64,000 nt of DNA from Halovivax cerinus (GTDB lineage Archaea > Halobacteriota > Halobacteria > Halobacteriales > Natrialbaceae). Positions within the stretch are counted from its first letter, which is position 1. Every line of letters starts with the position of its first letter. Shown one piece after another: positions 1 through 64,000 of this stretch. The stretch covers positions 1,426,001-1,490,000 of the forward strand of contig NZ_CP101824.1 of the NCBI RefSeq assembly GCF_024498195.1. Direction: 5' to 3'. The position numbers and the translations under genes are program-made. Under the pieces are notes generated by a model, which saw nothing but the letters and a program-made list of their open reading frames with translations, ran no database searches and had not been told where the DNA came from.

Positions 1-170
1 AGCTCATGTATTCTACCCCAAACGAGAACGACGCACTAGATAGAATCATGGAATTAGCCGCGGACGAAGATGCGCCACGAGAGTGGTCCGAACGGCGTGC
101 CAACTTAATCGAGGAAACTTCCGATATAACCGAAGATATCGTGTCAGCGATTCTAGAACGGGTCCGTTAG
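1..170 (+). CDS. C-terminal end of an unidentified protein (5' end outside window)
   Basis: An open frame runs from the window edge to a TAG at 168-170 and encodes about 55 residues ending in LERVR. The peptide is acidic and probably helical. An ATG at position 6 is possible, but the frame is open to the edge, so this is more likely the tail of a longer gene. Its stop overlaps the stop of the convergent CapA-like gene. The context of sugar enzymes suggests a glycan-related protein, but the fragment itself carries no diagnostic motif. Confidence 0.5.
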   Translation, partial: LMYSTPNENDALDRIMELAADEDAPREWSERRANLIEETSDITEDIVSAILERVR

Positions 171-1354
171 TCAGAAAAGAACTCGTATAAGCGCTTGTTT
201 GCGTCGATATCTGAATCGATCTTCGCTCGGATAGCTGTACGCAGAAATTTCACCATCCACCGAACACCGTTTTGCTTGAGTAAAAATAGGAGTATCCCCA
301 GAACGTTCCACAGATTGTATACCAAGAGATTAGCTCCTAACGCGAACCGCCTCAGTAGTGGATGTCTCTCTATAACCCAACTAGAAACGGATAACCAGTC
401 ATGGACTAGGTGATTTTTTACACCTGTTACTTCCTGGACGTCCCCGCGACCGGTCGTTTGATATACTGGGGTATGATCGAATGCTTGCTGTTGAGCATCG
501 TAGGAGACGAGCAAAGATGTTCGTGCAGCAGCCGACCAGCGTTTTCTCGTAATTTTAGTAACGGGATGATATCGTTTCGTCTTATAACATACCTCATCTT
601 CGGCTGTTTGGTACGCTACGGAAACTGGTGGTTGCATATCGAAGTCGGGAAAGAGGAAATTCCCTAGGGAAAAATACGCCCGATTGGCCCCCTGAGCTGT
701 ATATCCCTGTATTCTATGTGGGTGACCACCGATTATTCCTGCCACTTGGGGGAGATCTAGGAGATTATGTGCTAACTGAATGCAATCGTTCGGGGGGATC
801 CACGTATTTTCGATTCCCCAATGAACAAACAAGATAGCTTGAGTGTCTGAATCGAGTTTTCGGAGGTCGTCTTTTACCTTTTGCTCAGAGAGGGGATTCA
901 CTCCTGGCGTCTCATCGGTAGCTACCTGTATCTTGTTGAGGGAAGGTGAATCATAGGCGCAATATCCGAGTAAAACGAGGCCATCAGCTACGCGATACGG
1001 TTCGGAAGCTTCTCGAATCGAACATCCTGCACCAAAACAATCGATGCCAGCAGCTTGAAGACGGGTGATTGTTTCACCGATTGCGTCGGAACCGAGATCT
1101 TGGACGTGGTTATTTGCCAAGCACACCGCATCTACACGTAGCTCTTTGAGGTACTCTATCGCGTCAGGGGGTGCGTGGAGAGTTGATTTTTGCTCGATCG
1201 GCTCGCCGATACCGATCGGGTGTTCGAGGTTAGCAATTCTAAGATCTGCATCGTGATATGTTGATGAATTCACCAGATCCGAAGGTTCGTCGTATAGAAG
1301 GGTCCCGCCTGCGAATAAATCGCCAACGAAGCAAATATGTCTATTCATCTGCAA
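167..1354 (-). CDS. CapA/PgsA-like metallophosphoesterase-fold protein
   Basis: A 395-residue protein of the CapA (poly-gamma-glutamate capsule synthesis, PGA_cap) family, which has a calcineurin-like metallophosphoesterase fold. The expected motifs appear in order: GDL near residue 11, NLEHP near 42, NNH at 81-83, then HWG and GHPH further on. A hydrophobic segment near residues 345-365 could be a membrane anchor. Family members act in capsule or surface-polymer assembly, but the exact reaction is not established for archaeal homologues. It is convergent with the fragment at the left edge and divergent from the ATP-grasp gene. A second ATG two codons downstream is an equally good start. Confidence 0.8.
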   Translation of the reverse strand: MQMNRHICFVGDLFAGGTLLYDEPSDLVNSSTYHDADLRIANLEHPIGIGEPIEQKSTLHAPPDAIEYLKELRVDAVCLANNHVQDLGSDAIGETITRLQAAGIDCFGAGCSIREASEPYRVADGLVLLGYCAYDSPSLNKIQVATDETPGVNPLSEQKVKDDLRKLDSDTQAILFVHWGIENTWIPPNDCIQLAHNLLDLPQVAGIIGGHPHRIQGYTAQGANRAYFSLGNFLFPDFDMQPPVSVAYQTAEDEVCYKTKRYHPVTKITRKRWSAAARTSLLVSYDAQQQAFDHTPVYQTTGRGDVQEVTGVKNHLVHDWLSVSSWVIERHPLLRRFALGANLLVYNLWNVLGILLFLLKQNGVRWMVKFLRTAIRAKIDSDIDANKRLYEFFSD

Positions 1355-1428
1355 CCAGGTTACTAGATGACTATTCGGATCGGTCCCATTAGTGTATTGA
1401 TTGCCCTACTTTCTCCGATCGGGGCACA

Positions 1429-2712
1429 ATGACTGCCATCGTCTGTAATTGCGCATACAACGGTCTCAGTATAATTCAGGAACTCGGCCGTCATGGGGTA
1501 GACGTTCACGCACTGGATAGCTTCAGGAATATTGGTACGACGAGCAAGTACGCGACCTTCCATAAGTGTCCTAACCCAACAACGGACGAGGAAGCATTCA
1601 TCGAATACCTTGAGGAACTTTGCACAGAATTCGACGATAAGCCGGTACTCATCCCGGCGAACGACCATTGGGCGAGTGCAATTGCCGCTAATAAGAACAC
1701 TCTATCTGAGCACTACCGCCCGTGTGTAGCCGATGGAGAAACGGTCGATCTCCTGCTCAACAAGCGGGACTTTGGCGATTGGGCTGCGGAACGGACGTAT
1801 CCAGTTCCGCGAACGTGGGATGGGACATCCGTTCAAAACGTATCGGACGACGCGTTTCCCCTTGCAGCGAAGCCGGGTGATGCTCGCTATGCCCCGGATA
1901 TGATGTTCCGATCAAAACTCGTCTCGTTCGTAAACTGGCTAACCGGTTCAAACACCGACGAAAGTTCCGTGGATGACGAGGAACTCCGGGAAAAGACGAA
2001 ATTGTACGAGAAGTTTCGCCTCGAGGTATTCGAAAGCAAATCTGAACTGGATGACTTTCTCGATTCGTACCCGATATTGGCTGAGGAGTTTGCCTTCCAG
2101 GAGTATGTGCGGGGCATGTCGGACTCGATGTACACTGTCGGTGTCTATGCGAACGACGGAGTCGTCAAAGGCGTCTTCACGGGTCGAAAGGTGCGGGGCT
2201 ATCCTCCAGATATCGGCGACTGTAAAGTTGGGCAAGCTGAGTCCGTTCCAGAGCAGCTCATTGACGAGGCGAAGTCGATCTGTGATGAGCTATCCTACAC
2301 GGGCATCGCCGAATTCGAGTACAAACGAGACGTTGAGACGGGAGAGTACTACCTGATCGAAGTCAATCCCCGGAGCTGGTCGTGGATCGGTATTACGCCG
2401 GCCTGTGACGTCAGCCTCCCGTGGATGGCGTATCGGGACTTGAGTGGACGCGATCCTGTGAGTTATTCGGAGAGTTCAGTTCCTGACGGATCGGTAAAGT
2501 GGGTGAAAGCCACAGAAGACCTTCTGAACGTATTTCTGTATTATCGGTGGGCGTATCCCGAATGGGCTGGCGGCATCAGGAAGTGGAAGCGTTCAATTGA
2601 CTCTGAACACGTTGTATTTGCGGAGGGGTCAATCCGTGATCCGTTGCCGGTATTGTATGCCATCATCCTAATTGTTCGACGCCTAGTCAATAGCTCACTC
2701 GATACGATTTAG
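1429..2712 (+). CDS. ATP-grasp domain protein (carboxylate-amine ligase type)
   Basis: A 427-residue protein with ATP-grasp architecture. The N-terminal Rossmann-like pre-ATP-grasp part opens with a hydrophobic strand and a YNGLSIIQELGRHGV motif. The nucleotide-binding lobe contains LAAKPGDAR, and the C-terminal metal-binding strand is EVNPRSWSW. Relatives ligate a carboxylate to an amine using ATP, and haloarchaeal copies often sit in polysaccharide clusters, where an amino-acid or amide decoration of a sugar is plausible. The substrate cannot be read from sequence. The gene stands alone on its strand, followed by the convergent formyltransferase. Confidence 0.8.
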   Translation: MTAIVCNCAYNGLSIIQELGRHGVDVHALDSFRNIGTTSKYATFHKCPNPTTDEEAFIEYLEELCTEFDDKPVLIPANDHWASAIAANKNTLSEHYRPCVADGETVDLLLNKRDFGDWAAERTYPVPRTWDGTSVQNVSDDAFPLAAKPGDARYAPDMMFRSKLVSFVNWLTGSNTDESSVDDEELREKTKLYEKFRLEVFESKSELDDFLDSYPILAEEFAFQEYVRGMSDSMYTVGVYANDGVVKGVFTGRKVRGYPPDIGDCKVGQAESVPEQLIDEAKSICDELSYTGIAEFEYKRDVETGEYYLIEVNPRSWSWIGITPACDVSLPWMAYRDLSGRDPVSYSESSVPDGSVKWVKATEDLLNVFLYYRWAYPEWAGGIRKWKRSIDSEHVVFAEGSIRDPLPVLYAIILIVRRLVNSSLDTI

Positions 2713-2750
2713 ATCGTATTACTGTAGATGCAGTCCAATAACAAGGGATT

Positions 2751-3458
2751 TCAATTTTGTCCGGAAGGAACCCTTACACGTCTATTCGTTCGGAGCAATC
2801 GAAGGACGTGGTTGACGATTCCGTATTTCAACACGGTGCTCCAAGGCAGTAAACTGTAATAGTTTCCCTCCCCTTTTTGTTCCTCTCCAGTATACCCCAT
2901 CTCAAGCAATAATATCGCCTCTCGAGTTAATGCCGCTGCCAGTTCTCCTATCGTAGTAACCATATCGAGAGGGGTTTCGAACAGTCCAATCCGATACTTC
3001 TGTTGAGCGATGATATCCCCTTCATCGAACTCTGACGTCATCTCGTGTACTGTCACTCCTCCTTCCGCTTCGGCATTGGCCCATTGCGCTCGATGAACGC
3101 TCAGTCCTCGGTAGCGAGGTAGATAGGAACTGTGGACATTGAGCGCCGCGGTCTCTGGGATGGCTAATGCTTCGTCCGGAACTCTATGCGACCATCCTAT
3201 TGAAATGAGATAGTCGCACCCTGACACTTTATCTGTGACTTCATTGATCGTAGTCCCAACCTCACTCGGATCGTCGCAGACGGAGATAGGGAAGGTTAAA
3301 TCTCGTGCTGCTGACACTGCCTTCCCAGAACGTGCATCGGTCACCACCTTCACACAGGTGTTCTCAAATGCCCACTCCGAAGAAAAGCATTCGAGCACTT
3401 CTTTGCTCTTATTAGATGAAGAATTGGCCAGGAATACGATATCAATGTCGGACAGCAT
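2751..3458 (-). CDS. Formyltransferase-fold protein, probable sugar N-formyltransferase
   Basis: A 235-residue protein with the catalytic core of the Fmt/ArnA-type formyltransferases. The Asn-His pair lies in NVHSSYLP (N107, H109) and the catalytic Asp in FDEGDII (D148). It is shorter than methionyl-tRNA formyltransferase (about 310 residues) and lacks that enzyme's C-terminal tRNA-binding domain. Methionyl-tRNA formylation is not part of archaeal initiation, so a sugar substrate is more likely: a 10-formyl-THF-dependent N-formylation of an amino sugar. The nonulosonic acid genes downstream make an N-formylated glycan residue attractive, but this is inference. Confidence 0.78.
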   Translation of the reverse strand: MLSDIDIVFLANSSSNKSKEVLECFSSEWAFENTCVKVVTDARSGKAVSAARDLTFPISVCDDPSEVGTTINEVTDKVSGCDYLISIGWSHRVPDEALAIPETAALNVHSSYLPRYRGLSVHRAQWANAEAEGGVTVHEMTSEFDEGDIIAQQKYRIGLFETPLDMVTTIGELAAALTREAILLLEMGYTGEEQKGEGNYYSLLPWSTVLKYGIVNHVLRLLRTNRRVRVPSGQN

Positions 3459-3597
3459 ACTCTTGGACGGTCAGCCGACACTGCCCTTAGATGTTCTGGT
3501 ACTCTCTCCAACTCTATCTTATCATCTAACGAAATGGCGGGGAATTCTAGCCAGAATGATAACGCTTACTTGGCAACGGGGCTAGTTCCGTATCAAG

Positions 3598-4665
3598 TTG
3601 AAAGTACTTTCTATAGTCGGTGCTAGGCCGCAATTTATCAAAGCCTTCGCCGTTTCTCGTGAGCTACGGAAATCGCACGAGGAAATCCTCGTTCATACGG
3701 GCCAACACTACGACGAGGAACTCTCCGACGTTTTCTTCGAGGAACTGGGGATTCCAGAACCCGATTACAACCTCGGTGTCGGTTCGAGTTCGCACGGAAC
3801 ACAGACCGCAGCAATGCTCGAGGGGATAGAAGGGCTGATCGAAACCGAAGCGCCCGACGTTGTGTTGCTCTACGGCGATACGAACTCAACGCTCGCTGGA
3901 GCGATTGCGGCGGCGAAAGTAGATCCCATCGTTGCCCACGTCGAAGCTGGTCTGCGTAGCCATAACCGAGAGATGCCCGAGGAAATCAACCGGGTTCTTA
4001 CTGATCACGCGTCGGATCTCTTGTTCGCTCCTAGTGACTCAGCGGCGGAAACGTTAGCCGAGGAGGGTATCACGGAGGGGGTTCACGTCACCGGAGACGT
4101 GATGTACGACGCGATTTTGTGGGCACGAGACGTTGCCAAGGAAGAGTCGGATGTGCTCACTCAACTCGGCGTCGAGGAGGGTGAGTTTTTCCTATCGACA
4201 GTCCATCGGGCGAGCAACACTGATGAACGAGATCGTCTTGAGGCTATTCTTGATGGCCTTTCGGCGGCACCACGTGATGTCGTGTTACCTGTTCACCCCC
4301 GGACCGAGGATCGATTGAAATCGTACGATCTTTGGCACCGTGCAACCTCCGAACTTGAAGTTATTGACCCCGTCGGATACTTAGATTTCGTTCGACTGCT
4401 GGACGGTGCAGAGCGAGTTGTGACCGATTCCGGGGGAGTTCAAAAGGAGGCTTTTTATTTGGATACACCTTGTGTTACGCTGAGGGATGAGACAGAATGG
4501 AAAGAAACAGTCACATCTGGATGGAACAAACTAGTTGGCGTATCCGCCCCCGAGATTGTCAAATTTTTAAATAAAAGTTGGTCTCCTGGAAGAAAAGGAG
4601 ATCCATATGGGAGTGGCGACGCGTCGGTAAAAATCGCAAAAATATTGGCCGATTATAATGAATGA
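3598..4665 (+). CDS. wecB: UDP-N-acetylglucosamine 2-epimerase, non-hydrolysing
   Basis: A 355-residue protein matching the WecB/MnaA family, which interconverts UDP-GlcNAc and UDP-ManNAc in the cytoplasm. The characteristic start MKVLSIVGARPQFIK fixes initiation at a TTG codon (3598). Catalytic positions are visible: D94 in YGDTNST, E116 in HVEAG, E129 in PEEIN and H203 in VHR. A 3-prime region GSGDAS typical of the family is present. The stop overlaps the next glycosyltransferase start by 8 bp, so the two are co-transcribed. Base composition changes near 4440, about 75 codons before the end, where the gene becomes strongly AT-rich like its downstream neighbour. Confidence 0.92.
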   Translation: MKVLSIVGARPQFIKAFAVSRELRKSHEEILVHTGQHYDEELSDVFFEELGIPEPDYNLGVGSSSHGTQTAAMLEGIEGLIETEAPDVVLLYGDTNSTLAGAIAAAKVDPIVAHVEAGLRSHNREMPEEINRVLTDHASDLLFAPSDSAAETLAEEGITEGVHVTGDVMYDAILWARDVAKEESDVLTQLGVEEGEFFLSTVHRASNTDERDRLEAILDGLSAAPRDVVLPVHPRTEDRLKSYDLWHRATSELEVIDPVGYLDFVRLLDGAERVVTDSGGVQKEAFYLDTPCVTLRDETEWKETVTSGWNKLVGVSAPEIVKFLNKSWSPGRKGDPYGSGDASVKIAKILADYNE

Positions 4666-5590
4666 ATTGAATATCCTTTCCCTGACTACAAATAAATATG
4701 CGCCATTTTATCAGTCACAGGTCGAAGCACTGAATAGATTTGGATGTGATACAAAAACTATATCACCATATAAAGAAACAAATAAGGTTGACAATATTGG
4801 GTATGACAGATCGGTATTAGACTATTTGAAAATATGGCCAAGATTATATGGTAACTTGGAGGATGAATATGATATAATTCACGCCAATAATGCAAAAGTG
4901 GCACCAATGGCACTTTCACAAATTCGATGCCCGGTGGTAGTCACCTTTTGGGGATCAGAATTAATGGAAAAACATACAACTCTAAGCAGAATTTGTGGCC
5001 GGATTGCAGATGAAGTGATAGTACCATCCTCTGCAATGTCGCCGTATCTATCAGTTTCCCATTCAGTCATTCCATTCGGTGTTGACAAAACTATTTTTAA
5101 GCCAATGGACACAAGCGAAGCTAGGGATCAATTAGGCTGGAGTCAATACGATGACATAGTTCTTTTCCCATATCCAAAGTCAAGGAAGGTGAAACGTTAT
5201 TCCCTTGCTGAAGAGGCGGTATCTAGCTTAGATTCGGATGTTGTTCTTAAGACTGTATCTGGCGTTCCTCATGAAGATATGCCAGTATACATGAACGCAA
5301 GTGATGTCATTCTGATAACCTCTGAACGAGAGAGTGGTCCTATGGTGATTAAGGAAGCAGCACTTTGTAACCAGCCGATCGTCTCAACCGATGTCGGATT
5401 TGTGGCAGAAACATTGGATAATGTCCCCGGATCCTTCGTTTGTGACAATAAAACGGAGATAGTCAGGTGCTTGAAACAGGCATTAAAGTATGGAGGAAAC
5501 GCAGACGCTCGCAGTAAGGTTGAAGACCAGTGTAGCACCGAAAAGATGGCTCAATCAATTTTAGATGTGTATAACCGTGCACTACGATAG
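4658..5590 (+). CDS. Glycosyltransferase family 4-like protein
   Basis: A 310-residue GT-B glycosyltransferase. The N-terminal half has the GT4-type region HANNAKVAPM followed by VVTFWGSEL, and the C-terminal donor-binding lobe has ITSERESGPMVIKEAALC with the E-x7-E type arrangement, then QPIVSTDVG. It probably transfers a sugar from a nucleotide donor to a lipid-linked glycan on the cytoplasmic face. The gene overlaps the epimerase by 8 bp. It is conspicuously AT-rich with A/T-ending codons, unlike the GC-rich genes upstream, which suggests acquisition from a different source. Donor and acceptor are unknown. Confidence 0.85.
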   Translation: MNELNILSLTTNKYAPFYQSQVEALNRFGCDTKTISPYKETNKVDNIGYDRSVLDYLKIWPRLYGNLEDEYDIIHANNAKVAPMALSQIRCPVVVTFWGSELMEKHTTLSRICGRIADEVIVPSSAMSPYLSVSHSVIPFGVDKTIFKPMDTSEARDQLGWSQYDDIVLFPYPKSRKVKRYSLAEEAVSSLDSDVVLKTVSGVPHEDMPVYMNASDVILITSERESGPMVIKEAALCNQPIVSTDVGFVAETLDNVPGSFVCDNKTEIVRCLKQALKYGGNADARSKVEDQCSTEKMAQSILDVYNRALR

Positions 5591-5609
5591 ACACAACCAA
5601 TTCAGAAAT

Positions 5610-7529
5610 TCATCCAACACACCGGTTGTGTTTTTGATAAATATTGTAACTTTCTCCATTCTTATAAACCATGTTTACATCACAACCAAATGAAACCTGA
5701 GGTACTTTTCCAAATACTGTGAACCGGGCATTTGTTGTTTTGAGTTGGTACAGAGCATTTCCAGAGTAGAGATATGGCCTTTCGATAACTAGCTGACTCC
5801 CACTTTGCAATTGTACCTTGTTCCTCGAGTGGTTAATAGTCAACATTGAGGAATTCGGATTATCGTAGTATCGGCGGATGATCGTTGATGCACGGCCATC
5901 GGCGATTATCGACGAATCATCTCCATAAGCGTCGACAAACTCGTACATCGCGTACTCGTTATCGTTGGCGGCGTAGCGTTGAGCCGAATGCGCATCATCT
6001 GCGATCGGTCCGTCGACCGCGCCTATAAATCCGACTGCCATGATGGCAAACCAGACGCCACAGAATAAGATCAAGGCTGGTAGTGCGACGCGGCCAATGA
6101 TGTCTTCTGTGAAAACTTCGCGAAGCCCGATCGCAGCAAACGGTGCGAGGGCAAATGAAATGAACTGAAACCATCTCATTGGGAAAAAGAAGTCTATATT
6201 GAATAGTGGACCACCGAAGGCAAATAGATAAAGAATCCCGATGAGGGCCGTGAACTGGACTCCAAATTGGTCCCACCGATGTCCGAGGTGCCGAATAACA
6301 CCGACAGCTGCTAATCCGAATAACACTGCTGAGCCAACAACGTGAATAGGGGTCAATCCACCCGCGACGGAGGTAGCGACGTTAAGACCTTCGGGAAGCG
6401 TTTCTCCCCCTCCTCCTCCTGAAGAGCGGAACCCGATTTGGGACAGCAGCGGTATCAGTTGCATTACCAGGCTTGACACGACATCCGGAGCGTCACCTTC
6501 CGGGCCGCTGTACCGGGTTATCCGCCAGAATTGAACGAGACTTACGCCAAGAATCATGAGGTACCCAATTATATGGAAGCGCCGTTCACGGTGATAGTCT
6601 GCTGCCAGGATTGCAACTAAAGCCATGAGTGTGATCCACCCCGTAGACTGGTGCGTTAATAGGACCATCAAATAACAAATCAATGCAACTCCGAGCATAC
6701 GTTTTGAATCTGTTACTAAAAACCGGTGGGTTCCGTAAACCGCGAGAGTGAAGAACACCATTCCAATAGTTGTTGTGCTTTGGAACACGCTCCAACCCAG
6801 TGTAAAATCGGCTGTGATATAGAGTAATCCACCGAGACTCCCGAGCATCGGTGCTCCGTACGTCCGTTGAATTAGAGCGAATATGACCAGGGGGGGAACA
6901 ACAGTATACAAAAAAGTGACAGATAGAAAGAAAATCTCCTGTACATCTAACCCTGTGACGTGTGCGACCGATGCTAGTATTTCGTGGTACGCTGGCGCAT
7001 AATAGTACTTCGACGTAGCAAATACTTGATCGAGTGCTCCAGTGGTGATCAATTCTTGTGTATGCCGGAAGTGATAGTGGCCGTCACTCCCAAACGGATA
7101 CGGGCTGGAGAAGTGGATCGTTGCTCGATGGAGAAGGCCGCTTATTAGAGCGAAACTGATACCGAGAAGAGGTTTTCTAGATAAGATTACGAATAGCGAT
7201 ATGCAGTATAGTACAATAGTAAGCCCTATCACCCAAACCGATCGAGTGAACCCTCCTAGGCGATATACAAGTGTCAGGGTTCCTACCCCGAATAGAAACC
7301 CTAGCATGGACAATCGCCAATCGAATGGGGTGGCAGGCAGTTTCTGTATCCAATTTCTATTTGCAGTAAATACTGAGAATATTCCTCCACTAAGAGCCGC
7401 CAAGGGATATATCTTAGCGAATGGATTAGATATGAAAACCGACAGCATTAAACCAAGGATGCCCGCAGAAATAGATACCATTGCGAGGGATTTGTGACGG
7501 TTTGTGTTGAACCTCGTCCAGAGTCTCAT
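5610..7529 (-). CDS. Polytopic membrane protein, GT-C glycosyltransferase-like
   Basis: A 639-residue protein with about a dozen hydrophobic segments across residues 15-500 and a soluble C-terminal part of roughly 130 residues. An acidic motif, FGSDGHYHFRHT, lies in the first large loop after a run of helices. This is where GT-C enzymes (polyprenyl-phosphate-sugar-dependent transferases) carry their catalytic DxD/ExD-type residues. I infer a membrane glycosyltransferase acting on the outer face with a lipid-linked sugar. It resembles the 586-residue protein at 35.9-37.7 kb in size, topology and loop position. A flippase or polymerase role is the alternative. Confidence 0.62.
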   Translation of the reverse strand: MRLWTRFNTNRHKSLAMVSISAGILGLMLSVFISNPFAKIYPLAALSGGIFSVFTANRNWIQKLPATPFDWRLSMLGFLFGVGTLTLVYRLGGFTRSVWVIGLTIVLYCISLFVILSRKPLLGISFALISGLLHRATIHFSSPYPFGSDGHYHFRHTQELITTGALDQVFATSKYYYAPAYHEILASVAHVTGLDVQEIFFLSVTFLYTVVPPLVIFALIQRTYGAPMLGSLGGLLYITADFTLGWSVFQSTTTIGMVFFTLAVYGTHRFLVTDSKRMLGVALICYLMVLLTHQSTGWITLMALVAILAADYHRERRFHIIGYLMILGVSLVQFWRITRYSGPEGDAPDVVSSLVMQLIPLLSQIGFRSSGGGGGETLPEGLNVATSVAGGLTPIHVVGSAVLFGLAAVGVIRHLGHRWDQFGVQFTALIGILYLFAFGGPLFNIDFFFPMRWFQFISFALAPFAAIGLREVFTEDIIGRVALPALILFCGVWFAIMAVGFIGAVDGPIADDAHSAQRYAANDNEYAMYEFVDAYGDDSSIIADGRASTIIRRYYDNPNSSMLTINHSRNKVQLQSGSQLVIERPYLYSGNALYQLKTTNARFTVFGKVPQVSFGCDVNMVYKNGESYNIYQKHNRCVG

Positions 7530-7722
7530 TGGGCGAATCTTCCTAATATGGTGTAATAATAGACGCGGTTAAGTATTGCCATATTCTCGTTAAAGGGTTG
7601 GTTTGTAAAACGACCCGTGATTCAGATCTGCTCTTGTTAGTTCTCTGGTCGTTTTCAATGTACCACCGTGAAATTACAGATGCAGTTTAACACGTGAATT
7701 GCTAGATTCATAACGTTCTATT

Positions 7723-8757
7723 TTAACTAAAAAAAGCACACACTTCGGCGGCTCGATCTTCCCAGGTGTTACGTTTGGCAGTTTCAATGGAATTTTTGGA
7801 AATCGTGTTAACTTTACCCAAATCATGCATCAGTGACATGACTCCCTCGGCCAACTCAACTGGATCGTCTCTACAAATGACTCCACAGCCGTTATTCTCG
7901 ACAAATCTTGCGATCGTCTTACATTTAGTTGAGACGACCGGTAGCCCAAAAGACATATATTCGAACAATTTTACCGGCATGGCCATATTGTTGTAATATG
8001 TGTCTCTAAAAGGTATGATACCTATATCACTTTTATTATATATTGGTTCTAGCCCTTCGCCCGACTCATGATAAACGTAAATTGGGAGACTTTCGATGGC
8101 GTTACTTGTTTTGTCATTTAATCTTTCATATTCTCCTTCCCTACAGACCAGGTGCAGAACAATATCATTATTTTCTAACTCCCTCATCATACCAACTAGG
8201 TTATGTATCCCATATCTCTCCGAAATACCACCAACGTATATTATATCGCTCACTTCCTCTCGTTCTATTGGATTCTGTTTATTACAGCCAGGCCATAATA
8301 CGTCTCGAGTCGCAGCTTTTAACGACAGCTCTAATGAATATTCACTCGGAAAATAGACTATATCGGCTAGTTTTGTGTATAGGTCGACTTCAGCAAAATG
8401 TGCCGCTCTAAATACGTATTTCTTAACTCCATCCTTAGAGAAATGGTCTGCGAATTTCCAATATGTGTCTCGATAAAAAACTGCTAGGGGTACGTCGTGT
8501 TTCCGAATCTTGTAGAGAAATGGATAATCATACAATGGATGAATCGGGGAGGAGGGAGGTTCTGAATAGCAAAAATCATATTTGTCCCATTCCATACTCT
8601 CTCCAAATACTTTTCTTAACCTATTCTTGCCCCTTCCTTGAATTATGTCAACATCGTGGCCTAGCCCCTTCAACGATCGAAACATCTCATAGGGTCTCTT
8701 TCCTGACCCCTTCTTGACGTTAAACGATTCACGGGGAGAATGATACAATATTTTCAT
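7723..8757 (-). CDS. Glycosyltransferase family 4 protein
   Basis: A 344-residue GT-B protein. The N-terminus MKILYHSPRESFN is followed by a Lys/Gly-rich acceptor loop (GSGKRPYEMF). The second lobe carries IIYVGGISERYGI and the donor-site stretch PVKLFEYMSFGLPVVST, where the conserved Glu contacts the nucleotide sugar in GT4 enzymes. It is a predicted cytoplasmic glycosyltransferase. The gene and its flanks are AT-rich with many A/T-ending codons, as in the other AT-rich glycosyltransferase at 4.7-5.6 kb. It stands alone on the minus strand with an AT-rich 5' flank, consistent with its own promoter. Confidence 0.87.
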   Translation of the reverse strand: MKILYHSPRESFNVKKGSGKRPYEMFRSLKGLGHDVDIIQGRGKNRLRKVFGESMEWDKYDFCYSEPPSSPIHPLYDYPFLYKIRKHDVPLAVFYRDTYWKFADHFSKDGVKKYVFRAAHFAEVDLYTKLADIVYFPSEYSLELSLKAATRDVLWPGCNKQNPIEREEVSDIIYVGGISERYGIHNLVGMMRELENNDIVLHLVCREGEYERLNDKTSNAIESLPIYVYHESGEGLEPIYNKSDIGIIPFRDTYYNNMAMPVKLFEYMSFGLPVVSTKCKTIARFVENNGCGVICRDDPVELAEGVMSLMHDLGKVNTISKNSIETAKRNTWEDRAAEVCAFFS

Positions 8758-9182
8758 CCCTCCTCAATTTGTGATCCCTCTCTATTAAGCGTCTCCATCT
8801 TTTCACCGGAATTCAGATTCTATTCACGAATCACTAAGAATTTTAGGAAATATATTCCATTTGACTATATATTACTTTATATGTATACATTTATCGAGGG
8901 GATAGATCCTATCACTATCAATTTCCCCGTTTCGAACACGAACTATTCCCTTATTCGATCGAAGTTGGGGCACATGTGTGGGGAATGCGATTCTAGATCG
9001 GTCAAATTATACGTCTGAATGGATTCCGAGTTATCTACCTTCTCTCCGGGGACTGAATTCGGCTCTGTTTAGACGTCCGAACCGCGACGGAGGAACCGCC
9101 ACTAGTAAGTCGTAGGGTTCTAGCAAGAGATGCTACTTTTCGAATGTAGCAGGGAGTGAAGCGGGACGGTTCGGTTGTGCAA
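8758..9182. other. AT-rich intergenic stretch and left flank of an IS relic
   Basis: No supported gene. The left part is AT-rich and should hold the promoter of the minus-strand glycosyltransferase. From about 9050 the composition shifts, and the sequence probably belongs to the 5' end of the decayed IS5-type element that follows. No clean terminal inverted repeat could be paired by eye. Confidence 0.4.
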
Positions 9183-10116
9183 TTGAAGATCGCCCGCTTC
9201 ACCGAATTATTCGTTTCGCTCGCCAATAAGTTGTCGCTGGAGAGTGGGCTCCGGCGTTTCATCCCGGTGAAGGCGGCTACGCTGACTGGGTGATTGTTAC
9301 GTTTCACGGCTTTCGCGAGTATCATAATCACCCGTAACGGCGCCTCATGGATGGTCTATCCGAGCTGCCAAAATTTCCGACATTCTCGGTCTAGTACTGT
9401 CTTATCTGCCCGATTTCACTAACCACCTGTGCGCGGTATCTACGACTCAAAATGCCGATCTGGTGCGTCCTCCTACGACTTTCGGCGGAGCTGCACGACA
9501 CCGGTGAGAGCCAGGCGTTTGACGCGACTGGTATGGATCGCATCTCTGTCAGCCAGCACTACGCGAAACAGACGAATTACACGGGTTTCGGGCGGATAAG
9601 ACGGCCGTCTTGATCACATGCAAAAATAATCTGCCCCTTGATTTTAACTGGTCCATTAAACGATCGCATGACTCTCATTCCGGTTGGAAAGTGCCGAAAC
9701 GAAACCAAAACAAGGTGAATAGCCTCACGGGGATAAAGGCTACAACTGATGGTTATTACGCAAGATACTCCTTTCAGACGGTGTGGAGCCGCTGATCAAG
9801 CACTGCGAATTTGGTTGTATCGGCGTCGCGCGAAAACTTTGATTGATAATGCTATCTACAACCAACACTCGAACGTCGAATCGGCATTTTTTGAACCCCG
9901 GCGAAAATATGGCTAGATAGTCCGTACTCGAACTTGGTACGGCCAGTTCCGGGAACTCGTTCTGAAGTATGTAGTCAGAAGCGTCGAAGCGCACTCCGCT
10001 TTGGAGCAAGGTTCAGTAAATCCGTTCGTCGTGACTCACGCTGGTATCGTCTCGTCATCAATCGGATTGAACGCTGTCCAAAAACCGGAAGAGTGGCTAT
10101 AGTGGAAGTATGCTAG
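9183..10116 (+). pseudogene. Decayed IS5-family transposase
   Basis: Read across several frames, the + strand gives fragments in the order of a haloarchaeal IS5-type transposase: KIARFTELF near 9183, LRLSAELHDTGESQAFDATGMDR around 9470-9540 with the first catalytic Asp, SVSQHYAKQTNY, GKCRNETK-like remnants, then NVESAFFEPRRKYG and FRELVLKYVV at the 3' end with the last catalytic Glu. At least four frameshifts or in-frame stops separate the fragments, and no contiguous reading frame remains. A small inverted repeat (10117-10123 with 10132-10138) follows the end. The element is dead but marks past insertion activity in the glycan locus. Confidence 0.8.
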
Positions 10117-10233
10117 TCAATTCTCCATTTTGAATTGAGCGTTGACCATTGGTAGTGGGACAGGAGACGCCCTACAGAGCAGGTAGACATAGGCATTGTT
10201 ATACCTACGCTATCCAATACCCAACCGTCGTAG

Positions 10234-11658
10234 ATGAATCTCGACCACGAGCAATTCTTTGATTTCGAACTCGACCAATCACTCTACGATCTCACGGTGG
10301 ACGGTGTTCCCGTTTGGGAGCGAATACGCGTGAAGGTAGCAAACGAAATTAAACGAAAGCACGGCCTTGGACAGGCCCATTCGAATGCGGCCGAGGGATA
10401 CGCTTCGTACACGAAAGCCGCCAGATTACTGGCGAAAAATATCGTCCACAAGAACCCACTACTCGCTGACCAATCGGATATCGTAATCGTCGGCTCTCCG
10501 AGACGAAAACAACTTGAAGACGGACGATGGTGGGACATATACACCGACCCAATTCACCAAAAACTCGACACGGACTCCCTCCATCTGGAGTTACCCTATT
10601 CGCTTGAACATCGTTCTCCAGTACCAACGGAGAATATGCGCTACCTTGATATGGTTAAATTTATCGGGGATGCTCAACGGCTCCTTGGGGTAGGAAAACC
10701 GACGTTGACGACAAAAATTGATACCCGGTTGAATAGTATCTCACGAGCGATTAAGCGTGAATTCGACGCCACTGTCAATGTTGGGTCGATCACTAGGGAA
10801 ACCCTCCATAAACGAACCACCCTTCTCAGGTTGTACAAACGGGTGATAGAACGGACAAGGCCGTCGATCGTGGTCCTTGTCTGTAGCTACGGCAAGGAAA
10901 CGCTGATCGAGGCCTGTAAAGACCAGAACATTCCTGTCGTCGAACTCCAGCACGGTGTCATCTACGAACACCACTACGGCTACTCGTTTCCGGCACCTCG
11001 AACCAAGGAAATGTTTCCGGACTACCTCCTCACGTTCGGGGAGTTCTGGGGTGAGCACATTGAGTTCCCCATCCCAGACGAACGGGTGATCCCCGTCGGC
11101 TATCCTCACTTGGAGAACTCGCTCGATCGCTACACCGACGACGAGACTAGCGACCAGTTCCTGTTCATCTCCCAAGGGACAATCGGCGAGCAACTGTCGA
11201 AGTTCGCGATGGAGGTCGATCGCCATCCGGATGTCGACTACGATATCGTGTACAAACTCCACCCGGGCGAGTACGATCGCTGGAAGGACGAGTACCCCTG
11301 GCTGCTCGACGCGAACTTCGAGATTGTCGACAGCTCGGATCGCCAGCTGTACAGGCTGTTCGCTGAGTCGAGCGCCCAAATTGGGGTCGGATCGACGGCC
11401 GTCTACGAGGGACTAGCGTTTGGTCTGGAAACGTTCGTTTACGACTGTCCGGGTTCCGATGTCTTGGAGCCGCTGATCGACGAGGGAGCAGCGTCTATGG
11501 TCACGTCTGTAGACGAACTCGCGTCCGCACTCGGAGGGGAGGGCGGGTCGTTCGACCGAGAGTACTACTTTGCACCCAACGCGACCCAGCAGGCGTGTAA
11601 CGTGATCGAGCGGTTGGCTGAAAACGGAACGATGTACGATCGAGCGAACGAATTATGA
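10234..11658 (+). CDS. Capsule/CDP-glycerol-type glycosyltransferase-like protein
   Basis: A 474-residue protein with a GT-B-like second half. Landmarks are VVELQHGVIYEHHYGYSFP in the middle, YKLHPGEYDRW, and a C-terminal GVGSTAVYEGLAFGLETFVYD. The HG, KxHP and GSTxxYEG pattern is shared by capsular polysaccharide/polysialyltransferase-like and CDP-glycerol glycerophosphotransferase-like enzymes. Being upstream of a CMP-nonulosonate operon, it could be the transferase that uses that CMP-sugar, but this is inference from context. The gene lies on the + strand after the IS relic, with no overlapping partner. Confidence 0.65.
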   Translation: MNLDHEQFFDFELDQSLYDLTVDGVPVWERIRVKVANEIKRKHGLGQAHSNAAEGYASYTKAARLLAKNIVHKNPLLADQSDIVIVGSPRRKQLEDGRWWDIYTDPIHQKLDTDSLHLELPYSLEHRSPVPTENMRYLDMVKFIGDAQRLLGVGKPTLTTKIDTRLNSISRAIKREFDATVNVGSITRETLHKRTTLLRLYKRVIERTRPSIVVLVCSYGKETLIEACKDQNIPVVELQHGVIYEHHYGYSFPAPRTKEMFPDYLLTFGEFWGEHIEFPIPDERVIPVGYPHLENSLDRYTDDETSDQFLFISQGTIGEQLSKFAMEVDRHPDVDYDIVYKLHPGEYDRWKDEYPWLLDANFEIVDSSDRQLYRLFAESSAQIGVGSTAVYEGLAFGLETFVYDCPGSDVLEPLIDEGAASMVTSVDELASALGGEGGSFDREYYFAPNATQQACNVIERLAENGTMYDRANEL

Positions 11659-11725
11659 CTGTCCGATTCTGTAGTCGGTTGATGGCCGCACGGGAAACCG
11701 AGTTGAAATCTCGGCATCGGCCTAC

Positions 11726-13606
11726 TCAGAGGTATCCAAGATCTTGCAGTCGGTCTTCGGTTTCCTGTGCGGGACGCGTCGCCGACACAGCCGAGTCGTA
11801 CGAGCCTCCTGCTCCAGACGTTGCGAACTCCTCGGCGATCCGCTCGAGCTCGGCCGCGTTCGACGGGCCGTCGAGTTCCGTGAAGTCACCGTCACGAACG
11901 GCCTTGACGTCGTAAAACTCGGTGAGGACTGGACCGGCGTCGATCACGTCGGACGACGGTCGATCAGGATAGCCGGTGTCGTAGGTGAAGATCCCTTTGA
12001 CCCCGTCCGATTCGACGGCGACGTTGTACCGTTGCGGCGTGATCCGCTCTGTGATTCGTGGAACCGAATTCCCGTCTTTCGTCTGTAGTGGTTCACCGGC
12101 ACAGCTGTTGGGGACATCGGCACCGATCTCGTGAGCAATCGTCGGGAGGAAGTCGACGGTGTTGACGGTATCGGGAACCGACCACTCCGCAGTTGCCGGC
12201 GGCTTGATCGCCATGAACGGTCGGATATTGCGGTCGTAGAGCGAACTGTGGGTGAAGAAACCGCGTTCGCCGAACTCTTCGCCGTGGTCACCAGTGAGGA
12301 TGATCAGCGCGTCGTCGAACAAATCGACGGATTTGAGATAATCGGTAAACCGGGCGACTTGCTCGGCCGTGTACTCGATCGACAGTGAATGATACCGTTC
12401 CATCTTAGCCGAGAGATCTTGCTCTACGTCGTGATCACGTTCGTACACCCGGAGGTACTCTCCCGTCTCTCCGCGAGCGGCATCGTATTGCTCCCGATAT
12501 CGTGATGGTCCAGTTAGATCCAGTTCTTTGTCCGAAAGTCGGTCGAGAGGCGGGAGATAGGGATAATGTGGATCGAAAACGTGGACGAAGTAGAACAGAC
12601 TGTGGTCTCGCCGCTGCAGGTCGGTATCGATCCATTCGATTACCTGTGATAGACTCTCTCGGGAATCGTGATTGCGGCTGACCCAGTCATTGTACCCCAT
12701 TACGTCGCCACGGTACCGATGGCACCCCCGACCGAATCCGAATTCGGGCAGGATACGGGTATGACTGACGAGACTGGAGCATTTGTAACCGTGGTCGGTC
12801 AGTAGTTCGGGAATCGTCGTCAACGTCGGATTGATCGGTCGCTCGTCCCCTTGGCCCTTTCCGTGACCTACGTAGCCGTGATCCCCTGGGTGTGTACCCG
12901 TGAACATGGAGCCGTGGGACGGGGGCGTCCAGTGGGCTTGGGTTCTGGGTTCCGTCGGGATAGTCGCATCCGATCCAAGTGCCTCGACGATTGGTTGCAT
13001 AGACTCTCGTGCCGAATAGGGGAGCGTATCGATAGAGAGCAGGAAGATTGGAGGCTGTTCGCGATCCGGTTGAAGGGCAGGTAACCCGACTCGAGTTCGG
13101 TGCGCGCTGGTGTTCTGTCTAAACACGTTCCGAGAACGCCGCGACGAGGCACCATCTGTCGAGATCCGAATCGTGGCGGTATCTGTCGACTCATCTACTG
13201 GGATTGTGGACCAGAGCTGTGCCGGGTAGTCGTAGGTACCGTCGCTGACGATCCGTCGTATCTCGGTCGACGAGGTGATCGTCACCGATTCGCTGCGTTC
13301 GCTACCGACAATCGGCACTTCGATCGCACTGGCATTCGAGGTATCGACCTCCAAATCGATGGTTTGATTGGGGGGGGAATCTTGAGCAATAATATATTCA
13401 GTATCGTGGATACAGTAGGTGTTGAAATCAGTGTTCGACATCCACTCGGGTGTGTTGATGTCTTGTACTTTGTAAATCTCCTCGGTGAATAGCGACGATA
13501 GCTTTTCGCCGCCCTTTCGAACTACAGCAGGAAACCCCTCTTCTCGCAGTAACGAGAAGGTTGATCTGACAGTTCCAGGTCCCATTCCTACGGTGCCATT
13601 TTTCAA
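11726..13606 (-). CDS. Sulfatase-like alkaline phosphatase superfamily protein with Thr at the nucleophile position
   Basis: A 626-residue protein. The N-terminal 180 residues are unassigned and beta-rich. The sulfatase/phosphopentomutase-like domain begins at IFLLSIDTLPYSA (metal-binding D193), continues with HWTPPSHGSMFTG and FVHVFDPHYPY, and closes the metal site with LTGDHGEEFGE and a downstream His. True sulfatases have CxPSR, where the Cys becomes formylglycine. Here the aligned residues are Thr227 and His231, so this is unlikely to be a formylglycine sulfatase. A phosphotransferase or phosphodiesterase acting on glycans or lipids through Thr is more plausible. No signal peptide is obvious. 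Confidence 0.75.
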   Translation of the reverse strand: MKNGTVGMGPGTVRSTFSLLREEGFPAVVRKGGEKLSSLFTEEIYKVQDINTPEWMSNTDFNTYCIHDTEYIIAQDSPPNQTIDLEVDTSNASAIEVPIVGSERSESVTITSSTEIRRIVSDGTYDYPAQLWSTIPVDESTDTATIRISTDGASSRRSRNVFRQNTSAHRTRVGLPALQPDREQPPIFLLSIDTLPYSARESMQPIVEALGSDATIPTEPRTQAHWTPPSHGSMFTGTHPGDHGYVGHGKGQGDERPINPTLTTIPELLTDHGYKCSSLVSHTRILPEFGFGRGCHRYRGDVMGYNDWVSRNHDSRESLSQVIEWIDTDLQRRDHSLFYFVHVFDPHYPYLPPLDRLSDKELDLTGPSRYREQYDAARGETGEYLRVYERDHDVEQDLSAKMERYHSLSIEYTAEQVARFTDYLKSVDLFDDALIILTGDHGEEFGERGFFTHSSLYDRNIRPFMAIKPPATAEWSVPDTVNTVDFLPTIAHEIGADVPNSCAGEPLQTKDGNSVPRITERITPQRYNVAVESDGVKGIFTYDTGYPDRPSSDVIDAGPVLTEFYDVKAVRDGDFTELDGPSNAAELERIAEEFATSGAGGSYDSAVSATRPAQETEDRLQDLGYL

Positions 13607-13753
13607 GTGGGACTTTATCGTTTTTCGTTTTCGAACTCTGGTTAGTCACTTAGGAGGACTATATGCCTAGAGACCTCTCCAACCCAATTTGCCGAACCAT
13701 GCGTGCAATGATCGAACATCATTCGGCCGGTCTGTCTAGTACAGTACCCCCGA

Positions 13754-14749
13754 CTATGTTTTGTAACCGAGATTTACCAACCGTTTTTCGATTGCTTCAT
13801 TGGTAATATCTTGTAAGGTTGTGGGCTTCTCTGAGGTGACTTCTGGCCTATCTCCAGAATCGACTGTTAGCCAAGGAACGCGTCGCAGTTCTTCCATATA
13901 CGTGTTTTGTGGGTGGCCAAACACATCTTTCTCACCTAACGACTGGCCATGGTCTGCGGTCACCACTATCTTCCCATCAAAATATTCAATTAGGCTGGAT
14001 ACATATTCTAACACAATCTCCAGATTCTCCACATATACTTCTTTAAATTCTTCCATCGTCATATAACCCTCTCTGACGGCGCCACCTAACGTTGATACTA
14101 CGTTCTCGCCATTTTGGTCGTAATTCTTGATTTTCTCAGGATCTCTGGAGAGAACGATCAACCCCTCGTTTTTCACTCGCTTCCGGAGTTCTTCGGCTCG
14201 TTCTCCGAGATAGGGGCTATGGGGTTGCATGAAATGAGAAATGATACGTTTGTTAGGATATTTCTCATAAGCATCTATCGTCGCGTTGTAAACTGTGCTG
14301 GGGGCCATGCCTTTCGCACTAGAGTGGAGGACTTCCACATCCTCAACAGCGTCATCCTCGTCAGTGAAAATGAGGTCGTGGAACGCACCGTCTGCAATCC
14401 GAGCCCCGTATCCGTTCGCAGTCACGTAAACGGTGTTGTAGAGTTCCCTGTTAGCAAAGTTCTTCGTAGCAAACTCTTTGCTATGAGAGCCCCTTGATAT
14501 AACAGAATTCAAGTTGCCCTCCATCGAAGCAACCTCCTCGAAAATATCGTACCGACAAGCATCTAGTATTATTAAATAATCCCAATCTTTAGCCATCACG
14601 TCTATCCCATATCCATATTTTTGTACGAATTGATGCCGGTTATACCATTTCCTGGGCAGGTGGGCTATCCGTTTCATCTCACTAGCTATTAGTTTCGGCG
14701 AATTAACTCCTCTTTTTACATTCTCAATTGTGTATCTCTTAGAGCTCAT
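13754..14749 (-). CDS. Alkaline phosphatase superfamily (sulfatase-like) protein
   Basis: A 331-residue protein with the compact haloarchaeal sulfatase-like fold. The first metal site is DYLIILDACRYD (D63), then ISRGSHSKEF, where a Ser occupies the likely nucleophile region, HFMQPHSPYLG, and the second metal site IVVTADHGQSLGE. It ends with the short tail RLVNLGYKT, matching the LGY tail of its relative at 34.7-35.7 kb (LEKLGYVDP) and of the larger sulfatase-like protein upstream (LQDLGYL). The role is probably hydrolysis or transfer of a phosphate or sulfate ester in surface glycan metabolism. The gene is AT-rich relative to its neighbours, suggesting separate acquisition. Confidence 0.72.
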   Translation of the reverse strand: MSSKRYTIENVKRGVNSPKLIASEMKRIAHLPRKWYNRHQFVQKYGYGIDVMAKDWDYLIILDACRYDIFEEVASMEGNLNSVISRGSHSKEFATKNFANRELYNTVYVTANGYGARIADGAFHDLIFTDEDDAVEDVEVLHSSAKGMAPSTVYNATIDAYEKYPNKRIISHFMQPHSPYLGERAEELRKRVKNEGLIVLSRDPEKIKNYDQNGENVVSTLGGAVREGYMTMEEFKEVYVENLEIVLEYVSSLIEYFDGKIVVTADHGQSLGEKDVFGHPQNTYMEELRRVPWLTVDSGDRPEVTSEKPTTLQDITNEAIEKRLVNLGYKT

Positions 14750-14876
14750 ACTCTATTCTGTCTCTCCATTTTGGGTGAGTGGTGATTAAACTACTGTAGC
14801 TTTCCTACCGGTGGGGGTGTAAAAAATACAAATAATGTATGGGATATCTAGCTAATGATGGCAAAGTACTTCGGAA

Positions 14877-16097
14877 ATGGGTCACAACGTGCCCATAATG
14901 CCAACACGGGTGGCTTCGATCGTCACGACGCGATCTCAGTATGCACGGGTAAAAACTGTTTACCAGTCGTTAGAGGCGGATGAACGGATCGATTTCCGGT
15001 TGATTGTTTCTGGAGGCGGACTTGTTCACCGGTTCGGAGAACTAACCGACACTATCGAAACGGCCGGAATCGATATCGAGAAGAAGATACACACGTTGTT
15101 AGAGGGCGGAGAGCCCGTCACGCAGGCGAAGACCACCGGGATGGGGCTTATCGAGTATGCCTCGGCACTCGAAGATATTGATCCCGACCTCCTGTTGACG
15201 AGTGGTGATCGTTATGAGACTATGGCGACTACACTGGCTGCATCGTACCTCAACCTCCCTGTCGTCCACCTGGAAGGTGGGGAACTGACAGGATCGATCG
15301 ACGACAAGGTGCGCCATGCGACGACGAAAATGGCCGACTACCACCTCGTTTCGACCGAACGTGCGCAGGATGTCGTCAAGGAACTCGGCGAATCCGACGA
15401 CCTAATTTACCGGACCGGCTGTCCGTCGATAGACATTTGTCAGGAAATCGAAGTCGACGGACGAACGGCGTACGACCCCCAGGACGACTACGGCGGCGTG
15501 GGGAGTACTGTCGACGTCACCGATGACTATCTCGTTATTCAGTATCACCCCCTCCCGACGGAGTACGAATCAAACTATGAGAAGGTCCAGGAACTGATCG
15601 CCGCCTACCAACGCCTTGATGTCCAGGCGTTCTGGTTCTGGCCGAATATGGACGCCGGTACTGATCAGGTGTCGAAAGCGATCAGGGAGTTCCGAGAACA
15701 GGGGGATCCGGACGACGTACGATTCTTCATCAATCTTGACCCCCACGACTACCTTACGCTGGTCAGTAACGCGGCCTGCATGGTCGGAAATTCGAGCGTG
15801 GGGATCCGCGAATGCTCGTACTTCGGAGTCCCGACAGTAAACATAGGTGAACGGCAGAATGAACGCGAACGTGGTCCAAATGTAATAGACGTCGAGTGTG
15901 ACCGAGACGAAATCGTGGCAGCGATCGGGACTCAACTCGAACATGGTCGGTATCCCCAGTCGAATCTCTACGGTTCCGGGTCAGCAGCGGAGACGATTAC
16001 GGAGATCATCGCGGATCTCGACCCAGAACAGAAAGACCCCATGACACCCGCGCAAATCATGCAACATGAACAGGAGATCCAACTATCCCATGACTGA
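14877..16097 (+). CDS. neuC: UDP-GlcNAc 2-epimerase, hydrolysing type (NeuC/LegG-like)
   Basis: A 406-residue member of the hydrolysing epimerase branch, which releases UDP while making ManNAc or a di-amino analogue for nonulosonic acid synthesis. Motifs include ILLTSGDRYETM-type LLTSGDRYE, VVHLEGGELTGSIDD (active-site Glu) and IQYHPLPTEY (His), and VGNSSVGIRECSYFGVPTVNIG near the C-terminus. An in-frame ATG at 14898 gives MPTRVASIVTTRSQYARVK, closer to the family's usual N-terminus than the first ATG. It overlaps the next gene by 8 bp and leads the neuC-neuA-neuB operon. The substrate could be UDP-GlcNAc or a legionaminic acid precursor, and sequence alone does not decide. Confidence 0.85.
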   Translation: MGHNVPIMPTRVASIVTTRSQYARVKTVYQSLEADERIDFRLIVSGGGLVHRFGELTDTIETAGIDIEKKIHTLLEGGEPVTQAKTTGMGLIEYASALEDIDPDLLLTSGDRYETMATTLAASYLNLPVVHLEGGELTGSIDDKVRHATTKMADYHLVSTERAQDVVKELGESDDLIYRTGCPSIDICQEIEVDGRTAYDPQDDYGGVGSTVDVTDDYLVIQYHPLPTEYESNYEKVQELIAAYQRLDVQAFWFWPNMDAGTDQVSKAIREFREQGDPDDVRFFINLDPHDYLTLVSNAACMVGNSSVGIRECSYFGVPTVNIGERQNERERGPNVIDVECDRDEIVAAIGTQLEHGRYPQSNLYGSGSAAETITEIIADLDPEQKDPMTPAQIMQHEQEIQLSHD

Positions 16098-16776
16098 ACG
16101 TGACGTCCTCGGACTCGTCCCTGCAAGAGGTGGATCGAAGGGGGTACCAGAGAAGAACATTAGGGATATCGCAGGAAAACCACTGATCGCTCACTCGATT
16201 GAGTCAGGACGCAAATCTACTGTGATCGATTCCGTAGTGGTGTCTACCGACGACGAAGAGATAGCAACTGTCGCAGAAGAGTATCATGCACGTGTTCCCT
16301 TCCTGAGACCAGACAATCTGGCTACGGATACTGCACCGACGAGTCCCGTCGTGGAGGACGCACTCGAGACGCTCGCGGAACAGGGGGAATCGTACGACGA
16401 TATCGTCCTGTTGCAGCCAACGTCACCGCTACGAAGTTCGACGCACATCGACGAGGCGTACGAGCTGTACACGGTACAGGATGCTGATTCCCTCATATCG
16501 GCTTATCCGACAACCGAAACTCGGTGGCGGTCGACGTCGAACGGAGCAGTCCAATTGAATTACGAGGACGAGAGCAAACGCCGGCAAGATAGAGAACCGG
16601 AATACATAATCAATGGCGCTGTCTACGTTACGGCCGTCGAAGCGTTTCTATCGTCACAGGAACTCATCACGGGAGAGACGGTAATCTACGAGATGGACGA
16701 GATTGATTCGATCGATGTCGACACACCCTTCGATTTATGGCTCGCCGAACAAGTGATGACGGAGTGGAAACAGTGA
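16090..16776 (+). CDS. neuA: CMP-nonulosonic acid (CMP-N-acylneuraminate) synthetase
   Basis: A 228-residue cytidylyltransferase that activates a sialic-acid-like sugar with CTP. The nucleotide-binding N-terminus LGLVPARGGSKGVPEKN fixes the start at ATG 16090, overlapping the epimerase stop by 8 bp. Further family landmarks are VVSTDDEEIA, LLQPTSPLR and the metal-binding IDSIDVDTPFDLWLAE near the end. An earlier in-frame ATG at 16066 is less likely because it adds an unrelated leader. It acts in the cytoplasm between the synthase (next gene) and a CMP-sugar-dependent transferase. Confidence 0.92.
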   Translation: MTERDVLGLVPARGGSKGVPEKNIRDIAGKPLIAHSIESGRKSTVIDSVVVSTDDEEIATVAEEYHARVPFLRPDNLATDTAPTSPVVEDALETLAEQGESYDDIVLLQPTSPLRSSTHIDEAYELYTVQDADSLISAYPTTETRWRSTSNGAVQLNYEDESKRRQDREPEYIINGAVYVTAVEAFLSSQELITGETVIYEMDEIDSIDVDTPFDLWLAEQVMTEWKQ

Positions 16777-17789
16777 TCGAAATCGACGGCACGAAGTTGG
16801 GATCGGATAGCAGGCCATACGTAATCGCGGAAGTGGGAATTAACGCTCGAAACGACCTCGAACTCGCGAAACGATTTATCGAGGTTGCAGCGTCGGCTGG
16901 AGCGGACGCCGTGAAGTTCCAAACCCATCTTGCCGACGCGGAGATATCTGAACCCGCGATCCGTAGTATCGGCGCCGGTGACGTATACGAGACGGTTGCC
17001 GAGTGCGAGTGGACGGCCGAGGAACACGAGATGCTGCGGGCGCACGCAAAGGCCAGCGATGTTACGTTTCTCTCTACGCCCTTCTCGGTAGAAGCCGTAG
17101 ATCTTCTCGAAGAAATCGACGTCCCTGCGATCAAGATTGGCTCCGGAGAGTTGACCAATCGGGAGCTACTCGCCCGTGTTGCTGAGACTGGCAAGCCGTT
17201 ACTCGTTTCGACCGGAATGCACACGCGGGAAGAGATCGCTGAAGCCTGTTCGTTCCTCGAATCAGTAGCGGAGGAATTTGCGCTATTTTACTGTGTCTCC
17301 GAGTATCCCACATCTCCCGCAGACTTCGACTTCGGGACGATCCAGTCACTGGAGCAACTGGCTGATGTCCCTGTCGGGTTCTCGGATCACTCTACCGGGG
17401 CCGAAGCTGCGAAAGTCGCAATTGGAAATGGAGCCGCGATGATCGAGAAGCACTTTACGATCGACCGCCGATTACCCGGCCCCGATCAGGAGGTGTCCAT
17501 CGAACCGGAAACGCTCGAGGACCTCTGTTCGTTTGCCGATCTATATCACGAAACATCTACGGAAAAGACTGAGTTGCAGGGAGAAGAGCCAGACGTGAAG
17601 GCGTGGGCACAGCATAGTCTCGTCGCGAAACGACCGATTGAGCAAGGCGAGGAATTCACCACGGAAAATCTCACGACGAAGAGACCTGGTTCTGGTATCT
17701 CAGCGAATAGATATTTCGATATTGTTGGGAGGACAGCTGCTACCGACATCGAAGAAAATATCGTGTTATCGTCGGACGACGTCCAATAA
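16773..17789 (+). CDS. neuB: N-acetylneuraminate/legionaminate synthase (NeuB family)
   Basis: A 338-residue PEP-dependent synthase condensing a ManNAc-type sugar with phosphoenolpyruvate. The TIM-barrel part begins YVIAEVGINARNDLELAKRF, followed by GADAVKFQTH, IKIGSGELTNRELL, STGMHTREEI, CVSEYPTSPADF, GFSDHST and EKHFTIDRRLPGPDQEVS. A C-terminal SAF (antifreeze-like) domain starts near HSLVAKRPIEQGEEF. The likely start is GTG 16773, giving the GTGA overlap with the neuA stop. An upstream GTG at 16737 is also in frame. Third gene of the operon. Neu5Ac versus legionaminic or another product is undecided. Confidence 0.92.
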   Translation: MIEIDGTKLGSDSRPYVIAEVGINARNDLELAKRFIEVAASAGADAVKFQTHLADAEISEPAIRSIGAGDVYETVAECEWTAEEHEMLRAHAKASDVTFLSTPFSVEAVDLLEEIDVPAIKIGSGELTNRELLARVAETGKPLLVSTGMHTREEIAEACSFLESVAEEFALFYCVSEYPTSPADFDFGTIQSLEQLADVPVGFSDHSTGAEAAKVAIGNGAAMIEKHFTIDRRLPGPDQEVSIEPETLEDLCSFADLYHETSTEKTELQGEEPDVKAWAQHSLVAKRPIEQGEEFTTENLTTKRPGSGISANRYFDIVGRTAATDIEENIVLSSDDVQ

Positions 17790-17809
17790 CTGAGAGGGTC
17801 GGACAGTTA

Positions 17810-19612
17810 TCACCGAGACTGGATCGCGTACAGATCGGCGTACTGTCCACCACTATCGATCAGCTCACCGTGTGTCCCGGTCTCGATAATCTCGCCGCTC
17901 TCAACGGTATAGATCCGATCCGCATTCTCCACCGTTGACAGTCGATGCGCAATTGCGATCATCGCGTAGTCTCGTTCCATCTCCTCGATTGCCTCCTGAA
18001 CCTCCTGCTCGAGATTCGAGTCGAGGTCGCTCGTCGCCTCGTCGAGAACCAGCAGGTCGGCGTCCTGCAATAGCGCCCGCGCCAGCGCCACCCGCTGTTT
18101 CTGCCCGCCCGACAATCTCACGCCATCGTCACCGAGCATCGTTTCGTACCCGTCGGGCAACTCGTCGAAGAACTCGTCGACCTTCGAAATCGAACAGGCC
18201 CGGTCGAGTTCCGCTCGCGTCACGTCGCGGTTCCCAATCGTGAGGTTGTACTCGAGTGTGTCGTTGAAGATGAACGGATCCTGGCGGACGACGGCGATCC
18301 GTTCGCGCCACTCGTCGATATCCATCTCGTCGATCGGGACGCCGTTGGCACGAATCTCCCCCTGGTCGAGTTCGTACAGTCGGGCGAGCAGCGAGACGAT
18401 GGTCGACTTTCCGGCACCCGACTGCCCGACGAACGCGACGAACTCTCCTTTCTCGACCTCGAAGTCGATTCCCTGGAGTACCTGCTCCTCCTCGTCGTAC
18501 GAGAAGTGGACGTCGTCGAATGCCACAGTATTGACGACATCGGGAACCTCTCGTGTTGACTCGTTTGGCTCCTCTCGCGACTGGAGTTCCGTGATGAACT
18601 GTTGGGTTCGGACGAGGTGTGGGAGATCGTTCTCGACGCGATAGAACAGGTTATTCAGGCCACTCACCTGGGGACCGAGTTGGAACATCGCGAAGAGGAA
18701 GACACCGAGCGAACCGAAAGAGAGGTTTGCGAACGTCAATGCGAGATAGATGAGGACGAAAACGGAGACAGCGACACCGAGATTGTAGAAGTTGGTGATC
18801 GCCGCCTCGTTCCGACGGAGGGTTATACGTGCGCTCGTGAACTGGTCGATCGCGTCGAGGAAGTCCTGACGAAGTTCGTCGGCAAGTCCGAAGATCCTGA
18901 CGTCACGAATCCCTTGCGTCCCGGCCTGGGCGGCTTCCTGTCTTCGTTCGTTGGCATCTGCTACCCGGTCACCAACCGCGTATCCCGGCTCAATGACCCG
19001 TCGGAGGAATACGGTCAGGAATCCGAGGACGGCAACTGCAAAGACAGTCAAAAATGGTGAGATGACTAGCGCAATAAGTAAATAGACCGAGGAGAGAAAG
19101 AGTTTTTGGAGAAGTTGGACGACTCGCTGGATGACTCTCCCTGCGTAGTTGGTCTGTGTGACGATCGCGTTCAGAATATCGTCGGATCCCTCCTCGTCGA
19201 AGTAGGTGACGCGGGCATCGAGTGCGCTGTCGTACGCGCGAATTTGCAAGTCGCGAATATAGTACGTCCGGAGCGCCTCCCGGAACCAGGCGACGACGAA
19301 ACTCGTCGTGTACCGAACGGTCATCACGGCCGCAACGCCGACGACGACGTAGCCCAGTGTGAACGGGATTCCGAGTGTCGCGTAGGCCGTTACGAACATC
19401 CCCATGAGCCCATCCGCTTGGGCCGTCGGATCGTCCACCTGGACGATCTCGATGATCGGGAGAATAAAGCTGAGCCCGACGCCCTCGAGGACAGCCGCCG
19501 CGAGACCGAGGACGACGATGAGGATGGTGAATGTTGGGTTGAATCGTGCGACGTCGAGGAGTGCATCGATCTTTTCTCGTCGTGAGACCGATTCTGAGCC
19601 GTTAGAGGACAT
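17810..19612 (-). CDS. ABC exporter (PglK/MsbA-type, fused permease and ATPase)
   Basis: A 600-residue half-transporter. Residues 1-340 form the six-helix type I exporter domain. The ATPase follows with Walker A GQSGAGKSTIV, Q-loop RQDPFIFND, signature LSGGQKQRVALARAL, Walker B DLLVLDEATSDLD and H-loop IAHRLSTV. PglK-like proteins flip lipid-linked oligosaccharides across the membrane, and the setting next to glycosyltransferases and the nonulosonate operon makes that the best guess. Lipid or drug export cannot be excluded. It is convergent with neuB, 20 bp apart. Confidence 0.85.
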   Translation of the reverse strand: MSSNGSESVSRREKIDALLDVARFNPTFTILIVVLGLAAAVLEGVGLSFILPIIEIVQVDDPTAQADGLMGMFVTAYATLGIPFTLGYVVVGVAAVMTVRYTTSFVVAWFREALRTYYIRDLQIRAYDSALDARVTYFDEEGSDDILNAIVTQTNYAGRVIQRVVQLLQKLFLSSVYLLIALVISPFLTVFAVAVLGFLTVFLRRVIEPGYAVGDRVADANERRQEAAQAGTQGIRDVRIFGLADELRQDFLDAIDQFTSARITLRRNEAAITNFYNLGVAVSVFVLIYLALTFANLSFGSLGVFLFAMFQLGPQVSGLNNLFYRVENDLPHLVRTQQFITELQSREEPNESTREVPDVVNTVAFDDVHFSYDEEEQVLQGIDFEVEKGEFVAFVGQSGAGKSTIVSLLARLYELDQGEIRANGVPIDEMDIDEWRERIAVVRQDPFIFNDTLEYNLTIGNRDVTRAELDRACSISKVDEFFDELPDGYETMLGDDGVRLSGGQKQRVALARALLQDADLLVLDEATSDLDSNLEQEVQEAIEEMERDYAMIAIAHRLSTVENADRIYTVESGEIIETGTHGELIDSGGQYADLYAIQSR

Positions 19613-20177
19613 GTCGAAGACTGATCAGACGAAAGTCTTCGAGTGAGAACTATAACCTCGTCGGTACGTGGTTCAACGCTTCAAAGCTTAGAGATGGACG
19701 CTCAATGGGAGCCCTGGTTAGAACACTCCTGTCATCCAATATATTTTAGATGAAGTGGCCAAGCCGAATGGTGGTTGCCAAATAATGACCGTGTATATTT
19801 AAAGACCTCCCCGCAGACTCTTTATTGGAAGTGCTTGCAACGTATGGAAAGTCGAAGACTTTTCGAATGGTCGTTACACGATGGTCTTGGCAAGTCGAAG
19901 CGATCGAAACCGGTCTTACCGACCAGTGCCCGATTGACCGGGCAGCCTTAACACATATATCGTCTATGGGGGTTTGACCTGGTAGTAGTATCTCGTTTTG
20001 AACCCACTGAATCCGCTCGTTTACAAATAATAGAACCGACACTCCGGTGATCGAACGAACCTGTACCGACCTGCCGAACGATCTGGATTAGACAAACGAT
20101 ATCTGCCCGCTCACCTAATTCTTATCCTAAAACAAATCACCAGTAGATATAATACACTGCCCTTCGTTGACACGCGT
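19613..20177. other. Intergenic region, no gene supported
   Basis: About 560 bp between the exporter and the first structured leader. It contains AT-rich patches (for example tatatttaaag near 19795 and acatatatcg near 19955) that could be promoter elements, and short open frames without recognisable content on either strand. Confidence 0.4.
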
Positions 20178-20282
20178 GGAAGCCACGCTCACCGGTTCGC
20201 CGGCTGGGTAGAATTGCCCCGGGTGCTTGGGACACCCGGAGCGTGGCTTCCGATCCCCAGGACAGGGGATTCTACGAAAGCC
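20178..20282 (+). promoter_or_regulatory. Structured leader of the A1-B1 zinc-ribbon genes
   Basis: Directly upstream of the A1 start, the + strand can fold into an outer 12-bp perfect stem (20178-20189 with 20240-20251) enclosing two hairpins: CCGG-TTCG-CCGG at 20192-20203, and a 7-bp stem CCGGGTG/CACCCGG (20219-20225 with 20233-20239). A third 6-bp hairpin (20253-20258 with 20265-20270) lies just before the GAAAGCC-ATG start. The same order of elements precedes gene A' at 57.3 kb with a different primary sequence in the outer stem, so base-pairing is maintained. A cis-acting RNA or an end of a mobile element are the two main readings. Confidence 0.6.
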
Positions 20283-20630
20283 ATGAATCACTACACACCC
20301 AACACGGATAAACGCCACGCACAGCCCGCCTACCGCCTGCGTACGCCCACTGACCAGTCTAGCACCCCACTACACCTCCGGACCGATCTTCTCCCACGTG
20401 TCGCCTGCGCGGACGACGACGATGCGGAGTATCTCGTCCTCGATCCCGCGCCGCCATCAAAGTACTCGGCCAAACCGGGCCACCGTCCGGTCGACTATCC
20501 GCCGTGTCCCCACTGCGGCGAGCCGGTGATCACGGTCTGGATGTTCGGCCCGGACATGCACACCGCGGATCCCTGCCAGTGCGCGCTGACCCGCGAGGAA
20601 GTCGTGGCCCTCGGCGGTGATGAGCTGTGA
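20283..20630 (+). CDS. Small zinc-ribbon protein A1 (CPxCG type)
   Basis: A 115-residue protein. The N-terminal 70 residues are low-complexity. The C-terminal domain has PPCPHCGEPV, then DPCQCAL 17 residues later, a CxxC...CxC zinc-ribbon pattern, and ends in REEVVALGGDEL. Haloarchaea are known to encode many small CPxCG-related zinc-finger proteins of mostly unknown function. The ATG at 20283 directly follows the structured leader, while an upstream GTG or ATG would cut into it. Its stop overlaps the GTG of gene B1 as GTGA. The second copy at 26.8 kb is about 90 percent alike by eye but lacks a start codon. The function is unknown. Confidence 0.7.
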   Translation: MNHYTPNTDKRHAQPAYRLRTPTDQSSTPLHLRTDLLPRVACADDDDAEYLVLDPAPPSKYSAKPGHRPVDYPPCPHCGEPVITVWMFGPDMHTADPCQCALTREEVVALGGDEL

Positions 20631-20901
20631 GGGGAGACGAACCGGAGCCCGTCGAGACGCCCGACGCTCCAGACAACCCGACCCGGAGCACGGACCCGAT
20701 CGCGTCGACACGCCCGACCCAGTCGATACGCCCGATTCCGTCGACGCCCCAGACACACCGGACCCGACGAACTCGCCCTTCCCGCTGTGTCCGCGCTGTG
20801 ATCGCCCGGTCACCCGCTACACCTCCACGGGCCCACACACCCACGTCGCGAGTCCCTGTGGCTGCCGGCTCTCGCTCGCCGAGGTCCAGGGGATGCGGTA
20901 G
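20617..20901 (+). CDS. Small zinc-ribbon protein B1, frameshifted relative to copy B2
   Basis: The C-terminal domain FPLCPRCDRPVTRYTSTG...SPCGCRLSLAEVQGMR is homologous to the zinc ribbon of A1 and almost identical to B2 at 27.1-27.4 kb. In B2 the natural start is a GTG overlapping the A stop (GTGA). Here the equivalent GTG (20627) opens the expected MRGDEPEPVETPDAP but in another frame, so about one base is missing or two are extra near 20690. The C-terminal frame can instead start at ATG 20617. Either the protein has a replaced N-terminus or the gene is decaying. Confidence 0.55.
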   Translation: MMSCEGRRTGARRDARRSRQPDPEHGPDRVDTPDPVDTPDSVDAPDTPDPTNSPFPLCPRCDRPVTRYTSTGPHTHVASPCGCRLSLAEVQGMR

Positions 20902-20991
20902 CGACCCAACCGTCCACTGAACGAGACACTTCCCTCCACTCTCGATCCGATCCCCGTCGAACCGTCCACCCCCGATCACCGTCGTGCGAGC
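20820..20991 (+). repeat. Cassette-junction repeat, copy 1 (end of B1 plus tail)
   Basis: The last 80 bp of gene B1 followed by a non-coding tail ending in gtcgtgcgagc. This is the first of nine related junction sequences between 20.8 and 34.5 kb, all on the same strand. The most conserved parts are the stop-codon region ggatgcggtagcgacc and the distal tail with gatcaccgtcgtgcgagc. Confidence 0.75.
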
Positions 20992-21027
20992 GGTGTGTCA
21001 CATCGATTCCCCGCTCTCAGCATCCAG

Positions 21028-21468
21028 TCACGGCGGATTGGAGCGGCTGTTCAACCGGGACGGATCGCCGGCGTCGTAGGCCGCTCGCCACAGCGCGTGG
21101 ACGGCCCGTGCGACCAGCGATACCTCTGTCACTTCGATACAGGAGGGTTCGGCGATCGAACCGTCCGGCGGATGGAAGTGAATTTCGGGCGAGTGTGCGT
21201 TCGGGTGGCGGTCGAATCGCCAGTTGACGTCCCGGTTATCGACGTAGTGAAACGAGTACATGTCGAGTTCGCTCCACTGCACGTCGAGGCGGGCCGCGTC
21301 GGCGCGTCCGATCCCGTCGGTGAGGTGAATCTCGAGTTCGGTCGGCGCGATCTGATCGTCGAAGGCCGTCGAGTCGACCAGCGGTTCGAGATCGATCCAG
21401 AGCGTTCGAACGCGCTGGAGGGCGGGCAGGTAGATCGGGCCGAACGCCCCGGTTCGGTCGTCGCTCAT
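21028..21468 (-). CDS. TumE-like toxin family protein
   Basis: A 146-residue protein with the pattern YSFHYVDNRDVNWRFDRHPN followed by HFHPPDG, resembling the TumE (DUF6516-type) toxin family. Four such proteins occur in this window. Its ATG overlaps the stop of the upstream DUF7342-type HTH gene as ATGA on the minus strand, the usual arrangement of a two-gene toxin-antitoxin operon with the antitoxin first. The biochemical activity of TumE relatives is not established from this sequence. A longer frame exists upstream but the overlap fixes the start at 21468. Confidence 0.62.
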   Translation of the reverse strand: MSDDRTGAFGPIYLPALQRVRTLWIDLEPLVDSTAFDDQIAPTELEIHLTDGIGRADAARLDVQWSELDMYSFHYVDNRDVNWRFDRHPNAHSPEIHFHPPDGSIAEPSCIEVTEVSLVARAVHALWRAAYDAGDPSRLNSRSNPP

Positions 21469-21980
21469 GCGGTGAGCTGGTGACTGGCTTCGTCGTACGC
21501 GAGGGCCGCCTGGGCGACCGCGAGGTTCGTCCGCGTCGTCTTCCACGCGCTTATGTCGTCCCATCCCTCAGTCTCGTCGGCGTCGAGTTTCCGTGCGAGC
21601 GCTTCGGGGGTCACGACGTCGTAGCGATCCTGGTAGCGACGAATGTCCCGCTTCATCCGTTCGATGCCGTCGAGAATGTCGTCCCGGGTGGTTTCCTCCC
21701 GGAGCTCGCGGATGCGGGCGTCGAGTACGCGGTCGCTGTTTCGTTTGTACAGCGTCGTCCGGCCGTCTGCGTCGGCCTCGGCGAAACCGGTGGTGACGAG
21801 AGTCTTGCAGTGTCGTCGGGCCGTCGGCTCGCTGACGAGCGCTCGCTCGGCGATGCGGGCCGCCGATTGCCCGTCGTGGGTCCCCTCGACGATCGCGTAC
21901 ACTCGTTCGAACGGGGACGTCTCCGCCTTCCACTCCGCTTTCACGTGCTCGTTGACGTCGTCCCACCTGCTGGTGGTCAT
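21465..21980 (-). CDS. DUF7342-type winged-helix protein, predicted antitoxin
   Basis: A 171-residue protein. A winged HTH spans roughly residues 25-75 (ERVYAIVEGTHDGQSAARIAERALVSEPTARRHCKTL), followed by a helical region with RELREETTRDDILDGIERMK and YDVVTPEALARKL. Haloarchaeal proteins of this type (annotated DUF7342) commonly precede TumE-like genes. The start ATG at 21980 gives MTTSRWDDVNEHVK. An AT-rich segment (ataaatagtttctctgaaa) just upstream at 22003-22022 fits a promoter. It probably represses its own operon and neutralises the downstream protein. Confidence 0.7.
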   Translation of the reverse strand: MTTSRWDDVNEHVKAEWKAETSPFERVYAIVEGTHDGQSAARIAERALVSEPTARRHCKTLVTTGFAEADADGRTTLYKRNSDRVLDARIRELREETTRDDILDGIERMKRDIRRYQDRYDVVTPEALARKLDADETEGWDDISAWKTTRTNLAVAQAALAYDEASHQLTA

Positions 21981-22065
21981 AGCGTCGTCTACGCACTCGG
22001 TGAATAAATAGTTTCTCTGAAAAACTATACTTTTCCGGGGTGGTGTCGGTCCCGAATAGCACTCT

Positions 22066-22560
22066 CCAGGCGATGCGGTAGTGACCGAGCGACCCCTCAG
22101 ATAGCACTCACCACCGCCCACGTTCGATCGAGTTCGCCTCGAACTGTCCACCCTCGATCGCCGTCGTGCGAGCCACCACGATCGTCCCGCCGACGCCGTC
22201 CCGTGATCGACGCTCGCGGCCGTCCGACGAATCGGCGGCGTCCCACCGGTGTGTCGCCACTGACGATCGCGTCGGCGAGTCGGCTGTCGCGTCGAGTATC
22301 CGAAACCGATAGTTTCGGGTGGCGCCACGACGCGGCCGTCGATCGCGTCAGTCCGCACCCGGGTGATCGAATCGAACGCGACTCACTCGGTCGCGAGTTC
22401 GTCGTAGATCTCCGCGTGTTCGTCCAGGTCGTGCCGGCCGAGGAACCGGATGCGGTAGCGCCGCGTCCTCGGGGGAGAGATCGTCGGGAATCTGTTGCTG
22501 GTCGCGCTCTGCTGCCATACTCACTCCTCGCTACGGGCGTCACGATCACAATCGTTCGGT
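22066..22560 (+). repeat. Junction repeat copy 2 within a 0.5-kb duplicated block
   Basis: The block starts with the very end of gene B (ccaggcgatgcggtagtgacc) and its tail (to about 22173), then continues for about 370 bp that is nearly identical to 32.74-33.11 kb. Differences are scattered single bases plus a few-base insertion near 32815. The duplicate ends inside the 3' part of the minus-strand gene 22521-22808, whose last codons (ending RDARSEE) are also carried over to the second copy. Confidence 0.75.
22383..22518 (-). pseudogene. Mini-gene remnant, frameshifted, copy 1
   Basis: From ATG 22518 the frame reads MAAERDQQQIPDDLSPEDAA. The continuation RYRIRFLGRHDLDEHAEIYDELATE ending at a TGA lies one frame over. 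The interval is 136 bases, one more than 45 codons, so a single extra base separates the halves. It starts 3 bp after the stop of the upstream gene, as in a two-gene operon. The same 136-base interval with the same frameshift is found in the second copy. An antitoxin-sized product is possible but unproven. Confidence 0.4.
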
Positions 22561-22808
22561 TCGTCGTCCGTCGTCTCGTGTGGTCGAGGACCGGACTGTC
22601 GATCCGACCCGTCGATGCGTGACAGCCAGAGATCGATCGTCGCTTCGTACTCAGGTGCCAGCGGTGCGGTATGTGTTCGGAAGTACGCGGTCACCGAATC
22701 GGCCTCGACGCCCGTTTCGTCCGTCGCGAGCGCTTTCAGTATGTCCTTCACCGTCCGGTCGTAGTCGAAGGAGTACCCGTTCATGGCGTAGAAGATTCGA
22801 ACGGACAT
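22521..22808 (-). CDS. Small protein of unknown function in a TA-like operon
   Basis: A 95-residue frame with a compact N-terminal part (MSVRIFYAMNGYSFDYDRTVKDILKAL...) and a hydrophilic acidic tail ending RDARSEE. I do not recognise the family. The frame extends upstream to 22895 through low-complexity residues, so the start is uncertain. It is followed by the frameshifted mini-gene, and its 3' end coincides with the boundary of the 0.5-kb duplication. It could be a truncated toxin. Confidence 0.4.
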   Translation of the reverse strand: MSVRIFYAMNGYSFDYDRTVKDILKALATDETGVEADSVTAYFRTHTAPLAPEYEATIDLWLSRIDGSDRQSGPRPHETTDDEPNDCDRDARSEE

Positions 22809-23000
22809 ACGGAGGCTGTTGTGATCGCGTTGCACGGTCGCCCGTGTCTGCGTACGGACTCGAGGAACTGTACTCGCGGGCGGGTGTTCGCTCACCGATT
22901 TGACGGTCGCTGCCCGATAGTGCGGGCCGCCGCGTTCCTGTGCGTGAACCGAGCGACTCCGCTGTCAGTTCGGGTCGGGAACGATAGCGGTCGAATACCG

Positions 23001-23450
23001 TCACCCGTTCCCGGTATCGTCGGGGACGACGGTGAACCCGAGGGTGTGGAAGTCGTCCGGGTCGAAGGTAAATACGTGTTCGATCTCGAAGTGGCGGGCG
23101 ATCGCACCGCCGAGGTGATCGAAGAACGCGATCTCCTGGTCGTCGTACCGAACGAACCACTCGTGGGCCGCGTCGAACGTCGTCTCGTCGACTGGGAGGA
23201 CGTTGATCGTCTCGGAGGACCGGATCTCTTCCAGCGTCGAGACGGCGTCTCGGTGGCTCGTCTGATAGAGGATCACCGTCGCGAGCTCGGCGAGTACGTA
23301 TCGACTCGTGAATACCGGAGCGTACTGGTCGCCGGCCCGTATGGCATCGAGGACTGCCGCTGCACGCGCGTGATTCACGTCGTCTTCGACGTACGCGGCG
23401 TAGAAGCCGCTCGTGTCGACGAACAGCGGGTCGGCTGCCCCCGCGGTCAT
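23001..23450 (-). CDS. vapC: PIN-domain ribonuclease toxin (VapC-like)
   Basis: A 149-residue PIN-domain protein. The acidic metal site is visible as FVDTSGFYAAY (Asp at residue 12), LAEL with the conserved Glu near residue 55, and FFDHLGGAIARHF with a third Asp, followed by VFTFDPDDF. PIN toxins cleave RNA using Mg or Mn ions. Its start overlaps the stop of the upstream HTH gene by 4 bp on the minus strand, so the pair forms an antitoxin-toxin operon. The length is typical for VapC (125-150 residues). Confidence 0.85.
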   Translation of the reverse strand: MTAGAADPLFVDTSGFYAAYVEDDVNHARAAAVLDAIRAGDQYAPVFTSRYVLAELATVILYQTSHRDAVSTLEEIRSSETINVLPVDETTFDAAHEWFVRYDDQEIAFFDHLGGAIARHFEIEHVFTFDPDDFHTLGFTVVPDDTGNG

Positions 23451-23821
23451 GTGGAACTTTCCGCGGAGTCACCGTAGAGGATCTCGTCGATGTGTTCGGA
23501 CGCGTCCGCTGGCTCTCCGGCTTCGAAGGTGCGCCGGTCGAATATCGGATCCGACGCGTTCACACCGTGTGTTCCGGGAGCGTGCGGACGGTCGTCGACA
23601 CGCCACCACACGACGGCGCGACCGCCCACCTTCGCCTTCTCGACCTCGCCGTCGTCGGCCAGTTGTTGCAACCGTCGGTAGGCCTGGGACCGGTCGAGAT
23701 CGAAGCGGTCGGCGATCGACTGCGCCGTCTGGAACGGGCGGTCGGCATGCGTGAAATGCGCGAGGAGGGACTCGTCCGTCACGGACGGCGTGTACTTTCC
23801 GTGTTCGTTGCGGTTACTCAT
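23447..23821 (-). CDS. HTH antitoxin partner of the PIN toxin
   Basis: A 124-residue protein with a winged-helix segment in residues 15-75 (TDESLLAHFTHADRPFQTAQSIADRF, then RSQAYRRLQQLADDGEVEKAKVG). The C-terminal 45 residues are acidic and probably wrap the toxin. The start ATG at 23821 follows an adenine-rich stretch (tagtgtaacactttttccgg on the coding strand) that could hold a promoter. It is a non-classical VapB, since it uses a wHTH rather than an RHH or AbrB fold. Autoregulation of the operon is expected by analogy. Confidence 0.72.
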   Translation of the reverse strand: MSNRNEHGKYTPSVTDESLLAHFTHADRPFQTAQSIADRFDLDRSQAYRRLQQLADDGEVEKAKVGGRAVVWWRVDDRPHAPGTHGVNASDPIFDRRTFEAGEPADASEHIDEILYGDSAESST

Positions 23822-24252
23822 GCCAGACCCTTCGTAGTGCACCGGAAAAAGTGTTACACTACGAAGTGAGCCGATGGGGCCGCAGCGCGAACCATCGTTG
23901 CGATCGCCGGACCAGCCTGCTAGGGGCTGAATTCGTGGTAGCGCCTCCGAACTGCCCGCCGTGTCGACCGACGCTCGAAACCGCGACGAGAATTCGGGAT
24001 GTCCGTAGCGTTTCTGTCGGCGATGCACCGGTTCGTCGTGCGGAACGACCCTTCGGTACCGTCTACGGTCCCTCGCACAGCCACCCGCAACGTAGCGGTC
24101 GAACGCTGCATCACTCGTGGTTCCCGTTTCACTATCCGAGCGTCCCAGCTGAGACCGACGGACTGAGGGGGTTCCCCTCGGATCCCTGCGGCTGTGACCG
24201 TCCCGAGTACCGGGTCGAGCACCTCGTGAGGCAGGAGTGCTCGCGGCCGAAG
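23822..24252. other. Gene-poor spacer
   Basis: About 430 bp with only unconvincing overlapping frames. The first 40 bp probably contain the promoter for the minus-strand HTH/PIN pair. The rest shows no recognisable coding content or repeats apart from running into the junction sequence that follows. Confidence 0.4.
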
Positions 24253-24463
24253 ACCCGACGAACTCTCTCCCCGCTGTGACCGCCCGGTGACGAGCAACAC
24301 TCCGACGGGCCCGCACACGCACGTCGCGAGTCCCTGCGGCTGCCGACTCTCGCTCGCCGAGGTCCGGGGGATGCGGTAGCGACCGACAGATCCACGAACG
24401 AACTCGCCAACGCTCACGCTCGATCCCCGTCGAACCAGCCACTCCCGATCGCCGTCGTGCGAG
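24253..24463 (+). repeat. Junction repeat copy 3: decayed B gene end plus tail
   Basis: The match to gene B starts at acccgacgaactc. The first zinc knuckle is lost because the stretch encoding CPRC is shortened to ctgtgaccg, but the second half SPCGCRLSLAEV and the stop region ggatgcggtagcgacc remain. The tail (24380-24463) is nearly identical to that of copy 5. This is the longest of the decayed B fragments and shows that the fragments derive from a full gene. Confidence 0.75.
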
Positions 24464-24553
24464 CGCGTGTTCGCTACCGTCGATACACGGTGAGACGTCG
24501 CAGGGGACGCACGGTGAGATACACCTTTGTGGCGCCGCGCTAGAGTGACAGGT

Positions 24554-24982
24554 ATGCACGAGTCCGGATTCGACGAGGAGACCATCGAGACGTTGTCGAG
24601 GGTCCTCGGCGAGCACGGCGTGTCGTTCGCGATGGTGTTCGGATCGGGCGCCCGGGGGACGATGGACGAGGGGAGCGATCTGGACGTCGCGATCGAGTTC
24701 GAAACGGTTCGACCGACCGACGAGGGGTACAGCGAGCGGTACCTGCGACTGCGGGGAGCGCTCGACGAGGCGCTCTCGACCCCGGTCGACGTGGTCGACG
24801 TCCACGCGATGGAACCGCGGTTCGCCCGCGTCGCGTTCGACGAGGGCTGCCTGGTTCGCGGCACCGAATCGCGGAAGACCGAGTTGGCGGAGCGCTACGC
24901 CGGCGAGGCGCTGTCGGTGACGGACGCCCGCGAGCGCGTCCGCGCGGCGGTGGAACGACTGCAGGACGTGACGGTCGGATGA
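24554..24982 (+). CDS. mntA: MNT-type nucleotidyltransferase antitoxin
   Basis: A 142-residue minimal nucleotidyltransferase. The signature FAMVFGSGARGTMDEGSDLDVAIEF carries the GSxxRG...SDxD metal-binding pattern, and a third Asp lies in PVDVVDVHAM. MntA antitoxins of the HEPN-MNT systems AMPylate and inactivate the HEPN partner. The stop overlaps the ATG of the HEPN gene (ATGA), so the two are translationally coupled. The start was chosen at ATG 24554. An earlier GTG at 24527 adds only nine Arg-rich residues. Confidence 0.85.
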   Translation: MHESGFDEETIETLSRVLGEHGVSFAMVFGSGARGTMDEGSDLDVAIEFETVRPTDEGYSERYLRLRGALDEALSTPVDVVDVHAMEPRFARVAFDEGCLVRGTESRKTELAERYAGEALSVTDARERVRAAVERLQDVTVG

Positions 24983-25443
24983 GCGACGACGAGGGACTGT
25001 CGGCGGAGCGAGCGACGCGTATCGCCGATGCAATCGAAGCCATCGAGCAGAACGTGTCCGGCCTCGAGCGATACCGCGATCTCTCGCGATCGGAGTACCG
25101 GTCGGACGAGTCCACAGAGCGGCGCGAAGCCGTCGAACGGAAGTTCGAAAAGCTGATCGCTGCGACCGTCGACATCGCCGAGACGATCATCGCAGCCGAC
25201 GGCGCGTCCGTACCCGGCCGTCGAAAGGACGCTATCACGGGGCTCGAACGGCGCGGCGTCATCGACGAAGCCCTCGCACGACGGTTGCGCGAGGCGGTCG
25301 GGTTCCGGGACGTCCTGGCGCACACGTACGGCCCGGTGATCAACGACGATATCGTCTACGACGCGTTACAGGAGAGCCTCGGTCGGTACGTTGCGTTCGC
25401 CGAGGCGATCGATGCGTATCTCGACGACGCGCTCGATGACTGA
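24979..25443 (+). CDS. hepT: HEPN-domain ribonuclease toxin (HepT-like)
   Basis: A 154-residue helical protein with the HEPN catalytic motif RDVLAHTYG (R-x4-H) near residue 110, preceded by IAATVDIAETIIAADG, typical of the HepT family. HEPN toxins act as RNases, and in MNT-HEPN pairs the adjacent Tyr in HxY is the site modified by the antitoxin. Tyr is present here (HTY). It is the second gene of a + strand operon directly after MntA. A second, unrelated-by-position copy of this pair lies at 60.0-60.9 kb. Confidence 0.85.
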   Translation: MSDDEGLSAERATRIADAIEAIEQNVSGLERYRDLSRSEYRSDESTERREAVERKFEKLIAATVDIAETIIAADGASVPGRRKDAITGLERRGVIDEALARRLREAVGFRDVLAHTYGPVINDDIVYDALQESLGRYVAFAEAIDAYLDDALDD

Positions 25444-25706
25444 ACCGGGGCTCCATCGCTCGATACCAGTAGTCCGGACCACTGATCCGCTCGCTCGAAC
25501 AACAGCACTGCGTTCGCTCGATGACCCCTTCGGTGGCGACCCGACATCGAACGGGTTTCGACGGCGAGGACGAACTCGACCGACTCACATCTCTCCGGAA
25601 CCGCCCGGCCGAAGTGACCCTTCGATGACGGTGCGGCGTGACTCCCTCGTCGGTTCCACAACGCTGAATCCCGCGTCGGTGTTGTTGCTTCGACCCCGTC
25701 TTTTAG

Positions 25707-25838
25707 TCGTCGGTCCTGCGGCTGCCGACTCACGCTCGCGGCGGTCCAGGGGATGCGGTAGCGACCGAGCGATCCCTCAGATAGAATCCGCACCACCCTC
25801 GATCGTCACACCCGATCGACCACCTCCCTGTCGAGCGC
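25707..25838 (+). repeat. Junction repeat copy 4 (short, diverged)
   Basis: The match begins at cctgcggctgccgactcacg and runs through the B stop region ggatgcggtagcgaccgag. The tail beyond 25780 is diverged and lacks the gtcgtgcgagc end. The flanking spacer (25444-25706 and 25839-25894) carries no gene. The promoter of the AbrB/PIN operon should lie at its right end, where ggttatgtatgttcg occurs near 25854. Confidence 0.65.
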
Positions 25839-25894
25839 ACAGCAGCCGCGAAATGGTTATGTATGTTCGAACCGCAGTATGAATACGAGAAAGT

Positions 25895-26203
25895 ATGAGT
25901 AAATCTGAGTCTGAGAAAGTGGTCTCTGTATCATCCCGCGGGCAGGCCACGATCCCGAAAGAGTTCCGCGAAGAGTTGGAGATCGAGACGCCCGGGCGGG
26001 TGAAGTTCGTCAGGACGGACGAGGGCGAAATCGTCGTTCGTCCTATCCACTCGGTTACGGATCTGCGTGGGGTTCTGTCCGGAAAGACCGACGAGCGGGG
26101 TCGTTCGGCCGTGGAGCGCTTGCGGGAGGAACGCGCTTCTGACAGAGCGAGCGAGGAAGCGTTGCGCCAGCGGTACGCCGATGATGAGGAGTCCGACGCA
26201 TGA
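25895..26203 (+). CDS. vapB: AbrB/MazE-family antitoxin (VapB-like)
   Basis: A 102-residue protein. The N-terminal swapped-hairpin DNA-binding domain is clear: VVSVSSRGQATIPKEFREELEIETPGRVKFV. The C-terminal part (SVTDLRGVLSGKTDERGR and following) is the usual toxin-wrapping tail. AbrB-type VapB proteins bind their own operator and the PIN toxin. The stop overlaps the start of the toxin gene (ATGA). Confidence 0.87.
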   Translation: MSKSESEKVVSVSSRGQATIPKEFREELEIETPGRVKFVRTDEGEIVVRPIHSVTDLRGVLSGKTDERGRSAVERLREERASDRASEEALRQRYADDEESDA

Positions 26204-26628
26204 CGATCGGGTCAGAGATCCCCGAGACGATCGTGTTCGACACCGAACCGCTGATCGCCTATTTTTGCGACGAACCGGGAAGTGATACCGTCGAGCGGTA
26301 CGTAGAGGCGGTCGAAGGTGCGGCGAACGGCTACATTTCGGCGATCAATCTCGCCGAGGTCCACTACGTCGTTCGTGCGATCGACGGTGAAGAGCGGGCG
26401 GACGCTGTCGTCGATGTGTTAGAAGAGAGCGGGATCCGCCGCGTCGACACCGACGCAACGTGGCCGGTAGCGGCTGATTTCACGTTTCGCTACGCGCCGG
26501 CGCTCGGCGACGCGTTCGCTCTCGGGACTGCGGCACACCTAGATGGGACGCTCCTGGTCGGTGCCGATGATGACTACGACGACGTCACCGACGTTCCGAT
26601 CACGCGTTTTCGAACCGAACCGGCGTAG
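26200..26628 (+). CDS. vapC: PIN-domain toxin (VapC-like)
   Basis: A 142-residue PIN protein with IVFDTEPLIAYF (first Asp), INLAEVHYVV (Glu) and LGDAFALGTAAHL (third Asp), then LLVGADDDYDD. Predicted Mg-dependent ribonuclease. It is coupled to the AbrB antitoxin by a 4-bp overlap. Directly downstream lies the second copy of the A-B zinc-ribbon module. Confidence 0.87.
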   Translation: MTIGSEIPETIVFDTEPLIAYFCDEPGSDTVERYVEAVEGAANGYISAINLAEVHYVVRAIDGEERADAVVDVLEESGIRRVDTDATWPVAADFTFRYAPALGDAFALGTAAHLDGTLLVGADDDYDDVTDVPITRFRTEPA

Positions 26629-26705
26629 AGAGCACCTCGGCGAGGGCGAGGACGGCGTCCCGCCAGAAGCCCGCGAGCCGTGACTCCTCGGCGGCGGTTC
26701 GCTGG

Positions 26706-26783
26706 CTGTGAAGCAACCCCTCCGGGTGTGACGAGTACCCGGAGTGTGGCGTCCGATCCCGTAAGAGGATGCGACTGAAAGCC
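26706..26783 (+). promoter_or_regulatory. Decayed structured leader before A2
   Basis: Corresponds to the leader at 20.18-20.28 kb. The CCGGGT/ACCCGG inner stem (26722-26727 with 26737-26742) and the GAAAGCC just before the start position survive. The 12-bp outer stem is lost, and the last hairpin is reduced to atccc...ggat. The decay coincides with the loss of the A2 start codon. Confidence 0.5.
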
Positions 26784-27132
26784 ACGATCCGCGTATAGAG
26801 TCACCACGGATACACGCCACGCACAGCCGGCCTACCGCTCACAAACGGATGCTCACGAGTCTAGCACCCCACTACACCTCCGGACCGATCTTCTCCCGCG
26901 CGTCGCCTGCGCGGACGACGACGATGCGGAGTATCTCGTCCTCGATCCAGCGCCGCCATCGACGTACGCGGCCAAACCGGGCCACCGCCCGATCGACTAT
27001 CCGCCGTGTCCCCACTGCGGCGAGCCGGTGATCACGGTCTGGATGTTCGGCCCGGACATGCACACCGCGGATCCCTGCCAGTGCGCGCTGACCCGTGAGG
27101 AAGTCGTGCGCCTCGGAGTTGATGAGCTGTGA
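26784..27132 (+). pseudogene. Zinc-ribbon gene A2, start codon lost
   Basis: From RHAQPAYRSQTDAHESS onward the copy is nearly the same as A1, including PPCPHCGEPV and DPCQCAL. At the position of the A1 ATG there is ACG (26784), and a frame change follows within the next 12 bases. No in-frame ATG or GTG occurs before the zinc ribbon itself. The 3' end still overlaps the GTG of B2 as GTGA. It is probably untranslated unless a non-standard start is used. Confidence 0.65.
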
Positions 27133-27377
27133 GGAGAGACGAGCCCGATCCCGTCGACGCCCCCGACCCGGAGAACGCGCCCGACCCCGTCGACGCCCCG
27201 GACGCGCCCGACCCCGTCGACGCCCCGGACGCGCCCGACCCCGCGGACGCTCCCTTCCCGCTGTGTCCGCACTGCGACCGCCCGGTCACCCGCTACACCT
27301 CCACGGGCCCGCACACGCACGTCGCGAGTCCATGCGGCTGTCGACTCACGCTCGCCGAGGTCCAGGGGATGCGGTAG
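27129..27377 (+). CDS. Small zinc-ribbon protein B2 (CPxC type)
   Basis: An 82-residue protein starting at GTG 27129. The first half is a run of Asp-Pro-rich hexads (DPVDAPDAP-like units encoded by imperfect 18-27 bp direct repeats). The second half is the zinc ribbon PLCPHCDRPV...SPCGCRLTLAEVQGMR. It has the same fold pattern as A1, so A and B look like tandem paralogues. This is the intact version of B in the island, and its 3' end recurs as the junction sequence. The function is unknown. Confidence 0.65.
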   Translation: MRRDEPDPVDAPDPENAPDPVDAPDAPDPVDAPDAPDPADAPFPLCPHCDRPVTRYTSTGPHTHVASPCGCRLTLAEVQGMR

Positions 27378-27464
27378 CGACCGACAGATCCACGAACGAA
27401 CTCGCCATCGCTCACGCTCGATCCCCGTCGAACCAGCCACCCTCGATCGCCGTCGTGCGAGCGC
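27300..27464 (+). repeat. Junction repeat copy 5 (end of B2 plus tail)
   Basis: The last 78 bp of B2 with the stop region ggatgcggtagcgacc and the 87-bp tail ending in gatcgccgtcgtgcgagc. The tail differs from copy 3 by only a few bases. Confidence 0.75.
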
Positions 27465-27656
27465 GGTCACTGTCGGCCTCGCTCACGCTCGTCACTCCCA
27501 ACCGGTCGCCGGCTCGGTGACCGACTCGGACGGGGGCGAGACCTGGCGGTCCTCGTCGGCGGAACGGGCATCCGTCACCGCTCCTTCGAGGATAGTCGTG
27601 GGGATGCGAACATATATGAGATACAATCTCGAATGGAGTCGATAGAGGTGTCAGGG

Positions 27657-28208
27657 ATGTCCGAGTCCTCGCGGGACGGCGTCCGGTCGTGGAGTGAGAC
27701 CGACAGTGCGCGCGAGCGGATCCGTTCGATCGCGGAAACGCTTCGGGAGCCCCGTTCGGTCAACTGGATCAGTGACCAGGCCGAGGCGGCGTGGGGGACG
27801 ACGAAGGAGGAACTCGAGTCCCTGGTCGAGCAGGGGCGGATCCGTCGCGTTGCGGTCGGCGACGCGACGCGCTACGAGCCGGACTACACCACGTTACTCT
27901 TCGAGGAAATTCGCGCGCTCATCGGCGACAACTCGCGCGAAGCGCTTCGGGACGAGTTGGCTGCGATCACGGAGGAAGTAGAAACGTGGCGGGAGACCTA
28001 CGGCGTCGAGACGTGGGAGGAACTCGAACGGTCGCTCGCGGACGACGACCTCTCGAGCGAGGACCTCCGCGAACGTCGCGACGTGATCGGGTTCTGGCGC
28101 GAGAACGAGGCGGATCGGCAACTCATCAAACACGCACTCTCCCTCTATTCGGACGTCGAATCCGCTCGTGAGACGATGGCGGACGCCGCCGACGGCGCCG
28201 CGAGCTAA
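27657..28208 (+). CDS. DUF7342-type winged-helix protein, predicted antitoxin
   Basis: A 183-residue protein with a winged HTH (RIRSIAETLREPRSVNWISDQAEAAWGTTKEELESLVEQG) and a C-terminal helical region including ALRDELAAITEEVETWRETYGVETWEELE. It is related to the HTH genes at 21.5 and 33.6 kb. ATG 27657 is preferred because a TATA-like catatatgag lies at 27611-27620. The earlier ATG 27633 is too close to it. The toxin gene that should follow is broken. Confidence 0.68.
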   Translation: MSESSRDGVRSWSETDSARERIRSIAETLREPRSVNWISDQAEAAWGTTKEELESLVEQGRIRRVAVGDATRYEPDYTTLLFEEIRALIGDNSREALRDELAAITEEVETWRETYGVETWEELERSLADDDLSSEDLRERRDVIGFWRENEADRQLIKHALSLYSDVESARETMADAADGAAS

Positions 28209-28223
28209 CCTGGCGCACACCGC

Positions 28224-28729
28224 ATGATCTTCCTCGCACATCGAGACCGCTACACCCAACGGACGCTCCTCCGTGACGTCCACGATCGGCTGACGAACCA
28301 GCCCGGCTGTTCGGACGTTCGGTACCGACCGTCCCGTCGGCGCCCCGGCACGTGATCGCCTCGGTCGATCCGGAGCCGTTCCTCGGTCGATCCCACGGAT
28401 GTGACCGCGCTCGGCTGGAAATTCGATTCTGGAATCTGACGGGTAACTCGCACGAATACTACCGTCTCAACTGGATCGAGCCCGCACGACGGCTCATGTT
28501 CGGATTCCATCGGGACGGCGATCACCCGGATCTCGGGCCGTGCCACGTACAACTCGATCACGAGGACGCGCCGATCGCTCGATACGAAGCCTCGGTTCTC
28601 GATGTGCATCCGCTCGCCGTTCTCGACGAGCGCCTCGGGCAGCTCCCGTCTGCCCTCTCGTCCATCCGGTGGGTCGACGGCACGCCGTCACTCCCGGGGT
28701 GGGACGGATCGGATTCCGCCCTCGGCTGA
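28224..28729 (+). pseudogene. Frameshifted TumE-like toxin gene
   Basis: From ATG 28224 the frame reads MIFLAHRDRYTQRTLLRDVHDRL... and stops near 28354. The continuation IASVDPEPFLGRS...RLEIRFWNLTGNSHEYYRLNWIEPARRLMFGFHRD is in another frame from GTG 28352 to 28729. The two parts look like one protein split by a frameshift near 28345. The order HTH gene then toxin-like gene matches the pairs at 21 and 33 kb. The second frame alone could still be translated. Confidence 0.5.
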
Positions 28730-28827
28730 AGCCGTTGGCTTCCTCCGTGCACTTCTGTGCGTCTGTAACAGCGTCGGCCGGGACTGGCCGAATCCGTATC
28801 GGACCGGTCGCCGTATCGACGGGAACG

Positions 28828-29095
28828 ATGGCGAGTTCCTCGAGTAACGGGCCCGTCCACGAGGCCGAAATCAGGCTGTGGCGCGAAGAGGGGGTGGATC
28901 GCCAGAGACGTCGAGACGGGCGTGACGACGCAGGGATCGTCCCGGGAGGCTGCGCTCGACACTCTCGACGATGCGGTCGCGCTCCGGCGGGGCGATCGCG
29001 GCCGGGAGCCGACGGACGCGGAACGTCGAGACCTCGGGATCGATCCGGGGGCGAACGAGACTGGCGAGCGGGAACCGCCCGACGTCCTCGAGTAG
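28828..29095 (+). pseudogene. hicB: hicB-like antitoxin gene, frameshifted
   Basis: From ATG 28828 the frame encodes MASSSSNGPVHEAEIRLWREEG. After a run of five G (28890-28894) the HicB sequence continues one frame over: GWIARDVETGVTTQGSSREAALDTLDDAV and on to EPPDVLE with a stop at 29093-29095. The pattern ETGVTTQGxSREEALxNL is the HicB partial RNase-H-like fold. One extra base in the G run explains the break. The HicA gene follows immediately. Confidence 0.7.
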
Positions 29096-29096
29096 G

Positions 29097-29348
29097 ATTG
29101 GACGCCGCACGGTTTCCGGCCGATAGGTCGTGACGGTCCTCGTCAATGTCGGCGGATTCGAGTGGCGACGGACGACGGGCGATCACGCGCAGTTGTACGA
29201 CGAACACCCGACGAACGACGACGATCGACGGTGGGTGCCGGTGCCGTTGCACGACGAACGTCGGACGGGGACGCTCAGGGATAGTGCGGAACGTGCCGGT
29301 GCCAACGATTTCGATGCGTTCTGTGCGTGGATCGATCGGAACGCGTAG
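29097..29348 (+). pseudogene. hicA: hicA-like toxin gene with altered start and in-frame stop
   Basis: The frame 29097-29348 encodes IGRRTVSGR, then TAG at 29124-29126, then VVTVLVNVGGFEWRRTTGDHAQL...VPLHDERRTGTLRDSAERAGANDFDAFCAW. The GDH and VPLHDE...GTLR parts match HicA RNA-binding toxins (catalytic His in the GDH/GSHH position). The expected ATG has become ATT, and the GAG after SGR has become TAG. Translation from GTG 29130 would give a 72-residue protein lacking the first strand and helix. It is probably inactive, like its partner. Confidence 0.65.
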
Positions 29349-29445
29349 CGGTCGTCGCGATTCCGGTCGTGCGTTCCACTGTCGCTGATCCAGTTCTCCG
29401 ATGCGAGGAGTCGATACGTGGCCCGTCGAGCCGTCCGGCGGTCGA

Positions 29446-29618
29446 TCCACGGGCCCGCACACGCACGTCGCGAGTCCCTCCGGCTGTCGACTCACGCTCG
29501 CGGCGGTCCAGGGGATGCGGTAGCGACCGACAGATCCCACGAACGAACTCGCCACGCCGCCCACGCTCGATCGAGTTCGTTCTCGATCCGTCCGCCCTCG
29601 ATCGCCGCCGTGCGAGCG
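29446..29618 (+). repeat. Junction repeat copy 6
   Basis: Starts at ccacgggcccgcacacgcac inside the second half of gene B, passes the stop region ggatgcggtagcgaccgac, and ends with gatcgccgccgtgcgagc. The B portion encodes SPSGCRLTLAAVQGMR with the first Cys of the CxC pair changed to Ser, so it no longer encodes a zinc site. Confidence 0.75.
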
Positions 29619-29836
29619 GGGCACTCCCGCTGCGCGCTCGTCTCCTGTCAGCCCGCCGGTCGTTCGTTCGAAGTCGACTCGGATCGGGCGAATACCGAGC
29701 ACAGTTTCCGTCTCCGACCGTTCCACATCGACGCGCTCGACTGGTCGACGCGGTCGGGTTCCCGGCTCTCGGTGTGCCAGCCGACGGTGGCGCCGACGAA
29801 CGTGTATAGGCTATCGCGACCAACTGTCGACCGTAC

Positions 29837-30115
29837 ATGGCCAGTATCGTTCGCACGGAGGACGTTCTCGGTGGCGAGCCCCGCATCGACGGGACGCGTG
29901 TCGGGGTTCTCGACGTCTACGAACTCGTCATCGATGGCGGCTACGCCCCCGCCGACGTGGCCGATCAGCTCGGCCGGAGCCACGCTGAGATATACACGGC
30001 GCTCGCGTACTATCACGACCATCCCGAGGAGATGCGTCACCTCCGTCGGGATCGCGAGGAGACGACGTCGACGCTCGCCGACGAGGCGTTGCAGCCGCCG
30101 GAACCAGCACAGTGA
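29837..30115 (+). CDS. DUF433 family antitoxin-like protein
   Basis: A 92-residue protein with the DUF433 signature IVRTEDVLGGEPRIDGTRVGVLDVYELVIDGG followed by PADVADQLGRSHAEIYTALAYYHDHPEEM, which contains an HTH-like segment. DUF433 genes commonly pair with DUF5615 PIN-like genes as toxin-antitoxin modules. The stop overlaps the GTG start of the (split) DUF5615 gene. It is closely similar to the intact pair at 43.3-44.0 kb. Confidence 0.82.
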   Translation: MASIVRTEDVLGGEPRIDGTRVGVLDVYELVIDGGYAPADVADQLGRSHAEIYTALAYYHDHPEEMRHLRRDREETTSTLADEALQPPEPAQ

Positions 30116-30136
30116 CGCGCTCGGTTTGCACCGACG

Positions 30137-30150
30137 AACACGTTCCGAGC
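30137..30150 (+). repeat. Left 14-bp direct repeat flanking the VapBC insertion
   Basis: aacacgttccgagc, within the DUF5615 gene, identical to 30992-31005. Confidence 0.75.
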
Positions 30151-30249
30151 ACCGGATGCCGGGTTCGTACTGATCGAACGTGTACTCGGTCGAGAGCGGC
30201 TCGCCACCGGCTTTCCCGCCGATTGATGCCACTCGGCCGAGTCCCCGGG

Positions 30250-30636
30250 TCAGGCGAGTTCTCGCGGATCGATGTGATCGACTTCCACGATATCGGGGTA
30301 GAGGGTATCGGTCGAGACGATCGGTTCCTCGAGCACCATCGCCGCGCCGAGGTGGATCGCATCGAACTGGTTCAGTCGATCGTACGCGCGCTGTAACACC
30401 ATTCCAGCATCGAGATGCTCGATTCGCAACGGAACGATCGTGATTTCGTTCGCATCGAGCCGGTCGTGGATCGTCGTCAGCCTGTCGAGTCCCCACTCGC
30501 CTTCCATAGCGTACTGGACTTCGATACAGGTTGCGACGGACGTCTTCGGGTCGGCGATCGCGTCTACGTCGACGGCAGAAGACAGCCAATCGTCGTCTTT
30601 TAGCACCGATAACACGACGTCGGTATCAACGTACAC
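30250..30636 (-). CDS. vapC: PIN-domain toxin (VapC-like)
   Basis: A 128-residue PIN protein: MYVDTDVVLSVLKDDDW with the first Asp, CIEVQYAM with the Glu, and LNQFDAIHLGAAMVL with the third Asp, followed by IVSTDTLYPDI. Predicted ribonuclease toxin. It overlaps the upstream RHH gene by 11 bp on the minus strand. The pair sits entirely inside the disrupted DUF5615 gene. Confidence 0.85.
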   Translation of the reverse strand: MYVDTDVVLSVLKDDDWLSSAVDVDAIADPKTSVATCIEVQYAMEGEWGLDRLTTIHDRLDANEITIVPLRIEHLDAGMVLQRAYDRLNQFDAIHLGAAMVLEEPIVSTDTLYPDIVEVDHIDPRELA

Positions 30637-30850
30637 GTTTTCGCTCCAGTCGGTCCTCGACGTCCTGTTTCGCCCGGTGAGCCGTCTCCTCGTGGAGGCG
30701 TTTCAACCGGGATTCGCGAGCCACGAGGCGGGCTCCGTATCGGAGTGCGTCGGACCGCGAACCGAACTTTCCCTCCGCGACGAGTTTATCGAGTTCCTCG
30801 ACCAGGCCGTCGGGGATCGAGACCGGGATCGATTTTCTGTCCGCGCTCAT
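30626..30850 (-). CDS. vapB: Ribbon-helix-helix antitoxin (VapB-like)
   Basis: A 74-residue protein with an RHH fold: RKSIPVSIPDGLVEELDKLVAEGKFGSRSDALRYGARLV, and a charged C-terminal helix that would contact the toxin. It precedes and overlaps the PIN gene. A TATA-like tatacatatgtgtag lies just upstream of the start on the coding strand (about 30851-30870), consistent with a promoter for this pair within the insertion. Confidence 0.85.
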   Translation of the reverse strand: MSADRKSIPVSIPDGLVEELDKLVAEGKFGSRSDALRYGARLVARESRLKRLHEETAHRAKQDVEDRLERKRVR

Positions 30851-30991
30851 AGCTATACATATGTGTAGCTCTCTAATAACGGTTTGGCCCGGGGTGCGGG
30901 CGGACGCGCACGCGGGGAGGTGAACCCGTCTTCATCGGTGAGACCCGTATTCCGTAGACAGTTCGTCCTCGGGTGCTGACGCGTAGTCGGA

Positions 30992-31005
30992 AACACGTTC
31001 CGAGC
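30992..31005 (+). repeat. Right 14-bp direct repeat flanking the VapBC insertion
   Basis: aacacgttccgagc, identical to 30137-30150. The reading frame of the DUF5615 gene is in the same phase across both copies. Confidence 0.75.
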
Positions 31006-31522
31006 GTTTTCGTCACGGCTCTCCGATCGAACGGGTACGTCGTCGTGACGGCCAATTCGGTGTTCGGAGAAGGGACCGACGATCGTCGGCTGCTCGAGTA
31101 CTGTGGCGAGGCAGGTCACGTGTTCGTCACGCACGACAAGACGGACGTCGGCGGCGCGGTCGGCGATAGCGTCGACCACGCGGGGATCGTCATCTACACC
31201 GATCCGGTGTTTCCGCGCGCGGATCCGAACGGGGCGGTTCGGTCCATCGAACGGATCCTCGAACACTAGTCACCGACCGACCTCGCCGGCGAGCGTGTCT
31301 GGCTCGATCAGTGGCGCCGTACCGCGGACGAGAGCGTACGGGAACGGACGTCCGTTCTCGTCGACGGCCGACCCACTGTCCGATCCCGATACCCTCGACC
31401 CGCGCCGCCAACAGAATCGGTCCGAGAGAACCTGGTCGAGCAGTCGGCCTCCCCGTCGTGACCGAACTGTGTCGACACCATCGTCGCGTGTGGACCTGCA
31501 GTTCGGATCACCACGTCGCGAG

Positions 31523-31660
31523 TCCCTGCGGCTGTCGACGCACGCTCGCGGCGGTCCAGGCGATGCGGTAGCGACCCTACCGTCCACTGAACGAGACACT
31601 TCCCTCCACTCTCGATCCGATACCCGTCGAACCACCCTCGATCGCCGTCGTGCGAGCGCG
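31523..31660 (+). repeat. Junction repeat copy 7
   Basis: Starts at cacgtcgcgagtccctgcgg, encodes SPCGCRRTLAAVQAMR up to the stop, and continues through a tail (ccgtccactgaacgagacac) shared almost exactly with copy 1, ending in gatcgccgtcgtgcgagc. The spacers on both sides (31270-31522 and 31661-31843) hold no supported gene. Confidence 0.75.
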
Positions 31661-31843
31661 GGTCCGCTACCGTCGGCTTCGATGCGAGTTGCGACGTTGC
31701 CCCACCCTCCACTCTCGATCGCCCGTCGAACGGAGACGATACGTGGCCGGTTGGGGACGCCGCATCGATCCGGACGCGTGCGTCTCGCTTGCAAACGGAC
31801 TCGAACCAGAGACAACTCTCGCGAGCGATCGTGACTCGGTGCG

Positions 31844-32239
31844 CTAGTCCTGGGCGACGGCCGTCGGATCGAGGGCACCGCCATCCCGTAACTCGGCGTC
31901 GAAGGAAACGAGCTCGGCGTCGTGATTGTGCGCACAGGCCAGAACGAGGCAATCGATCGGGTAGCGGAGCGTATCCGTTTGCAGTCGATTCGCGGCCATC
32001 ATGTCGGACGCGTCGGGAATGACGACACGAACGTCGGCCGTAATTTCGTGCTGGATTTCCTGCGCTCGCGACTGTTTGAGGCGCTGTTTCTTCGTCAGAA
32101 CGGAGCGTAGTTCCATGAGATTCATCGTCGCCGCTGGGAACTCGTGATCCGCGTCGAGCAGCTGCGTGGCGACGGCGCCCGTTTCGGGCTCGTCGGTCAC
32201 CGCCGCGATGAAGCAATTCGTATCGAGAAAGAGTCTCAT
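31844..32239 (-). CDS. vapC: PIN-domain toxin (VapC-like)
   Basis: A 131-residue PIN protein. MRLFLDTNCFIAAVTD has the first Asp, MNLMELRSVL the Glu, and LRYPIDCLVLACAHNHDAELVSFD the third Asp and the closing strand. The start overlaps the stop of the upstream 58-residue antitoxin-like gene by 4 bp. Predicted ribonuclease. Confidence 0.83.
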   Translation of the reverse strand: MRLFLDTNCFIAAVTDEPETGAVATQLLDADHEFPAATMNLMELRSVLTKKQRLKQSRAQEIQHEITADVRVVIPDASDMMAANRLQTDTLRYPIDCLVLACAHNHDAELVSFDAELRDGGALDPTAVAQD

Positions 32240-32412
32240 CGCCGTTCTCGAAGGGACCGAACTTCTTCGACGGAGTCGACGTCCAGGTCGGCCGCCAGTC
32301 CGCGGAGGCGAGTTCCCAGCGGCTCGCGCTCGCTATTCGTCACATCGCTCGAACGCGCGAATTCGCTCGCTTCGTCGGCGAAGACTCCCATAGGGTACGA
32401 GAGGTGTGCCAT
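32236..32412 (-). CDS. Small antitoxin-like protein upstream of PIN gene
   Basis: A 58-residue protein starting MAHLSYPMGVFADEASEFARS and ending VDSVEEVRSLRERR. It has no clear HTH, AbrB or RHH motif but is acidic, and coupled to the toxin start by ATGA. Position and size argue for an antitoxin. The start ATG at 32412 was chosen because upstream frames are low-complexity and shared with repeat sequence. Confidence 0.6.
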   Translation of the reverse strand: MAHLSYPMGVFADEASEFARSSDVTNSEREPLGTRLRGLAADLDVDSVEEVRSLRERR

Positions 32413-32546
32413 CGATATACCAGTCGGTGCGATCCCATCGCCGCACCGATGTCCACACGGGTGAGTGACCGAGCGCCCGATGGCATCGAGAACGGCCGGG
32501 TGGCTACTCGACCGGCGGCTGTGCCCTCGACGTGCCTGAATCGTTG

Positions 32547-33115
32547 CGACGGGCCCGCACACCCACGTCGCGAGTCCCTCCGGCTGTCGACTCACCCTCG
32601 TTGAGGTCCAACGGATGCGGTAGCATCGCCAAGCGATCGCTCCGATAGCACTCGCCACCCCGCCACTTCGATCGAGTTCGCCTCGAACCGTCCACCCTCG
32701 ATCGCCGTCGTGCGAGCACGTCGACAGCTCCTCCCGGGAACGGTGTCCGCGATCGACGCTCGCGGTCGTTTGACGAATCGGCGGCGTCCCACCGGATCGC
32801 ACCGGTGTGTCGCCACTGACGAGCGCGTCGGCGAGTCGGCTGTCGCGTCGAGTATCCGAAACCGATAGCTTCGGGTGGCGCCACGACGCGGCCGCCGATC
32901 GCGTCAGTCCGCGCCCGGGTGATCGAATCGAACGCGACTCACTCGGTCGCGAGTTCGTCGTAGATCTCCGCGTGTTCGTCCAGGTCGTGCCGGCCGAGGA
33001 ACCGGATGCGGTAGCGCCGCATCCTCGGGGGAGAGATCGTCGGGAATCTGTTGCTGGTCGCGCTCGGCTGCCATACTCACTCCTCGCTACGGGCGTCACG
33101 ATCGTACTCGTTCGG
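32547..33115 (+). repeat. Junction repeat copy 8 within the second 0.5-kb duplicated block
   Basis: The B-derived part begins at acgggcccgcacacccacg and passes the stop region ggatgcggtagc, with a tail to about 32718 ending gatcgccgtcgtgcgagc. From about 32744 the sequence is nearly identical to 22.19-22.54 kb, including the frameshifted mini-gene and the last 14 codons of the neighbouring gene (ending RDARSEE). On this copy that gene is otherwise absent, and a TumE-like gene ends instead at 33139. Confidence 0.75.
32939..33074 (-). pseudogene. Mini-gene remnant, frameshifted, copy 2
   Basis: The same 136-base arrangement as at 22383-22518: MAAERDQQQIPDDLSPEDAA in one frame and RYRIRFLGRHDLDEHAEIYDELATE in the next. 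In this copy an internal ATG (from gaggatgcgg) could start a 27-residue MRRYRIRFLG peptide. The shared frameshift means it predates the duplication, or that the short downstream frame is the real gene. Confidence 0.4.
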
Positions 33116-33138
33116 TTCGTCGACCCTCGAGTCGTGCG

Positions 33139-33582
33139 TCACTTCTCGGAGAGTATCGCGGTCACTTCGTCGAGGATCTCCCAGGTGACGCGCGCCGGTT
33201 CGACGCTGTTGAACGCGAAGGGCTCGTACGCGTACGAGTCGCCATCGCTCGCTCGTTCCTGGTAGTGGCCGAGGCCGTCGACGTGCGTCTGCTCGTGGTG
33301 GTGCCAGCCGCAGTCGAACCCGGTGTCGTCTGCGTAGTGAAAGCGAAAGTGCGGCGGAGCGCCTGCCGGTCGAACGAACCACGCGACCGTGAGGGTTCCG
33401 GGTGGCGCGTCCGAGCCGACGAGCAGCGGGTCGATCGCCGCGCGGAGCTGGGTGTAGAGGGCGTCGTGGGGGTGGCCGTCGACGCTCGTGATCGCAGGGT
33501 GTCTACGGAGCTCTCGACGGATTCCCTGGAGGGCGGCGTGCGACGCGCGTCGCGGATCTCGCCCGTCGTCTGTCGGGGCCAT
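33139..33582 (-). CDS. TumE-like toxin family protein
   Basis: A 147-residue protein with PPHFRFHYADDTGFDCGWHHHEQTHVDGLGHYQER, the aromatic/His-rich core seen in the other TumE-like genes here, and a C-terminal ARVTWEILDEVTAIL helix. It follows the DUF7342-type HTH gene with a 1-bp gap. Predicted toxin of a two-gene operon on the minus strand. Confidence 0.62.
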   Translation of the reverse strand: MAPTDDGRDPRRASHAALQGIRRELRRHPAITSVDGHPHDALYTQLRAAIDPLLVGSDAPPGTLTVAWFVRPAGAPPHFRFHYADDTGFDCGWHHHEQTHVDGLGHYQERASDGDSYAYEPFAFNSVEPARVTWEILDEVTAILSEK

Positions 33583-33583
33583 C

Positions 33584-34108
33584 CTAGGCGTGAGCGCGGT
33601 CGGTCAGCTGGTCGAACTCCGCGTAGTGTTCGATCGCGTCGTCGACCACGGAGACGTGGTACTGCGTGAGTTCCCAGTCGCTGGCGGCTTCCTTGAGGGC
33701 GACCGTTTCGTCGGCCGAGTCGGTCGTCGCGGCGCGTTCGCGCAGCGCTGTCGGAGAAACGACGTCGTACTCGCGTTCGTACGCGCCGAGCTGGTCTTGC
33801 AATTCGGCTTTCCGATCGAGGAGCTCGTCGTGGTCGTGCGTTTCCAGCAACTCGCGAAGCGTCTGAAACCGGACGTAGAGCGGATCGGGTGCGTACGCCG
33901 TCGCACCGTCGGATTCGACGGTTCGCACGACGTTCATCTCGACGAGTCGGGTGAGGTGGTCGTTCGCGGTGGTGGGTGAGACGGCTGCATCGTCGGCGAT
34001 GTACCCCGCGGTACGCGGCCGATCGAGTGCCTGAGCGATCGCGCGGACGCGATCGAACGCTGTCGCGTGTTTCGTCCACGTGTCGACGCCGGGATCGTCG
34101 TCGGTCAT
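33584..34108 (-). CDS. DUF7342-type winged-helix protein, predicted antitoxin
   Basis: A 174-residue protein. The HTH spans DRVRAIAQALDRPRTAGYIADDAAVSPTTANDHLTRLVEMNVV, and the helical second half includes RFQTLRELLETHDHDELLDRKAEL and REYDVVSPTALRERA. The start at ATG 34108 (MTDDDPGVDTWTKHAT) is preferred. An AT-rich segment (aataaatctgtctgg) just upstream at 34132-34146 fits a promoter. Third complete DUF7342-type gene in the island. Confidence 0.7.
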   Translation of the reverse strand: MTDDDPGVDTWTKHATAFDRVRAIAQALDRPRTAGYIADDAAVSPTTANDHLTRLVEMNVVRTVESDGATAYAPDPLYVRFQTLRELLETHDHDELLDRKAELQDQLGAYEREYDVVSPTALRERAATTDSADETVALKEAASDWELTQYHVSVVDDAIEHYAEFDQLTDRAHA

Positions 34109-34716
34109 GGGCGGACCGACGGCGCCAAGTCCAATAAATCTGTCTGGAACACAAATTATTGGATCGATGGTGGCCACCTCCTGGTGACCACACGGCAGTC
34201 GGTCGTCGCCGTCTCGGGCACCTCTCGTGGGGCGGACTGAGTCGTGATGCCGGTCAGGTGACGACTCCCGCGGCCGGGTACGCCGTCCCGAGATCGATAG
34301 TCCGGTCGTCGTTCGAAGGGGAACACCGGCGCCGTGACGCCGTAGCGGAGCCGGCTCTCCTCGGGAAATGGGGACGGGTACGCCAACTGGACGATTCTAC
34401 GGGCACGACTCCGTGGCCGTACCTGTCCACAATCGATCGACACACCTCGAACGAACCACCCTCGATCGCCGTCGTGCGAGTACGTACCCACCGCGCCCCG
34501 GGAACGGTGTCCGCGATCGACTCTCGGCGACCGTCCGGGCGATCAGCGAGCGCACGCTCGACGTGAGTCGTCGGGTCGGTTCCGTCGCGACATCCCAACC
34601 GAGACAGAGACTGCTGATTCTGCCGTCGATTGTGCCCCGTCGCGGGGACGAGCCACCCAAATCTACCTACGACAAATAGAAGAAAGATTTAGTGCTAGTA
34701 GTTATTTTATCTACGT
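34109..34716. other. Right border of the cassette island with partial junction repeat copy 9
   Basis: No supported gene. At 34444-34480 lies the distal tail of the junction repeat (aaccaccctcgatcgccgtcgtgcgag) without the B-derived part. It is followed by cccgggaacggtgtccgcgatcga, which also follows copy 8 at 32.73 kb. After about 34680 the sequence becomes AT-rich and should contain the promoter of the + strand gene at 34717. Confidence 0.6.
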
Positions 34717-35661
34717 ATGGTATATGGAAAACTCGTCCGGACGGCGTACTACGCGTACGTGGGGGCCGCGATGTCCGTCTTTTCCAGGCGCCCGTTCGGG
34801 ACGAACGTCTTCGACCGGGAGTGGGACGTCCTCGTGATCCTCGACACCTGCCGCGTCGACGCGCTGGCGTCCGTCGCGAGCGAGTACCCGTTTCTCGACG
34901 AGTCCGCCGTCGACTCGATCTGGTCCGTCGGCAGCGGGTCGAGCGAGTGGATCGCGAGTACGTTCCGCGAGGAGTATCGCGAGACGATACGCGACACCGC
35001 GTACATCTCGGCGAACGGGTTCGCCCAGCGCGTGCTCGTCGACGGCGAGCGTCCCGACGACGGCCGCGGCTGGTCGTGGTCGAACTGGCAGACGGTCGAC
35101 GCCAACACGTTGCACTCGCTCGATCAACCGTGGCTGTACACCCCCGATCACCCGGAGTGGCACACCGAACCCCGACCGGTCACCGAGCGAGCCATCGACA
35201 CCTGGCGAACCGACACACCGGATCGGATGATCCTCCACTACTCACAACCGCACCATCCGTACGCGGCGAACGCCCGGGCGGAGGGGAGAGACGAACTGTA
35301 CCGTTTCGAGGCCGAACCCTTCAGGGCGCTCAGGGAGGGCCACGACCGCGAACCGATCTGGACCGCCTACCTGGACCAGCTTCGCGAGGTTCTGGACGAC
35401 GTCGCACTCTTGCTCGAGAATCTGGACGCCGAGACCGTCGTCATCAGCGCGGACCACGGCGAGGCGTTCGGCGAGTGGGGCGTCCTGTACAAACACCCGC
35501 TCGGCGTCCTCCACCCGTCGATCAGACGAGTGCCGTGGGTGGAGACGGCCGGAACCGACACCGGGACGTACGAACCCACCCTGGAGCCGACGACCGACCG
35601 GGACGAAGCCGAGGAGAAGGCGATCGCCCAGCTCGAGAAACTCGGCTACGTGGATCCGTAG
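34717..35661 (+). CDS. Alkaline phosphatase superfamily (sulfatase-like) protein
   Basis: A 314-residue relative of the 331-residue protein at 13.8-14.7 kb. Motifs are DVLVILDTCRVDAL (first metal Asp), SVGSGSSEWIAST (putative Ser nucleophile region), LHYSQPHHPY, and VVISADHGEAFGEWG with a downstream His in YKHPLG, ending LEKLGYVDP. There is no formylglycine Cys motif. It is probably a phosphate or sulfate ester enzyme acting on surface glycans. The start ATG follows an AT-rich promoter-like stretch. Confidence 0.72.
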   Translation: MVYGKLVRTAYYAYVGAAMSVFSRRPFGTNVFDREWDVLVILDTCRVDALASVASEYPFLDESAVDSIWSVGSGSSEWIASTFREEYRETIRDTAYISANGFAQRVLVDGERPDDGRGWSWSNWQTVDANTLHSLDQPWLYTPDHPEWHTEPRPVTERAIDTWRTDTPDRMILHYSQPHHPYAANARAEGRDELYRFEAEPFRALREGHDREPIWTAYLDQLREVLDDVALLLENLDAETVVISADHGEAFGEWGVLYKHPLGVLHPSIRRVPWVETAGTDTGTYEPTLEPTTDRDEAEEKAIAQLEKLGYVDP

Positions 35662-35892
35662 CGACCCGCCTGCGAATCTACGCTGCCACGACGGTGGGAA
35701 ATCGTCCCTGCGCGTTACAGTCATGGGCGTCGGTCGCCTCAGTGATCGGCTCGACCGGTCACGGCAGCGCTCGATCGGTCGTCGTCTGGCGAACGGCGAT
35801 CCGGACGAGGTGAGCTTCGTCGGTCGGTCCGGCACCCAGGTCGGCAGGGACGTCTCGAACTGTTCGCCCATTGCGCTCCGTCGACCCACGAC

Positions 35893-37653
35893 TCACGCCG
35901 TTCCGTGGACGTACCACTCGACGTTCCCGTTGGTGTAGAACCGTGAGACGGTTGGACTCGAATCCATCCCGTCGAGGTCGGCTTCGGTGACGTGCAGTTC
36001 GTCGTACAGGCCCACCTCTCGTTCGTAGTCGCTCCGCGTGAGGACCGTGTAGTCACCGGTCGGATCGCCGACCGGGAGCGAGTTCCCGTCGTACAGGACC
36101 TGGCGTGTCGTAAACGGGATCGGCTCCTGCCACTCGACGTACGCGTCGTAGTACCGCTCGGGATCCGTTCTGAGGTAGTGTATGTACGATCCGTCCTGCA
36201 CTCGATCGAGGGGGGAGGCGTACCCGGCCTGTTCCGCGTCGGAGACGTGGCTGGTCGGTTGATAGATGTACGGCGAGAGGTGAACGATCGGGATCGACAG
36301 GAGGAGAAAGACGATGAACGCGACCGAGAGGACGGTGGAGATGGCTCTGCGCCGTGTTGGGAACTGCTCGCACAGCTGGCCCATCCCTAACGGGGCGAGA
36401 ATGGATATCACCATCATGATGAACCCGAGATGTCGGAAGTACTGTGACGAGAACGCGATGTAGAAGCCAAAGAGGAGGAACAGGGGGATCAGCGAGACGG
36501 TCAATCCTCTCTCGAGATCGCTCGAGCGAGCCGAAACACGCTCTAGTGCGTCAGGGAGCACACGGCCGGGGAGGAGTAATACGACCCCGTAGAGGCCGCC
36601 GATCGCGCAGAAGACCGCGGAGACGAGAAACAGTTTCACGAATAGCTCTTCGATGGACCCGCCAAGCTGGGCGAGCGAGCTCCCGGCGCCGGAGACGTCT
36701 CCCGTCGATCCGGAGAACTGGACGATCGACCGCACGAGCCCGGAGACCGAGCGTTTGAACGGGTCGAACCCGTACACCCACCGCCAGAAGATGAGGCCGG
36801 TGATCGCCGTGGCCGACACGACCCTCCCGGGCCGCATGGCGGGTCCCGTTCCCGACGCGGAGATGTGAAACACGAGTGGAATCGTGATTCCGATCAGTAC
36901 GAAATTAAACGCCTGTTGGGGGTGGGCGAGAACGAGGACGACGAGTCCGACCACCGACCCGAGCACGAATCCGGCGCGATCGGATGTGACTGACCGGAAT
37001 AGGAGGTACAGGACGATGGGCGTGAGGAAAATAGCGAGGAGGGTTGGATACGGTTGGTAGAACGTTCCAGCCCGCGAGACCTGGTTTACGGGGAGCAAGA
37101 GACAGGCCGTTACACACGCGATGACTGTCGCTGGGTTCGAGGCGCTTCGATCCCGCACTATCAGGGTTACGAATAGGATGTACGCAGCCGTACAGACCGG
37201 TAACAGAAGCAGCATGGCTGCTTCCAGGGGGAGTCCGGCGGGGAGTGCGACCACGGACGAGAGGAGTGACAGAAGCGGGTAGAGAATCTCTGTTACGGAG
37301 GTGGACCCCGTCACGATACTCCGTGCCATTCCGAGGTGCGAGAGCGCATCGCTCGTGCCGAGGTATCGGTATCCGCGGATGACCGGCAACGCACCCACAA
37401 CCAACACGGTCCACCCGACGTTGGTCGCCGCGAGGCCGCTGTTCAGCGTGGATTTCGAACGGAACGCGATGGGGACCGAGAGGAGGACGGACCCGACGAC
37501 GAACCCCCAGAACAGTGTCGGGGTGGCACGATACATCGAGAGTTCGTATCCGCGTGCGGGGTTCCTATAGGCGGAGACGATGGCGATGGCGGAGGCGGTA
37601 ACACAAACGAGTAGCGCGACCCGTTCCGTCCGGGTGCCGTAACTCTCGCTCAT
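35893..37653 (-). CDS. Polytopic membrane protein, GT-C-like
   Basis: A 586-residue protein with about 12 hydrophobic segments in residues 15-440 and a C-terminal soluble domain of about 110 residues. After the early helices, a loop with RYLGTSDALSHLGMARSI occupies the position where GT-C enzymes have their acidic catalytic motif. It resembles the 639-residue protein at 5.6-7.5 kb in layout. It is convergent with the sulfatase-like gene, as in a small surface-glycan unit. The specific substrate is unknown. Confidence 0.55.
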   Translation of the reverse strand: MSESYGTRTERVALLVCVTASAIAIVSAYRNPARGYELSMYRATPTLFWGFVVGSVLLSVPIAFRSKSTLNSGLAATNVGWTVLVVGALPVIRGYRYLGTSDALSHLGMARSIVTGSTSVTEILYPLLSLLSSVVALPAGLPLEAAMLLLLPVCTAAYILFVTLIVRDRSASNPATVIACVTACLLLPVNQVSRAGTFYQPYPTLLAIFLTPIVLYLLFRSVTSDRAGFVLGSVVGLVVLVLAHPQQAFNFVLIGITIPLVFHISASGTGPAMRPGRVVSATAITGLIFWRWVYGFDPFKRSVSGLVRSIVQFSGSTGDVSGAGSSLAQLGGSIEELFVKLFLVSAVFCAIGGLYGVVLLLPGRVLPDALERVSARSSDLERGLTVSLIPLFLLFGFYIAFSSQYFRHLGFIMMVISILAPLGMGQLCEQFPTRRRAISTVLSVAFIVFLLLSIPIVHLSPYIYQPTSHVSDAEQAGYASPLDRVQDGSYIHYLRTDPERYYDAYVEWQEPIPFTTRQVLYDGNSLPVGDPTGDYTVLTRSDYEREVGLYDELHVTEADLDGMDSSPTVSRFYTNGNVEWYVHGTA

Positions 37654-38254
37654 CGCGAGACGTGTGCGCTCCGCCCTCGTCCAGTGATGGGGGAACCGCC
37701 TGTGGGTGTACCCTCGGCGAACGCTCGAGTTCGCCGACTAGCGAGTCCAGACCGCTGCCTATCCCCGACGGAATAGCTTTCGGCCGTGGCCGAAGCGGAG
37801 TCGATTGGACGAGTGTCTCCTCCAGGCGCTCGTCTCATACTCGCACATACTCCTGAAAATAAATGAGCCTATCGAATGTAATAGAACGAAAACAGCTCGT
37901 ATCGATAGGGGCGGCTGGTAGTAGAGACGGACCGGGCAGTACGTTCCCGTCGAACGTGTGTACGTCCACTCACACCACACAGTACGACCTCGTCTCCGAA
38001 GGGCGCCGGTTCACCATCCACGGCGCCCTCCCGATCGAGGCGACACAGCCGCGCGATCGCAGTCGGGTGTACTCGACGGGTCGCGACGACCTGACACTCC
38101 TTCGGTGAGCGCCCGTCGGGACGCCACTCGACAGGCCGCCACCGGTGGGCGCCCGAGGGATCGGTTCCGGTGCGTCCCCGCGGGTAACATTGGATTCGGT
38201 GCGGCCCCGCGGGGACGTCCGGTGCGATCTTTGGGAGGAGCGGTCCGACCCCAG
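37654..38254. other. Intergenic, no gene confidently supported
   Basis: A + strand frame at 37863-38108 follows a promoter-like cctgaaaataaatg but encodes an 81-residue peptide with no recognisable features. The rest is GC-rich with only shadow frames. It may contain the promoter of the 35893-37653 gene at its left end. Confidence 0.35.
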
Positions 38255-39262
38255 TCAGTGTGCGTCGAGGAACGAATCCAGCCGATCGGTCACGCGGTCT
38301 GCCCGCTCCAGTCCGACCAGGTGCGGCCCGCCCTCGATCAGTTCGATCTCGCTCTCCGGAATGGCCTCGGCGAGTGCGTGACCGTTCTCGACGGGGACGA
38401 TGCGGTCGGCCGTGCCGTGGAGGACGAGCGTCGGAACCGAGACGTCGGCGAGGCGATCGCTCGGATCGAAGCGGTTCCAGGCGGCCCACTGGGCGTCGCG
38501 CGTGGCGGTGGCCGGCCCCTGCTCGTCCTGCCAGACGCGAAGCCGTTCGAGCAGTCGCGGGTTGCGTGCGACGAACGCGTCGGTGAGGAATGGGCGCAGG
38601 CGGGCGCGCTTGCGAGCCAGTTCGGATCCCCCGTCGGGATCGCGTTGCTGTCGGCGGACCGAGTCGGGCGTCTCCGGCACCTCAGTCCCGCCGTGGCGCG
38701 TCCCGACGAGCGTCAGCGATCGCACTCGGCCGTACGCTACGGCGTACTGCAGGGCGATGGCACCGCCGAGGCCCTGTCCGACGAGGTGGACGCGACCGCG
38801 CGACCGTCCCAGACCGAGGGCCGCGTCGTCGGCGAGGACGGCATCGAGGTCGGCGGCGAGATCGGAGACGGTGTACCCGCCCCAGCGACCGACGATCGGG
38901 CGTCGAAGCGGACCTGGAAGCGACGGGACGACCGGCCACAGACCCGCGTCCGAGCGGCCGCGGTCGTCGTGGACGGCGACGCCGCCGTCGGCGAGCACGC
39001 GCGGGCCGGTACCCCGGAGGAACGGCGCGACGACTCGCCGGCGGCCGCGAAACGCCTCGCGCTGCCAGCGCCAGGCCCACCGGCCGGTCTCGATCCCCGG
39101 CACGAAAACGACGGGGGCGTCGTCGCGGACCCGTGTCTCCGTGTCGGATCGCTCGTCAGCCTCGCCGGTGTCGCTCCCGGTCGCGTCCGGGTCGGAGTCG
39201 TCCTCTCCCATCGGATCGACCTCGTAGGCGAGTTCGACCCCGTCGCGCGTGACTCGCGGCAT
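38255..39262 (-). CDS. Alpha/beta-hydrolase-fold protein lacking the nucleophile Ser
   Basis: A 335-residue protein (345 from the upstream ATG at 39292). Fold landmarks are PVVFVPGIETGRWAW (oxyanion strand), VHLVGQGLGGAIAL (nucleophile elbow), LVLHGTADRIVP (acid Asp) and GGPHLVGL (His). At the elbow the pattern is G-Q-G-L-G, so the usual Ser is Gly174 in the long numbering. Either the protein is a non-catalytic member or it uses another residue. An acidic, low-complexity insertion of about 30 residues near the N-terminus is typical of haloarchaeal adaptation. It is divergent from priL. Confidence 0.75.
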   Translation of the reverse strand: MPRVTRDGVELAYEVDPMGEDDSDPDATGSDTGEADERSDTETRVRDDAPVVFVPGIETGRWAWRWQREAFRGRRRVVAPFLRGTGPRVLADGGVAVHDDRGRSDAGLWPVVPSLPGPLRRPIVGRWGGYTVSDLAADLDAVLADDAALGLGRSRGRVHLVGQGLGGAIALQYAVAYGRVRSLTLVGTRHGGTEVPETPDSVRRQQRDPDGGSELARKRARLRPFLTDAFVARNPRLLERLRVWQDEQGPATATRDAQWAAWNRFDPSDRLADVSVPTLVLHGTADRIVPVENGHALAEAIPESEIELIEGGPHLVGLERADRVTDRLDSFLDAH

Positions 39263-39457
39263 ACCACCTCTATCGTGGGGCGTGCTCTTCAAGTCGGCGA
39301 CACTCGGCCCGTGATCGGAGCGCCTCAGCGTTCTCGACGGCGACCGTCGCGACGGGCGCTCACTCGGCCTGTTCGATCGCGGCGGTGAGGCCGGGTATCA
39401 ACCCTGTCCGTATCAACCATCGTGTTTATCCTCGTTCGCACACATTCACCGCTAGCG

Positions 39458-40621
39458 ATGGACGCTCGCCACGCGCGGTACCCGTTCTTCGAGGCGGCGA
39501 GAGAGGCCGTTGCGGAGGCGGCGGTCGACCTGGCGAGCGTCGTGGAGTCGGAGCCGGCGGTCGTCGAGCGGGCGATGGAACGCGTCGAGTGGGCGCTAGA
39601 GGAGGGCGACGTGGGAGAGCCCGCGCCCGACGTGCGGACGGAACTGTTGTCGTACCCGGTCGCGCGGGTACTCGTCTCGCTGGTCGGCGAGCGGGTGCTG
39701 GTTCGGCGGTACGCGCGTGCGGAGGCGGCGGTGGCCCACGAACGGATCGTCGCGGACCTGGCCGACACGACGGAACTCAAGAGCGTCGACTCGGCCGGAC
39801 TCGACCTGGACGACCTGCTCGCCGAGTTCGACCTCGTGGACGCGGTTCGCGAGGCGCCGCCCGAACTGGCGGCGGCCGTCGCCCCCGAAGAGGCGGCCGG
39901 TCCGACGGCGGGGTCGACCGGTCGTCCGAGGAACGAACCCACTTACCTGATCGAGGTGGGTGCGTACCTCCCGCTCGCGGCGGACTGCTGGGGCGACGAG
40001 TGGCGACTGGTCAACCGGGCGCTGGCCGACGGCGAGGTTACCGTGACGGAGACCGAACTCCTCACGCTCCTCCGGGAGGCCGTCGGGAGCCGCGTCGAGG
40101 AGGGGCTTCCCTTCCCCGACGTGCCGGATCCGATCGCCGAGGCGCTCGACGACGAAGCGGCCGCCCTCCGTGAACTCGTCGCCGAACTCGAACTCGTCCG
40201 CGAGATCGATACGGTCGTCCCGGAGCTCTTCCCGCCCTGTATGAAGGCGCTGCTGGACGACATCCAGAAGGGCGAGCACCTGCCCCACCACTCGCGATTC
40301 GCCATCACGGCCTTCCTCTCCTCGATCGGCATGACGACCGACGAGATCGTCGAACTCTACCGCGTCAACTCCGCGTTCGGCGAGGAGATGACCCGCTACC
40401 AGACCGACCACATCCGCGGGGAGACCTCGCCGACGGAGTACTCGCCACCTTCCTGTGCCACCATGCAATCGTACGGCGACTGCGTCAACATGGACGACCT
40501 CTGCGAGCGCATTCCGCACCCGATGGCCTACTACGAACAGCGCCTCGACGACGCCGAGGACGAGGACGAGGAGATCGAAGACTGGCGCGAGACGCTCGAG
40601 GAGGGCGAGGCAGCGGAGTGA
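39458..40621 (+). CDS. priL: DNA primase large subunit PriL
   Basis: A 387-residue protein. The C-terminal iron-sulfur domain is clear, with four cysteines in PPCMKALL, PPSCATM, YGDCVN and DDLCERIPHPMAYY, and the helix segment HLPHHSRFAITAFL. PriL regulates initiation and product length of the PriS catalytic subunit during replication priming. The start is taken at ATG 39458 (MDARHARYPFFEAAR). The upstream TTG or GTG extension is unlike the family. It is chromosomal core content and anchors this part of the window as non-mobile. Confidence 0.93.
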   Translation: MDARHARYPFFEAAREAVAEAAVDLASVVESEPAVVERAMERVEWALEEGDVGEPAPDVRTELLSYPVARVLVSLVGERVLVRRYARAEAAVAHERIVADLADTTELKSVDSAGLDLDDLLAEFDLVDAVREAPPELAAAVAPEEAAGPTAGSTGRPRNEPTYLIEVGAYLPLAADCWGDEWRLVNRALADGEVTVTETELLTLLREAVGSRVEEGLPFPDVPDPIAEALDDEAAALRELVAELELVREIDTVVPELFPPCMKALLDDIQKGEHLPHHSRFAITAFLSSIGMTTDEIVELYRVNSAFGEEMTRYQTDHIRGETSPTEYSPPSCATMQSYGDCVNMDDLCERIPHPMAYYEQRLDDAEDEDEEIEDWRETLEEGEAAE

Positions 40622-40773
40622 GTACGCGAACCGGCGGAGTGAGTACGCGAGCCGTCGGTGCACTGGTAGAACGGCGTGCGATCGTCTCCGATCTGGCGGA
40701 GCGGGTGAGCGAGCGTCGCGACCGGGAGTCGGCCCCGTCGTTGGCAGGGTGTGCAAACTGAGTCGGCCCCGTC

Positions 40774-41247
40774 GTGCGCAGACGGTGCTGGCCCGTCGTG
40801 TTTCCTGGCCGACCGGGTGCGGATCGACCCCTATCGACAGGCCCGCCGGATCGAGCGACGCTTCAGTTGATCGAACGCCAGTTGTCCACCGATCCGCTCG
40901 TTTCCACAACGCAGTTCGACCCGGACGTGTACGAACCGAGGCTCCTCTCCGCCGCGCTCGAATCCGATCGCTATCCACCGAGTGTCACGGCCGCCCGGCT
41001 CGACAGTCGGTGGTTCGAGAGCGGAGACGTCTCGTCTCACTACGTCGAGACGCGCGCGGACGAACCGAACTGGCAGTGTCGCTGGGATCGGCACCCGAAC
41101 GGATACGACGACCGTCTCCACTTCCATCGACCACCAGACGGGACCGACACTGTCGACCTCGACCGTCCGTCGCTGCATCCACTCGACGTGTACGCGACGG
41201 TACTCGCGGCGATCGAAACGCGAATCGAACCGACGTGGGACGCATAG
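40774..41247 (+). CDS. Orphan TumE-like protein
   Basis: The frame is up to 157 residues. The conserved core is SHYVETRADEPNWQCRWDRHPN followed by LHFHRPPDG and a C-terminal LHPLDVYATVLAAIETRI. The true start is unclear (GTG 40774 or a TTG near 40867). It resembles the toxin at 21.0-21.5 kb, but no HTH partner is adjacent: priL is upstream and a convergent HTH regulator downstream. It is possibly a solitary remnant. Confidence 0.5.
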   Translation: MRRRCWPVVFPGRPGADRPLSTGPPDRATLQLIERQLSTDPLVSTTQFDPDVYEPRLLSAALESDRYPPSVTAARLDSRWFESGDVSSHYVETRADEPNWQCRWDRHPNGYDDRLHFHRPPDGTDTVDLDRPSLHPLDVYATVLAAIETRIEPTWDA

Positions 41248-41278
41248 CTGACCGTGGCCGTTCCGACGGTCCAGTTCG

Positions 41279-41935
41279 TCACCGAACCAGTTGCGAAAAC
41301 ACCCGTGCTTCGACCTTTCGGAGGTGTTCGCCGGCCGTCGAGGGCGAGATACCGACGACCTCGGCCACGTCTTCGAGCGTCGCCTCCCGGGTCGCGCGAT
41401 AGTATCCCAGATCGACCGCCGTTTCGAGGACCTCCCGCTGGCGATCCGTCAATCGCCGTGCGAGCGATGCCTCGTCCGGATCGTACGACCCTGTCTCGCA
41501 GACCTCGAACGAGAGCGCCGACCCGCCTTCGACGGTTCGATACAGCGCCTGCACGTCCGCCTCGCTCCCCATGAACGTGATTCGTAGCGCGCCGTCGTCC
41601 TCGATGTGGATCGGCAACTCGAGACTGACGCTCGATTCGCGCCGGAGGTCGAGGAGCCGTCGAGTGGGCGGCGTGGGCTCGATCTGACTCACCGCGATCC
41701 AGGGGTCGGTGCCGGTGACGAGCGCGTCGATCACGTGCGGTGACCTCGCCGTGATCGCCTCGTACCGGTCACGATCGCCGCTGCCCTCGGCGAACAGGAG
41801 GGCCGTGCCGTCTGCGAGCAGCTCGACGGAGTGGATCGCCTCTCGCGTGATGGACGGTTCGGCGCTCAATCGCTCGCCGAGCGGGTGGAGCCCGCCGTTG
41901 TCGGCCGGATCGACCCGGACCGTGACGTATCGCAT
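41279..41935 (-). CDS. HTH-10 (Bat-like) transcriptional regulator
   Basis: A 218-residue protein. The C-terminal HTH_10 domain is unmistakable: RLTDRQREVLETAVDLGYYRATREATLEDVAEVVGISPSTAGEHLRKVEARV. The N-terminal 150 residues form the bacterio-opsin-activator-type sensing domain common in haloarchaea. It is divergent from the FAD monooxygenase gene, whose start is 83 bp away, and may regulate it. The start ATG follows ttatgtaagg (41953-41962 on the coding strand). Confidence 0.85.
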   Translation of the reverse strand: MRYVTVRVDPADNGGLHPLGERLSAEPSITREAIHSVELLADGTALLFAEGSGDRDRYEAITARSPHVIDALVTGTDPWIAVSQIEPTPPTRRLLDLRRESSVSLELPIHIEDDGALRITFMGSEADVQALYRTVEGGSALSFEVCETGSYDPDEASLARRLTDRQREVLETAVDLGYYRATREATLEDVAEVVGISPSTAGEHLRKVEARVFSQLVR

Positions 41936-42017
41936 GGTCGTGCGATCGCACCCCTTACATAAAGGGCCGTCTCTATGGGGCAGTCAGTGCGTCCCATCGG
42001 GGACCCACCTACCGGGT

Positions 42018-43202
42018 ATGAGCAGGAACGACACGCTCGACGTGGCGATCGTCGGCGGCGGCATCTGCGGGCTCACGACGGCGCTCGCCTTGGAACGACG
42101 GGGGATCGAGCCGCGGCTCTACGAGGCGGCCACCGAGTACCGGCCGGTCGGCGCCGGCATCCTCCTCCACACGAACGCGATGCTCGTCTTCGACCGTCTC
42201 GGGCTCGCCGATCGGATTCGGGACGCTGGCGTCGAACTTACCGGCGGGGAGATCCGTTCCCCGACCGGAACGCTACTGAAACGGCTCGATCTGGCGGGCG
42301 TCGAACGGGCCGCGTTCGGTCACGGCTACGTCGCGATTCACCGGGCGGCGCTTCAGCGGCTCCTCCTCGACGCGCTCGCGACCGAGGTGCGGACCGACAC
42401 GACCTGTACGGCCGTCGAACGGACGGACCCACCGGTCGCCGTGTTCGCGGACGGGACGACGATCGAACCGGACGTGCTCGTCGGCGCGGACGGGATCGAC
42501 TCGACGGTCCGCGAGGCGGTCGTGCCGGGGGTGGACCGGCGTCGACTGGAGAGCGTCGTGTACCGGGCGGTCGTCCCGGTCGAGCTGCCACCAGCCGACC
42601 GCAGTCGTGGGTTCCAGTGCTGGGGTGTCGGCACGTACACCGGCGGGGCGCGGATCGACGCCGATCGCGTCTACTGGTTCGGAACCGCCCCCGAGCCACT
42701 CACCCCCGAGTCCGCGAGTCCCGCGGCGAAACTGGCGGCGATTCGCGACCACTACCGCGGGTATCCCGAGCCGATTCCCGGTATCGTCGACGCCCTCGAA
42801 CCCGGCGACGTCTTCCGGTCGGAGCTGGCCGACCTGCCCCGTCTCGAGCGGTGGCAGATGGATCGCGTCGTCCTCGCCGGCGACGCCGCCCACGCCCTCC
42901 TTCCGTTCGGCGGTCAGGGTGCCGCTCAGGGGATCGAGGACGCGATCGTCCTGGCGCACGCACTCGCGACGCACGACGACTCGACGGCGGCGCTCGCCGC
43001 CTACGAAGCCGAGCGAAAGGACCGCGCCGATCGCGTACACGACGAGGCGCGTCGCATGGGCTGGCTGGCGACGATTCGGTCGACCACCGGCGCCCGGCTC
43101 CGAAACCTTGGGGTCCGCCTCTTCCCCGAACGAGTGTTCGACCGCTTTCGACGACGGCGGGCGGCGGCGACGCCGCTCCCGGAGGATGGGAGTGGGGCGT
43201 GA
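42018..43202 (+). CDS. FAD-dependent monooxygenase
   Basis: A 394-residue protein of the aromatic-ring hydroxylase-like flavoprotein family. The FAD-binding GXGXXG-type motif is LDVAIVGGGICGLTTALALERRG, then the DG-type motif DVLVGADGIDSTVR and the GD motif VVLAGDAAHALLPFGGQGAAQGIEDA. It likely uses NAD(P)H and oxygen to hydroxylate an unknown substrate. The start is ATG 42018, where the canonical N-terminal strand begins. The frame is open upstream but overlaps the divergent regulator. Confidence 0.88.
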   Translation: MSRNDTLDVAIVGGGICGLTTALALERRGIEPRLYEAATEYRPVGAGILLHTNAMLVFDRLGLADRIRDAGVELTGGEIRSPTGTLLKRLDLAGVERAAFGHGYVAIHRAALQRLLLDALATEVRTDTTCTAVERTDPPVAVFADGTTIEPDVLVGADGIDSTVREAVVPGVDRRRLESVVYRAVVPVELPPADRSRGFQCWGVGTYTGGARIDADRVYWFGTAPEPLTPESASPAAKLAAIRDHYRGYPEPIPGIVDALEPGDVFRSELADLPRLERWQMDRVVLAGDAAHALLPFGGQGAAQGIEDAIVLAHALATHDDSTAALAAYEAERKDRADRVHDEARRMGWLATIRSTTGARLRNLGVRLFPERVFDRFRRRRAAATPLPEDGSGA

Positions 43203-43339
43203 CCGTACAACGGTATCGTCCACACCGACCCGCGTCACCGATTCATCGACCACGTCCGGTCGAGTTCGGTCGTTCACCGCCGTCCGGTTCCGTCCGAGCG
43301 GTCCGGTAGTTTATACGGGATGGCGACTTACTCGTCGGT

Positions 43340-43618
43340 ATGACAGCCATCGTCCGGACCGACGACGTCCTCGGCGGTGATCCACGCATCGAGGGAACGC
43401 GAATCGGGGTTCTCCACGTGTTCGACCTCGTGATCGCCGGCACCTCGACGCCGGAGGATGCTGCCGACCAACTTGGAATCGGTCTCGGCGACGTCTACGG
43501 CGCGTTGTCGTATTATTACGATCATGCGGACGAAATGGCGCGGATCCGCGCGCGCCACGAGTCACTCGAAGACGAACTCGCGGAGCGGACCGTTCAGCCG
43601 CCGACGGCCGTCGAGTGA
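43340..43618 (+). CDS. DUF433 family antitoxin-like protein
   Basis: A 92-residue protein nearly superimposable on the one at 29.8 kb: IVRTDDVLGGDPRIEGTRIGVLHVFDLVIAG followed by PEDAADQLGIGLGDVYGALSYYYDHADEM. It forms an intact pair with the DUF5615 gene 3 bp downstream. The upstream tttatacgggatgg region at 43311-43324 may contribute to its promoter. Confidence 0.85.
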   Translation: MTAIVRTDDVLGGDPRIEGTRIGVLHVFDLVIAGTSTPEDAADQLGIGLGDVYGALSYYYDHADEMARIRARHESLEDELAERTVQPPTAVE

Positions 43619-43621
43619 GCG

Positions 43622-43981
43622 ATGACGACGCCTCCGCTTCTTCTCGACGAGCACGTCCCGCGGGTGCTCGAACACACGTTCGACTCTAGCGGGTACGAAA
43701 CGGTTCGCGCCGACGAGCGCTTCGAACCGGGGACGGACGACGAGCAGCTCTTCGCCTGGTGTCGAGCGAACGGTCACGTCCTGTGTTCGAACGACCGTGA
43801 CTTCGTCTCGATGGCGGAGGGACACGACCACGCCGGTGTTTTGCTGTATACCGACCAGGCCTGGGTCCGAACGCACCCGCGAGACGTTCTCAATACGGTC
43901 GATTATGTCGTCGCGGAATTCGGGTCCGCAGGGCTCGATGGGCAGATCGTTTGGCTCGAAGCCTGGCGTGATGCGCGCTGA
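43622..43981 (+). CDS. DUF5615 PIN-like toxin
   Basis: A 119-residue protein with LLLDEHVPRVLEHTFDSSGYETVRADERFEPGTDDEQLFAWCRANGHVL, SNDRDFV and DHAGVLLYTD, the PIN-like acidic pattern of DUF5615. Predicted RNase toxin of the upstream DUF433 protein. It serves as the reference for the split gene at 30.1-31.3 kb. Confidence 0.83.
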   Translation: MTTPPLLLDEHVPRVLEHTFDSSGYETVRADERFEPGTDDEQLFAWCRANGHVLCSNDRDFVSMAEGHDHAGVLLYTDQAWVRTHPRDVLNTVDYVVAEFGSAGLDGQIVWLEAWRDAR

Positions 43982-44147
43982 ACGGGACGCGGACGGTGAT
44001 CGACGACGGATCACCGTCTCCACTGCCGAGGGGATACCCAGTTACGCTCGCGATGTCCCGGACGCAGCGTAAAACGAATCGCTGTCCGACGATACAGTGG
44101 AGCTTCCCGGCGATACAGCGGAGCGGTCCGACGAGACGGTGCAGGCG

Positions 44148-44828
44148 TCACTCGTTCTCCGCGCCCGACCGCGTCGCGTCGACCTCCTCGATCTCGGCCT
44201 CGGTTCCACTCTCGCTGATGACCGGCGTCAGGATGTACCTCCCGCTCTGGCCGGCCTTTTTTGGCGCGATGTCGTAGACGAAGTCGAGTTCCTCGTCGGC
44301 GGCGACGGTGAACGGCGTCCTGATCTTGAGTCGCTCGCTGGGGATCTTCAGCGTGGTCTCGGTCCCGTCGGTGAGTACCGCGTGCGTGTCCGCGACGAAC
44401 ATGTCGACCGCGACGTACTCCCCTGTGGGGACGTCGAGTTCGTCGAGGACGGTGGCCTTCGGTCCCTTCAGCTGTGTGAGGTCGACCGTGGGATCGTCGA
44501 GGTCGTACTCGTCCCAGCCGCCGCGGCCGCTCTCGGGGGCGTCGGACTCGTTTCCATCGTCGGTCTCCGATTCGTTGCTGGCGTCGCTCCCGCCGTCCGT
44601 CTCGGACTCGTTGCCGCCCGATTCGTCGTCTTCGCCCGCGGGCTTGAACGCGACCGCGGAGACCGTCACGTCGAGCGTCTCGAAGTCGTCGATGCGATTC
44701 GGCTCGTCACTCACGTAGAATCGGACGGTGCCGCGCTCTCCGCCGCCGAATCCGTCGAGTGAGCTCGTACAGCCGGCTGTCAGGGCGATACCGCCCGCGG
44801 TCGCGGTTACGAAGGTTCGTCGGTTCAT
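44148..44828 (-). CDS. DUF4382 Tat lipoprotein
   Basis: A 226-residue exported protein. It begins MNRRTFVTATAGGIALTAGC, a twin-arginine signal with a lipobox Cys at residue 20, so it is probably folded before export and lipid-anchored. The mature part has RGTVRFYVSDEPNRIDDFETLDVTVSAV, the DUF4382 start, an acidic Glu/Asn/Ser-rich insertion of about 50 residues, and KATVLDELDVPTGEYVAVDMFV. The function is unknown, and a carbohydrate-binding-like beta fold is expected. Three evenly spaced palindromes lie upstream. Confidence 0.83.
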   Translation of the reverse strand: MNRRTFVTATAGGIALTAGCTSSLDGFGGGERGTVRFYVSDEPNRIDDFETLDVTVSAVAFKPAGEDDESGGNESETDGGSDASNESETDDGNESDAPESGRGGWDEYDLDDPTVDLTQLKGPKATVLDELDVPTGEYVAVDMFVADTHAVLTDGTETTLKIPSERLKIRTPFTVAADEELDFVYDIAPKKAGQSGRYILTPVISESGTEAEIEEVDATRSGAENE

Positions 44829-44896
44829 GCGGGCTGACCGTACCGACGAGGGACGTAAAACCCGGGAGACCGTTGGTGCCCGTTTCGAGCGTTTGG

Positions 44897-44971
44897 ACCG
44901 TTTTGAACGGTTCTCCTGACGGTTCGACCGTTTCGAACGGCTCCCCCGGTGGTCCGACCGTTTCGAACGGT
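44897..44971. promoter_or_regulatory. Three 15-bp palindromes at 30-bp spacing
   Basis: ACCGTTTTGAACGGT (44897-44911), ACCGTTTCGAACGGC (44927-44941) and ACCGTTTCGAACGGT (44957-44971) start exactly 30 bp apart, about three helical turns, 69-143 bp upstream of the lipoprotein start. Weaker partial copies lie at about 44869 and 44881. The symmetry suggests binding sites for a dimeric regulator, or a repeat of another kind. Confidence 0.6.
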
Positions 44972-45048
44972 TAGATACACACCCCCGACGCGCGAGCGTA
45001 CTGGGGGCCGCGAACCGAGAGCGGGTCGCGAACGTGACCTCGACGACG

Positions 45049-46014
45049 CTACGCGGTTTCCAGTCCCTCGAGGCGCTCGGCGAACACCGTTTCGAGCAGC
45101 GGGCTGGTGACGTACGTCTCGACGAACGCCGCGAGGACGAGCAGGAACCAGGCGAAGACGACGAGTGCGGCGGTCCGGCGGAGGTACGCCCGGGTGACGA
45201 ACGCCTCGCGGCGACCGGTGATGCGTGCGACCAGCCGATGGACGATACGGAAGCCGACGCCGGCGGCGACGAACAGCGCCGTCAGTTCGAAGATACCGTG
45301 TGGAAGGAGCCCGACGAGGATGTAATCGACCCCGACGAGGCCGCCGGTGAACCAGACGACGTTGCCGACCAGCAGGCCGTTGAACCCGATGACGTACGCC
45401 GACAGGAGCCCCAGCGAGACGGCACCCGCGATGGAGACGAGAAACGGGATCGTGTTGTTCTGGACGAACCACCAGGCGGTGAGGTCACTCTCCTCGATTC
45501 CGGCGAAGGGGTCCTGTCCGGTGACTTCGGTGATGAGCTGCAGGAGGTTCACGCCCGTTGCGCCCAGAGCGAGCCCGCCGGCGACGCCGAGGAAGAAGAG
45601 CCCGGCTGCCCCGCCGGTGTACCGTCGGTGCTCGGCCCAGCCGTTGGCCAGCGCCTGGAGGGCACCGGGCGCTCGACGGGGGCCGAGGACGGCGACCCCG
45701 ACGAACGCGCATCCGAGTACGGCCGCGCCGATCGCTTCACCGATCGGACCCTGAACGCCGGTGGCGAGCGCGACCAGCAGCGTGGCGACGCCGAGGAGAC
45801 CACAAAGGATCGCCCAGCGTCGGACCGTCTCGGGATCGGCATCGTCCGTCGTGGTCGGCTCGGATTCGCCCGTCGTGGTTCGATCGGATTCGCCCGTCGT
45901 GGTTCGATCGGATTCGGCTGTCGCAGGGTTCGGTTCGTTCGCTGGTGGTTCCGACGTGGGATCGCGTGTCGCAGTACTCCCCGACGCCTCGTCCGATCCC
46001 GACCGATCGTTCAT
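45049..46014 (-). CDS. SpoIIM-family membrane protein
   Basis: A 321-residue protein. The N-terminal 65 residues are hydrophilic with three near-identical TTTGES-type repeats. Then follow six or seven hydrophobic segments. The central motif FVQNNTIPFLVSIAGAVSLG...LLPHGIFELTALFVAAGVGFRI is typical of the stage II sporulation protein M (DUF95) family, which is widespread in non-sporulating prokaryotes. The function in archaea is unknown. The start is at ATG 46014. A longer frame adds residues overlapping the upstream region. Confidence 0.82.
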   Translation of the reverse strand: MNDRSGSDEASGSTATRDPTSEPPANEPNPATAESDRTTTGESDRTTTGESEPTTTDDADPETVRRWAILCGLLGVATLLVALATGVQGPIGEAIGAAVLGCAFVGVAVLGPRRAPGALQALANGWAEHRRYTGGAAGLFFLGVAGGLALGATGVNLLQLITEVTGQDPFAGIEESDLTAWWFVQNNTIPFLVSIAGAVSLGLLSAYVIGFNGLLVGNVVWFTGGLVGVDYILVGLLPHGIFELTALFVAAGVGFRIVHRLVARITGRREAFVTRAYLRRTAALVVFAWFLLVLAAFVETYVTSPLLETVFAERLEGLETA

Positions 46015-46198
46015 ACGCGCCTCGAGGGTCCTGGCCGCGGTAAATCTTCCCATGTTGTCATCTGCGGTCGCGTCGGTGCCACGCGACGGCCCAGGCAGGA
46101 CGCCCGGCCGCTCTCCCGCCCGACGGCGTCCGATGATCCGTTATCGCCGTCGGTCCAGGACCGACACGCTAAGGCGCCCGTGGGCGAAACGACGGGGT

Positions 46199-47497
46199 AT
46201 GTCTACGCTCGCACTCACCGGCGGCCGGGTCCTCCGACCGGACCTGACCGTCGACCGCGCGGACGTCCTCGTCGACCAGGAGACGGGCGAGATCGGAGCG
46301 ATCGGTCCCGACCTCGGCGACGACGCCGACACCGTACTCGACGCGACGGACGCGCTCGTCACGCCTGGCTTCGTCAACGGCCACTGCCACGTCGCGATGA
46401 CGCTCCTTCGGGGCTACGCGGACGACAAACCCCTCGATGCCTGGTTGTCCGAGGACATCTGGCCGGCCGAGGCGGAACTCACGCCCGAGGCGATCGAGGC
46501 GGGTGCGGAACTCGGCCTGCTGGAGATGGTCCGCGCGGGGATCACCGGCTTCGCGGACATGTACTTCGAGATGGATCGCGTCGCTGACGCCGTCGACCGC
46601 GCCGGCGTTCGCGCCAGACTCGGCCACGGCGTCATCTCCGTCGGGAAGGACCACGAGGACGCGCGCGAAGACGCCGAGACGGGGCTCGAATTCGCCCGCG
46701 CGTTCGACGGCGCCGCCGACGGCCGCGTCCGGACGGCCTTCATGCCCCACTCGCTGACGACGGTGAGCGAGGCAATCTACGAGGAGTTCGTCCCGAAAGC
46801 GCGCGATGCGGGCGTTCCGATCCACCTCCACGCCAACGAGACCAACGACGAGGTGACACCCATCGTCGAGGAACACGGCGTCCGCCCGCTCGAATACGCC
46901 CGCGAGCTGGGCCTGCTCGAACCCGGGGACTTCCTCGCCCACGGCGTCCACGTCGACGAGACGGAGATCTCCCTCCTGGCGGAGACGGGCGCCGGCGTGA
47001 TCCACTGCCCCGCCTCGAACATGAAGCTCGCGAGCGGGATGGCGCCCGTTCAGGCCCTGCTCGACGCCGGCGTGACGGTCGGACTGGGCACCGACGGCGC
47101 CGCGTCGAACAACGACCTCTCTCTGTTAGACGAGGCGCGCGACGCGGCGATGATCGGCAAGCTCGCGGCCGACGACGCAGCCGCCGTCGCCGCCGCGGAC
47201 GTCGTCGAGATGGCGACCGCCGGCAGCGCCGAAGCGATCGGCCTCCCGGCCGGTCGGCTGGAGACCGGTGCACCCGCCGACCTCGCCGTGATCGACCTCT
47301 CCGGGCCCCACCTGACGCCACACCACGACCTCGTGAGCCACCTGGCGTACGCCGCCGCGGCGAGCGACGTCAGACACACCGTCTGCGACGGACGGGTCCT
47401 CATGCGCGATCGCGATGTGCGGACGCTCGACGCCGATCGCGTCCGCGAGCGCGCGGCAGCCGAGGCAGCCGCGCTCGTCGAGCGCGCCGAGTCCTGA
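46199..47497 (+). CDS. Amidohydrolase, SAH/MTA/adenosine deaminase type
   Basis: A 432-residue metal-dependent amidohydrolase. Metal ligands are seen in GFVNGHCHVAMTLLRG (HxH), IHLHANET, LAHGVHVDE and LGTDGAASNNDLS (Asp). The HCH and ASNNDLSLLDE pattern matches the MtaD/DadD/TRZ-like branch that deaminates S-adenosylhomocysteine, 5'-methylthioadenosine or 5'-deoxyadenosine. SAH salvage is the likely role. The exact substrate is not fixed by sequence. Confidence 0.88.
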   Translation: MSTLALTGGRVLRPDLTVDRADVLVDQETGEIGAIGPDLGDDADTVLDATDALVTPGFVNGHCHVAMTLLRGYADDKPLDAWLSEDIWPAEAELTPEAIEAGAELGLLEMVRAGITGFADMYFEMDRVADAVDRAGVRARLGHGVISVGKDHEDAREDAETGLEFARAFDGAADGRVRTAFMPHSLTTVSEAIYEEFVPKARDAGVPIHLHANETNDEVTPIVEEHGVRPLEYARELGLLEPGDFLAHGVHVDETEISLLAETGAGVIHCPASNMKLASGMAPVQALLDAGVTVGLGTDGAASNNDLSLLDEARDAAMIGKLAADDAAAVAAADVVEMATAGSAEAIGLPAGRLETGAPADLAVIDLSGPHLTPHHDLVSHLAYAAAASDVRHTVCDGRVLMRDRDVRTLDADRVRERAAAEAAALVERAES

Positions 47498-47836
47498 CCA
47501 TCGTACGGCGGACGCCGAACTGGGGTTCTCGGGCGACGTGAACGCCGCTCGTCTCGCCCACTGGTGATCGATCGCCGCCCGTTTCACCTGCTGGCCGCAC
47601 CGAGTGTCGCTCGTCTCGCCTACTGGCGAATCGATCGCCGTCCGGGTCGGCTGCTGATGGATCGTCCGCATTCAGAGCCGTCGTTCGACCCCGCGATAGC
47701 GTGTCAGTCTCCCTCTATTGAACGTTCAGATTCCGTTATAAACGCTTTCGTCGTCTCTCGGACCGTCCTGTACGAGTTCAAACGGAACGAACTGCTTGGG
47801 GGCTTTATCCGGGACTCGCGAGTGTTATCGAGTGCA
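47498..47836. other. Intergenic with an imperfect 48-bp direct repeat
   Basis: gctcgtctcgcc(c/t)actggtgatcg-type sequence occurs at 47547-47594 and again at 47609-47656, about 75 percent alike. No gene is supported. The right end should carry the promoter of the secreted acidic protein. Confidence 0.45.
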
Positions 47837-48547
47837 ATGAATCGAATCAACGCACCCGTCGCTGCTGCGCTGGCGGCCCTGCTCGTCGTCGCCGCGTTGG
47901 CGCCGCTCGGCGTGGCTGCGGCGGCCGATGAGACGAACGAGCTGTCGGTCGCCGTCTCGGATACCGACGGCGACCCGGTCGTCCACGTGACGGCGAACGG
48001 GAGCGCGGTCGAGAACGCTTCCGTGAACGTCACGCTCGCGGACGACTCGGACGATGACGACGCGGACGACAACGAATCCGACGAAGACAACGAATCGGAC
48101 GACGAAGGGTACGCGGGCGTCGGTACCTACGAGACCGACGCGAACGGGACTGTCGCCCTGCCCGCGCCGGAGTCGGACGTGACGATCGCCGTCACGGCCA
48201 CCGCTGACAACGCGTCCGCGTCGACGACGGTCGAACTCGACGCCGACGACGAGGCGACTGACGTCGGCTTCGGCCAGATCCTGTCGCAGTTCATCCAGGA
48301 GAACAAGGACGAAGCCGACGGCCCGTTCGGGCTCATCGTCTCCCAGTTCGTCCACGACAACAACCCCGGTAACGCGCCCGACCACGCCGGTCCGCCGGAC
48401 CACGCAGGCGGCAATCAGAGCAGCCAGGGTCCGCCGGACCACGTCGATGACGACGATGGCGACGATGACGGCGACGACGAGGGCGGCCCACCGGGTCACG
48501 GAGGATCGCCGGGTGACGACGGCGACGCTGACGACGAAGACGAGTAA
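47837..48547 (+). CDS. Secreted Asp-rich protein of unknown function
   Basis: A 236-residue protein. The N-terminal signal peptide (MNRINAPVAAALAALLVVAALAPLGVAAAA) is followed by a short Ig-like beta segment (DTDGDPVVHVTANGSAVENASVNVTL), an Asp/Glu-rich spacer, a second part with VGTYETDANGTVALPAPESDVTIAV, two related helices (GQILSQFIQENKD and GLIVSQFVHDNNP), and a Gly/Pro/His/Asp-rich tail (GPPDHAG repeats). No membrane anchor is seen. It probably acts at or outside the cell surface; the function is unknown. Confidence 0.75.
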   Translation: MNRINAPVAAALAALLVVAALAPLGVAAAADETNELSVAVSDTDGDPVVHVTANGSAVENASVNVTLADDSDDDDADDNESDEDNESDDEGYAGVGTYETDANGTVALPAPESDVTIAVTATADNASASTTVELDADDEATDVGFGQILSQFIQENKDEADGPFGLIVSQFVHDNNPGNAPDHAGPPDHAGGNQSSQGPPDHVDDDDGDDDGDDEGGPPGHGGSPGDDGDADDEDE

Positions 48548-48804
48548 CGAGCGACGACAGTACACCCTGCCGACTAGCATCACAGTCCACGCTCCGCGCG
48601 CATCCTGTTGCAGGCACCCCCACTACCGATCCCGGTCCCACCGGATCGAACGCGCGCGTTTTCCCCATTCGTCGACTCAATAGCAGCGGCCGGCGTACGG
48701 GCCGCTTTCCGGCACCGTTCGGAGGAGCGATGCTGCCTATCCGGTCGGCCGATCGTCCATCGCTGTCGACGTAGTCCCGGGAGTAGCGACGACGAATGAG
48801 AAGG

Positions 48805-48819
48805 TATAGTATTACTATA
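48805..48819. promoter_or_regulatory. Perfect 15-bp palindrome upstream of the small membrane protein
   Basis: TATAGTATTACTATA, a 7-1-7 inverted repeat 15 bp before ATG 48834. It could act as a TATA element, an operator, or both. Confidence 0.45.
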
Positions 48820-48968
48820 TGGATAGTAGTATTATGGCACGTGGTCCACTACTACTGGGTCCGATGGGCAGTATCGATATTCTCATTCAGCTACTCGCGG
48901 TAGGGGTTTACTTCGGATTCATATTTGCAGGTGTCTGGATTTACGATACATATATCAAGCGGAGATAA
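48819..48968 (+). CDS. Small single-span membrane protein
   Basis: A 49-residue frame with a hydrophobic stretch (IDILIQLLAVGVYFGFIFAGVWIY) flanked by charged ends, finishing TYIKRR. An internal ATG at 48834 gives a 44-residue version. That start would place the perfect palindrome TATAGTA-T-TACTATA (48805-48819) at the distance of an archaeal TATA box or operator. The local AT richness differs from its surroundings. No family was recognised. Confidence 0.5.
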   Translation: MDSSIMARGPLLLGPMGSIDILIQLLAVGVYFGFIFAGVWIYDTYIKRR

Positions 48969-49219
48969 ACTCAAATCGGTGAATACTGGTATTGCTTCGT
49001 CGGTTGCCGTTGCAGGAGACCGACACAGTAGCGCGTGATGGTACGACGGCGCTGTTACGGGAAGGGTTCGAAGGTGCGGGCCAGTTGCAGTTTCTGAAGG
49101 CCGAAACCGTCCGCCTCGCCGGTTCGAACGTCACCGGTTAACTGGGGGTGCCGAACGGGAAGCACATCGTGAGGTTGTACGGTAGTCGAATCACCGGCTG
49201 TGGCGCCCGTCGCGAATCG

Positions 49220-52165
49220 TTACTGCCGGCGGAGTGCCACTCCGAGAACGACGAGCGCGACGAGCGCGGCGACCGGTGTGAAGCCGGGGATGCCGTCACC
49301 GCCGTCGGAACCGTCGCCGGCCGGCGTGGACTCGGATTCGTTCTCGTCGGTCTCCGCCGGCGATTCCGCCGACGCCTCCTCGACGGTGACCGTCCCGACG
49401 GCCTCGCCGTTGACGCTGACCTCGTAGGTGCCAGGTTCGTCGATGGCGTGTTCGAGCCTCGCCTCGACGCGTTCGCCGGCCGGGACGGAGACCGTCCTCG
49501 TCCCGACTACCGATCCGTCGAGTGCGAGTTCGAGCGTGCGGTCGCCGGCGGCGTCACCGGTGTTCGCGACGACTGCGGTGACCGCGATCGAGTTCCCGGC
49601 GTCGATCTCCGGCGTGTCGAGGCTCGTCTCTCGGACCGAAAGCGACGGTTCCGGGTCGGATTCCGGCGGTGGCGGCGGCAAGCCGGGACCGCCCGAGTCG
49701 TCGGCGGTGACGGTGAGGTTGAGCGTCGTTCCGTTTCGGTTCCCGGCGGTATCGGTGACGGCCACGGAGAGCGTGTGGTTGCCAGTGGTCTCGGGCGCTT
49801 CGACCGTCGCAGTCCAGTTCCCGTCCGCCTCTCGGAGGGCTGTCTCGTTCGTCTTGACGGCGTGGACGCCGCTTTGGTCATCGGCCACCTCGACGGTGAG
49901 CGTGAACGCCTCACCGGGCGTCAGATCCCCTCGCTTCGACGCCGTCGCGTTCACTATCGTCGGCGATCCTCGGTCGATTCCGACCGTCGCGTTCGCGGTC
50001 GGTTCCGTGTTGTCGAGCCGATCGACACTGTGGTACGCCAGCTCGTGAGTGCCGTTCGCCGTGAGCGACACCGGTCCGGTGTACGGGTCGAACGCGCCCC
50101 CATCTCTGCGAAGGACGGTCGTCTCGACGCCGGTCGTCGCGTCCGTCGCGTCGAGGGTGACTTCGACCGATCGGTTCGTCCAGCCGTCGGTCAGTGTCCG
50201 GTTCGTCGAGAGCGTCGTCTCGGGTGCCTCGCGGTCGATCCCAACGGTCGTGTTCGTGATGGACGCTGCGTTACCGACTTCGTCGGTGCTGAAGTACGAG
50301 ATGATGTGCGTTCCGCTCTTCGCCAGGGTGATCGGTTCACTGTAGGTGCTGAAAGGCTGCCCATCGACGCTGACGAGGGTCTCGGTGACGTTCGATGTCG
50401 AATCAGTCGCATCAAGGCTGACCGCGACCGACCCGTTGGTCCAGCCGTCGGTCAGCGTGCGGTTCGTAGAGAGCGTTGTCTCAGGTGCCCCGCGGTCGAT
50501 ACCGATAGTCGTGTTCGTTACCGCCTCCGTGTTCTGGAGTTCGTCGGTGCTGTAGTACGAGATTTCGTGAGTCCCGTTCGCCGACAGGGTGATCGGACCG
50601 CTGTACGTGGTGTCTGGACCACCGTCGACACTGACGACCGTCGTCTCGACGCCGGTCGTCGCGTCCGTCGCCTGGAGGGTGACTTCGACCGATCGGTTCG
50701 TCCAGCCGTCGGTTAGTGTCCGGTTCGTCGAGAGCGTCGTCTCGGGCGGCGTCGTGTCGACGGTGATCGATCGATTGCTGTCGGTCGACGTATCGTCGTC
50801 CCCATCGCGCACGTACGTCGTGAGCGTGTGCGTGCCGTCGGTCAGCGTCCGGTTCGTCTCGAACTGACCGGCGCCGTCGGAGGTCGTCCCGTCGCACCCG
50901 AGCGCCTGGAACTGACCATCGTCGACCGAGAGGTACGCCCGGTAGGATGCATCGTACGGACTCGACCCCTCGATCGTGATCGGTACGGTGCTCTGGTTGA
51001 AGCGCTCGGTCGAGTTAGAAATTTCGGCTGTCAGACCCGCCGGGACGACGTCTGCGAAGGCTTCGCCCGTGATGTCGACGTAGGTATCGTTGTACGAGGC
51101 GTTTCGGGGCGTGAACGTGCCGGAGTCGTTGTGGTGGACCCGCTGGGCGGGCTCGATCTGGGTCCCCTCGTGGTACTCGTTCCACGTCTGGACCAGCAGG
51201 TGCGAGAGGTCGTAGTCAACGAGGTCGTTGATCGCCGTCTCGTACTCGGTCGCGTTGCGTTCGAGGAACGGTGCGTCTTCGGGATGTGGCTTCGTGAACC
51301 CGGGCGAGACGTAGCCCGAGTCGGGCTGGGTTCCCAACCGGTTCGCCGGTGCGTACTGGTGCCAGCCGTCGATCCCCGGTTCCGTCGCGGCCATATCCCC
51401 GTTGACCTTGAGGACGACGTGGACGTCGGTCTGGTTCTTCACTCGGCGCCAGCGCTCCGGGTACGTGGTGTTCTCTCCCTCCTGGAGGTCGCCGTCGTCC
51501 GTTATCTCCCCGTAGACGTACACCACTGGCGAGCCGTTGATCGTGTAGTAGTACGGGCTGTCGGCGTAGTTCGCTTTGATGTACTCGATGTCGTCGACGA
51601 TCTCGTCGACCGGTGGATCGTCGAAGTCATCGGAGCTGTTGTATCCCGGCCCCTCCTTCTCGTAGTACATCGCCCACTTCAGATTTCGGTGCGGATTGGT
51701 CGCACTCGGCATGATCTCGTCGACGATGGTGTCGAAATTCTCGTCCGTTCGACTGCCAGGTCCCCACCACGACGAGATCGCGACCTCGATGTTCGCCTGG
51801 CGCATCTTCTCGAACTGCCAGCGCTTGACGCTCCGATTGGTGCTGTTGTACAGTTCGATCTCGGGTTGGTACCCTGGAACGAGATCTGGCGTGTAGTTCG
51901 CGTACCACGTGTCGGGTGGATCGTGGTCCTGGTCGCTCCAGTGGGCGTCGTCGCCGTACCACGGGTAGAAGAACGTCCCAGACGTCTGGTTCGGCTTGGT
52001 CAGCGAAGCGCTGGCGTTCTGGCAGGCCTGGGGAAGCGTCTGGGCGCCACTCCCGGCCGTATGCGGGGACGACTGCGCGAGTGGGGCCGGGGCCGACAGG
52101 GTACCGACGATAGAGACGAGTAGAATCGTGACGAGAATTCCGGCCCACACCCGCGACCGTCGCAT
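49220..52165 (-). CDS. Secreted GH99-like glycoside hydrolase with PGF-CTERM anchor
   Basis: A 981-residue exported protein. After a signal peptide, residues of about 60-380 form a GH99/GH71-like domain: TFFYPWYGDDAHW, VAISSWWGPGSRTDENFD, YYTINGSPVVYVYG and LLVQTWNEYHEGTQIEP. Then come three copies of an OmpL47-type repeat of about 90 residues (TTLSTNRTLTDGWTN...YYSTDELQN), an Ig-like domain, a CARDB-like domain (TAVVANTGDAAGDRTLELALDG), and an acidic linker with GIPGFTPVAALVALVVL...RRQ, the PGF-CTERM signal for archaeosortase processing. It likely attacks extracellular or surface glycans. The start is at ATG 52165, where the signal peptide begins. Confidence 0.85.
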   Translation of the reverse strand: MRRSRVWAGILVTILLVSIVGTLSAPAPLAQSSPHTAGSGAQTLPQACQNASASLTKPNQTSGTFFYPWYGDDAHWSDQDHDPPDTWYANYTPDLVPGYQPEIELYNSTNRSVKRWQFEKMRQANIEVAISSWWGPGSRTDENFDTIVDEIMPSATNPHRNLKWAMYYEKEGPGYNSSDDFDDPPVDEIVDDIEYIKANYADSPYYYTINGSPVVYVYGEITDDGDLQEGENTTYPERWRRVKNQTDVHVVLKVNGDMAATEPGIDGWHQYAPANRLGTQPDSGYVSPGFTKPHPEDAPFLERNATEYETAINDLVDYDLSHLLVQTWNEYHEGTQIEPAQRVHHNDSGTFTPRNASYNDTYVDITGEAFADVVPAGLTAEISNSTERFNQSTVPITIEGSSPYDASYRAYLSVDDGQFQALGCDGTTSDGAGQFETNRTLTDGTHTLTTYVRDGDDDTSTDSNRSITVDTTPPETTLSTNRTLTDGWTNRSVEVTLQATDATTGVETTVVSVDGGPDTTYSGPITLSANGTHEISYYSTDELQNTEAVTNTTIGIDRGAPETTLSTNRTLTDGWTNGSVAVSLDATDSTSNVTETLVSVDGQPFSTYSEPITLAKSGTHIISYFSTDEVGNAASITNTTVGIDREAPETTLSTNRTLTDGWTNRSVEVTLDATDATTGVETTVLRRDGGAFDPYTGPVSLTANGTHELAYHSVDRLDNTEPTANATVGIDRGSPTIVNATASKRGDLTPGEAFTLTVEVADDQSGVHAVKTNETALREADGNWTATVEAPETTGNHTLSVAVTDTAGNRNGTTLNLTVTADDSGGPGLPPPPPESDPEPSLSVRETSLDTPEIDAGNSIAVTAVVANTGDAAGDRTLELALDGSVVGTRTVSVPAGERVEARLEHAIDEPGTYEVSVNGEAVGTVTVEEASAESPAETDENESESTPAGDGSDGGDGIPGFTPVAALVALVVLGVALRRQ

Positions 52166-52325
52166 CACCTGATCATTCGAACCATCGAACAAATAGGTGT
52201 GGGATATTTTCGCACGGGCTCGGTTCGACGAGTCCCGAAACCGCACCCGAGTGGTAGAGCAGCGTGAGGCGAACGCCGATCTGTATACTGAACCGCTCTC
52301 CTGCCCGACGGCGTCCGATGATCCG

Positions 52326-55300
52326 TTATTGCCGTCGAGTCAGGACGACCGTCACTGCCAGGGCGACGAGCGCGGCGACCGGCGTGAAACCGAGGATGCT
52401 GTCACCGCCGTCAGGGGTGTCGACATCGTCGGTCGACGCGGACTCGTTCCCGTCGGTCTCCCCCACTGGCTCCGCCGACGCTTCGGTGACGGTGACCGTT
52501 CCGACCCCTTCGCCGCCGATCGTACCGCCGTCGACGGCGAGGTCGTACTCGCCGGGGTCGTCGAAGGTAAACTGGAGCGTCGCGTCGACGCGTTCGCCTG
52601 CTGGCACGGTGACGCTGACCGTATCGAGGACCGATCCGTCGTGGGTGAGTTCGAACTCCCCCTCGCCCTCGGCGTCGCCCGTGTTGCTCACCGTCGCCGT
52701 GACCGATCCCGTCTCGCCGACTGCGAGTTCGTCGGTGTCGAGGGTCGTGTCGACGAGGTAGAGCGAGGCCTCGGATCCCGACGACGACGGCGGTGCTGGC
52801 GGGAGTCCGCCGCCGGACGACTCTTCGACGGTCACGTTCGTCGACGCCGACGCGTTCGCCGTGGCGACGGTGTAGTTCGCCTCGCCCGTCGTGGCCGGCG
52901 TGTGCGTGAACGTGATCGTCGCGTTCTCGTCCGTGCGCCAGTCGTCGGTGGCATTGAGCGAGACGTTCTGCGTCCCGGTCTCGGTCCCGTTGACGAGCAG
53001 TCGGACGGAGTCGTTCCAGTCGTCGGTGCCCCGGTTCGGGATCGTCGCGGAGACGTCCAGGCCGCTGTCGACGGTGGCCGAGTCGGGTGCCGTGAAGTCA
53101 CGCACGCCGAAGTAGCGCGCTTTCTGCGTCAGCGTGGCGTTCACGTCCCCGACGTCGTCGGTCAGCTCGGAGACGTTCTGCGTCGCGTCCCGGAAGATCG
53201 GGTGGTCGAACGCGACGGTGTGGTTCGCGCCCGTGCCCGCCACGTTCTCGACGGTGTAGGTGCCGTTCGCGTCGGTCTCTGCGGGGTAGCTCGCCCCCGC
53301 CGTCGTCTCGGCGCTGATCGAGACGTTCTCGAGGAGTGCGCCCGCGGTCGAGTTCACGGTGCCGGAGATCGAGGCGTTGCCGACCATCTCGACGGCGATG
53401 GATTCGTTGTACCCCAGTTCGACGGTGAGGTTCGTCCTGTACTCCTCGTACCCGGCCGCACTGGCGTTCAGCGTGTACTCGGCGCCCGTCGCCGGGACGT
53501 CCGCGATCGCGAATCGCCCGCCGTCGCTCGTCTCGTTTGGCCCGAGCGTCGTTCCCCCGTCGGGGTAGTCGACCGTCAGGGTCGCGTTGGCGAGGTGGTG
53601 ACCCGAGACGCTATCGACGACGGCACCGCGGATCGTCGCCGCGCCGGTCGGGGCGAAGTCGACTGTCGCGGTGGTGTTCGACGCCACGGCGACCGAGTCG
53701 TTCGTCGCCGCGTCGTAGCCCGTCGCGTTCACGCTGACGGAGTAGTTTGCGCCCGTGCCGGGGACGTTCGCGACGGTGAACTCGCCAGCCGTGGTCGCTT
53801 TCTCGTCCCCGCCAACGGTTTCAGTTCCGACGATGGCCGTCTCGCCGTCCGGGTAGGTGACGGTCACCGGCGCACCGACGAGCCCCTCGCCGGAGTGGGC
53901 GTCGGTGACGGTGCCGGTGATGGTGGCGTTGCCGGCGAGCGTCCGGTCGAAGCTGACGATCTCCGACTCGTTCGCTTGCACGCTCGTGTCCGTGAGCGGC
54001 TCGTAGCCATCGGCGGTCACACTAACGCCGTACGTCGACCCGTTGCCCGGCACGCCCTCGATCCGGAACGTGCCGTTATCGGGCGTTTCGGCGGATCCGA
54101 CGGCCGTCGTCCCGTCGGGATACGTCACGGTCACGGTAGCGTTCGGGAGGGGTTCGGTCGCCGCTTCGTCCGTGATGGTCCCCTCGACGACGGCGTCGCC
54201 GCGGAGGGTGACCGTCCCCTGCGGGTTGTCGCCGGCCGAGAGATCCTCCAGCGTCGATACGTTCGCCTCGTAGCCGGTGGCGTCGACCGAGACGGTGTAG
54301 TTGTAGGCGCTGGAGACGTTCTCCACGGTGACCACACCCGTCGCGTTGGTCGATGCGTTGTAGGTACCGACGGTCTCGTTTTCGAGCGCGACCGTCGCGT
54401 TCTCGATCGGTGCGCCGGAGATCTGGTCACCAACGTCCAGCGTGACGTTTGCATCGCCGGAGAGCGAGGCGTTCAGGGAGTACTCGCCGTCGACCGTCAG
54501 GTCCGTTCGCTCCCAGCTATCGTATCCCGAAGCGTCGATGGAGACGTTGTACGTTCCGTTCTGCGGGAGGCCCACGCTGTACGCCCCGTCCGCCGCCGTC
54601 GCCGCGGTTGCCACCGTCTCGCCGGCGTCCTCGACGGCGACTTCGATTCCGGCGAGTCCGGTTTCGGTCTCGTAATCGGTGACGGTTCCGGTGAGCACGG
54701 TCGTGGCTTCCAGCTCGATGTTTTGGGTGTGATCTCCGTCGATCGTGAGCGACTCGTTCCACGGCGCGAAGCCCTCGGCGTCGACCGAGACGTTGTACGT
54801 CGCCCTGGTTCCAGGGAGCGATATGGCGTAGCTCCCGTCGGACGTGCTTCGGCTTTCGTAGGTTCGCGATCCGGTTTCGGCCGTAACCGTCTCTTCTGGG
54901 AGTGGTGTCCCGTCTCCGTCCGTCATCGTTCCGGAGAGTGTCGCGTTCCCGGTGAGCTGGATCGTGCCGAGGTCTTTCACACCGGGGTTAGGCATGTCTA
55001 TCGATTCGGTGGTGTTGGTCTCGTACCCGGGAACGTCGACGGTGAGGTTGATCTGAGAACCGCCTTTCACGCCGTCGAGTTCGAACGCTCCGTCGCCGTC
55101 AGCCTCCGTCGAGACGGAGAACGAAGAGCCGTTCTCGTAGGTGACGGCGATCTCAGCGCTGGCGTTCGGGAGAGCCGCCTGCGACACCTCGGTCGCGTCG
55201 GTGAGCGTCCCGGAGACGGACGCATTGCCGTCGAGCGAGACGTCGGCGGTCACGGTTTCCATTCCGCGCGGGCTGACTTCTGCCGAATTCTCTTCGTACC

Positions 55301-56987
55301 CATCGGCGGAGGCGATGACGGTGTAATTGCGAATCGCCGGGACGTTCTCCACTACGTACGTTCCGTCGGGATTCGTCTCAGCGGTGGTACTCCAGTCGTC
55401 GTTAACCGCCTCGATTGCTACGGTCGCACCCTCGATATGTTCTCCTGTTTTGTTGTCTGAGATTGTGCCCTCGACCCTTCCGCTAGTCACCTCTTGGATC
55501 GCAGCGGTAGCGTTGACGATCCCGTGTCCGTATCTGGTGTCTTGCTCGGGTGGTTCACCTGCAGGTTTCCAGGCCGTTTCTGTTAGGGCATTTTGTATCT
55601 CTGTCGGCGTGAGATCCTCTTTCGTCGCCGACTCCATCAGCGCCGCCACCCCTGAAACATGTGGCGTTGCCATCGATGTCCCGGTAAAGTAGTCGTAGTT
55701 TCCACCTGGAATAGAACTGAATACTCCGACTCCCGGAGCGGTAACGTCGGGAACGATCCAGCTATTGGGGTCCCCAGACCCATATGAGTCAAAATAGTGT
55801 CGATAGACGACTTCTCCGCTCGAATTCGTGTACATGTCAGCATTCCAGTCGGTGCCGCCGACGGCGAGCGATTCGTTGGTGTTTGCGGGCGATCCCGAGG
55901 TGCCTTCGCCGTCATTACCTACGGCTGCGATGACGGCGACGCCGTTGGCGTTCGCGTTTCTCACGGCCTTGACGTAACTGTCGTCGTACCGATTCCCTCC
56001 GAGACTCATCGAGATGACATCGACGTCGGCTGGATGATCGGCCGCCCACTCCATCGCCTCCAGAATGCCCGACGTTGAACCACTGCCATCACTCGCCAAA
56101 ACCTTCCCATGGAGCAATCTTACGTCCGGTGCAACGCCGTACTGTTCGTTGTACGCGGTCGTGTCGCCTCCAACCGTTCCCGACACGTGCGTTCCGTGGC
56201 CGTTGTCGTCGTACGGCGATGATTGGTGATTGATAAAATCTTTCCAGCCGTCGTCGATGAGGTCAAGGTCGTTGTGATTTTCGGTGTCTATCCCAGTGTC
56301 GAGAACGGCGACCGTTGCGCCGCCTCCTTTCGTCCCGAATTCATCCCATGCCTCGGGTACGGAAATCTGTTCGAGGCCGTAGGTTGGATTTCCGGACGCG
56401 GATAAATTTACTGATGTAGATGCGTTTACCGGTGATGTAGAGTTCGGTCGGTTGGCAGGTCCGGTCTTATTTGACCCAGAAAGTCCCGTCGATTGCGTCA
56501 CCGCGGCTTGGACCTCGTAATTTGGTTGTATGCCAGCCACCCCGTCGATTCGTGCCAGTTCCTCCAGCGCCACCTGCTCCGTATCCACCGTCACGAGCGC
56601 CGCGTTCGTAATCCAGAAGTCGTTCTCCACGGTCACGCCGTCCGTCCCCGCCGCGTAACGCTTTAGTGGTGCCTGCGAGGCACTCGCTTTCGTCTTCAGC
56701 GTCTCGACCGCGTTCGAACTCGCCTTGACGCTCGCCAGATCGGCCGATTCGAACCGGACGATCGCCTCTACTTCACCATCGGATTCTTGTAACGCCTGAT
56801 CGATCTCGACGTCCGCCGCCGGGTTCGACCCGACCTCGGTTGCCGACCCGTTATCACTATCGACCCGGTCGTCGCCGGCCGCGAATGCCCCGTCGGCCGC
56901 CACGATACCACCGCCCAGCAGAATTCCGGCGAGGACCACCGCCACCAGGATGGTCCGCCGAGAAACGTCGCCTGCCCTGAATACCAT
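52326..56987 (-). CDS. Secreted subtilisin-like (S8) protease with carboxypeptidase-regulatory-like repeats
   Basis: A 1553-residue exported protease. It has a signal anchor (residues 10-37), an inhibitor-I9-like propeptide (about 60-160), and an S8 catalytic domain with D230 (VAVLDTGID), H264 (NGHGTHVSG), N358 and S438 (GTSMATPHVSG). From about residue 520 there are nine or ten carboxypeptidase-regulatory-like domains of about 80 residues (G-x-V/I-x-D...NATVxV...GxYxVENVP), then a CARDB-like domain and an acidic linker. The C-terminal segment ILGFTPVAALVALAVTVVLTRRQ matches the neighbouring GH99-like protein's anchor except that PGF is LGF. It probably degrades extracellular protein while tethered to the surface. 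Confidence 0.92.
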   Translation of the reverse strand: MVFRAGDVSRRTILVAVVLAGILLGGGIVAADGAFAAGDDRVDSDNGSATEVGSNPAADVEIDQALQESDGEVEAIVRFESADLASVKASSNAVETLKTKASASQAPLKRYAAGTDGVTVENDFWITNAALVTVDTEQVALEELARIDGVAGIQPNYEVQAAVTQSTGLSGSNKTGPANRPNSTSPVNASTSVNLSASGNPTYGLEQISVPEAWDEFGTKGGGATVAVLDTGIDTENHNDLDLIDDGWKDFINHQSSPYDDNGHGTHVSGTVGGDTTAYNEQYGVAPDVRLLHGKVLASDGSGSTSGILEAMEWAADHPADVDVISMSLGGNRYDDSYVKAVRNANANGVAVIAAVGNDGEGTSGSPANTNESLAVGGTDWNADMYTNSSGEVVYRHYFDSYGSGDPNSWIVPDVTAPGVGVFSSIPGGNYDYFTGTSMATPHVSGVAALMESATKEDLTPTEIQNALTETAWKPAGEPPEQDTRYGHGIVNATAAIQEVTSGRVEGTISDNKTGEHIEGATVAIEAVNDDWSTTAETNPDGTYVVENVPAIRNYTVIASADGYEENSAEVSPRGMETVTADVSLDGNASVSGTLTDATEVSQAALPNASAEIAVTYENGSSFSVSTEADGDGAFELDGVKGGSQINLTVDVPGYETNTTESIDMPNPGVKDLGTIQLTGNATLSGTMTDGDGTPLPEETVTAETGSRTYESRSTSDGSYAISLPGTRATYNVSVDAEGFAPWNESLTIDGDHTQNIELEATTVLTGTVTDYETETGLAGIEVAVEDAGETVATAATAADGAYSVGLPQNGTYNVSIDASGYDSWERTDLTVDGEYSLNASLSGDANVTLDVGDQISGAPIENATVALENETVGTYNASTNATGVVTVENVSSAYNYTVSVDATGYEANVSTLEDLSAGDNPQGTVTLRGDAVVEGTITDEAATEPLPNATVTVTYPDGTTAVGSAETPDNGTFRIEGVPGNGSTYGVSVTADGYEPLTDTSVQANESEIVSFDRTLAGNATITGTVTDAHSGEGLVGAPVTVTYPDGETAIVGTETVGGDEKATTAGEFTVANVPGTGANYSVSVNATGYDAATNDSVAVASNTTATVDFAPTGAATIRGAVVDSVSGHHLANATLTVDYPDGGTTLGPNETSDGGRFAIADVPATGAEYTLNASAAGYEEYRTNLTVELGYNESIAVEMVGNASISGTVNSTAGALLENVSISAETTAGASYPAETDANGTYTVENVAGTGANHTVAFDHPIFRDATQNVSELTDDVGDVNATLTQKARYFGVRDFTAPDSATVDSGLDVSATIPNRGTDDWNDSVRLLVNGTETGTQNVSLNATDDWRTDENATITFTHTPATTGEANYTVATANASASTNVTVEESSGGGLPPAPPSSSGSEASLYLVDTTLDTDELAVGETGSVTATVSNTGDAEGEGEFELTHDGSVLDTVSVTVPAGERVDATLQFTFDDPGEYDLAVDGGTIGGEGVGTVTVTEASAEPVGETDGNESASTDDVDTPDGGDSILGFTPVAALVALAVTVVLTRRQ

Positions 56988-57302
56988 CGATAGTGAACAT
57001 ACTCTATCGAAGGAACAAAGGAATTCTGCATCGCACAGTTTATTCTAGCGTTCTATGAAGGGCAAATCTGACGATACTGAAGGATATCTCGCCTACTGAT
57101 CTAGATTTCTGAAGAGCGCCCAGGACCAAGCCGAACGTCGCGTGGCATTCCGTCGGTGCGGGCCCTGTCCACAAACTAAGCCGTAGAACGGTAGCGGGTG
57201 TACTATCTAAGTACTTTCACCAACTCGTTCTAAATTCGTAAAATACTCTCTCCAATCCGATAATTAGCGATAGCTATAAGATAAAACCGATCGAAGGCCG
57301 TG
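56988..57302. other. Intergenic, AT-rich
   Basis: No supported gene. It contains AT-rich segments (for example ttcgtaaaatactctc near 57234 and agctataagataaaacc near 57272) suitable as promoters for the protease (minus) and for the structured leader (plus). Confidence 0.45.
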
Positions 57303-57406
57303 TTGGAAGCACCCGTCTCTCTCCGTCGTCAGGGGCAGCGCCGAGAATGCCCCGGGTGAGGTAGCACCCGAGACGATGCTTCCAACCCATAGATGGGAGT
57401 GAAAGC
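57303..57406 (+). promoter_or_regulatory. Structured leader of the A'-B' genes
   Basis: Folds like the leader at 20.18 kb. The outer stem TTGGAAGC/GCTTCCAA (57303-57310 with 57378-57385) is extended after a small bulge by CGTCTC/GAGACG (57314-57319 with 57370-57375). The inner stem is CGGGTG/CACCCG (57353-57358 with 57365-57370), and a final hairpin CCCAT-AG-ATGGG (57386-57397) lies just before GAAAGC-ATG. The inner-stem and start-proximal sequences are conserved, and the lower stem differs but still pairs. Confidence 0.6.
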
Positions 57407-57688
57407 ATGACCGACTACAGTACACACCACCATAAGCATCCCGACAGCGAAACGCTCGACTCGGGCCATCTCGGCCCGTTTTTCGACAGAATTAGCGCCG
57501 AGTCCGAACCGGCGAACCCGGCGACCGACCCGGCAACGCGTCCGGGGCCACCGTCGTCACGGACGCCCCGTCCGGCGCCACGGACGCCTCGAACGGGGCC
57601 GACCATCCGTCCAGGACCGACCGACCACTCCGACGACCAGGATCCCGATCCGCCGGGAGCGGCCGCCCTGGCCGAGGTGGCGGTGTGA
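57407..57688 (+). CDS. Gene A', small Pro-rich protein in A-B module position
   Basis: A 93-residue frame whose ATG directly follows the structured leader. The N-terminus MTDYSTHHHKHPDSETLDSGHLGPFF is His- and Asp-rich. The rest is Pro/Thr/Arg-rich low complexity ending ALAEVAV. Unlike A1 it has no Cys residues, so the zinc ribbon is absent. Its stop overlaps the GTG of B' (GTGTGA), as A overlaps B in the other module. The function is unknown, and coding capacity in the second half may be fortuitous. Confidence 0.5.
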   Translation: MTDYSTHHHKHPDSETLDSGHLGPFFDRISAESEPANPATDPATRPGPPSSRTPRPAPRTPRTGPTIRPGPTDHSDDQDPDPPGAAALAEVAV

Positions 57689-57954
57689 CGCCCGCGGGCG
57701 GTGCGAACGGATCCGACGTGGGCGAACCTGACGCTGTTGAATCCGACGACGCCGACGCGAACGCGACCGAATCAGACGACGGCGACGACGTCCCGGCGTG
57801 GAAGGCGTACGGCTACCCCCGAAAACCCGAGTGGGCGCCCGACTGCCCGCGGTGTGGCGGCCCCATCCTCGGGGTGACGGTCGCCGGCCCGGGCGTCAGT
57901 CAGGTCACACCGTGTGGCTGTCGCGTCCCGCCCTCGGTGATCGAGATCCTGTAG
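57685..57954 (+). CDS. Small zinc-ribbon protein B' (CPxCG type)
   Basis: An 89-residue protein from GTG 57685. It has an acidic N-terminal half (VESDDADANATESDDGDD), then PEWAPDCPRCGGPILGVTVAGPGVSQVTPCGCRVPPSVIEIL with the CxxC...CxC ribbon. It is a diverged counterpart of B1 and B2. Its 3' end recurs at 59.85-59.93 and 61.00-61.07 kb as junction sequence. The function is unknown. Confidence 0.65.
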   Translation: MTPAGGANGSDVGEPDAVESDDADANATESDDGDDVPAWKAYGYPRKPEWAPDCPRCGGPILGVTVAGPGVSQVTPCGCRVPPSVIEIL

Positions 57955-58217
57955 GCGACGCGAGGGGATTCGATCGGGTCGTGAGTTGGCGGTCGGTGTG
58001 GTTGATGAGAGAGTGGACGAAAATGAACCCCTCACGGCCCCCGGTAGAAAGCCCTTGGTCCTTTCAGTCCCCCGGGGTTGTTTGATCGTATGCCCTCTGG
58101 TTGCAGCGTCTAGAAGCTAGTGGGTACTGTCTCGTGGTCAACCATAGGACACGTAAGCGCTGTATCCGTCGGGAATTGAATTCAATTATTATTTAACGAT
58201 GAACGTGTATATGTACC

Positions 58218-58445
58218 ATGTCAGAAATTACTCTCGATATAGCGTGCGGTCGGTGCGCTTCTCTGTGGCTCGCGGTGGAGATGTTACCCGTACGACGTTG
58301 GCACGGCGGATTGGTAGGGGCCGGTGTTGTCGCCACAACAGACGGGTACGTTCGTGATATCGTCCGCAAGATACGTGGCGGGCTGCAGTACGAAAGTCGC
58401 GTAGACAGTAGAGCGGTCGATGCAGTCCCCGTCCGGTGTGGGTGA
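58218..58445 (+). CDS. Possible small protein of unknown function
   Basis: A 75-residue frame starting MSEITLDIACGRCASLW. The start lies about 25 bp after an AT-rich ttcaattattatttaacg (58180-58197), a good archaeal promoter position for a leaderless transcript. The stop is 7 bp before the DUF7718-type gene, so an operon is plausible. The protein has no recognisable motif, and a frameshifted antitoxin gene is an alternative reading. Confidence 0.4.
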   Translation: MSEITLDIACGRCASLWLAVEMLPVRRWHGGLVGAGVVATTDGYVRDIVRKIRGGLQYESRVDSRAVDAVPVRCG

Positions 58446-58452
58446 GATGCGG

Positions 58453-58830
58453 ATGAGCGAAGGCCCCAGAGACTACGACCGAGTGTTCACGACGCCACTG
58501 GAGTTCCGCGTTCGGCGTCGAATCGGCTATAGCCACGATCACGGGATAGTGACCCGATTCGTGGTGCAACTTGAGTACAGATTGGGCGGGAGCTGGGCGG
58601 AAGTCGTCCGATTCGACCACGATCCGGCAGGCGAACAGGGTCACGACGTGACCGTTGAGGGTGTCCACATGGACGTCTACCGAGATGGAGAGAAAGTACG
58701 GTCGCCGGAAATCTTCCCACCGATGCCAGCGAACGATGCGCTCACGAGCGCCGAAGAACACTTGACCCAGCACGGCGAACGGTACGTAAAGAGGTTCGAG
58801 GAATGGCACGACATCAGACGGAACCCATGA
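58453..58830 (+). CDS. DUF7718-type haloarchaeal protein
   Basis: A 125-residue protein: DYDRVFTTPLEFRVRRRIGYSHDHGIVTRFVVQLEYRLGGSWAEVVRFDHDP, then VTVEGVHMDVYRDGEKV and LTQHGERYVKRFEEWHDI. This is the pattern of a haloarchaeal family (DUF7718) with a beta-sheet core resembling the TumE-like proteins (FDHDP, Y.D). It overlaps the following 45-residue gene by 4 bp, like a toxin-antitoxin pair with reversed order. The activity is unknown. Confidence 0.62.
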   Translation: MSEGPRDYDRVFTTPLEFRVRRRIGYSHDHGIVTRFVVQLEYRLGGSWAEVVRFDHDPAGEQGHDVTVEGVHMDVYRDGEKVRSPEIFPPMPANDALTSAEEHLTQHGERYVKRFEEWHDIRRNP

Positions 58831-58964
58831 CTGACGAAGAACTCGACGAATTCCGGGACGCGATGGAGGAACAGGGAGAGACACTCCGCAAAGCGCTCGC
58901 AGAAGACCTCGGTGGGGACGCTGACAACTACCGAACGCGCCCGATTGCCGACGGCGGCGAGTGA
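58827..58964 (+). CDS. Small partner of the DUF7718-type protein
   Basis: A 45-residue protein: MTDEELDEFRDAMEEQGETL and ending IADGGE. It is acidic and helical, coupled by ATGA to the gene before it. Size, charge and coupling suggest an antitoxin or accessory subunit. Confidence 0.6.
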   Translation: MTDEELDEFRDAMEEQGETLRKALAEDLGGDADNYRTRPIADGGE

Positions 58965-59097
58965 TTCTGCATCTCTTTCCGGTTCGATACTGGTGCCGAC
59001 AGATGCGATCCATTTGAACGGCTGCGGGACGACTTCGCTACTCCGGTCGCAGTCACGTTCTCGTCCCTTCAAAATCGAGTGCGGTGTCCCCGTTGGA

Positions 59098-59724
59098 CTA
59101 CTCGGTCTGGGTCTCGGGGTTCGAGACGTCGATCTCGTTCCGGCAGTCGATCTCGTCGGCGATGTCGGGAAACATCGCGTCGAAGTGCGGGTCGGACGTC
59201 TGGCCAGCCGCGAGGACCGGTTCGAGCGCGAGTACGATCCGGATCGCCTCACCGGTCGGAACGCCGAGCGGTTCGGCTGCCGTCCGTTGCGTGATTCGCC
59301 CCGCGTAGTGGCGTCCGGCCTCCCGGACGGCGGCGGCGAGTTTCCCGACGCCGTGACGCTCGACGAAGTACGCGATATCGTCGTCGATCTCCTGGCGGGC
59401 GACCGCGTGCAGAATCGTCGGCGTGATCGTGCTCCCGTCCGCGTCGATCCGAACCGGACTCGCGGTGACGTCGACCGGTCGATCACCGTCGAGGTCGACG
59501 ACACCCAGTGATTCGAGCGTCTCGACGTGATCGTACACCGTGGTCTTCGGAATCGAGAGCGCATCCTCGATCTGCGGTCTGGTGACCGGCCCGAAGTAGC
59601 ACACGTAGACGTAGACGCGGGCCAATTCCGGCTGTTCGAGTAGCCGACCGACGGTCGCGAGCTGGTTAATCTCGGTTTCGATATCCCCCGGTGGGATCGT
59701 CGCTGCGGGGGCGGGACCCATCAC
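59098..59724 (-). CDS. Winged-helix transcriptional regulator
   Basis: A 208-residue protein. The HTH lies in residues 25-80: TVGRLLEQPELARVYVYVCYFGPVTRPQIEDALSIPKTTVYDHVETLESLGVV. The remainder (PVRIDADGSTITPTILHAVARQEIDDDIAYFVERHG and on) is a haloarchaeal-specific domain of the type annotated DUF7437. No adjacent partner is on its strand. It may act alone or be the remnant of a TA-like pair. The start ATG is at 59724, with an alternative at 59721. Confidence 0.72.
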   Translation of the reverse strand: MMGPAPAATIPPGDIETEINQLATVGRLLEQPELARVYVYVCYFGPVTRPQIEDALSIPKTTVYDHVETLESLGVVDLDGDRPVDVTASPVRIDADGSTITPTILHAVARQEIDDDIAYFVERHGVGKLAAAVREAGRHYAGRITQRTAAEPLGVPTGEAIRIVLALEPVLAAGQTSDPHFDAMFPDIADEIDCRNEIDVSNPETQTE

Positions 59725-59849
59725 CGGCTAGTTCGAATTCCTCGAACTTCAATCTTGCTCCGTCGCCACGCCACGACGCTGAACCGAGTCGGTCGTCGAA
59801 CGACTCGAACCGTGGGGTTCGGCCGCGAACCAGGGACCCACATCTCGCG

Positions 59850-59929
59850 TCACGATCACCGGACCGGGCGTCAGTCAGGTCACGCCGTGTGGCTGTCGCG
59901 TTCCGCCGTCGTCGATCGAGATCCTGTAA
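59850..59929 (+). repeat. B' junction repeat, second copy
   Basis: gtcacgatcaccggaccggg through the B' stop, encoding GVSQVTPCGCRVPPSSIEIL. The sequence before it is unrelated to B', so only the 3' third of the gene is present. Confidence 0.72.
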
Positions 59930-60028
59930 GCGGTCAGAGCGGCGGCTTCCATACGGTCGTTCTTCGACCTACGGCAGATCACCGTCAGTCTTCGTGCACC
60001 GAACGCGCTCTCGGGAACGAACGGCTGT

Positions 60029-60472
60029 TCACAGCGCACCCGTTTCGTCGAGATACGCCTTGATGTCGTACAGAAAGTCCCGATATCGTTCGAGATCGCA
60101 CAGCGCGTCGTAGACGTCGTCGTGATCGATGGATCGGCCGTACGTGTGCGCGAGAACGTTGCGAAAGCGCGCCGCCTGGGCCATCTCTGCCGTCTCACAC
60201 CGATCGAAGACCTCGATTGCGCCCAGATCGATCATGGCTGCCGGGTTACTCTCCGGTCTGCGTCCACTCTCGTTGACAACGATCGTTCTGGCGATGTCGA
60301 GCGTGGCCTCGGTCAGTTTGACGAACCGACGCTCGACGACGTCCTGTGTCTCCGTCTCGGTGAGATACCGCTCTCGCGGAATCGCCTGTTTCTCCGCCAA
60401 GATCGCGAGACTCTCCTCGATAGTTTCGACCGCGGTGACGATCCGTTCGACGTCGTCGTCGGCGAACGTCAT
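60029..60472 (-). CDS. hepT: HEPN-domain ribonuclease toxin (HepT-like)
   Basis: A 147-residue helical protein with FRNVLAHTYGRSID, the R-x4-H HEPN motif followed by Tyr, and EATLDIARTIVVNESG upstream, as in the pair at 24.6-25.4 kb. It is the second gene of a minus-strand operon, overlapping the MntA stop by 4 bp. Predicted RNase controlled by AMPylation. Confidence 0.85.
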   Translation of the reverse strand: MTFADDDVERIVTAVETIEESLAILAEKQAIPRERYLTETETQDVVERRFVKLTEATLDIARTIVVNESGRRPESNPAAMIDLGAIEVFDRCETAEMAQAARFRNVLAHTYGRSIDHDDVYDALCDLERYRDFLYDIKAYLDETGAL

Positions 60473-60894
60473 GCCAGGTGTTCGTCGACAGCTGCGAGCG
60501 CCTCGTCGAAACGTTCCGCGGGAGATCGTGGATCGGTATCGTCGGTACGCAGTCCGTCTCGCAGTCGATCGGCATCCGATTTGCTTCCGACGAGCCGCAC
60601 GCCGTTCGAGAAGACGGATCGGCGGACAGACGGCGCCGCGGACCGGATATCGACGACGTCGACGTCGTCGGTTCCGAACGCGACCGCTAGGTCGACACCG
60701 AGAGCGAGGAGTCGATCCGCGTGACCGGAATCACCCGGGTGGCAGTCCTCTAACGCGACGGCCACGTCGACGTCGCTCCGTGCGTCGGCCTCGCCCCGGG
60801 CGTGCGAGCCGAAGAGGTACCCGACGGTCACCGGATGCGCGGCGAGTACGGAACTGACCGTCTCGTCTATCGGACGTCTGTCGGCGTCGGTCAT
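60469..60894 (-). CDS. mntA: MNT-type nucleotidyltransferase antitoxin
   Basis: A 141-residue minimal nucleotidyltransferase with VGYLFGSHARGEADARSDVDVAVAL (GS...SDxD) and VDVVDI. The start at ATG 60894 (MTDADRRPIDETV) is preferred to the longer frame. It is upstream of and coupled to the HEPN gene. AT-rich sequence just upstream (gatgataaatccg, 60917-60929) fits its promoter. Confidence 0.85.
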   Translation of the reverse strand: MTDADRRPIDETVSSVLAAHPVTVGYLFGSHARGEADARSDVDVAVALEDCHPGDSGHADRLLALGVDLAVAFGTDDVDVVDIRSAAPSVRRSVFSNGVRLVGSKSDADRLRDGLRTDDTDPRSPAERFDEALAAVDEHLA

Positions 60895-61003
60895 CGGCCG
60901 AGAAAACGCGGTGAGGGATGATAAATCCGCGGTCGAATCGTGCCGGAGAGCGACGACCAATGGTCCGTACGCGGACGGACGCCCGTTCGAGTACGCGTCG
61001 TTC

Positions 61004-61067
61004 CGGCGTCAGCCAGATCACGCCGTGTGGCTGTCGCGTCCCACCCTCGGCCATCGAGCTCCTGTAG
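61004..61067 (+). repeat. B' junction repeat, third copy
   Basis: cggcgtcagccagatcacgc through the stop, encoding GVSQITPCGCRVPPSAIELL. After the stop, gatacgaggcgttcgatc resembles the sequence after the B' stop at 57.95 kb, so part of the tail is also conserved. Confidence 0.72.
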
Positions 61068-61203
61068 CGATACGAGGCGTTCGATCCGGGTCCCAAATGG
61101 CCTCGTTCCGGACGGCGACGACCGATCGGAACCGATCGTCGTGTCGAATCAACAGACATATTCATACCAAAACTATTTCGTCCGTTCATCCCTGGGTGGT
61201 GGC

Positions 61204-63273
61204 ATGTCGGTCCAGTTCTCGCCGGTACACGCGGGTACGCTCGTACTGGTGGGGCTGTTGAACCTCGGGCTCGGCGCGTTGCTGGTGCGGACGCGGTCCG
61301 ACCGGAGCGTGCCCGCGCTGTTCGTGTTCTTGTTCGGCGTCTCGCTCTGGACGATCCCGCAGGGGATACTCCTCATCGCGACGGATCGCGCGATATCGTT
61401 CGGGCTGGTGGTCAGCATCAACGTCGGTGCCTCCATCATGTCCGTCGGGCTCTTTCACTTCGGGTTGTCGTACTCCGGACGGACGGCGTGGCTCCGGTGG
61501 CGTCGTATCGGCCTCTGTTACCTCTCGATCCTGTTCTGGGCGGTCCTCTTCGTCACGAACCCGAGCCACGAACTCGTCTACGTCTCGCGGTCGTACGCGG
61601 GCGAACTCCTGCCGATCATCAGCGATCAGCACGCCCTCTACTGGGTGTACGTCTTCTACAACTGGAGTTTCTCCGGACTCGGGGCGTACCTGTTGTTCCT
61701 CGAATACCTGGACGTCCGCGGCGACGGCGTCTACGAGAAACAGGCGGCGCTCGTCGTGCTGGCGCCGGTGATCCCCTTCGTCGCCAACGTGTTCGCGTTC
61801 TCCGGGGCGACGGCGGTCAACTACACGGTGTGGGGATTCGGCGCGACCGGCGTGCTGATCGCGACGGCGATCTACCAGTACCGGTGGCTCGACCTGATCC
61901 CGATCGGTCGCGACCAGGTCATCGAAGGGATGCGCGACGGCTACCTTGTCGTCGACGAGGACGGTCGAATCGCCGACGCGAACCGCTCGGCGGTGGCGTT
62001 GCTCGCGGACGACGATCCGGTCGGCAAGGGGATCGGGCAGGTCCTGCCGGAGTGTCGGGCGTTGCTCGACGGCGAAGCCACCGAACGTCAGTTCGCGCTC
62101 GACGGCGCGATCGTGGACGCGACCGTCTCGACCCTGACCACTCGTCGCGGTGCGGGCTCCGTCGTGATGCTCCGCGACGTCACCGACGAGCGGCGCGCGG
62201 AGCGGCGCTTCCGGGCGCTCATCGAGAACGTCTCGGACGTGATCACGGTCGTGGACGCCACTGGGACGATCACCTATCAGAGTCCGGCGGTCGAGGACGC
62301 GCTGGGCTACGATCCGGACGAACTGGTCGGCACGGCGGTCATCGACGTCGTCCACCCGGAGGACCGGGACGACGCGCGTCGAACCGTCGCCGAGTTGCTG
62401 GATCGGCCGGGGGAGATGGCCCGATTCGAGTACCGCCTCCGGACAGCGGATGGGTCCTCGCGCGTGTTCGATGGCGTCCTGACGAACCTCCTCGAGAACG
62501 ACTTCGTCGACGGCATCGTCATCACGTTCCGAGACGTGACGAGTCGCAAGCGTCGCGAAGAACAACTCGTCACGCAGAACGAGTACTTGGACGAGTTCGC
62601 GGAGATCGTCTCCCACGACCTGCAGGGACCGTTGATGTCGATCAAAGGAAACGCCGACCTGGCCCTGTCGACGGGCTCCGTCGAGCACGTCACCCACGTC
62701 CTGGACGCCGTCGATCGAACGAATCAGCTCGTCGACGATCTCCTCCAGATTGCGCGCACGGGGCGTCGGATCGAGGAACTCGAACCGGTCGCGCTGGGTG
62801 ACCTCTCCCGGTCGGCCTGGGGACGTGTCTGGAGTCCGGACGCCGAACTCGTCGTCGAGACGGAGCAGACGATCCTCGCAGACCCCGACAGGGTGCGCCA
62901 GCTCCTCGGGAACCTCTTCGGTAACGCGGTCGAACACGGTTCGACCGACGGTCGCGCCGATCACTCCCGAAACACGCTCGCACGGAGTGGCGGCGACCGC
63001 CAGTCCACCGCCACCGAGCCGGAGCGTGGCGTCACCGTGGCGATCGGCTCGCTCCCGCTTGGCTTCTACGTCGAGGACGACGGCCCCGGCATCCCGCCGG
63101 ACGAACGGGACCGAATCTTCGATCGCGGCTTCACGACGAGTGACGACGGACTGGGCCTCGGGCTCGGGATCGTCAAACAGATCGTCGGTGCGCACGGCTG
63201 GTCGATCCGCGTTACCGAGGGGTCTGACGGCGGGGCTCGCTTCGAAATCTCGGGCGTCGAACTCGCCGACTAG
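61204..63273 (+). CDS. 7TM-PAS-PAS sensor histidine kinase
   Basis: A 689-residue membrane kinase. Residues 1-235 form the seven-helix N-terminal sensor domain (histidine kinase N-7TM type). A first PAS-like domain spans about 245-340 and a second about 345-470 (RALIENVSDVITVVDATGTITYQSPAVEDALGYDPDELVG). The HisKA box is EIVSHDLQGPLMSIKG with the phosphoacceptor His. The ATPase has the N box LLGNLFGNAVEHG, the G1 box VEDDGPGIPPDERDRIF and the G2 box GLGLGLGIVKQIV. No response regulator is adjacent. The start at ATG 61204 begins just before the first helix. Confidence 0.9.
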   Translation: MSVQFSPVHAGTLVLVGLLNLGLGALLVRTRSDRSVPALFVFLFGVSLWTIPQGILLIATDRAISFGLVVSINVGASIMSVGLFHFGLSYSGRTAWLRWRRIGLCYLSILFWAVLFVTNPSHELVYVSRSYAGELLPIISDQHALYWVYVFYNWSFSGLGAYLLFLEYLDVRGDGVYEKQAALVVLAPVIPFVANVFAFSGATAVNYTVWGFGATGVLIATAIYQYRWLDLIPIGRDQVIEGMRDGYLVVDEDGRIADANRSAVALLADDDPVGKGIGQVLPECRALLDGEATERQFALDGAIVDATVSTLTTRRGAGSVVMLRDVTDERRAERRFRALIENVSDVITVVDATGTITYQSPAVEDALGYDPDELVGTAVIDVVHPEDRDDARRTVAELLDRPGEMARFEYRLRTADGSSRVFDGVLTNLLENDFVDGIVITFRDVTSRKRREEQLVTQNEYLDEFAEIVSHDLQGPLMSIKGNADLALSTGSVEHVTHVLDAVDRTNQLVDDLLQIARTGRRIEELEPVALGDLSRSAWGRVWSPDAELVVETEQTILADPDRVRQLLGNLFGNAVEHGSTDGRADHSRNTLARSGGDRQSTATEPERGVTVAIGSLPLGFYVEDDGPGIPPDERDRIFDRGFTTSDDGLGLGLGIVKQIVGAHGWSIRVTEGSDGGARFEISGVELAD

Positions 63274-63342
63274 GCGTTTCGGTTCGACCGGCAGGTACGA
63301 GCCAGGCGACGCTCGTCCGGGCCTGTGCGATAGTACCGCGCG

Positions 63343-64000
63343 TCAGACGACGGCGATTCCGTCGACGAGGACGAACCCGAACGCGAGCCCGATCAGTGCG
63401 CCCGCGCGGTGGAGTCCGACGTACCAGGGTTCCGGCGTCACCGTCTCGCTCCCGCCGAAGCCGATGAGTTCCAGTTCCTTCGAGACCGTACTGTACGTGT
63501 AGGCACCGAGCAGACCGACGATACCGCCGACGACGAGCAGGAGGCCGAAACCGATCGGCGCGCCGATCCAGCCACCGTTCGCGAGGGCGGCCGACGCGGC
63601 CGTCGAGACGAACGCCACCGCGGCGATCAGCGCCGCCTTCCCCCGTCCAACGTCGAAGGCGGAGGCCACTCCGCCGTAGACGATAGCGGCCGTCCACACC
63701 CCGGAGACGGTTACGACGGCCAGCCAGAGCGATCCATCGGGAAACAGCTGCGAGACGGCCGCCGTCCGCACGCCGTCGAGCGTTCCCGGGTGGGTCCAGT
63801 CTGCGACCACTCGTTCGACCGCGATCGGGCGGGCGGCGTACCGGAGGAGACCGGGCACGGCGGCGAGGGCGGCGATACCAAGTCCGTCGCGGAACGCGGC
63901 GATCGCGTCCCCGTCGCCCCTCCCTGCGCGGCCGGCGACGAGCACGGGAAGCCCCGCGATCAGGACCATCCAGGCGAACGGAGCCAGCGCGGCCCGCGGC
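63343..64000 (-). CDS. Membrane protein, 5' end outside window
   Basis: The frame stays open from the TGA near 63343 to the window edge, giving at least 218 residues. It contains five or six hydrophobic segments (for example GLGIAALAAVPGLLRYAA and FGLLLVVGGIVGLLGAYTY) and ends GFVLVDGIAVV. It is a haloarchaeal integral membrane protein, possibly a Yip1-like family member from the VADWTHPGTLDGVRTAAVS segment, but this is tentative. An ATG at 63969 exists, though the upstream frame encodes further hydrophobic residues, so the gene probably begins outside. Confidence 0.6.
   Translation of the reverse strand, partial: PRAALAPFAWMVLIAGLPVLVAGRAGRGDGDAIAAFRDGLGIAALAAVPGLLRYAARPIAVERVVADWTHPGTLDGVRTAAVSQLFPDGSLWLAVVTVSGVWTAAIVYGGVASAFDVGRGKAALIAAVAFVSTAASAALANGGWIGAPIGFGLLLVVGGIVGLLGAYTYSTVSKELELIGFGGSETVTPEPWYVGLHRAGALIGLAFGFVLVDGIAVV

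Follow-up and report, generated by a model that had tools for sequence, protein, structure and literature searches.

What is the structured element that stands before small zinc-ribbon genes in the chromosome of Halovivax cerinus, and what does it do? The window analysed here, a stretch of 64,000 nucleotides (NZ_CP101824.1, positions 1,426,001 to 1,490,000, forward strand), holds such an element at 20.18 kb, a second at 57.30 kb and a degenerate one at 26.7 kb, each followed by a pair of small genes, A and B. The first-pass annotation, made from the sequence alone, had considered a cis-regulator, a guide-like RNA and the end of a transposon.

Anatomy of the leaders

The elements of the 20.18 kb leader are as follows.

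20141..20155, + strand: promoter CAGTAGATATAATAC (TATA box) upstream of P1, from sequence; ungapped conserved spacing to P1 in 198 copies
20178..20189, + strand: P1 5' strand GGAAGCCACGCT, from sequence and folding; P1 pairs are 95.9% paired in 52 diverse members
20192..20203, + strand: variable hairpin CCGG-TTCG-CCGG within P1, from sequence and folding; differs among copies
20206..20219, + strand: P2 hairpin GGGTAGAATTGCCC, from folding; family consensus GGGCA-GAAA-TGCCC, one pair with 18 double changes
20219..20239, + strand: P3 hairpin CCGGGTG-cttggga-CACCCGG (arms 20219-20225/20233-20239); 99% paired, 4 pairs with double changes in 52 members
20240..20251, + strand: P1 3' strand AGCGTGGCTTCC; its CGTGGCTT (20242-20249) complements the P1 5' strand and also AAGCCATG at 20278-20285
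20252..20271, + strand: P4 hairpin GATCCCC/GGGGATT (arms 20252-20258/20265-20271), which caps the alternative hairpin
20278..20285, + strand: start region AAGCCATG, competitor for the P1 3' strand and co-varying with it; start codon at 20283

The perfect 12-bp stem originally described is present, with 20178-20189 pairing with 20240-20251, as are the CCGG-TTCG-CCGG and CCGGGTG/CACCCGG hairpins inside it, the third hairpin GATCCCC/GGGGATT and, after it, GAAAGCCATG leading into the start codon. The hairpins named are thus real, but the inventory left the GGG..CCC hairpin (20206-20219) unnamed. The predicted energy of the whole leader is -59.6 kcal/mol (z -3.85), and none of 200 shuffled sequences folded as well. 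The second leader is built in the same manner.

57305..57319, + strand: P1 5' strand GGAAGCACCCGTCTC, from sequence; leader scores 66.7 bits, E 3e-15, with the family model
57332..57353, + strand: P2, GGGGCA..TGCCCC, from sequence and folding
57353..57370, + strand: P3, CGGGTG..CACCCG, from sequence and folding
57370..57383, + strand: P1 3' strand GAGACGATGCTTCC; its ATGCTT complements AAGCAT at the start codon, compensatory relative to the 20.2 kb copy
57386..57397, + strand: P4, CCCA..TGGG, from folding
26681..26786, + strand: decayed leader copy, P1 lost, start codon ACG at 26784; 17.6 bits, E 0.047

At 57.3 kb the order of hairpins is kept and the lower-stem bases differ while still pairing (z -2.87), just as had been noted. 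The view that the 26.7 kb version is decayed also holds, as seen from its low score, the absence of P1 and the ACG in place of a start codon; this copy is not clearly better folded than its shuffles (z -1.26). Directly upstream of this third module, at 25895-26628 of the window, lies a pair of genes for a MazE-type antitoxin and a PIN-domain toxin.

In the family as a whole, P1 (9-14 bp) encloses a variable stretch, P2 (of the type GGGGCAU...GAAAUGCCCC) and P3 (of the type CGGGUG...CACCCG); P4 and then the start codon follow. A putative CGC..GCG pseudoknot around P2 is visible in many Natrialbaceae copies. A further pairing of 6-7 bp, between GAGACG of the junction and GUCUC in the reading frame, displayed no compensatory change on inspection and is not claimed.

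Counted from the first G of P1, the TATA box occupies positions -30 to -27 in an ungapped alignment of 198 Natrialbaceae copies. With this fixed spacing, the transcript should therefore begin within a few nucleotides of P1, and archaeal promoter geometry places the probable start at or just before it.

Size and distribution of the family

The leaders at 20178 and 57305 are members of one RNA family. A DNA search with the 20.2 kb leader found 17 dispersed matches in the same chromosome, each followed by a short reading frame and then usually a zinc-finger ORF. A covariance model built from 18 copies of this genome detected 32 copies at E < 2e-7 in its 3.9 Mb, and 24-29 copies in each of four other Halovivax genomes. 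The exact core pattern occurred in 105 stretches among 84,980 bacterial and archaeal species genomes scanned, all of them in Natrialbaceae. With a broader covariance model the RNA was found in 120 of 391 sampled Halobacteria genomes, covering 50 of 86 genera, and all 12 positive genomes of a phylum sample came from the same order. Neither the exact-core scan nor the phylum sample yielded a member outside Halobacteria. Rfam 15 contains no matching family, even at E <= 5 with permissive filters, and no description was found in the literature searched, which did not extend to subscription papers. The family is therefore large and apparently undescribed so far. The proposed run of a covariance model across haloarchaea has thus revealed a widespread family with significant covariation. 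The first-pass annotation was right about a structured leader before zinc-ribbon genes, but missed the roughly 30 genome copies and the other protein families downstream.

One copy lies on a contig classed as viral (IMGVR_UViG_3300026986_000020, 8514-8604, locus L083). Additionally, two tandem leaders (L039 and L042) stand 1.1 kb apart at 2.400-2.401 Mb of the H. cerinus genome, each followed by a nearly identical frame of 76 aa with no visible zinc site.

Covariation of the fold

A first alignment of 18 copies (MAFFT with RNAalifold) gave almost no covariation owing to the close similarity of the copies and a misaligned middle, so a diverse set was needed. Among 52 diverse members, double changes occur in 16 of 20 pairs, amounting to 79 cells versus 21.2+-3.5 after shuffling (0/500 as many), and the covariation score is 0.283 versus 0.110 for shuffled and 0.064 or less for slid controls; the alignment was fitted to the structure of the model, which favours covariation somewhat, and the shuffles and slides control for this in part. 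The paired fraction is 96% in P1 and 99% in P3, and 66% in P2, which is less well aligned. The same verdict was obtained in 98 distinct rows, nearly all Natrialbaceae. As judged from these alignments, the covariation of the RNA family is decisive. Abundant covarying pairs in a larger alignment are the opposite of what had been named as grounds for abandoning a functional cis-acting RNA before zinc-ribbon genes, and this proposal stands.

An alternative pairing that covers the start codon

The 3' strand of P1 has two complements, the 5' strand of P1 and the bases up to and into the AUG. In most copies the 3' strand is CGUGGCUUCC and its complement in the start region AAGCCAUG. Together with P4 as a cap, the second pairing forms one long hairpin in which the start codon is buried. 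This mutually exclusive pairing was not part of the original description of the hairpins. Variants keep both pairings, as seen in GGCUUCC/GAAGCC-AUG, GGUUUCC/AACC-AUG and, by compensatory changes, the GGCAUCC/GAUGCCA-AUG of the viral contig. The 57.3 kb copy of the window (AUGCUUCC with AAAGC-AUG) keeps both, and so do variants from outside Natrialbaceae (GGUCUUCC/GAAGACC-AUG and GGGUUCC/GAACCC-AUG).

The P1 3' strands were swapped among members and the score of the duplex between this strand and the start region was compared. The score was 15.65 versus 14.84+-0.12 swapped in Natrialbaceae, where part of the signal may stem from the relatedness of copies, and 14.6 versus 11.6+-0.31 in a mixed set. 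Among 63 members outside Natrialbaceae, with 27 different P1 3' strands, it was 16.0 versus 12.07+-0.37, and none of 1000 swaps scored as high. The direct-repeat version of the test, which sets the P1 5' strand against the start region, is weaker (4.63 versus 4.16+-0.11), since mismatches are tolerated in the 5' strand; the comparison based on the 3' strand is the appropriate one.

In the folding model, removal of the P1 5' strand reduces the predicted openness of the AUG from a median of 0.44 to 0.02, compared with 0.40 when the start region is shuffled. The drop exceeds 0.3 in 41% of copies and is small in more than half. On average, loss of the 5' strand costs about 6.6 kcal/mol, for 1 M NaCl and 37 C and ignoring the molar KCl of the cell, an amount that a ligand or protein could offset if the model holds.

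Conserved start of the reading frame

In Natrialbaceae copies the nucleotide sequence is conserved over the first 18 codons, even at third positions, and this conservation stops near codon 18; about 190 copies display this strong conservation over the first ~54 nt. Fixed codons include K10 (AAA in 190/194), L12 (CTC in 128/128) and R8 (AGA in 111/127). Part of it is accounted for by a hairpin, P5, at nucleotides 20-25/32-37 of the frame, with the loop AUAAAC. Its pair 22:35 is A-U in 55, G-C in 28 and C-G in 3 of 105 non-redundant copies, and is paired in 90 versus 68.5 shuffled (maximum 78). Both copies of the window are without a good P5. The conserved element thus comprises the leader, as first described, and also this block inside the reading frame, which had been missed.

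Genes behind the leader

The genes that follow the three leaders in the window are listed below.

20283..20630, + strand: gene A, 115 aa, C-terminal zinc ribbon CPHCGEP..PCQC; no Pfam or NCBIfam family above cut-off
20620..20901, + strand: gene B, zinc ribbon CPRCDRP..PCGC, overlapping the end of A
26784..27378, + strand: A-B module after the decayed leader, A without a start codon
57407..57688, + strand: ORF A of the second module, 93 aa, conserved N-terminus, no zinc ribbon
57685..57954, + strand: ORF B of the second module, zinc ribbon CPRCGGP..PCGC; its start overlaps the stop of A

Two assignments of gene A were rejected, Lar restriction alleviation protein (PF14354, 13 bits against a cut-off of 28.6) and dihydropyrimidinase (a weak PDB match at chance level). 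In Natrialbaceae the leader is followed by a short frame, usually of 28-80 codons, with a start resembling M(I/F)xYxLPGxKRLARxxYR. This frame overlaps by ATGA, or is fused to, a small zinc-binding protein with CPxCGxP...GP...PCGC ribbons or CYRC...YCCEHC, and no Pfam or NCBIfam family fits these downstream frames. Of 192 copies whose downstream sequence was long enough for a strict search, 153 showed a zinc-type cysteine pattern. Among the 39 that did not, several have zinc ORFs of a form outside the strict pattern (e.g. CYRC...YCCEHC) or are decayed, and some (in Halopiger, and five copies of the H. cerinus genome) have no visible zinc site. Outside Natrialbaceae the downstream frames include SWIM zinc fingers in Haladaptatus, small CxxC ORFs, one TFIIB-repeat protein, a 101-aa family and other uncharacterised proteins. 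It can be seen that the downstream products are mostly small zinc-binding proteins, plus one TFIIB-repeat protein and uncharacterised ones.

On Haladaptatus plasmids (e.g. NZ_CP085302.1 and NZ_CP085339.1) the same SWIM zinc-finger family occurs at up to 25 places per plasmid, and in the genomes of that group that were read it is preceded by the RNA. No relatives of the SWIM or 101-aa proteins were found in phages. B-type zinc ribbons also recur close together without a leader of their own, in the window (20283-27380) and at 759-765 kb of a relative (G004), which suggests local duplication of the B unit.

Several class-2 copies lie beside a gene with an eCIS core domain and a variable C-terminus (PF13699, E 1.6e-32 for the gene at L013). 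This gene is the divergent ORF upstream of the leader at L013 (H. cerinus genome, ~2.85 Mb) and L022 (~1.24 Mb), and related sequence lies near L016, L017 and L228. At L013 a small candidate immunity-type gene follows the eCIS-core gene; these loci resemble archaeal eCIS-cargo or polymorphic-toxin loci.

Proposed mechanism and alternative explanations

From the alignments and the folding model, the element is probably a cis-acting, riboswitch-like leader that turns translation on and off at the 5' end of the mRNA. Several features of a riboswitch are found. Its location appears to be the 5' UTR, with the TATA box 27-30 nt before P1 and the AUG at the end in 198 copies. There is a conserved structured domain suited to sensing, with covariation in 16/20 pairs (0/500 shuffles). 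The predicted expression platform is mutually exclusive with the closing stem, and both pairings are kept by compensatory change. Transcription would start at or just before P1, as the fixed TATA spacing implies, and P1 would close a three-way element with P2 and P3, the putative sensor, whose structure is supported by covariation. When P1 is formed, the AUG would lie in an open stretch after P4 and the gene could be translated. When it is not, the 3' strand of P1 would pair up to and into the AUG and, with P4, make one long hairpin; this pairing is likewise supported by covariation, and we infer that it would hide the start codon from translation. Which of the two forms would depend on an influence that either stabilises P1/P2/P3 or opens it; a small ligand or ion is the likeliest candidate and a trans-acting factor common to the units the next, with the product of the gene itself less likely. 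In each of up to ~30 units per genome that share this control, the gene so switched would be a short ORF that is either coupled to a small zinc-binding protein or fused with it.

Regulation by the gene's own product, in which the small zinc protein or the short leader peptide would bind its own P2/P3 and repress or activate translation, is unlikely. Zinc ribbons and SWIM domains can bind nucleic acids, ribosomal proteins regulate translation by binding their own leaders, and here too there is one leader per small protein gene, with a tight association of RNA and gene in 200 Natrialbaceae copies. However, a leader of this kind would be expected before the same protein family at every copy, whereas this core precedes unrelated folds (zinc ribbons, SWIM, TFIIB-repeat, the 101-aa family and others) that are unlikely to share an RNA target, and ~30 paralogues would regulate one another. 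Unrelated small zinc proteins behind one RNA core therefore fit a shared signal better than autoregulation. We think it rather improbable that the leader is a general expression element, a stabiliser of the mRNA or an enhancer of initiation that responds to no signal and whose second pairing merely tunes the level of translation. The fixed promoter spacing agrees with it, as does the nucleotide-level conservation of the start-proximal coding region, which is usual in initiation elements, but two mutually exclusive pairings kept through many changes would be costly for a mere stabiliser, and the P2/P3 core is strongly conserved.

The mobility of the units bears on the remaining explanation, that the hairpins are the end or the RNA part of an IS200/IS605-like transposon or of a selfish RNA-protein module. 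The ~30 dispersed copies are in keeping with it, and so are the many places of the SWIM genes on Haladaptatus plasmids and the rarity of two-sided synteny with more distant Halovivax, seen for no more than a handful of the 33 H. cerinus copies. Between two close Halovivax species (95% identity), most copies do share their position. Therefore, the units are inherited vertically in the short term and turned over across longer times. An IS200/IS605 element has tnpA and/or tnpB between two hairpin ends; here a single structured element always stands at a gene start, beginning at a promoter and ending at the start codon, and no transposase or tnpB and no second matching end were found in the neighbourhoods annotated or scanned. 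Searches for synteny and empty sites gave no precise insertion boundaries; around the 20.2 kb copy, relatives have rearranged flanks and none showed a clean empty site. A mobile element is thus highly improbable, and the transposon end entertained earlier is not supported. Nor is the guide-like RNA, the leader being promoter-driven, with a start codon retained in position in 195-196 of 200 Natrialbaceae copies and no tnpA/tnpB in the neighbourhoods read.

Comparison with known systems

The proposed leader resembles translational riboswitches in being a 5' leader with a conserved multi-helix sensor, the 3' strand of whose closing stem is shared with a helix that masks initiation. Unlike them, it masks the AUG itself rather than a Shine-Dalgarno sequence, matches nothing in Rfam 15 and occurs in tens of copies per genome before small zinc proteins. 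Leaders of ribosomal protein genes also precede one gene for a small protein of nucleic-acid-binding type, whereas here one RNA is common to unrelated protein families, with dozens of copies per genome. Omega/reRNA and IS200/IS605 ends share with it a structured RNA beside a zinc-finger-containing gene and dispersed copies; in contrast, this RNA is placed 5' of the gene, runs in line with it and has its own TATA box, without tnpA/tnpB or a second end.

According to a 2021 paper, the fluoride riboswitch is the sole natural archaeal riboswitch determined experimentally (PMC8241225). The synthetic theophylline switch E masks the AUG and works in Haloferax volcanii (PMC8241225). As in the proposed mechanism, its AUG lies in a helix without ligand and is freed by folding of the aptamer, indicating that such a mechanism is workable in molar salt (PMC8241225). 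Unlike the leader family, this switch is artificial, also masks the Shine-Dalgarno sequence and has an unrelated aptamer.

It is possible, if somewhat short of probable, that the family is a natural riboswitch class specific to Halobacteria, acting by direct strand exchange at the AUG and placing tens of zinc-finger genes under one signal, perhaps a metal ion or another small ligand. In differential RNA-seq of Haloferax volcanii, 72% of transcripts were leaderless and translational control by structured leaders was called untypical (PMC4983044). A widespread, strongly covarying two-state leader with about 30 copies in one chromosome contradicts this picture of mostly leaderless haloarchaea in which such control is untypical. 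The family would also be a ready set of natural switches that have to work in molar salt. Moreover, as a single signal may govern them all, the leaders open a way to study the many small zinc proteins of haloarchaea that are uncharacterised. If the ligand were a metal, these small zinc-finger proteins would be linked to metal homeostasis.

Follow-up and report, generated by a model that had tools for sequence, protein, structure and literature searches.

A locus of Halovivax cerinus bears on how toxin-antitoxin (TA) operons enter chromosomes and why they accumulate at particular places. The window, that is, the whole 64,000-nucleotide stretch of contig NZ_CP101824.1 that was analysed (positions 1,426,001 to 1,490,000; coordinates below count from its first letter), contains at 57-61 kb a leader and a zinc-ribbon module (A'-B'), followed by TA and regulatory genes that alternate with copies of the 3' end of B'. 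The original prediction, based on the sequence alone, regarded this as a second, diverged array with the same logic as array 1 (20.2-34.5 kb), and proposed that the A-B module itself is tied to the accumulation of cassettes. Array 2 is composed of the following features:

57275..57279, + strand: TATA box of the leader promoter (from sequence; spacing alike in relatives)
57304..57385, + strand: structured leader RNA, three-way junction (covariance model match 84.6 bits, E 4e-19, the sequence itself being in the seed; covariation)
57407..57688, + strand: A' ORF, 93 aa (N-terminal half; in relatives the gene is one undivided ORF)
57685..57954, + strand: B' ORF, 89 aa, CPxC...PCGC zinc ribbon (ORF and Pfam/NCBIfam scan)
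58420..58830, + strand: cassette 1, DUF7718 protein (Pfam PF24839, E 6e-29)
58827..58964, + strand: cassette 1, 45-aa partner of the DUF7718 gene (pair also on a Halorussus plasmid)
59098..59721, - strand: cassette 1, regulator with TrmB-type HTH and DUF7437 (Pfam)
59849..59932, + strand: B' 3'-end copy 1, -80 to +3 around the B' stop (84 nt, 88%, E 1e-26)
60029..60472, - strand: cassette 2, HepT toxin (NCBIfam HepT_toxin, over cut-off)
60469..60894, - strand: cassette 2, MntA antitoxin (NCBIfam MntA_antitoxin, over cut-off)
61005..61092, + strand: B' 3'-end copy 2, -62 to +26 around the B' stop (90 nt, 86%, E 3e-22)

The 3' end of B' does recur on the + strand at about 59.85 and 61.00 kb, as had been noticed, and the alignment of B' with both fragments, which had been proposed as a check, provided the breakpoints given above. 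Elsewhere in the 3.9 Mb genome a DNA search revealed no further match of note, so the recurrence of the B' 3' end at these two sites is not a matter of chance. The right edge is no fixed junction, lying at +3 and +26 in array 2 and at about +90 in array 1. Placement on the + strand throughout is correct for the B' fragments but not for the cassettes, which occur in both orientations in all large arrays. The expected content of the intervals, a DUF7718 pair with an HTH regulator and an MntA/HepT pair, agreed with the Pfam and NCBIfam assignments. At 60029-60894 a HEPN toxin adjoins an MNT antitoxin, with both NCBIfam equivalog models over cut-off, as in type VII TA systems; compared with HepT/MntA this pair is ordinary and shows nothing unusual. 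The B' protein itself had no family match in Pfam or NCBIfam. A' and B' together form one ORF of 114-147 aa in 8/8 Halovivax homologues, so the A'/B' pair in array 2 is a split gene. The two ORFs overlap by four bases at 57685-57688, where a frameshift, a programmed shift or a true split are all conceivable. A search for a syntenic relative of the locus via the downstream histidine kinase led only to a 48% paralogue with different neighbours.

The leader at the head of the array, about 25 nt downstream of its TATA box, folds into P1 and two hairpins. The covariance model, built from nine sequences (57304-57385 and homologues), also matches ahead of array 1, which bears out the claim of a shared fold. 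Matches were found in 74 of the 125 genomes of the family and at about 35 places in this genome. Among 75 matches, pairing reached 95% and 13 of the 23 pairs were changed on both sides, figures that lean upward because the alignment was fitted to the model and some antisense matches were included. No match was obtained in Rfam 15 at the gathering threshold or at E up to 5; the leader is an uncatalogued structured RNA. As in cis-regulatory (riboswitch-like) RNAs, the conserved and covarying fold lies directly upstream of the start codon. The mean run between the 3' strand of P1 and the start-codon region was 6.7, compared with 6.1 in swapped partners (0/500; kinship is ignored in this comparison), which suggests a putative translational switch through alternative start-codon pairing.

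The genes that follow the leader are short ORFs or zinc-ribbon genes with the N-terminus in common. Dispersed leaders (57304-57385, 20177-20253 and the roughly 35 places in this genome, G000) stand ahead of short ORFs (e.g., MIAYTPPRQKGLARS...) or of CPxC...PCGC zinc-ribbon genes. At two loci (L095 and L098) a weaker match lies ahead of a longer gene; the two proteins, of 158 and 197 aa, have a zinc-binding motif of the SWIM-like form CxC...CxH, recognized by eye, and these loci suggest that the leader RNA family may be wider than the zinc-ribbon modules. Tyrosine recombinase genes lie a few kb from leader or module copies at about 2763-2775 kb in a second Halovivax genome (G001) and at about 72-76 and 2523-2527 kb in this genome; this closeness possibly exceeds chance.

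Array 1 provides a longer example of the same layout:

20177..20253, + strand: leader RNA (covariance model match 30.3 bits)
20283..20630, + strand: A zinc-ribbon gene
22065..22173, + strand: B 3'-end copy, -16 to +90
24268..24470, + strand: B 3'-end copy, -111 to +95
25715..25766, + strand: B 3'-end copy, -46 to +5
26695..27463, + strand: nearly whole second module, -708 to +91
29446..29619, + strand: B 3'-end copy, -77 to +92
31511..31658, + strand: B 3'-end copy, -60 to +91
32549..32717, + strand: B 3'-end copy, -74 to +90

The first module is followed by eight repeats of the B end or tail, one of them consisting of the tail only. Their left edges range from -16 to -708, and their right edges fall at +89 to +92 in six of the eight, at +95 in one and at +5 in one. 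The motif GTGCGAG stands at the right edge of 7/8 copies, where 0.03 would be expected in a stretch of this length, and also in several copies of G001. The segments 22072-22580 and 32614-33136 form a 90% identical block, comprising the B tail and a truncated Doc-type TA remnant, which is evidence of copying within the array. A DUF433-DUF5615 pair is split in array 1 by a PIN/RHH insert, which is flanked by a 14-bp direct repeat (AACACGTTCCGAGC, 30137-30150 and 30992-31005); the pair is contiguous in another genus (G020). The two arrays had been taken as independent of each other. Both are real, follow the same logic and arose separately, but their leaders and zinc-ribbon modules are homologous, so they are not fully independent.

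The same architecture was found in relatives, at three loci of G001 (L029, with single fragments in L183 and L154), at one locus of a third Halovivax genome (G004, L122/L143) and at L030 of G020. Throughout the 70 loci with B-like genes, every fragment shared the strand of the intact B (83 redundant hits, 0 on the minus strand), and almost all hits lay downstream of B, the few upstream ones involving internal modules. Similarity to B falls with distance from B in the G020 array (four points), and this distance-dependent loss was absent in the G001 array.

Of the 49 proteins encoded in the intervals, many gave matches to PIN, MNT/Polbeta, HepT, DUF433, UPF0175, DUF3368, MazE, DUF5615 or HTH families. 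A PIN pair is common to G000, G001 and G004 and MntA/HepT to G000 and G004, the order being opposite, and the DUF433-DUF5615 pair is common to this genome and G020. TA pairs of array 1 are also present on Halobaculum, Haloferax and Halobacterium plasmids, and the DUF7718 gene and its 45-aa partner on a Halorussus plasmid. Cassettes are thus shared across arrays in different order and several have plasmid homologues, so genes have been gained and shuffled, as had been proposed, and have not merely decayed in place. The same evidence contradicts decay without gene gain, which does not apply to array 1 and for array 2 is improbable. The TA loci at 21028-21980 and 22379-22808, which flank one B fragment, adjoin in the same order on two haloarchaeal plasmids, on which no B sequence was detected. 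On haloarchaeal plasmids L186 (1896-4207) and L187 (1036-4146), three array-1 TA loci stand close together and no B was detected.

A single gain event can be seen at a sister locus, where the one clean pair of occupied and empty sites was found; none was found at the array-2 site. The B' orthologues in G002 (L023) and in H. asiaticus JCM 14624 (L025) are syntenic, with 86-94% identity on both sides, and behind the G002 orthologue lies 1.1 kb of additional DNA that holds a PIN/RHH pair. Both sides of this insert carry a 72-bp stretch (7937-8008 and 9079-9150) that H. asiaticus has only once at the corresponding position (L025, reverse complement 5655-5726). The comparison shows that a toxin-antitoxin pair was inserted in G002 with a 72-bp target duplication. 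The duplicated stretch is the 3' end of a convergent neighbour gene, which remains intact. This PIN/RHH pair recurs (83% over 843 nt) among the cassettes of the G004 array, where a B 3' copy follows it. Because this pair stands beside a B 3' copy in G004 and beside the 3' end of a different gene in G002, the duplicated 3' end belongs, as read from the alignments of this one case, to the target rather than to the cassette.

The reading that we favour, to which we give slightly better than an even chance, is that of a hotspot: TA operons would have been inserted successively directly 3' of the zinc-ribbon gene, each with a long target duplication. Each insertion would duplicate about 50-200 bp of the target, and occasionally the whole module of about 800 bp; the gene would stay complete, and a second, displaced copy of its 3' end would come to lie beyond the new cassette. 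Repair of a staggered or broken site may capture TA DNA and so give the long direct duplication. Selection for an intact gene would leave only duplications that reach or pass the stop codon, which would account for the variable left edges, the right edges at or after the stop, the exclusive occurrence of direct repeats and the downstream position. Later exchange between repeats would copy and reorder the cassettes, which may be retained through TA addiction. The cassettes of array 2 would have entered in the same way as the G002 pair. Several points weigh against this model. The clean comparison of occupied and empty sites is a single one, the common right edge near +90 in array 1 is unpredicted by random cutting, a few copies in G001 and G004 end just before the stop codon, and the adjacency of the two TA loci on plasmids may mean that a B 3' copy was placed between genes that were already adjacent. 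No responsible recombinase was identified.

In the converse explanation, 5'-truncated leader-A-B copies invaded a TA island that already existed and were eroded from the left; template switching, segmental duplication or a retro-like process would have produced them. The continuum of left truncations with a common right edge, the nearly whole modules inside arrays, the adjoining plasmid loci and the wide dispersal of leader-A-B modules at many places all agree with it. In G001 the alignment of the dispersed copies starts at the promoter and goes no further than the B stop. The explanation is nevertheless rather unlikely, given that the copies all have one orientation and occur only near their own intact B, and that what was gained between the empty and the occupied site was a TA pair and not a B fragment. 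It was also considered that the fragments are kept as an RNA or DNA signal, such as a terminator or insulator, beside which the cassettes would be incidental. The last 15-20 codons with the stop are indeed the part of B most often retained, but the fragments have no more structure than shuffled sequence and several are badly decayed or reduced to 16 nt of B; this explanation is very improbable.

Site-specific integration has a classical signature, in which the gene is restored intact on one side and a piece of its 3' end is displaced to the other; the B 3' end might accordingly serve as an attachment site for circular TA cassettes, inserted by an integrase that acts in trans. This signature, the reordering of shared cassettes and the GTGCGAG motif at the right edges favour such a system. 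It remains unlikely in view of the same TA pair being flanked elsewhere by the 3' end of a different gene, of the lack of a tyrosine recombinase within or near the arrays of the window, and of the lack of an attC-like fold on either strand. The nearest PF00589 match in the genome lies at 1,729 kb (window at 1,426-1,490 kb), no integrase was found among the interval genes, and 16 fragments gave mean folding z scores of -0.6 and -0.1 on the two strands, similar to control windows. Tandem integrative elements sit at gene 3' ends, using tRNA or protein-gene att sites. The present arrays are like them in having an intact gene with displaced same-strand 3' fragments downstream, and unlike them in their cassettes of about 1-2 kb without integrase, their variable left edges and the lack of a single fixed core. 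Chromosomal integron cassette arrays, including archaeal ones, have been described (Ghaly et al., 2022, PMC9668308). Tandem small TA-rich cassettes between repeats, shared among arrays in different order, are common to both, whereas here there is no IntI nearby and no folded attC, cassettes have both orientations, the repeat is the coding 3' end of the target, and a recombination site borne by the cassette, as in integrons, was not found in the one case available. An integron was ruled out by the lack of a nearby integrase, the lack of an attC fold and the mixed cassette orientation. Archaeal TA and defence islands, e.g., the dark-matter islands (PMC4158269), likewise hold TA gene clusters related to plasmid genes, but in the present arrays copies of the 3' end of a single host gene recur between the TA genes, and a leader-RNA zinc-ribbon module stands ahead of each cluster as its anchor. 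In the literature searched, outside of which subscription papers lay, no description of cassette arrays or structured leaders in haloarchaea was found.

It can further be asked whether the module takes an active part, as a dedicated gene-capture device of haloarchaea in which the leader RNA and/or the zinc-ribbon proteins join TA operons to the DNA behind the module. The tie between the A-B module and cassette accumulation is only partly supported: the arrays are real and replicated, but a module that itself drives accumulation is not supported; most modules stand without an array and the same type of insertion used the 3' end of another gene. In the survey of B-like genes (70 loci, 81 modules), fragments lay behind only about 7 or 8 of the roughly 80 module copies examined, and TA families were weakly enriched behind array-less modules (11/101 genes downstream versus 2/87 upstream, p 0.02). 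B appears to be a site where insertion is favoured or tolerated and not the machinery itself, since the 3' end of another gene was duplicated at a syntenic B' site together with the TA pair that is also present in the G004 B array. A capture device is quite improbable; if it were true, it would be an integron-like array without integrase or attC, with a previously undescribed class of regulatory RNA at its head.

For the biology of these archaea, the arrays constitute a record of TA operon entry, in which each displaced 3' end would mark one insertion and the length of the target duplication can be read from empty and occupied sites compared side by side. The array is headed, moreover, by a member of a large family of structured leader RNAs, uncatalogued and associated with zinc-ribbon microproteins, which is testable as regulatory RNA.
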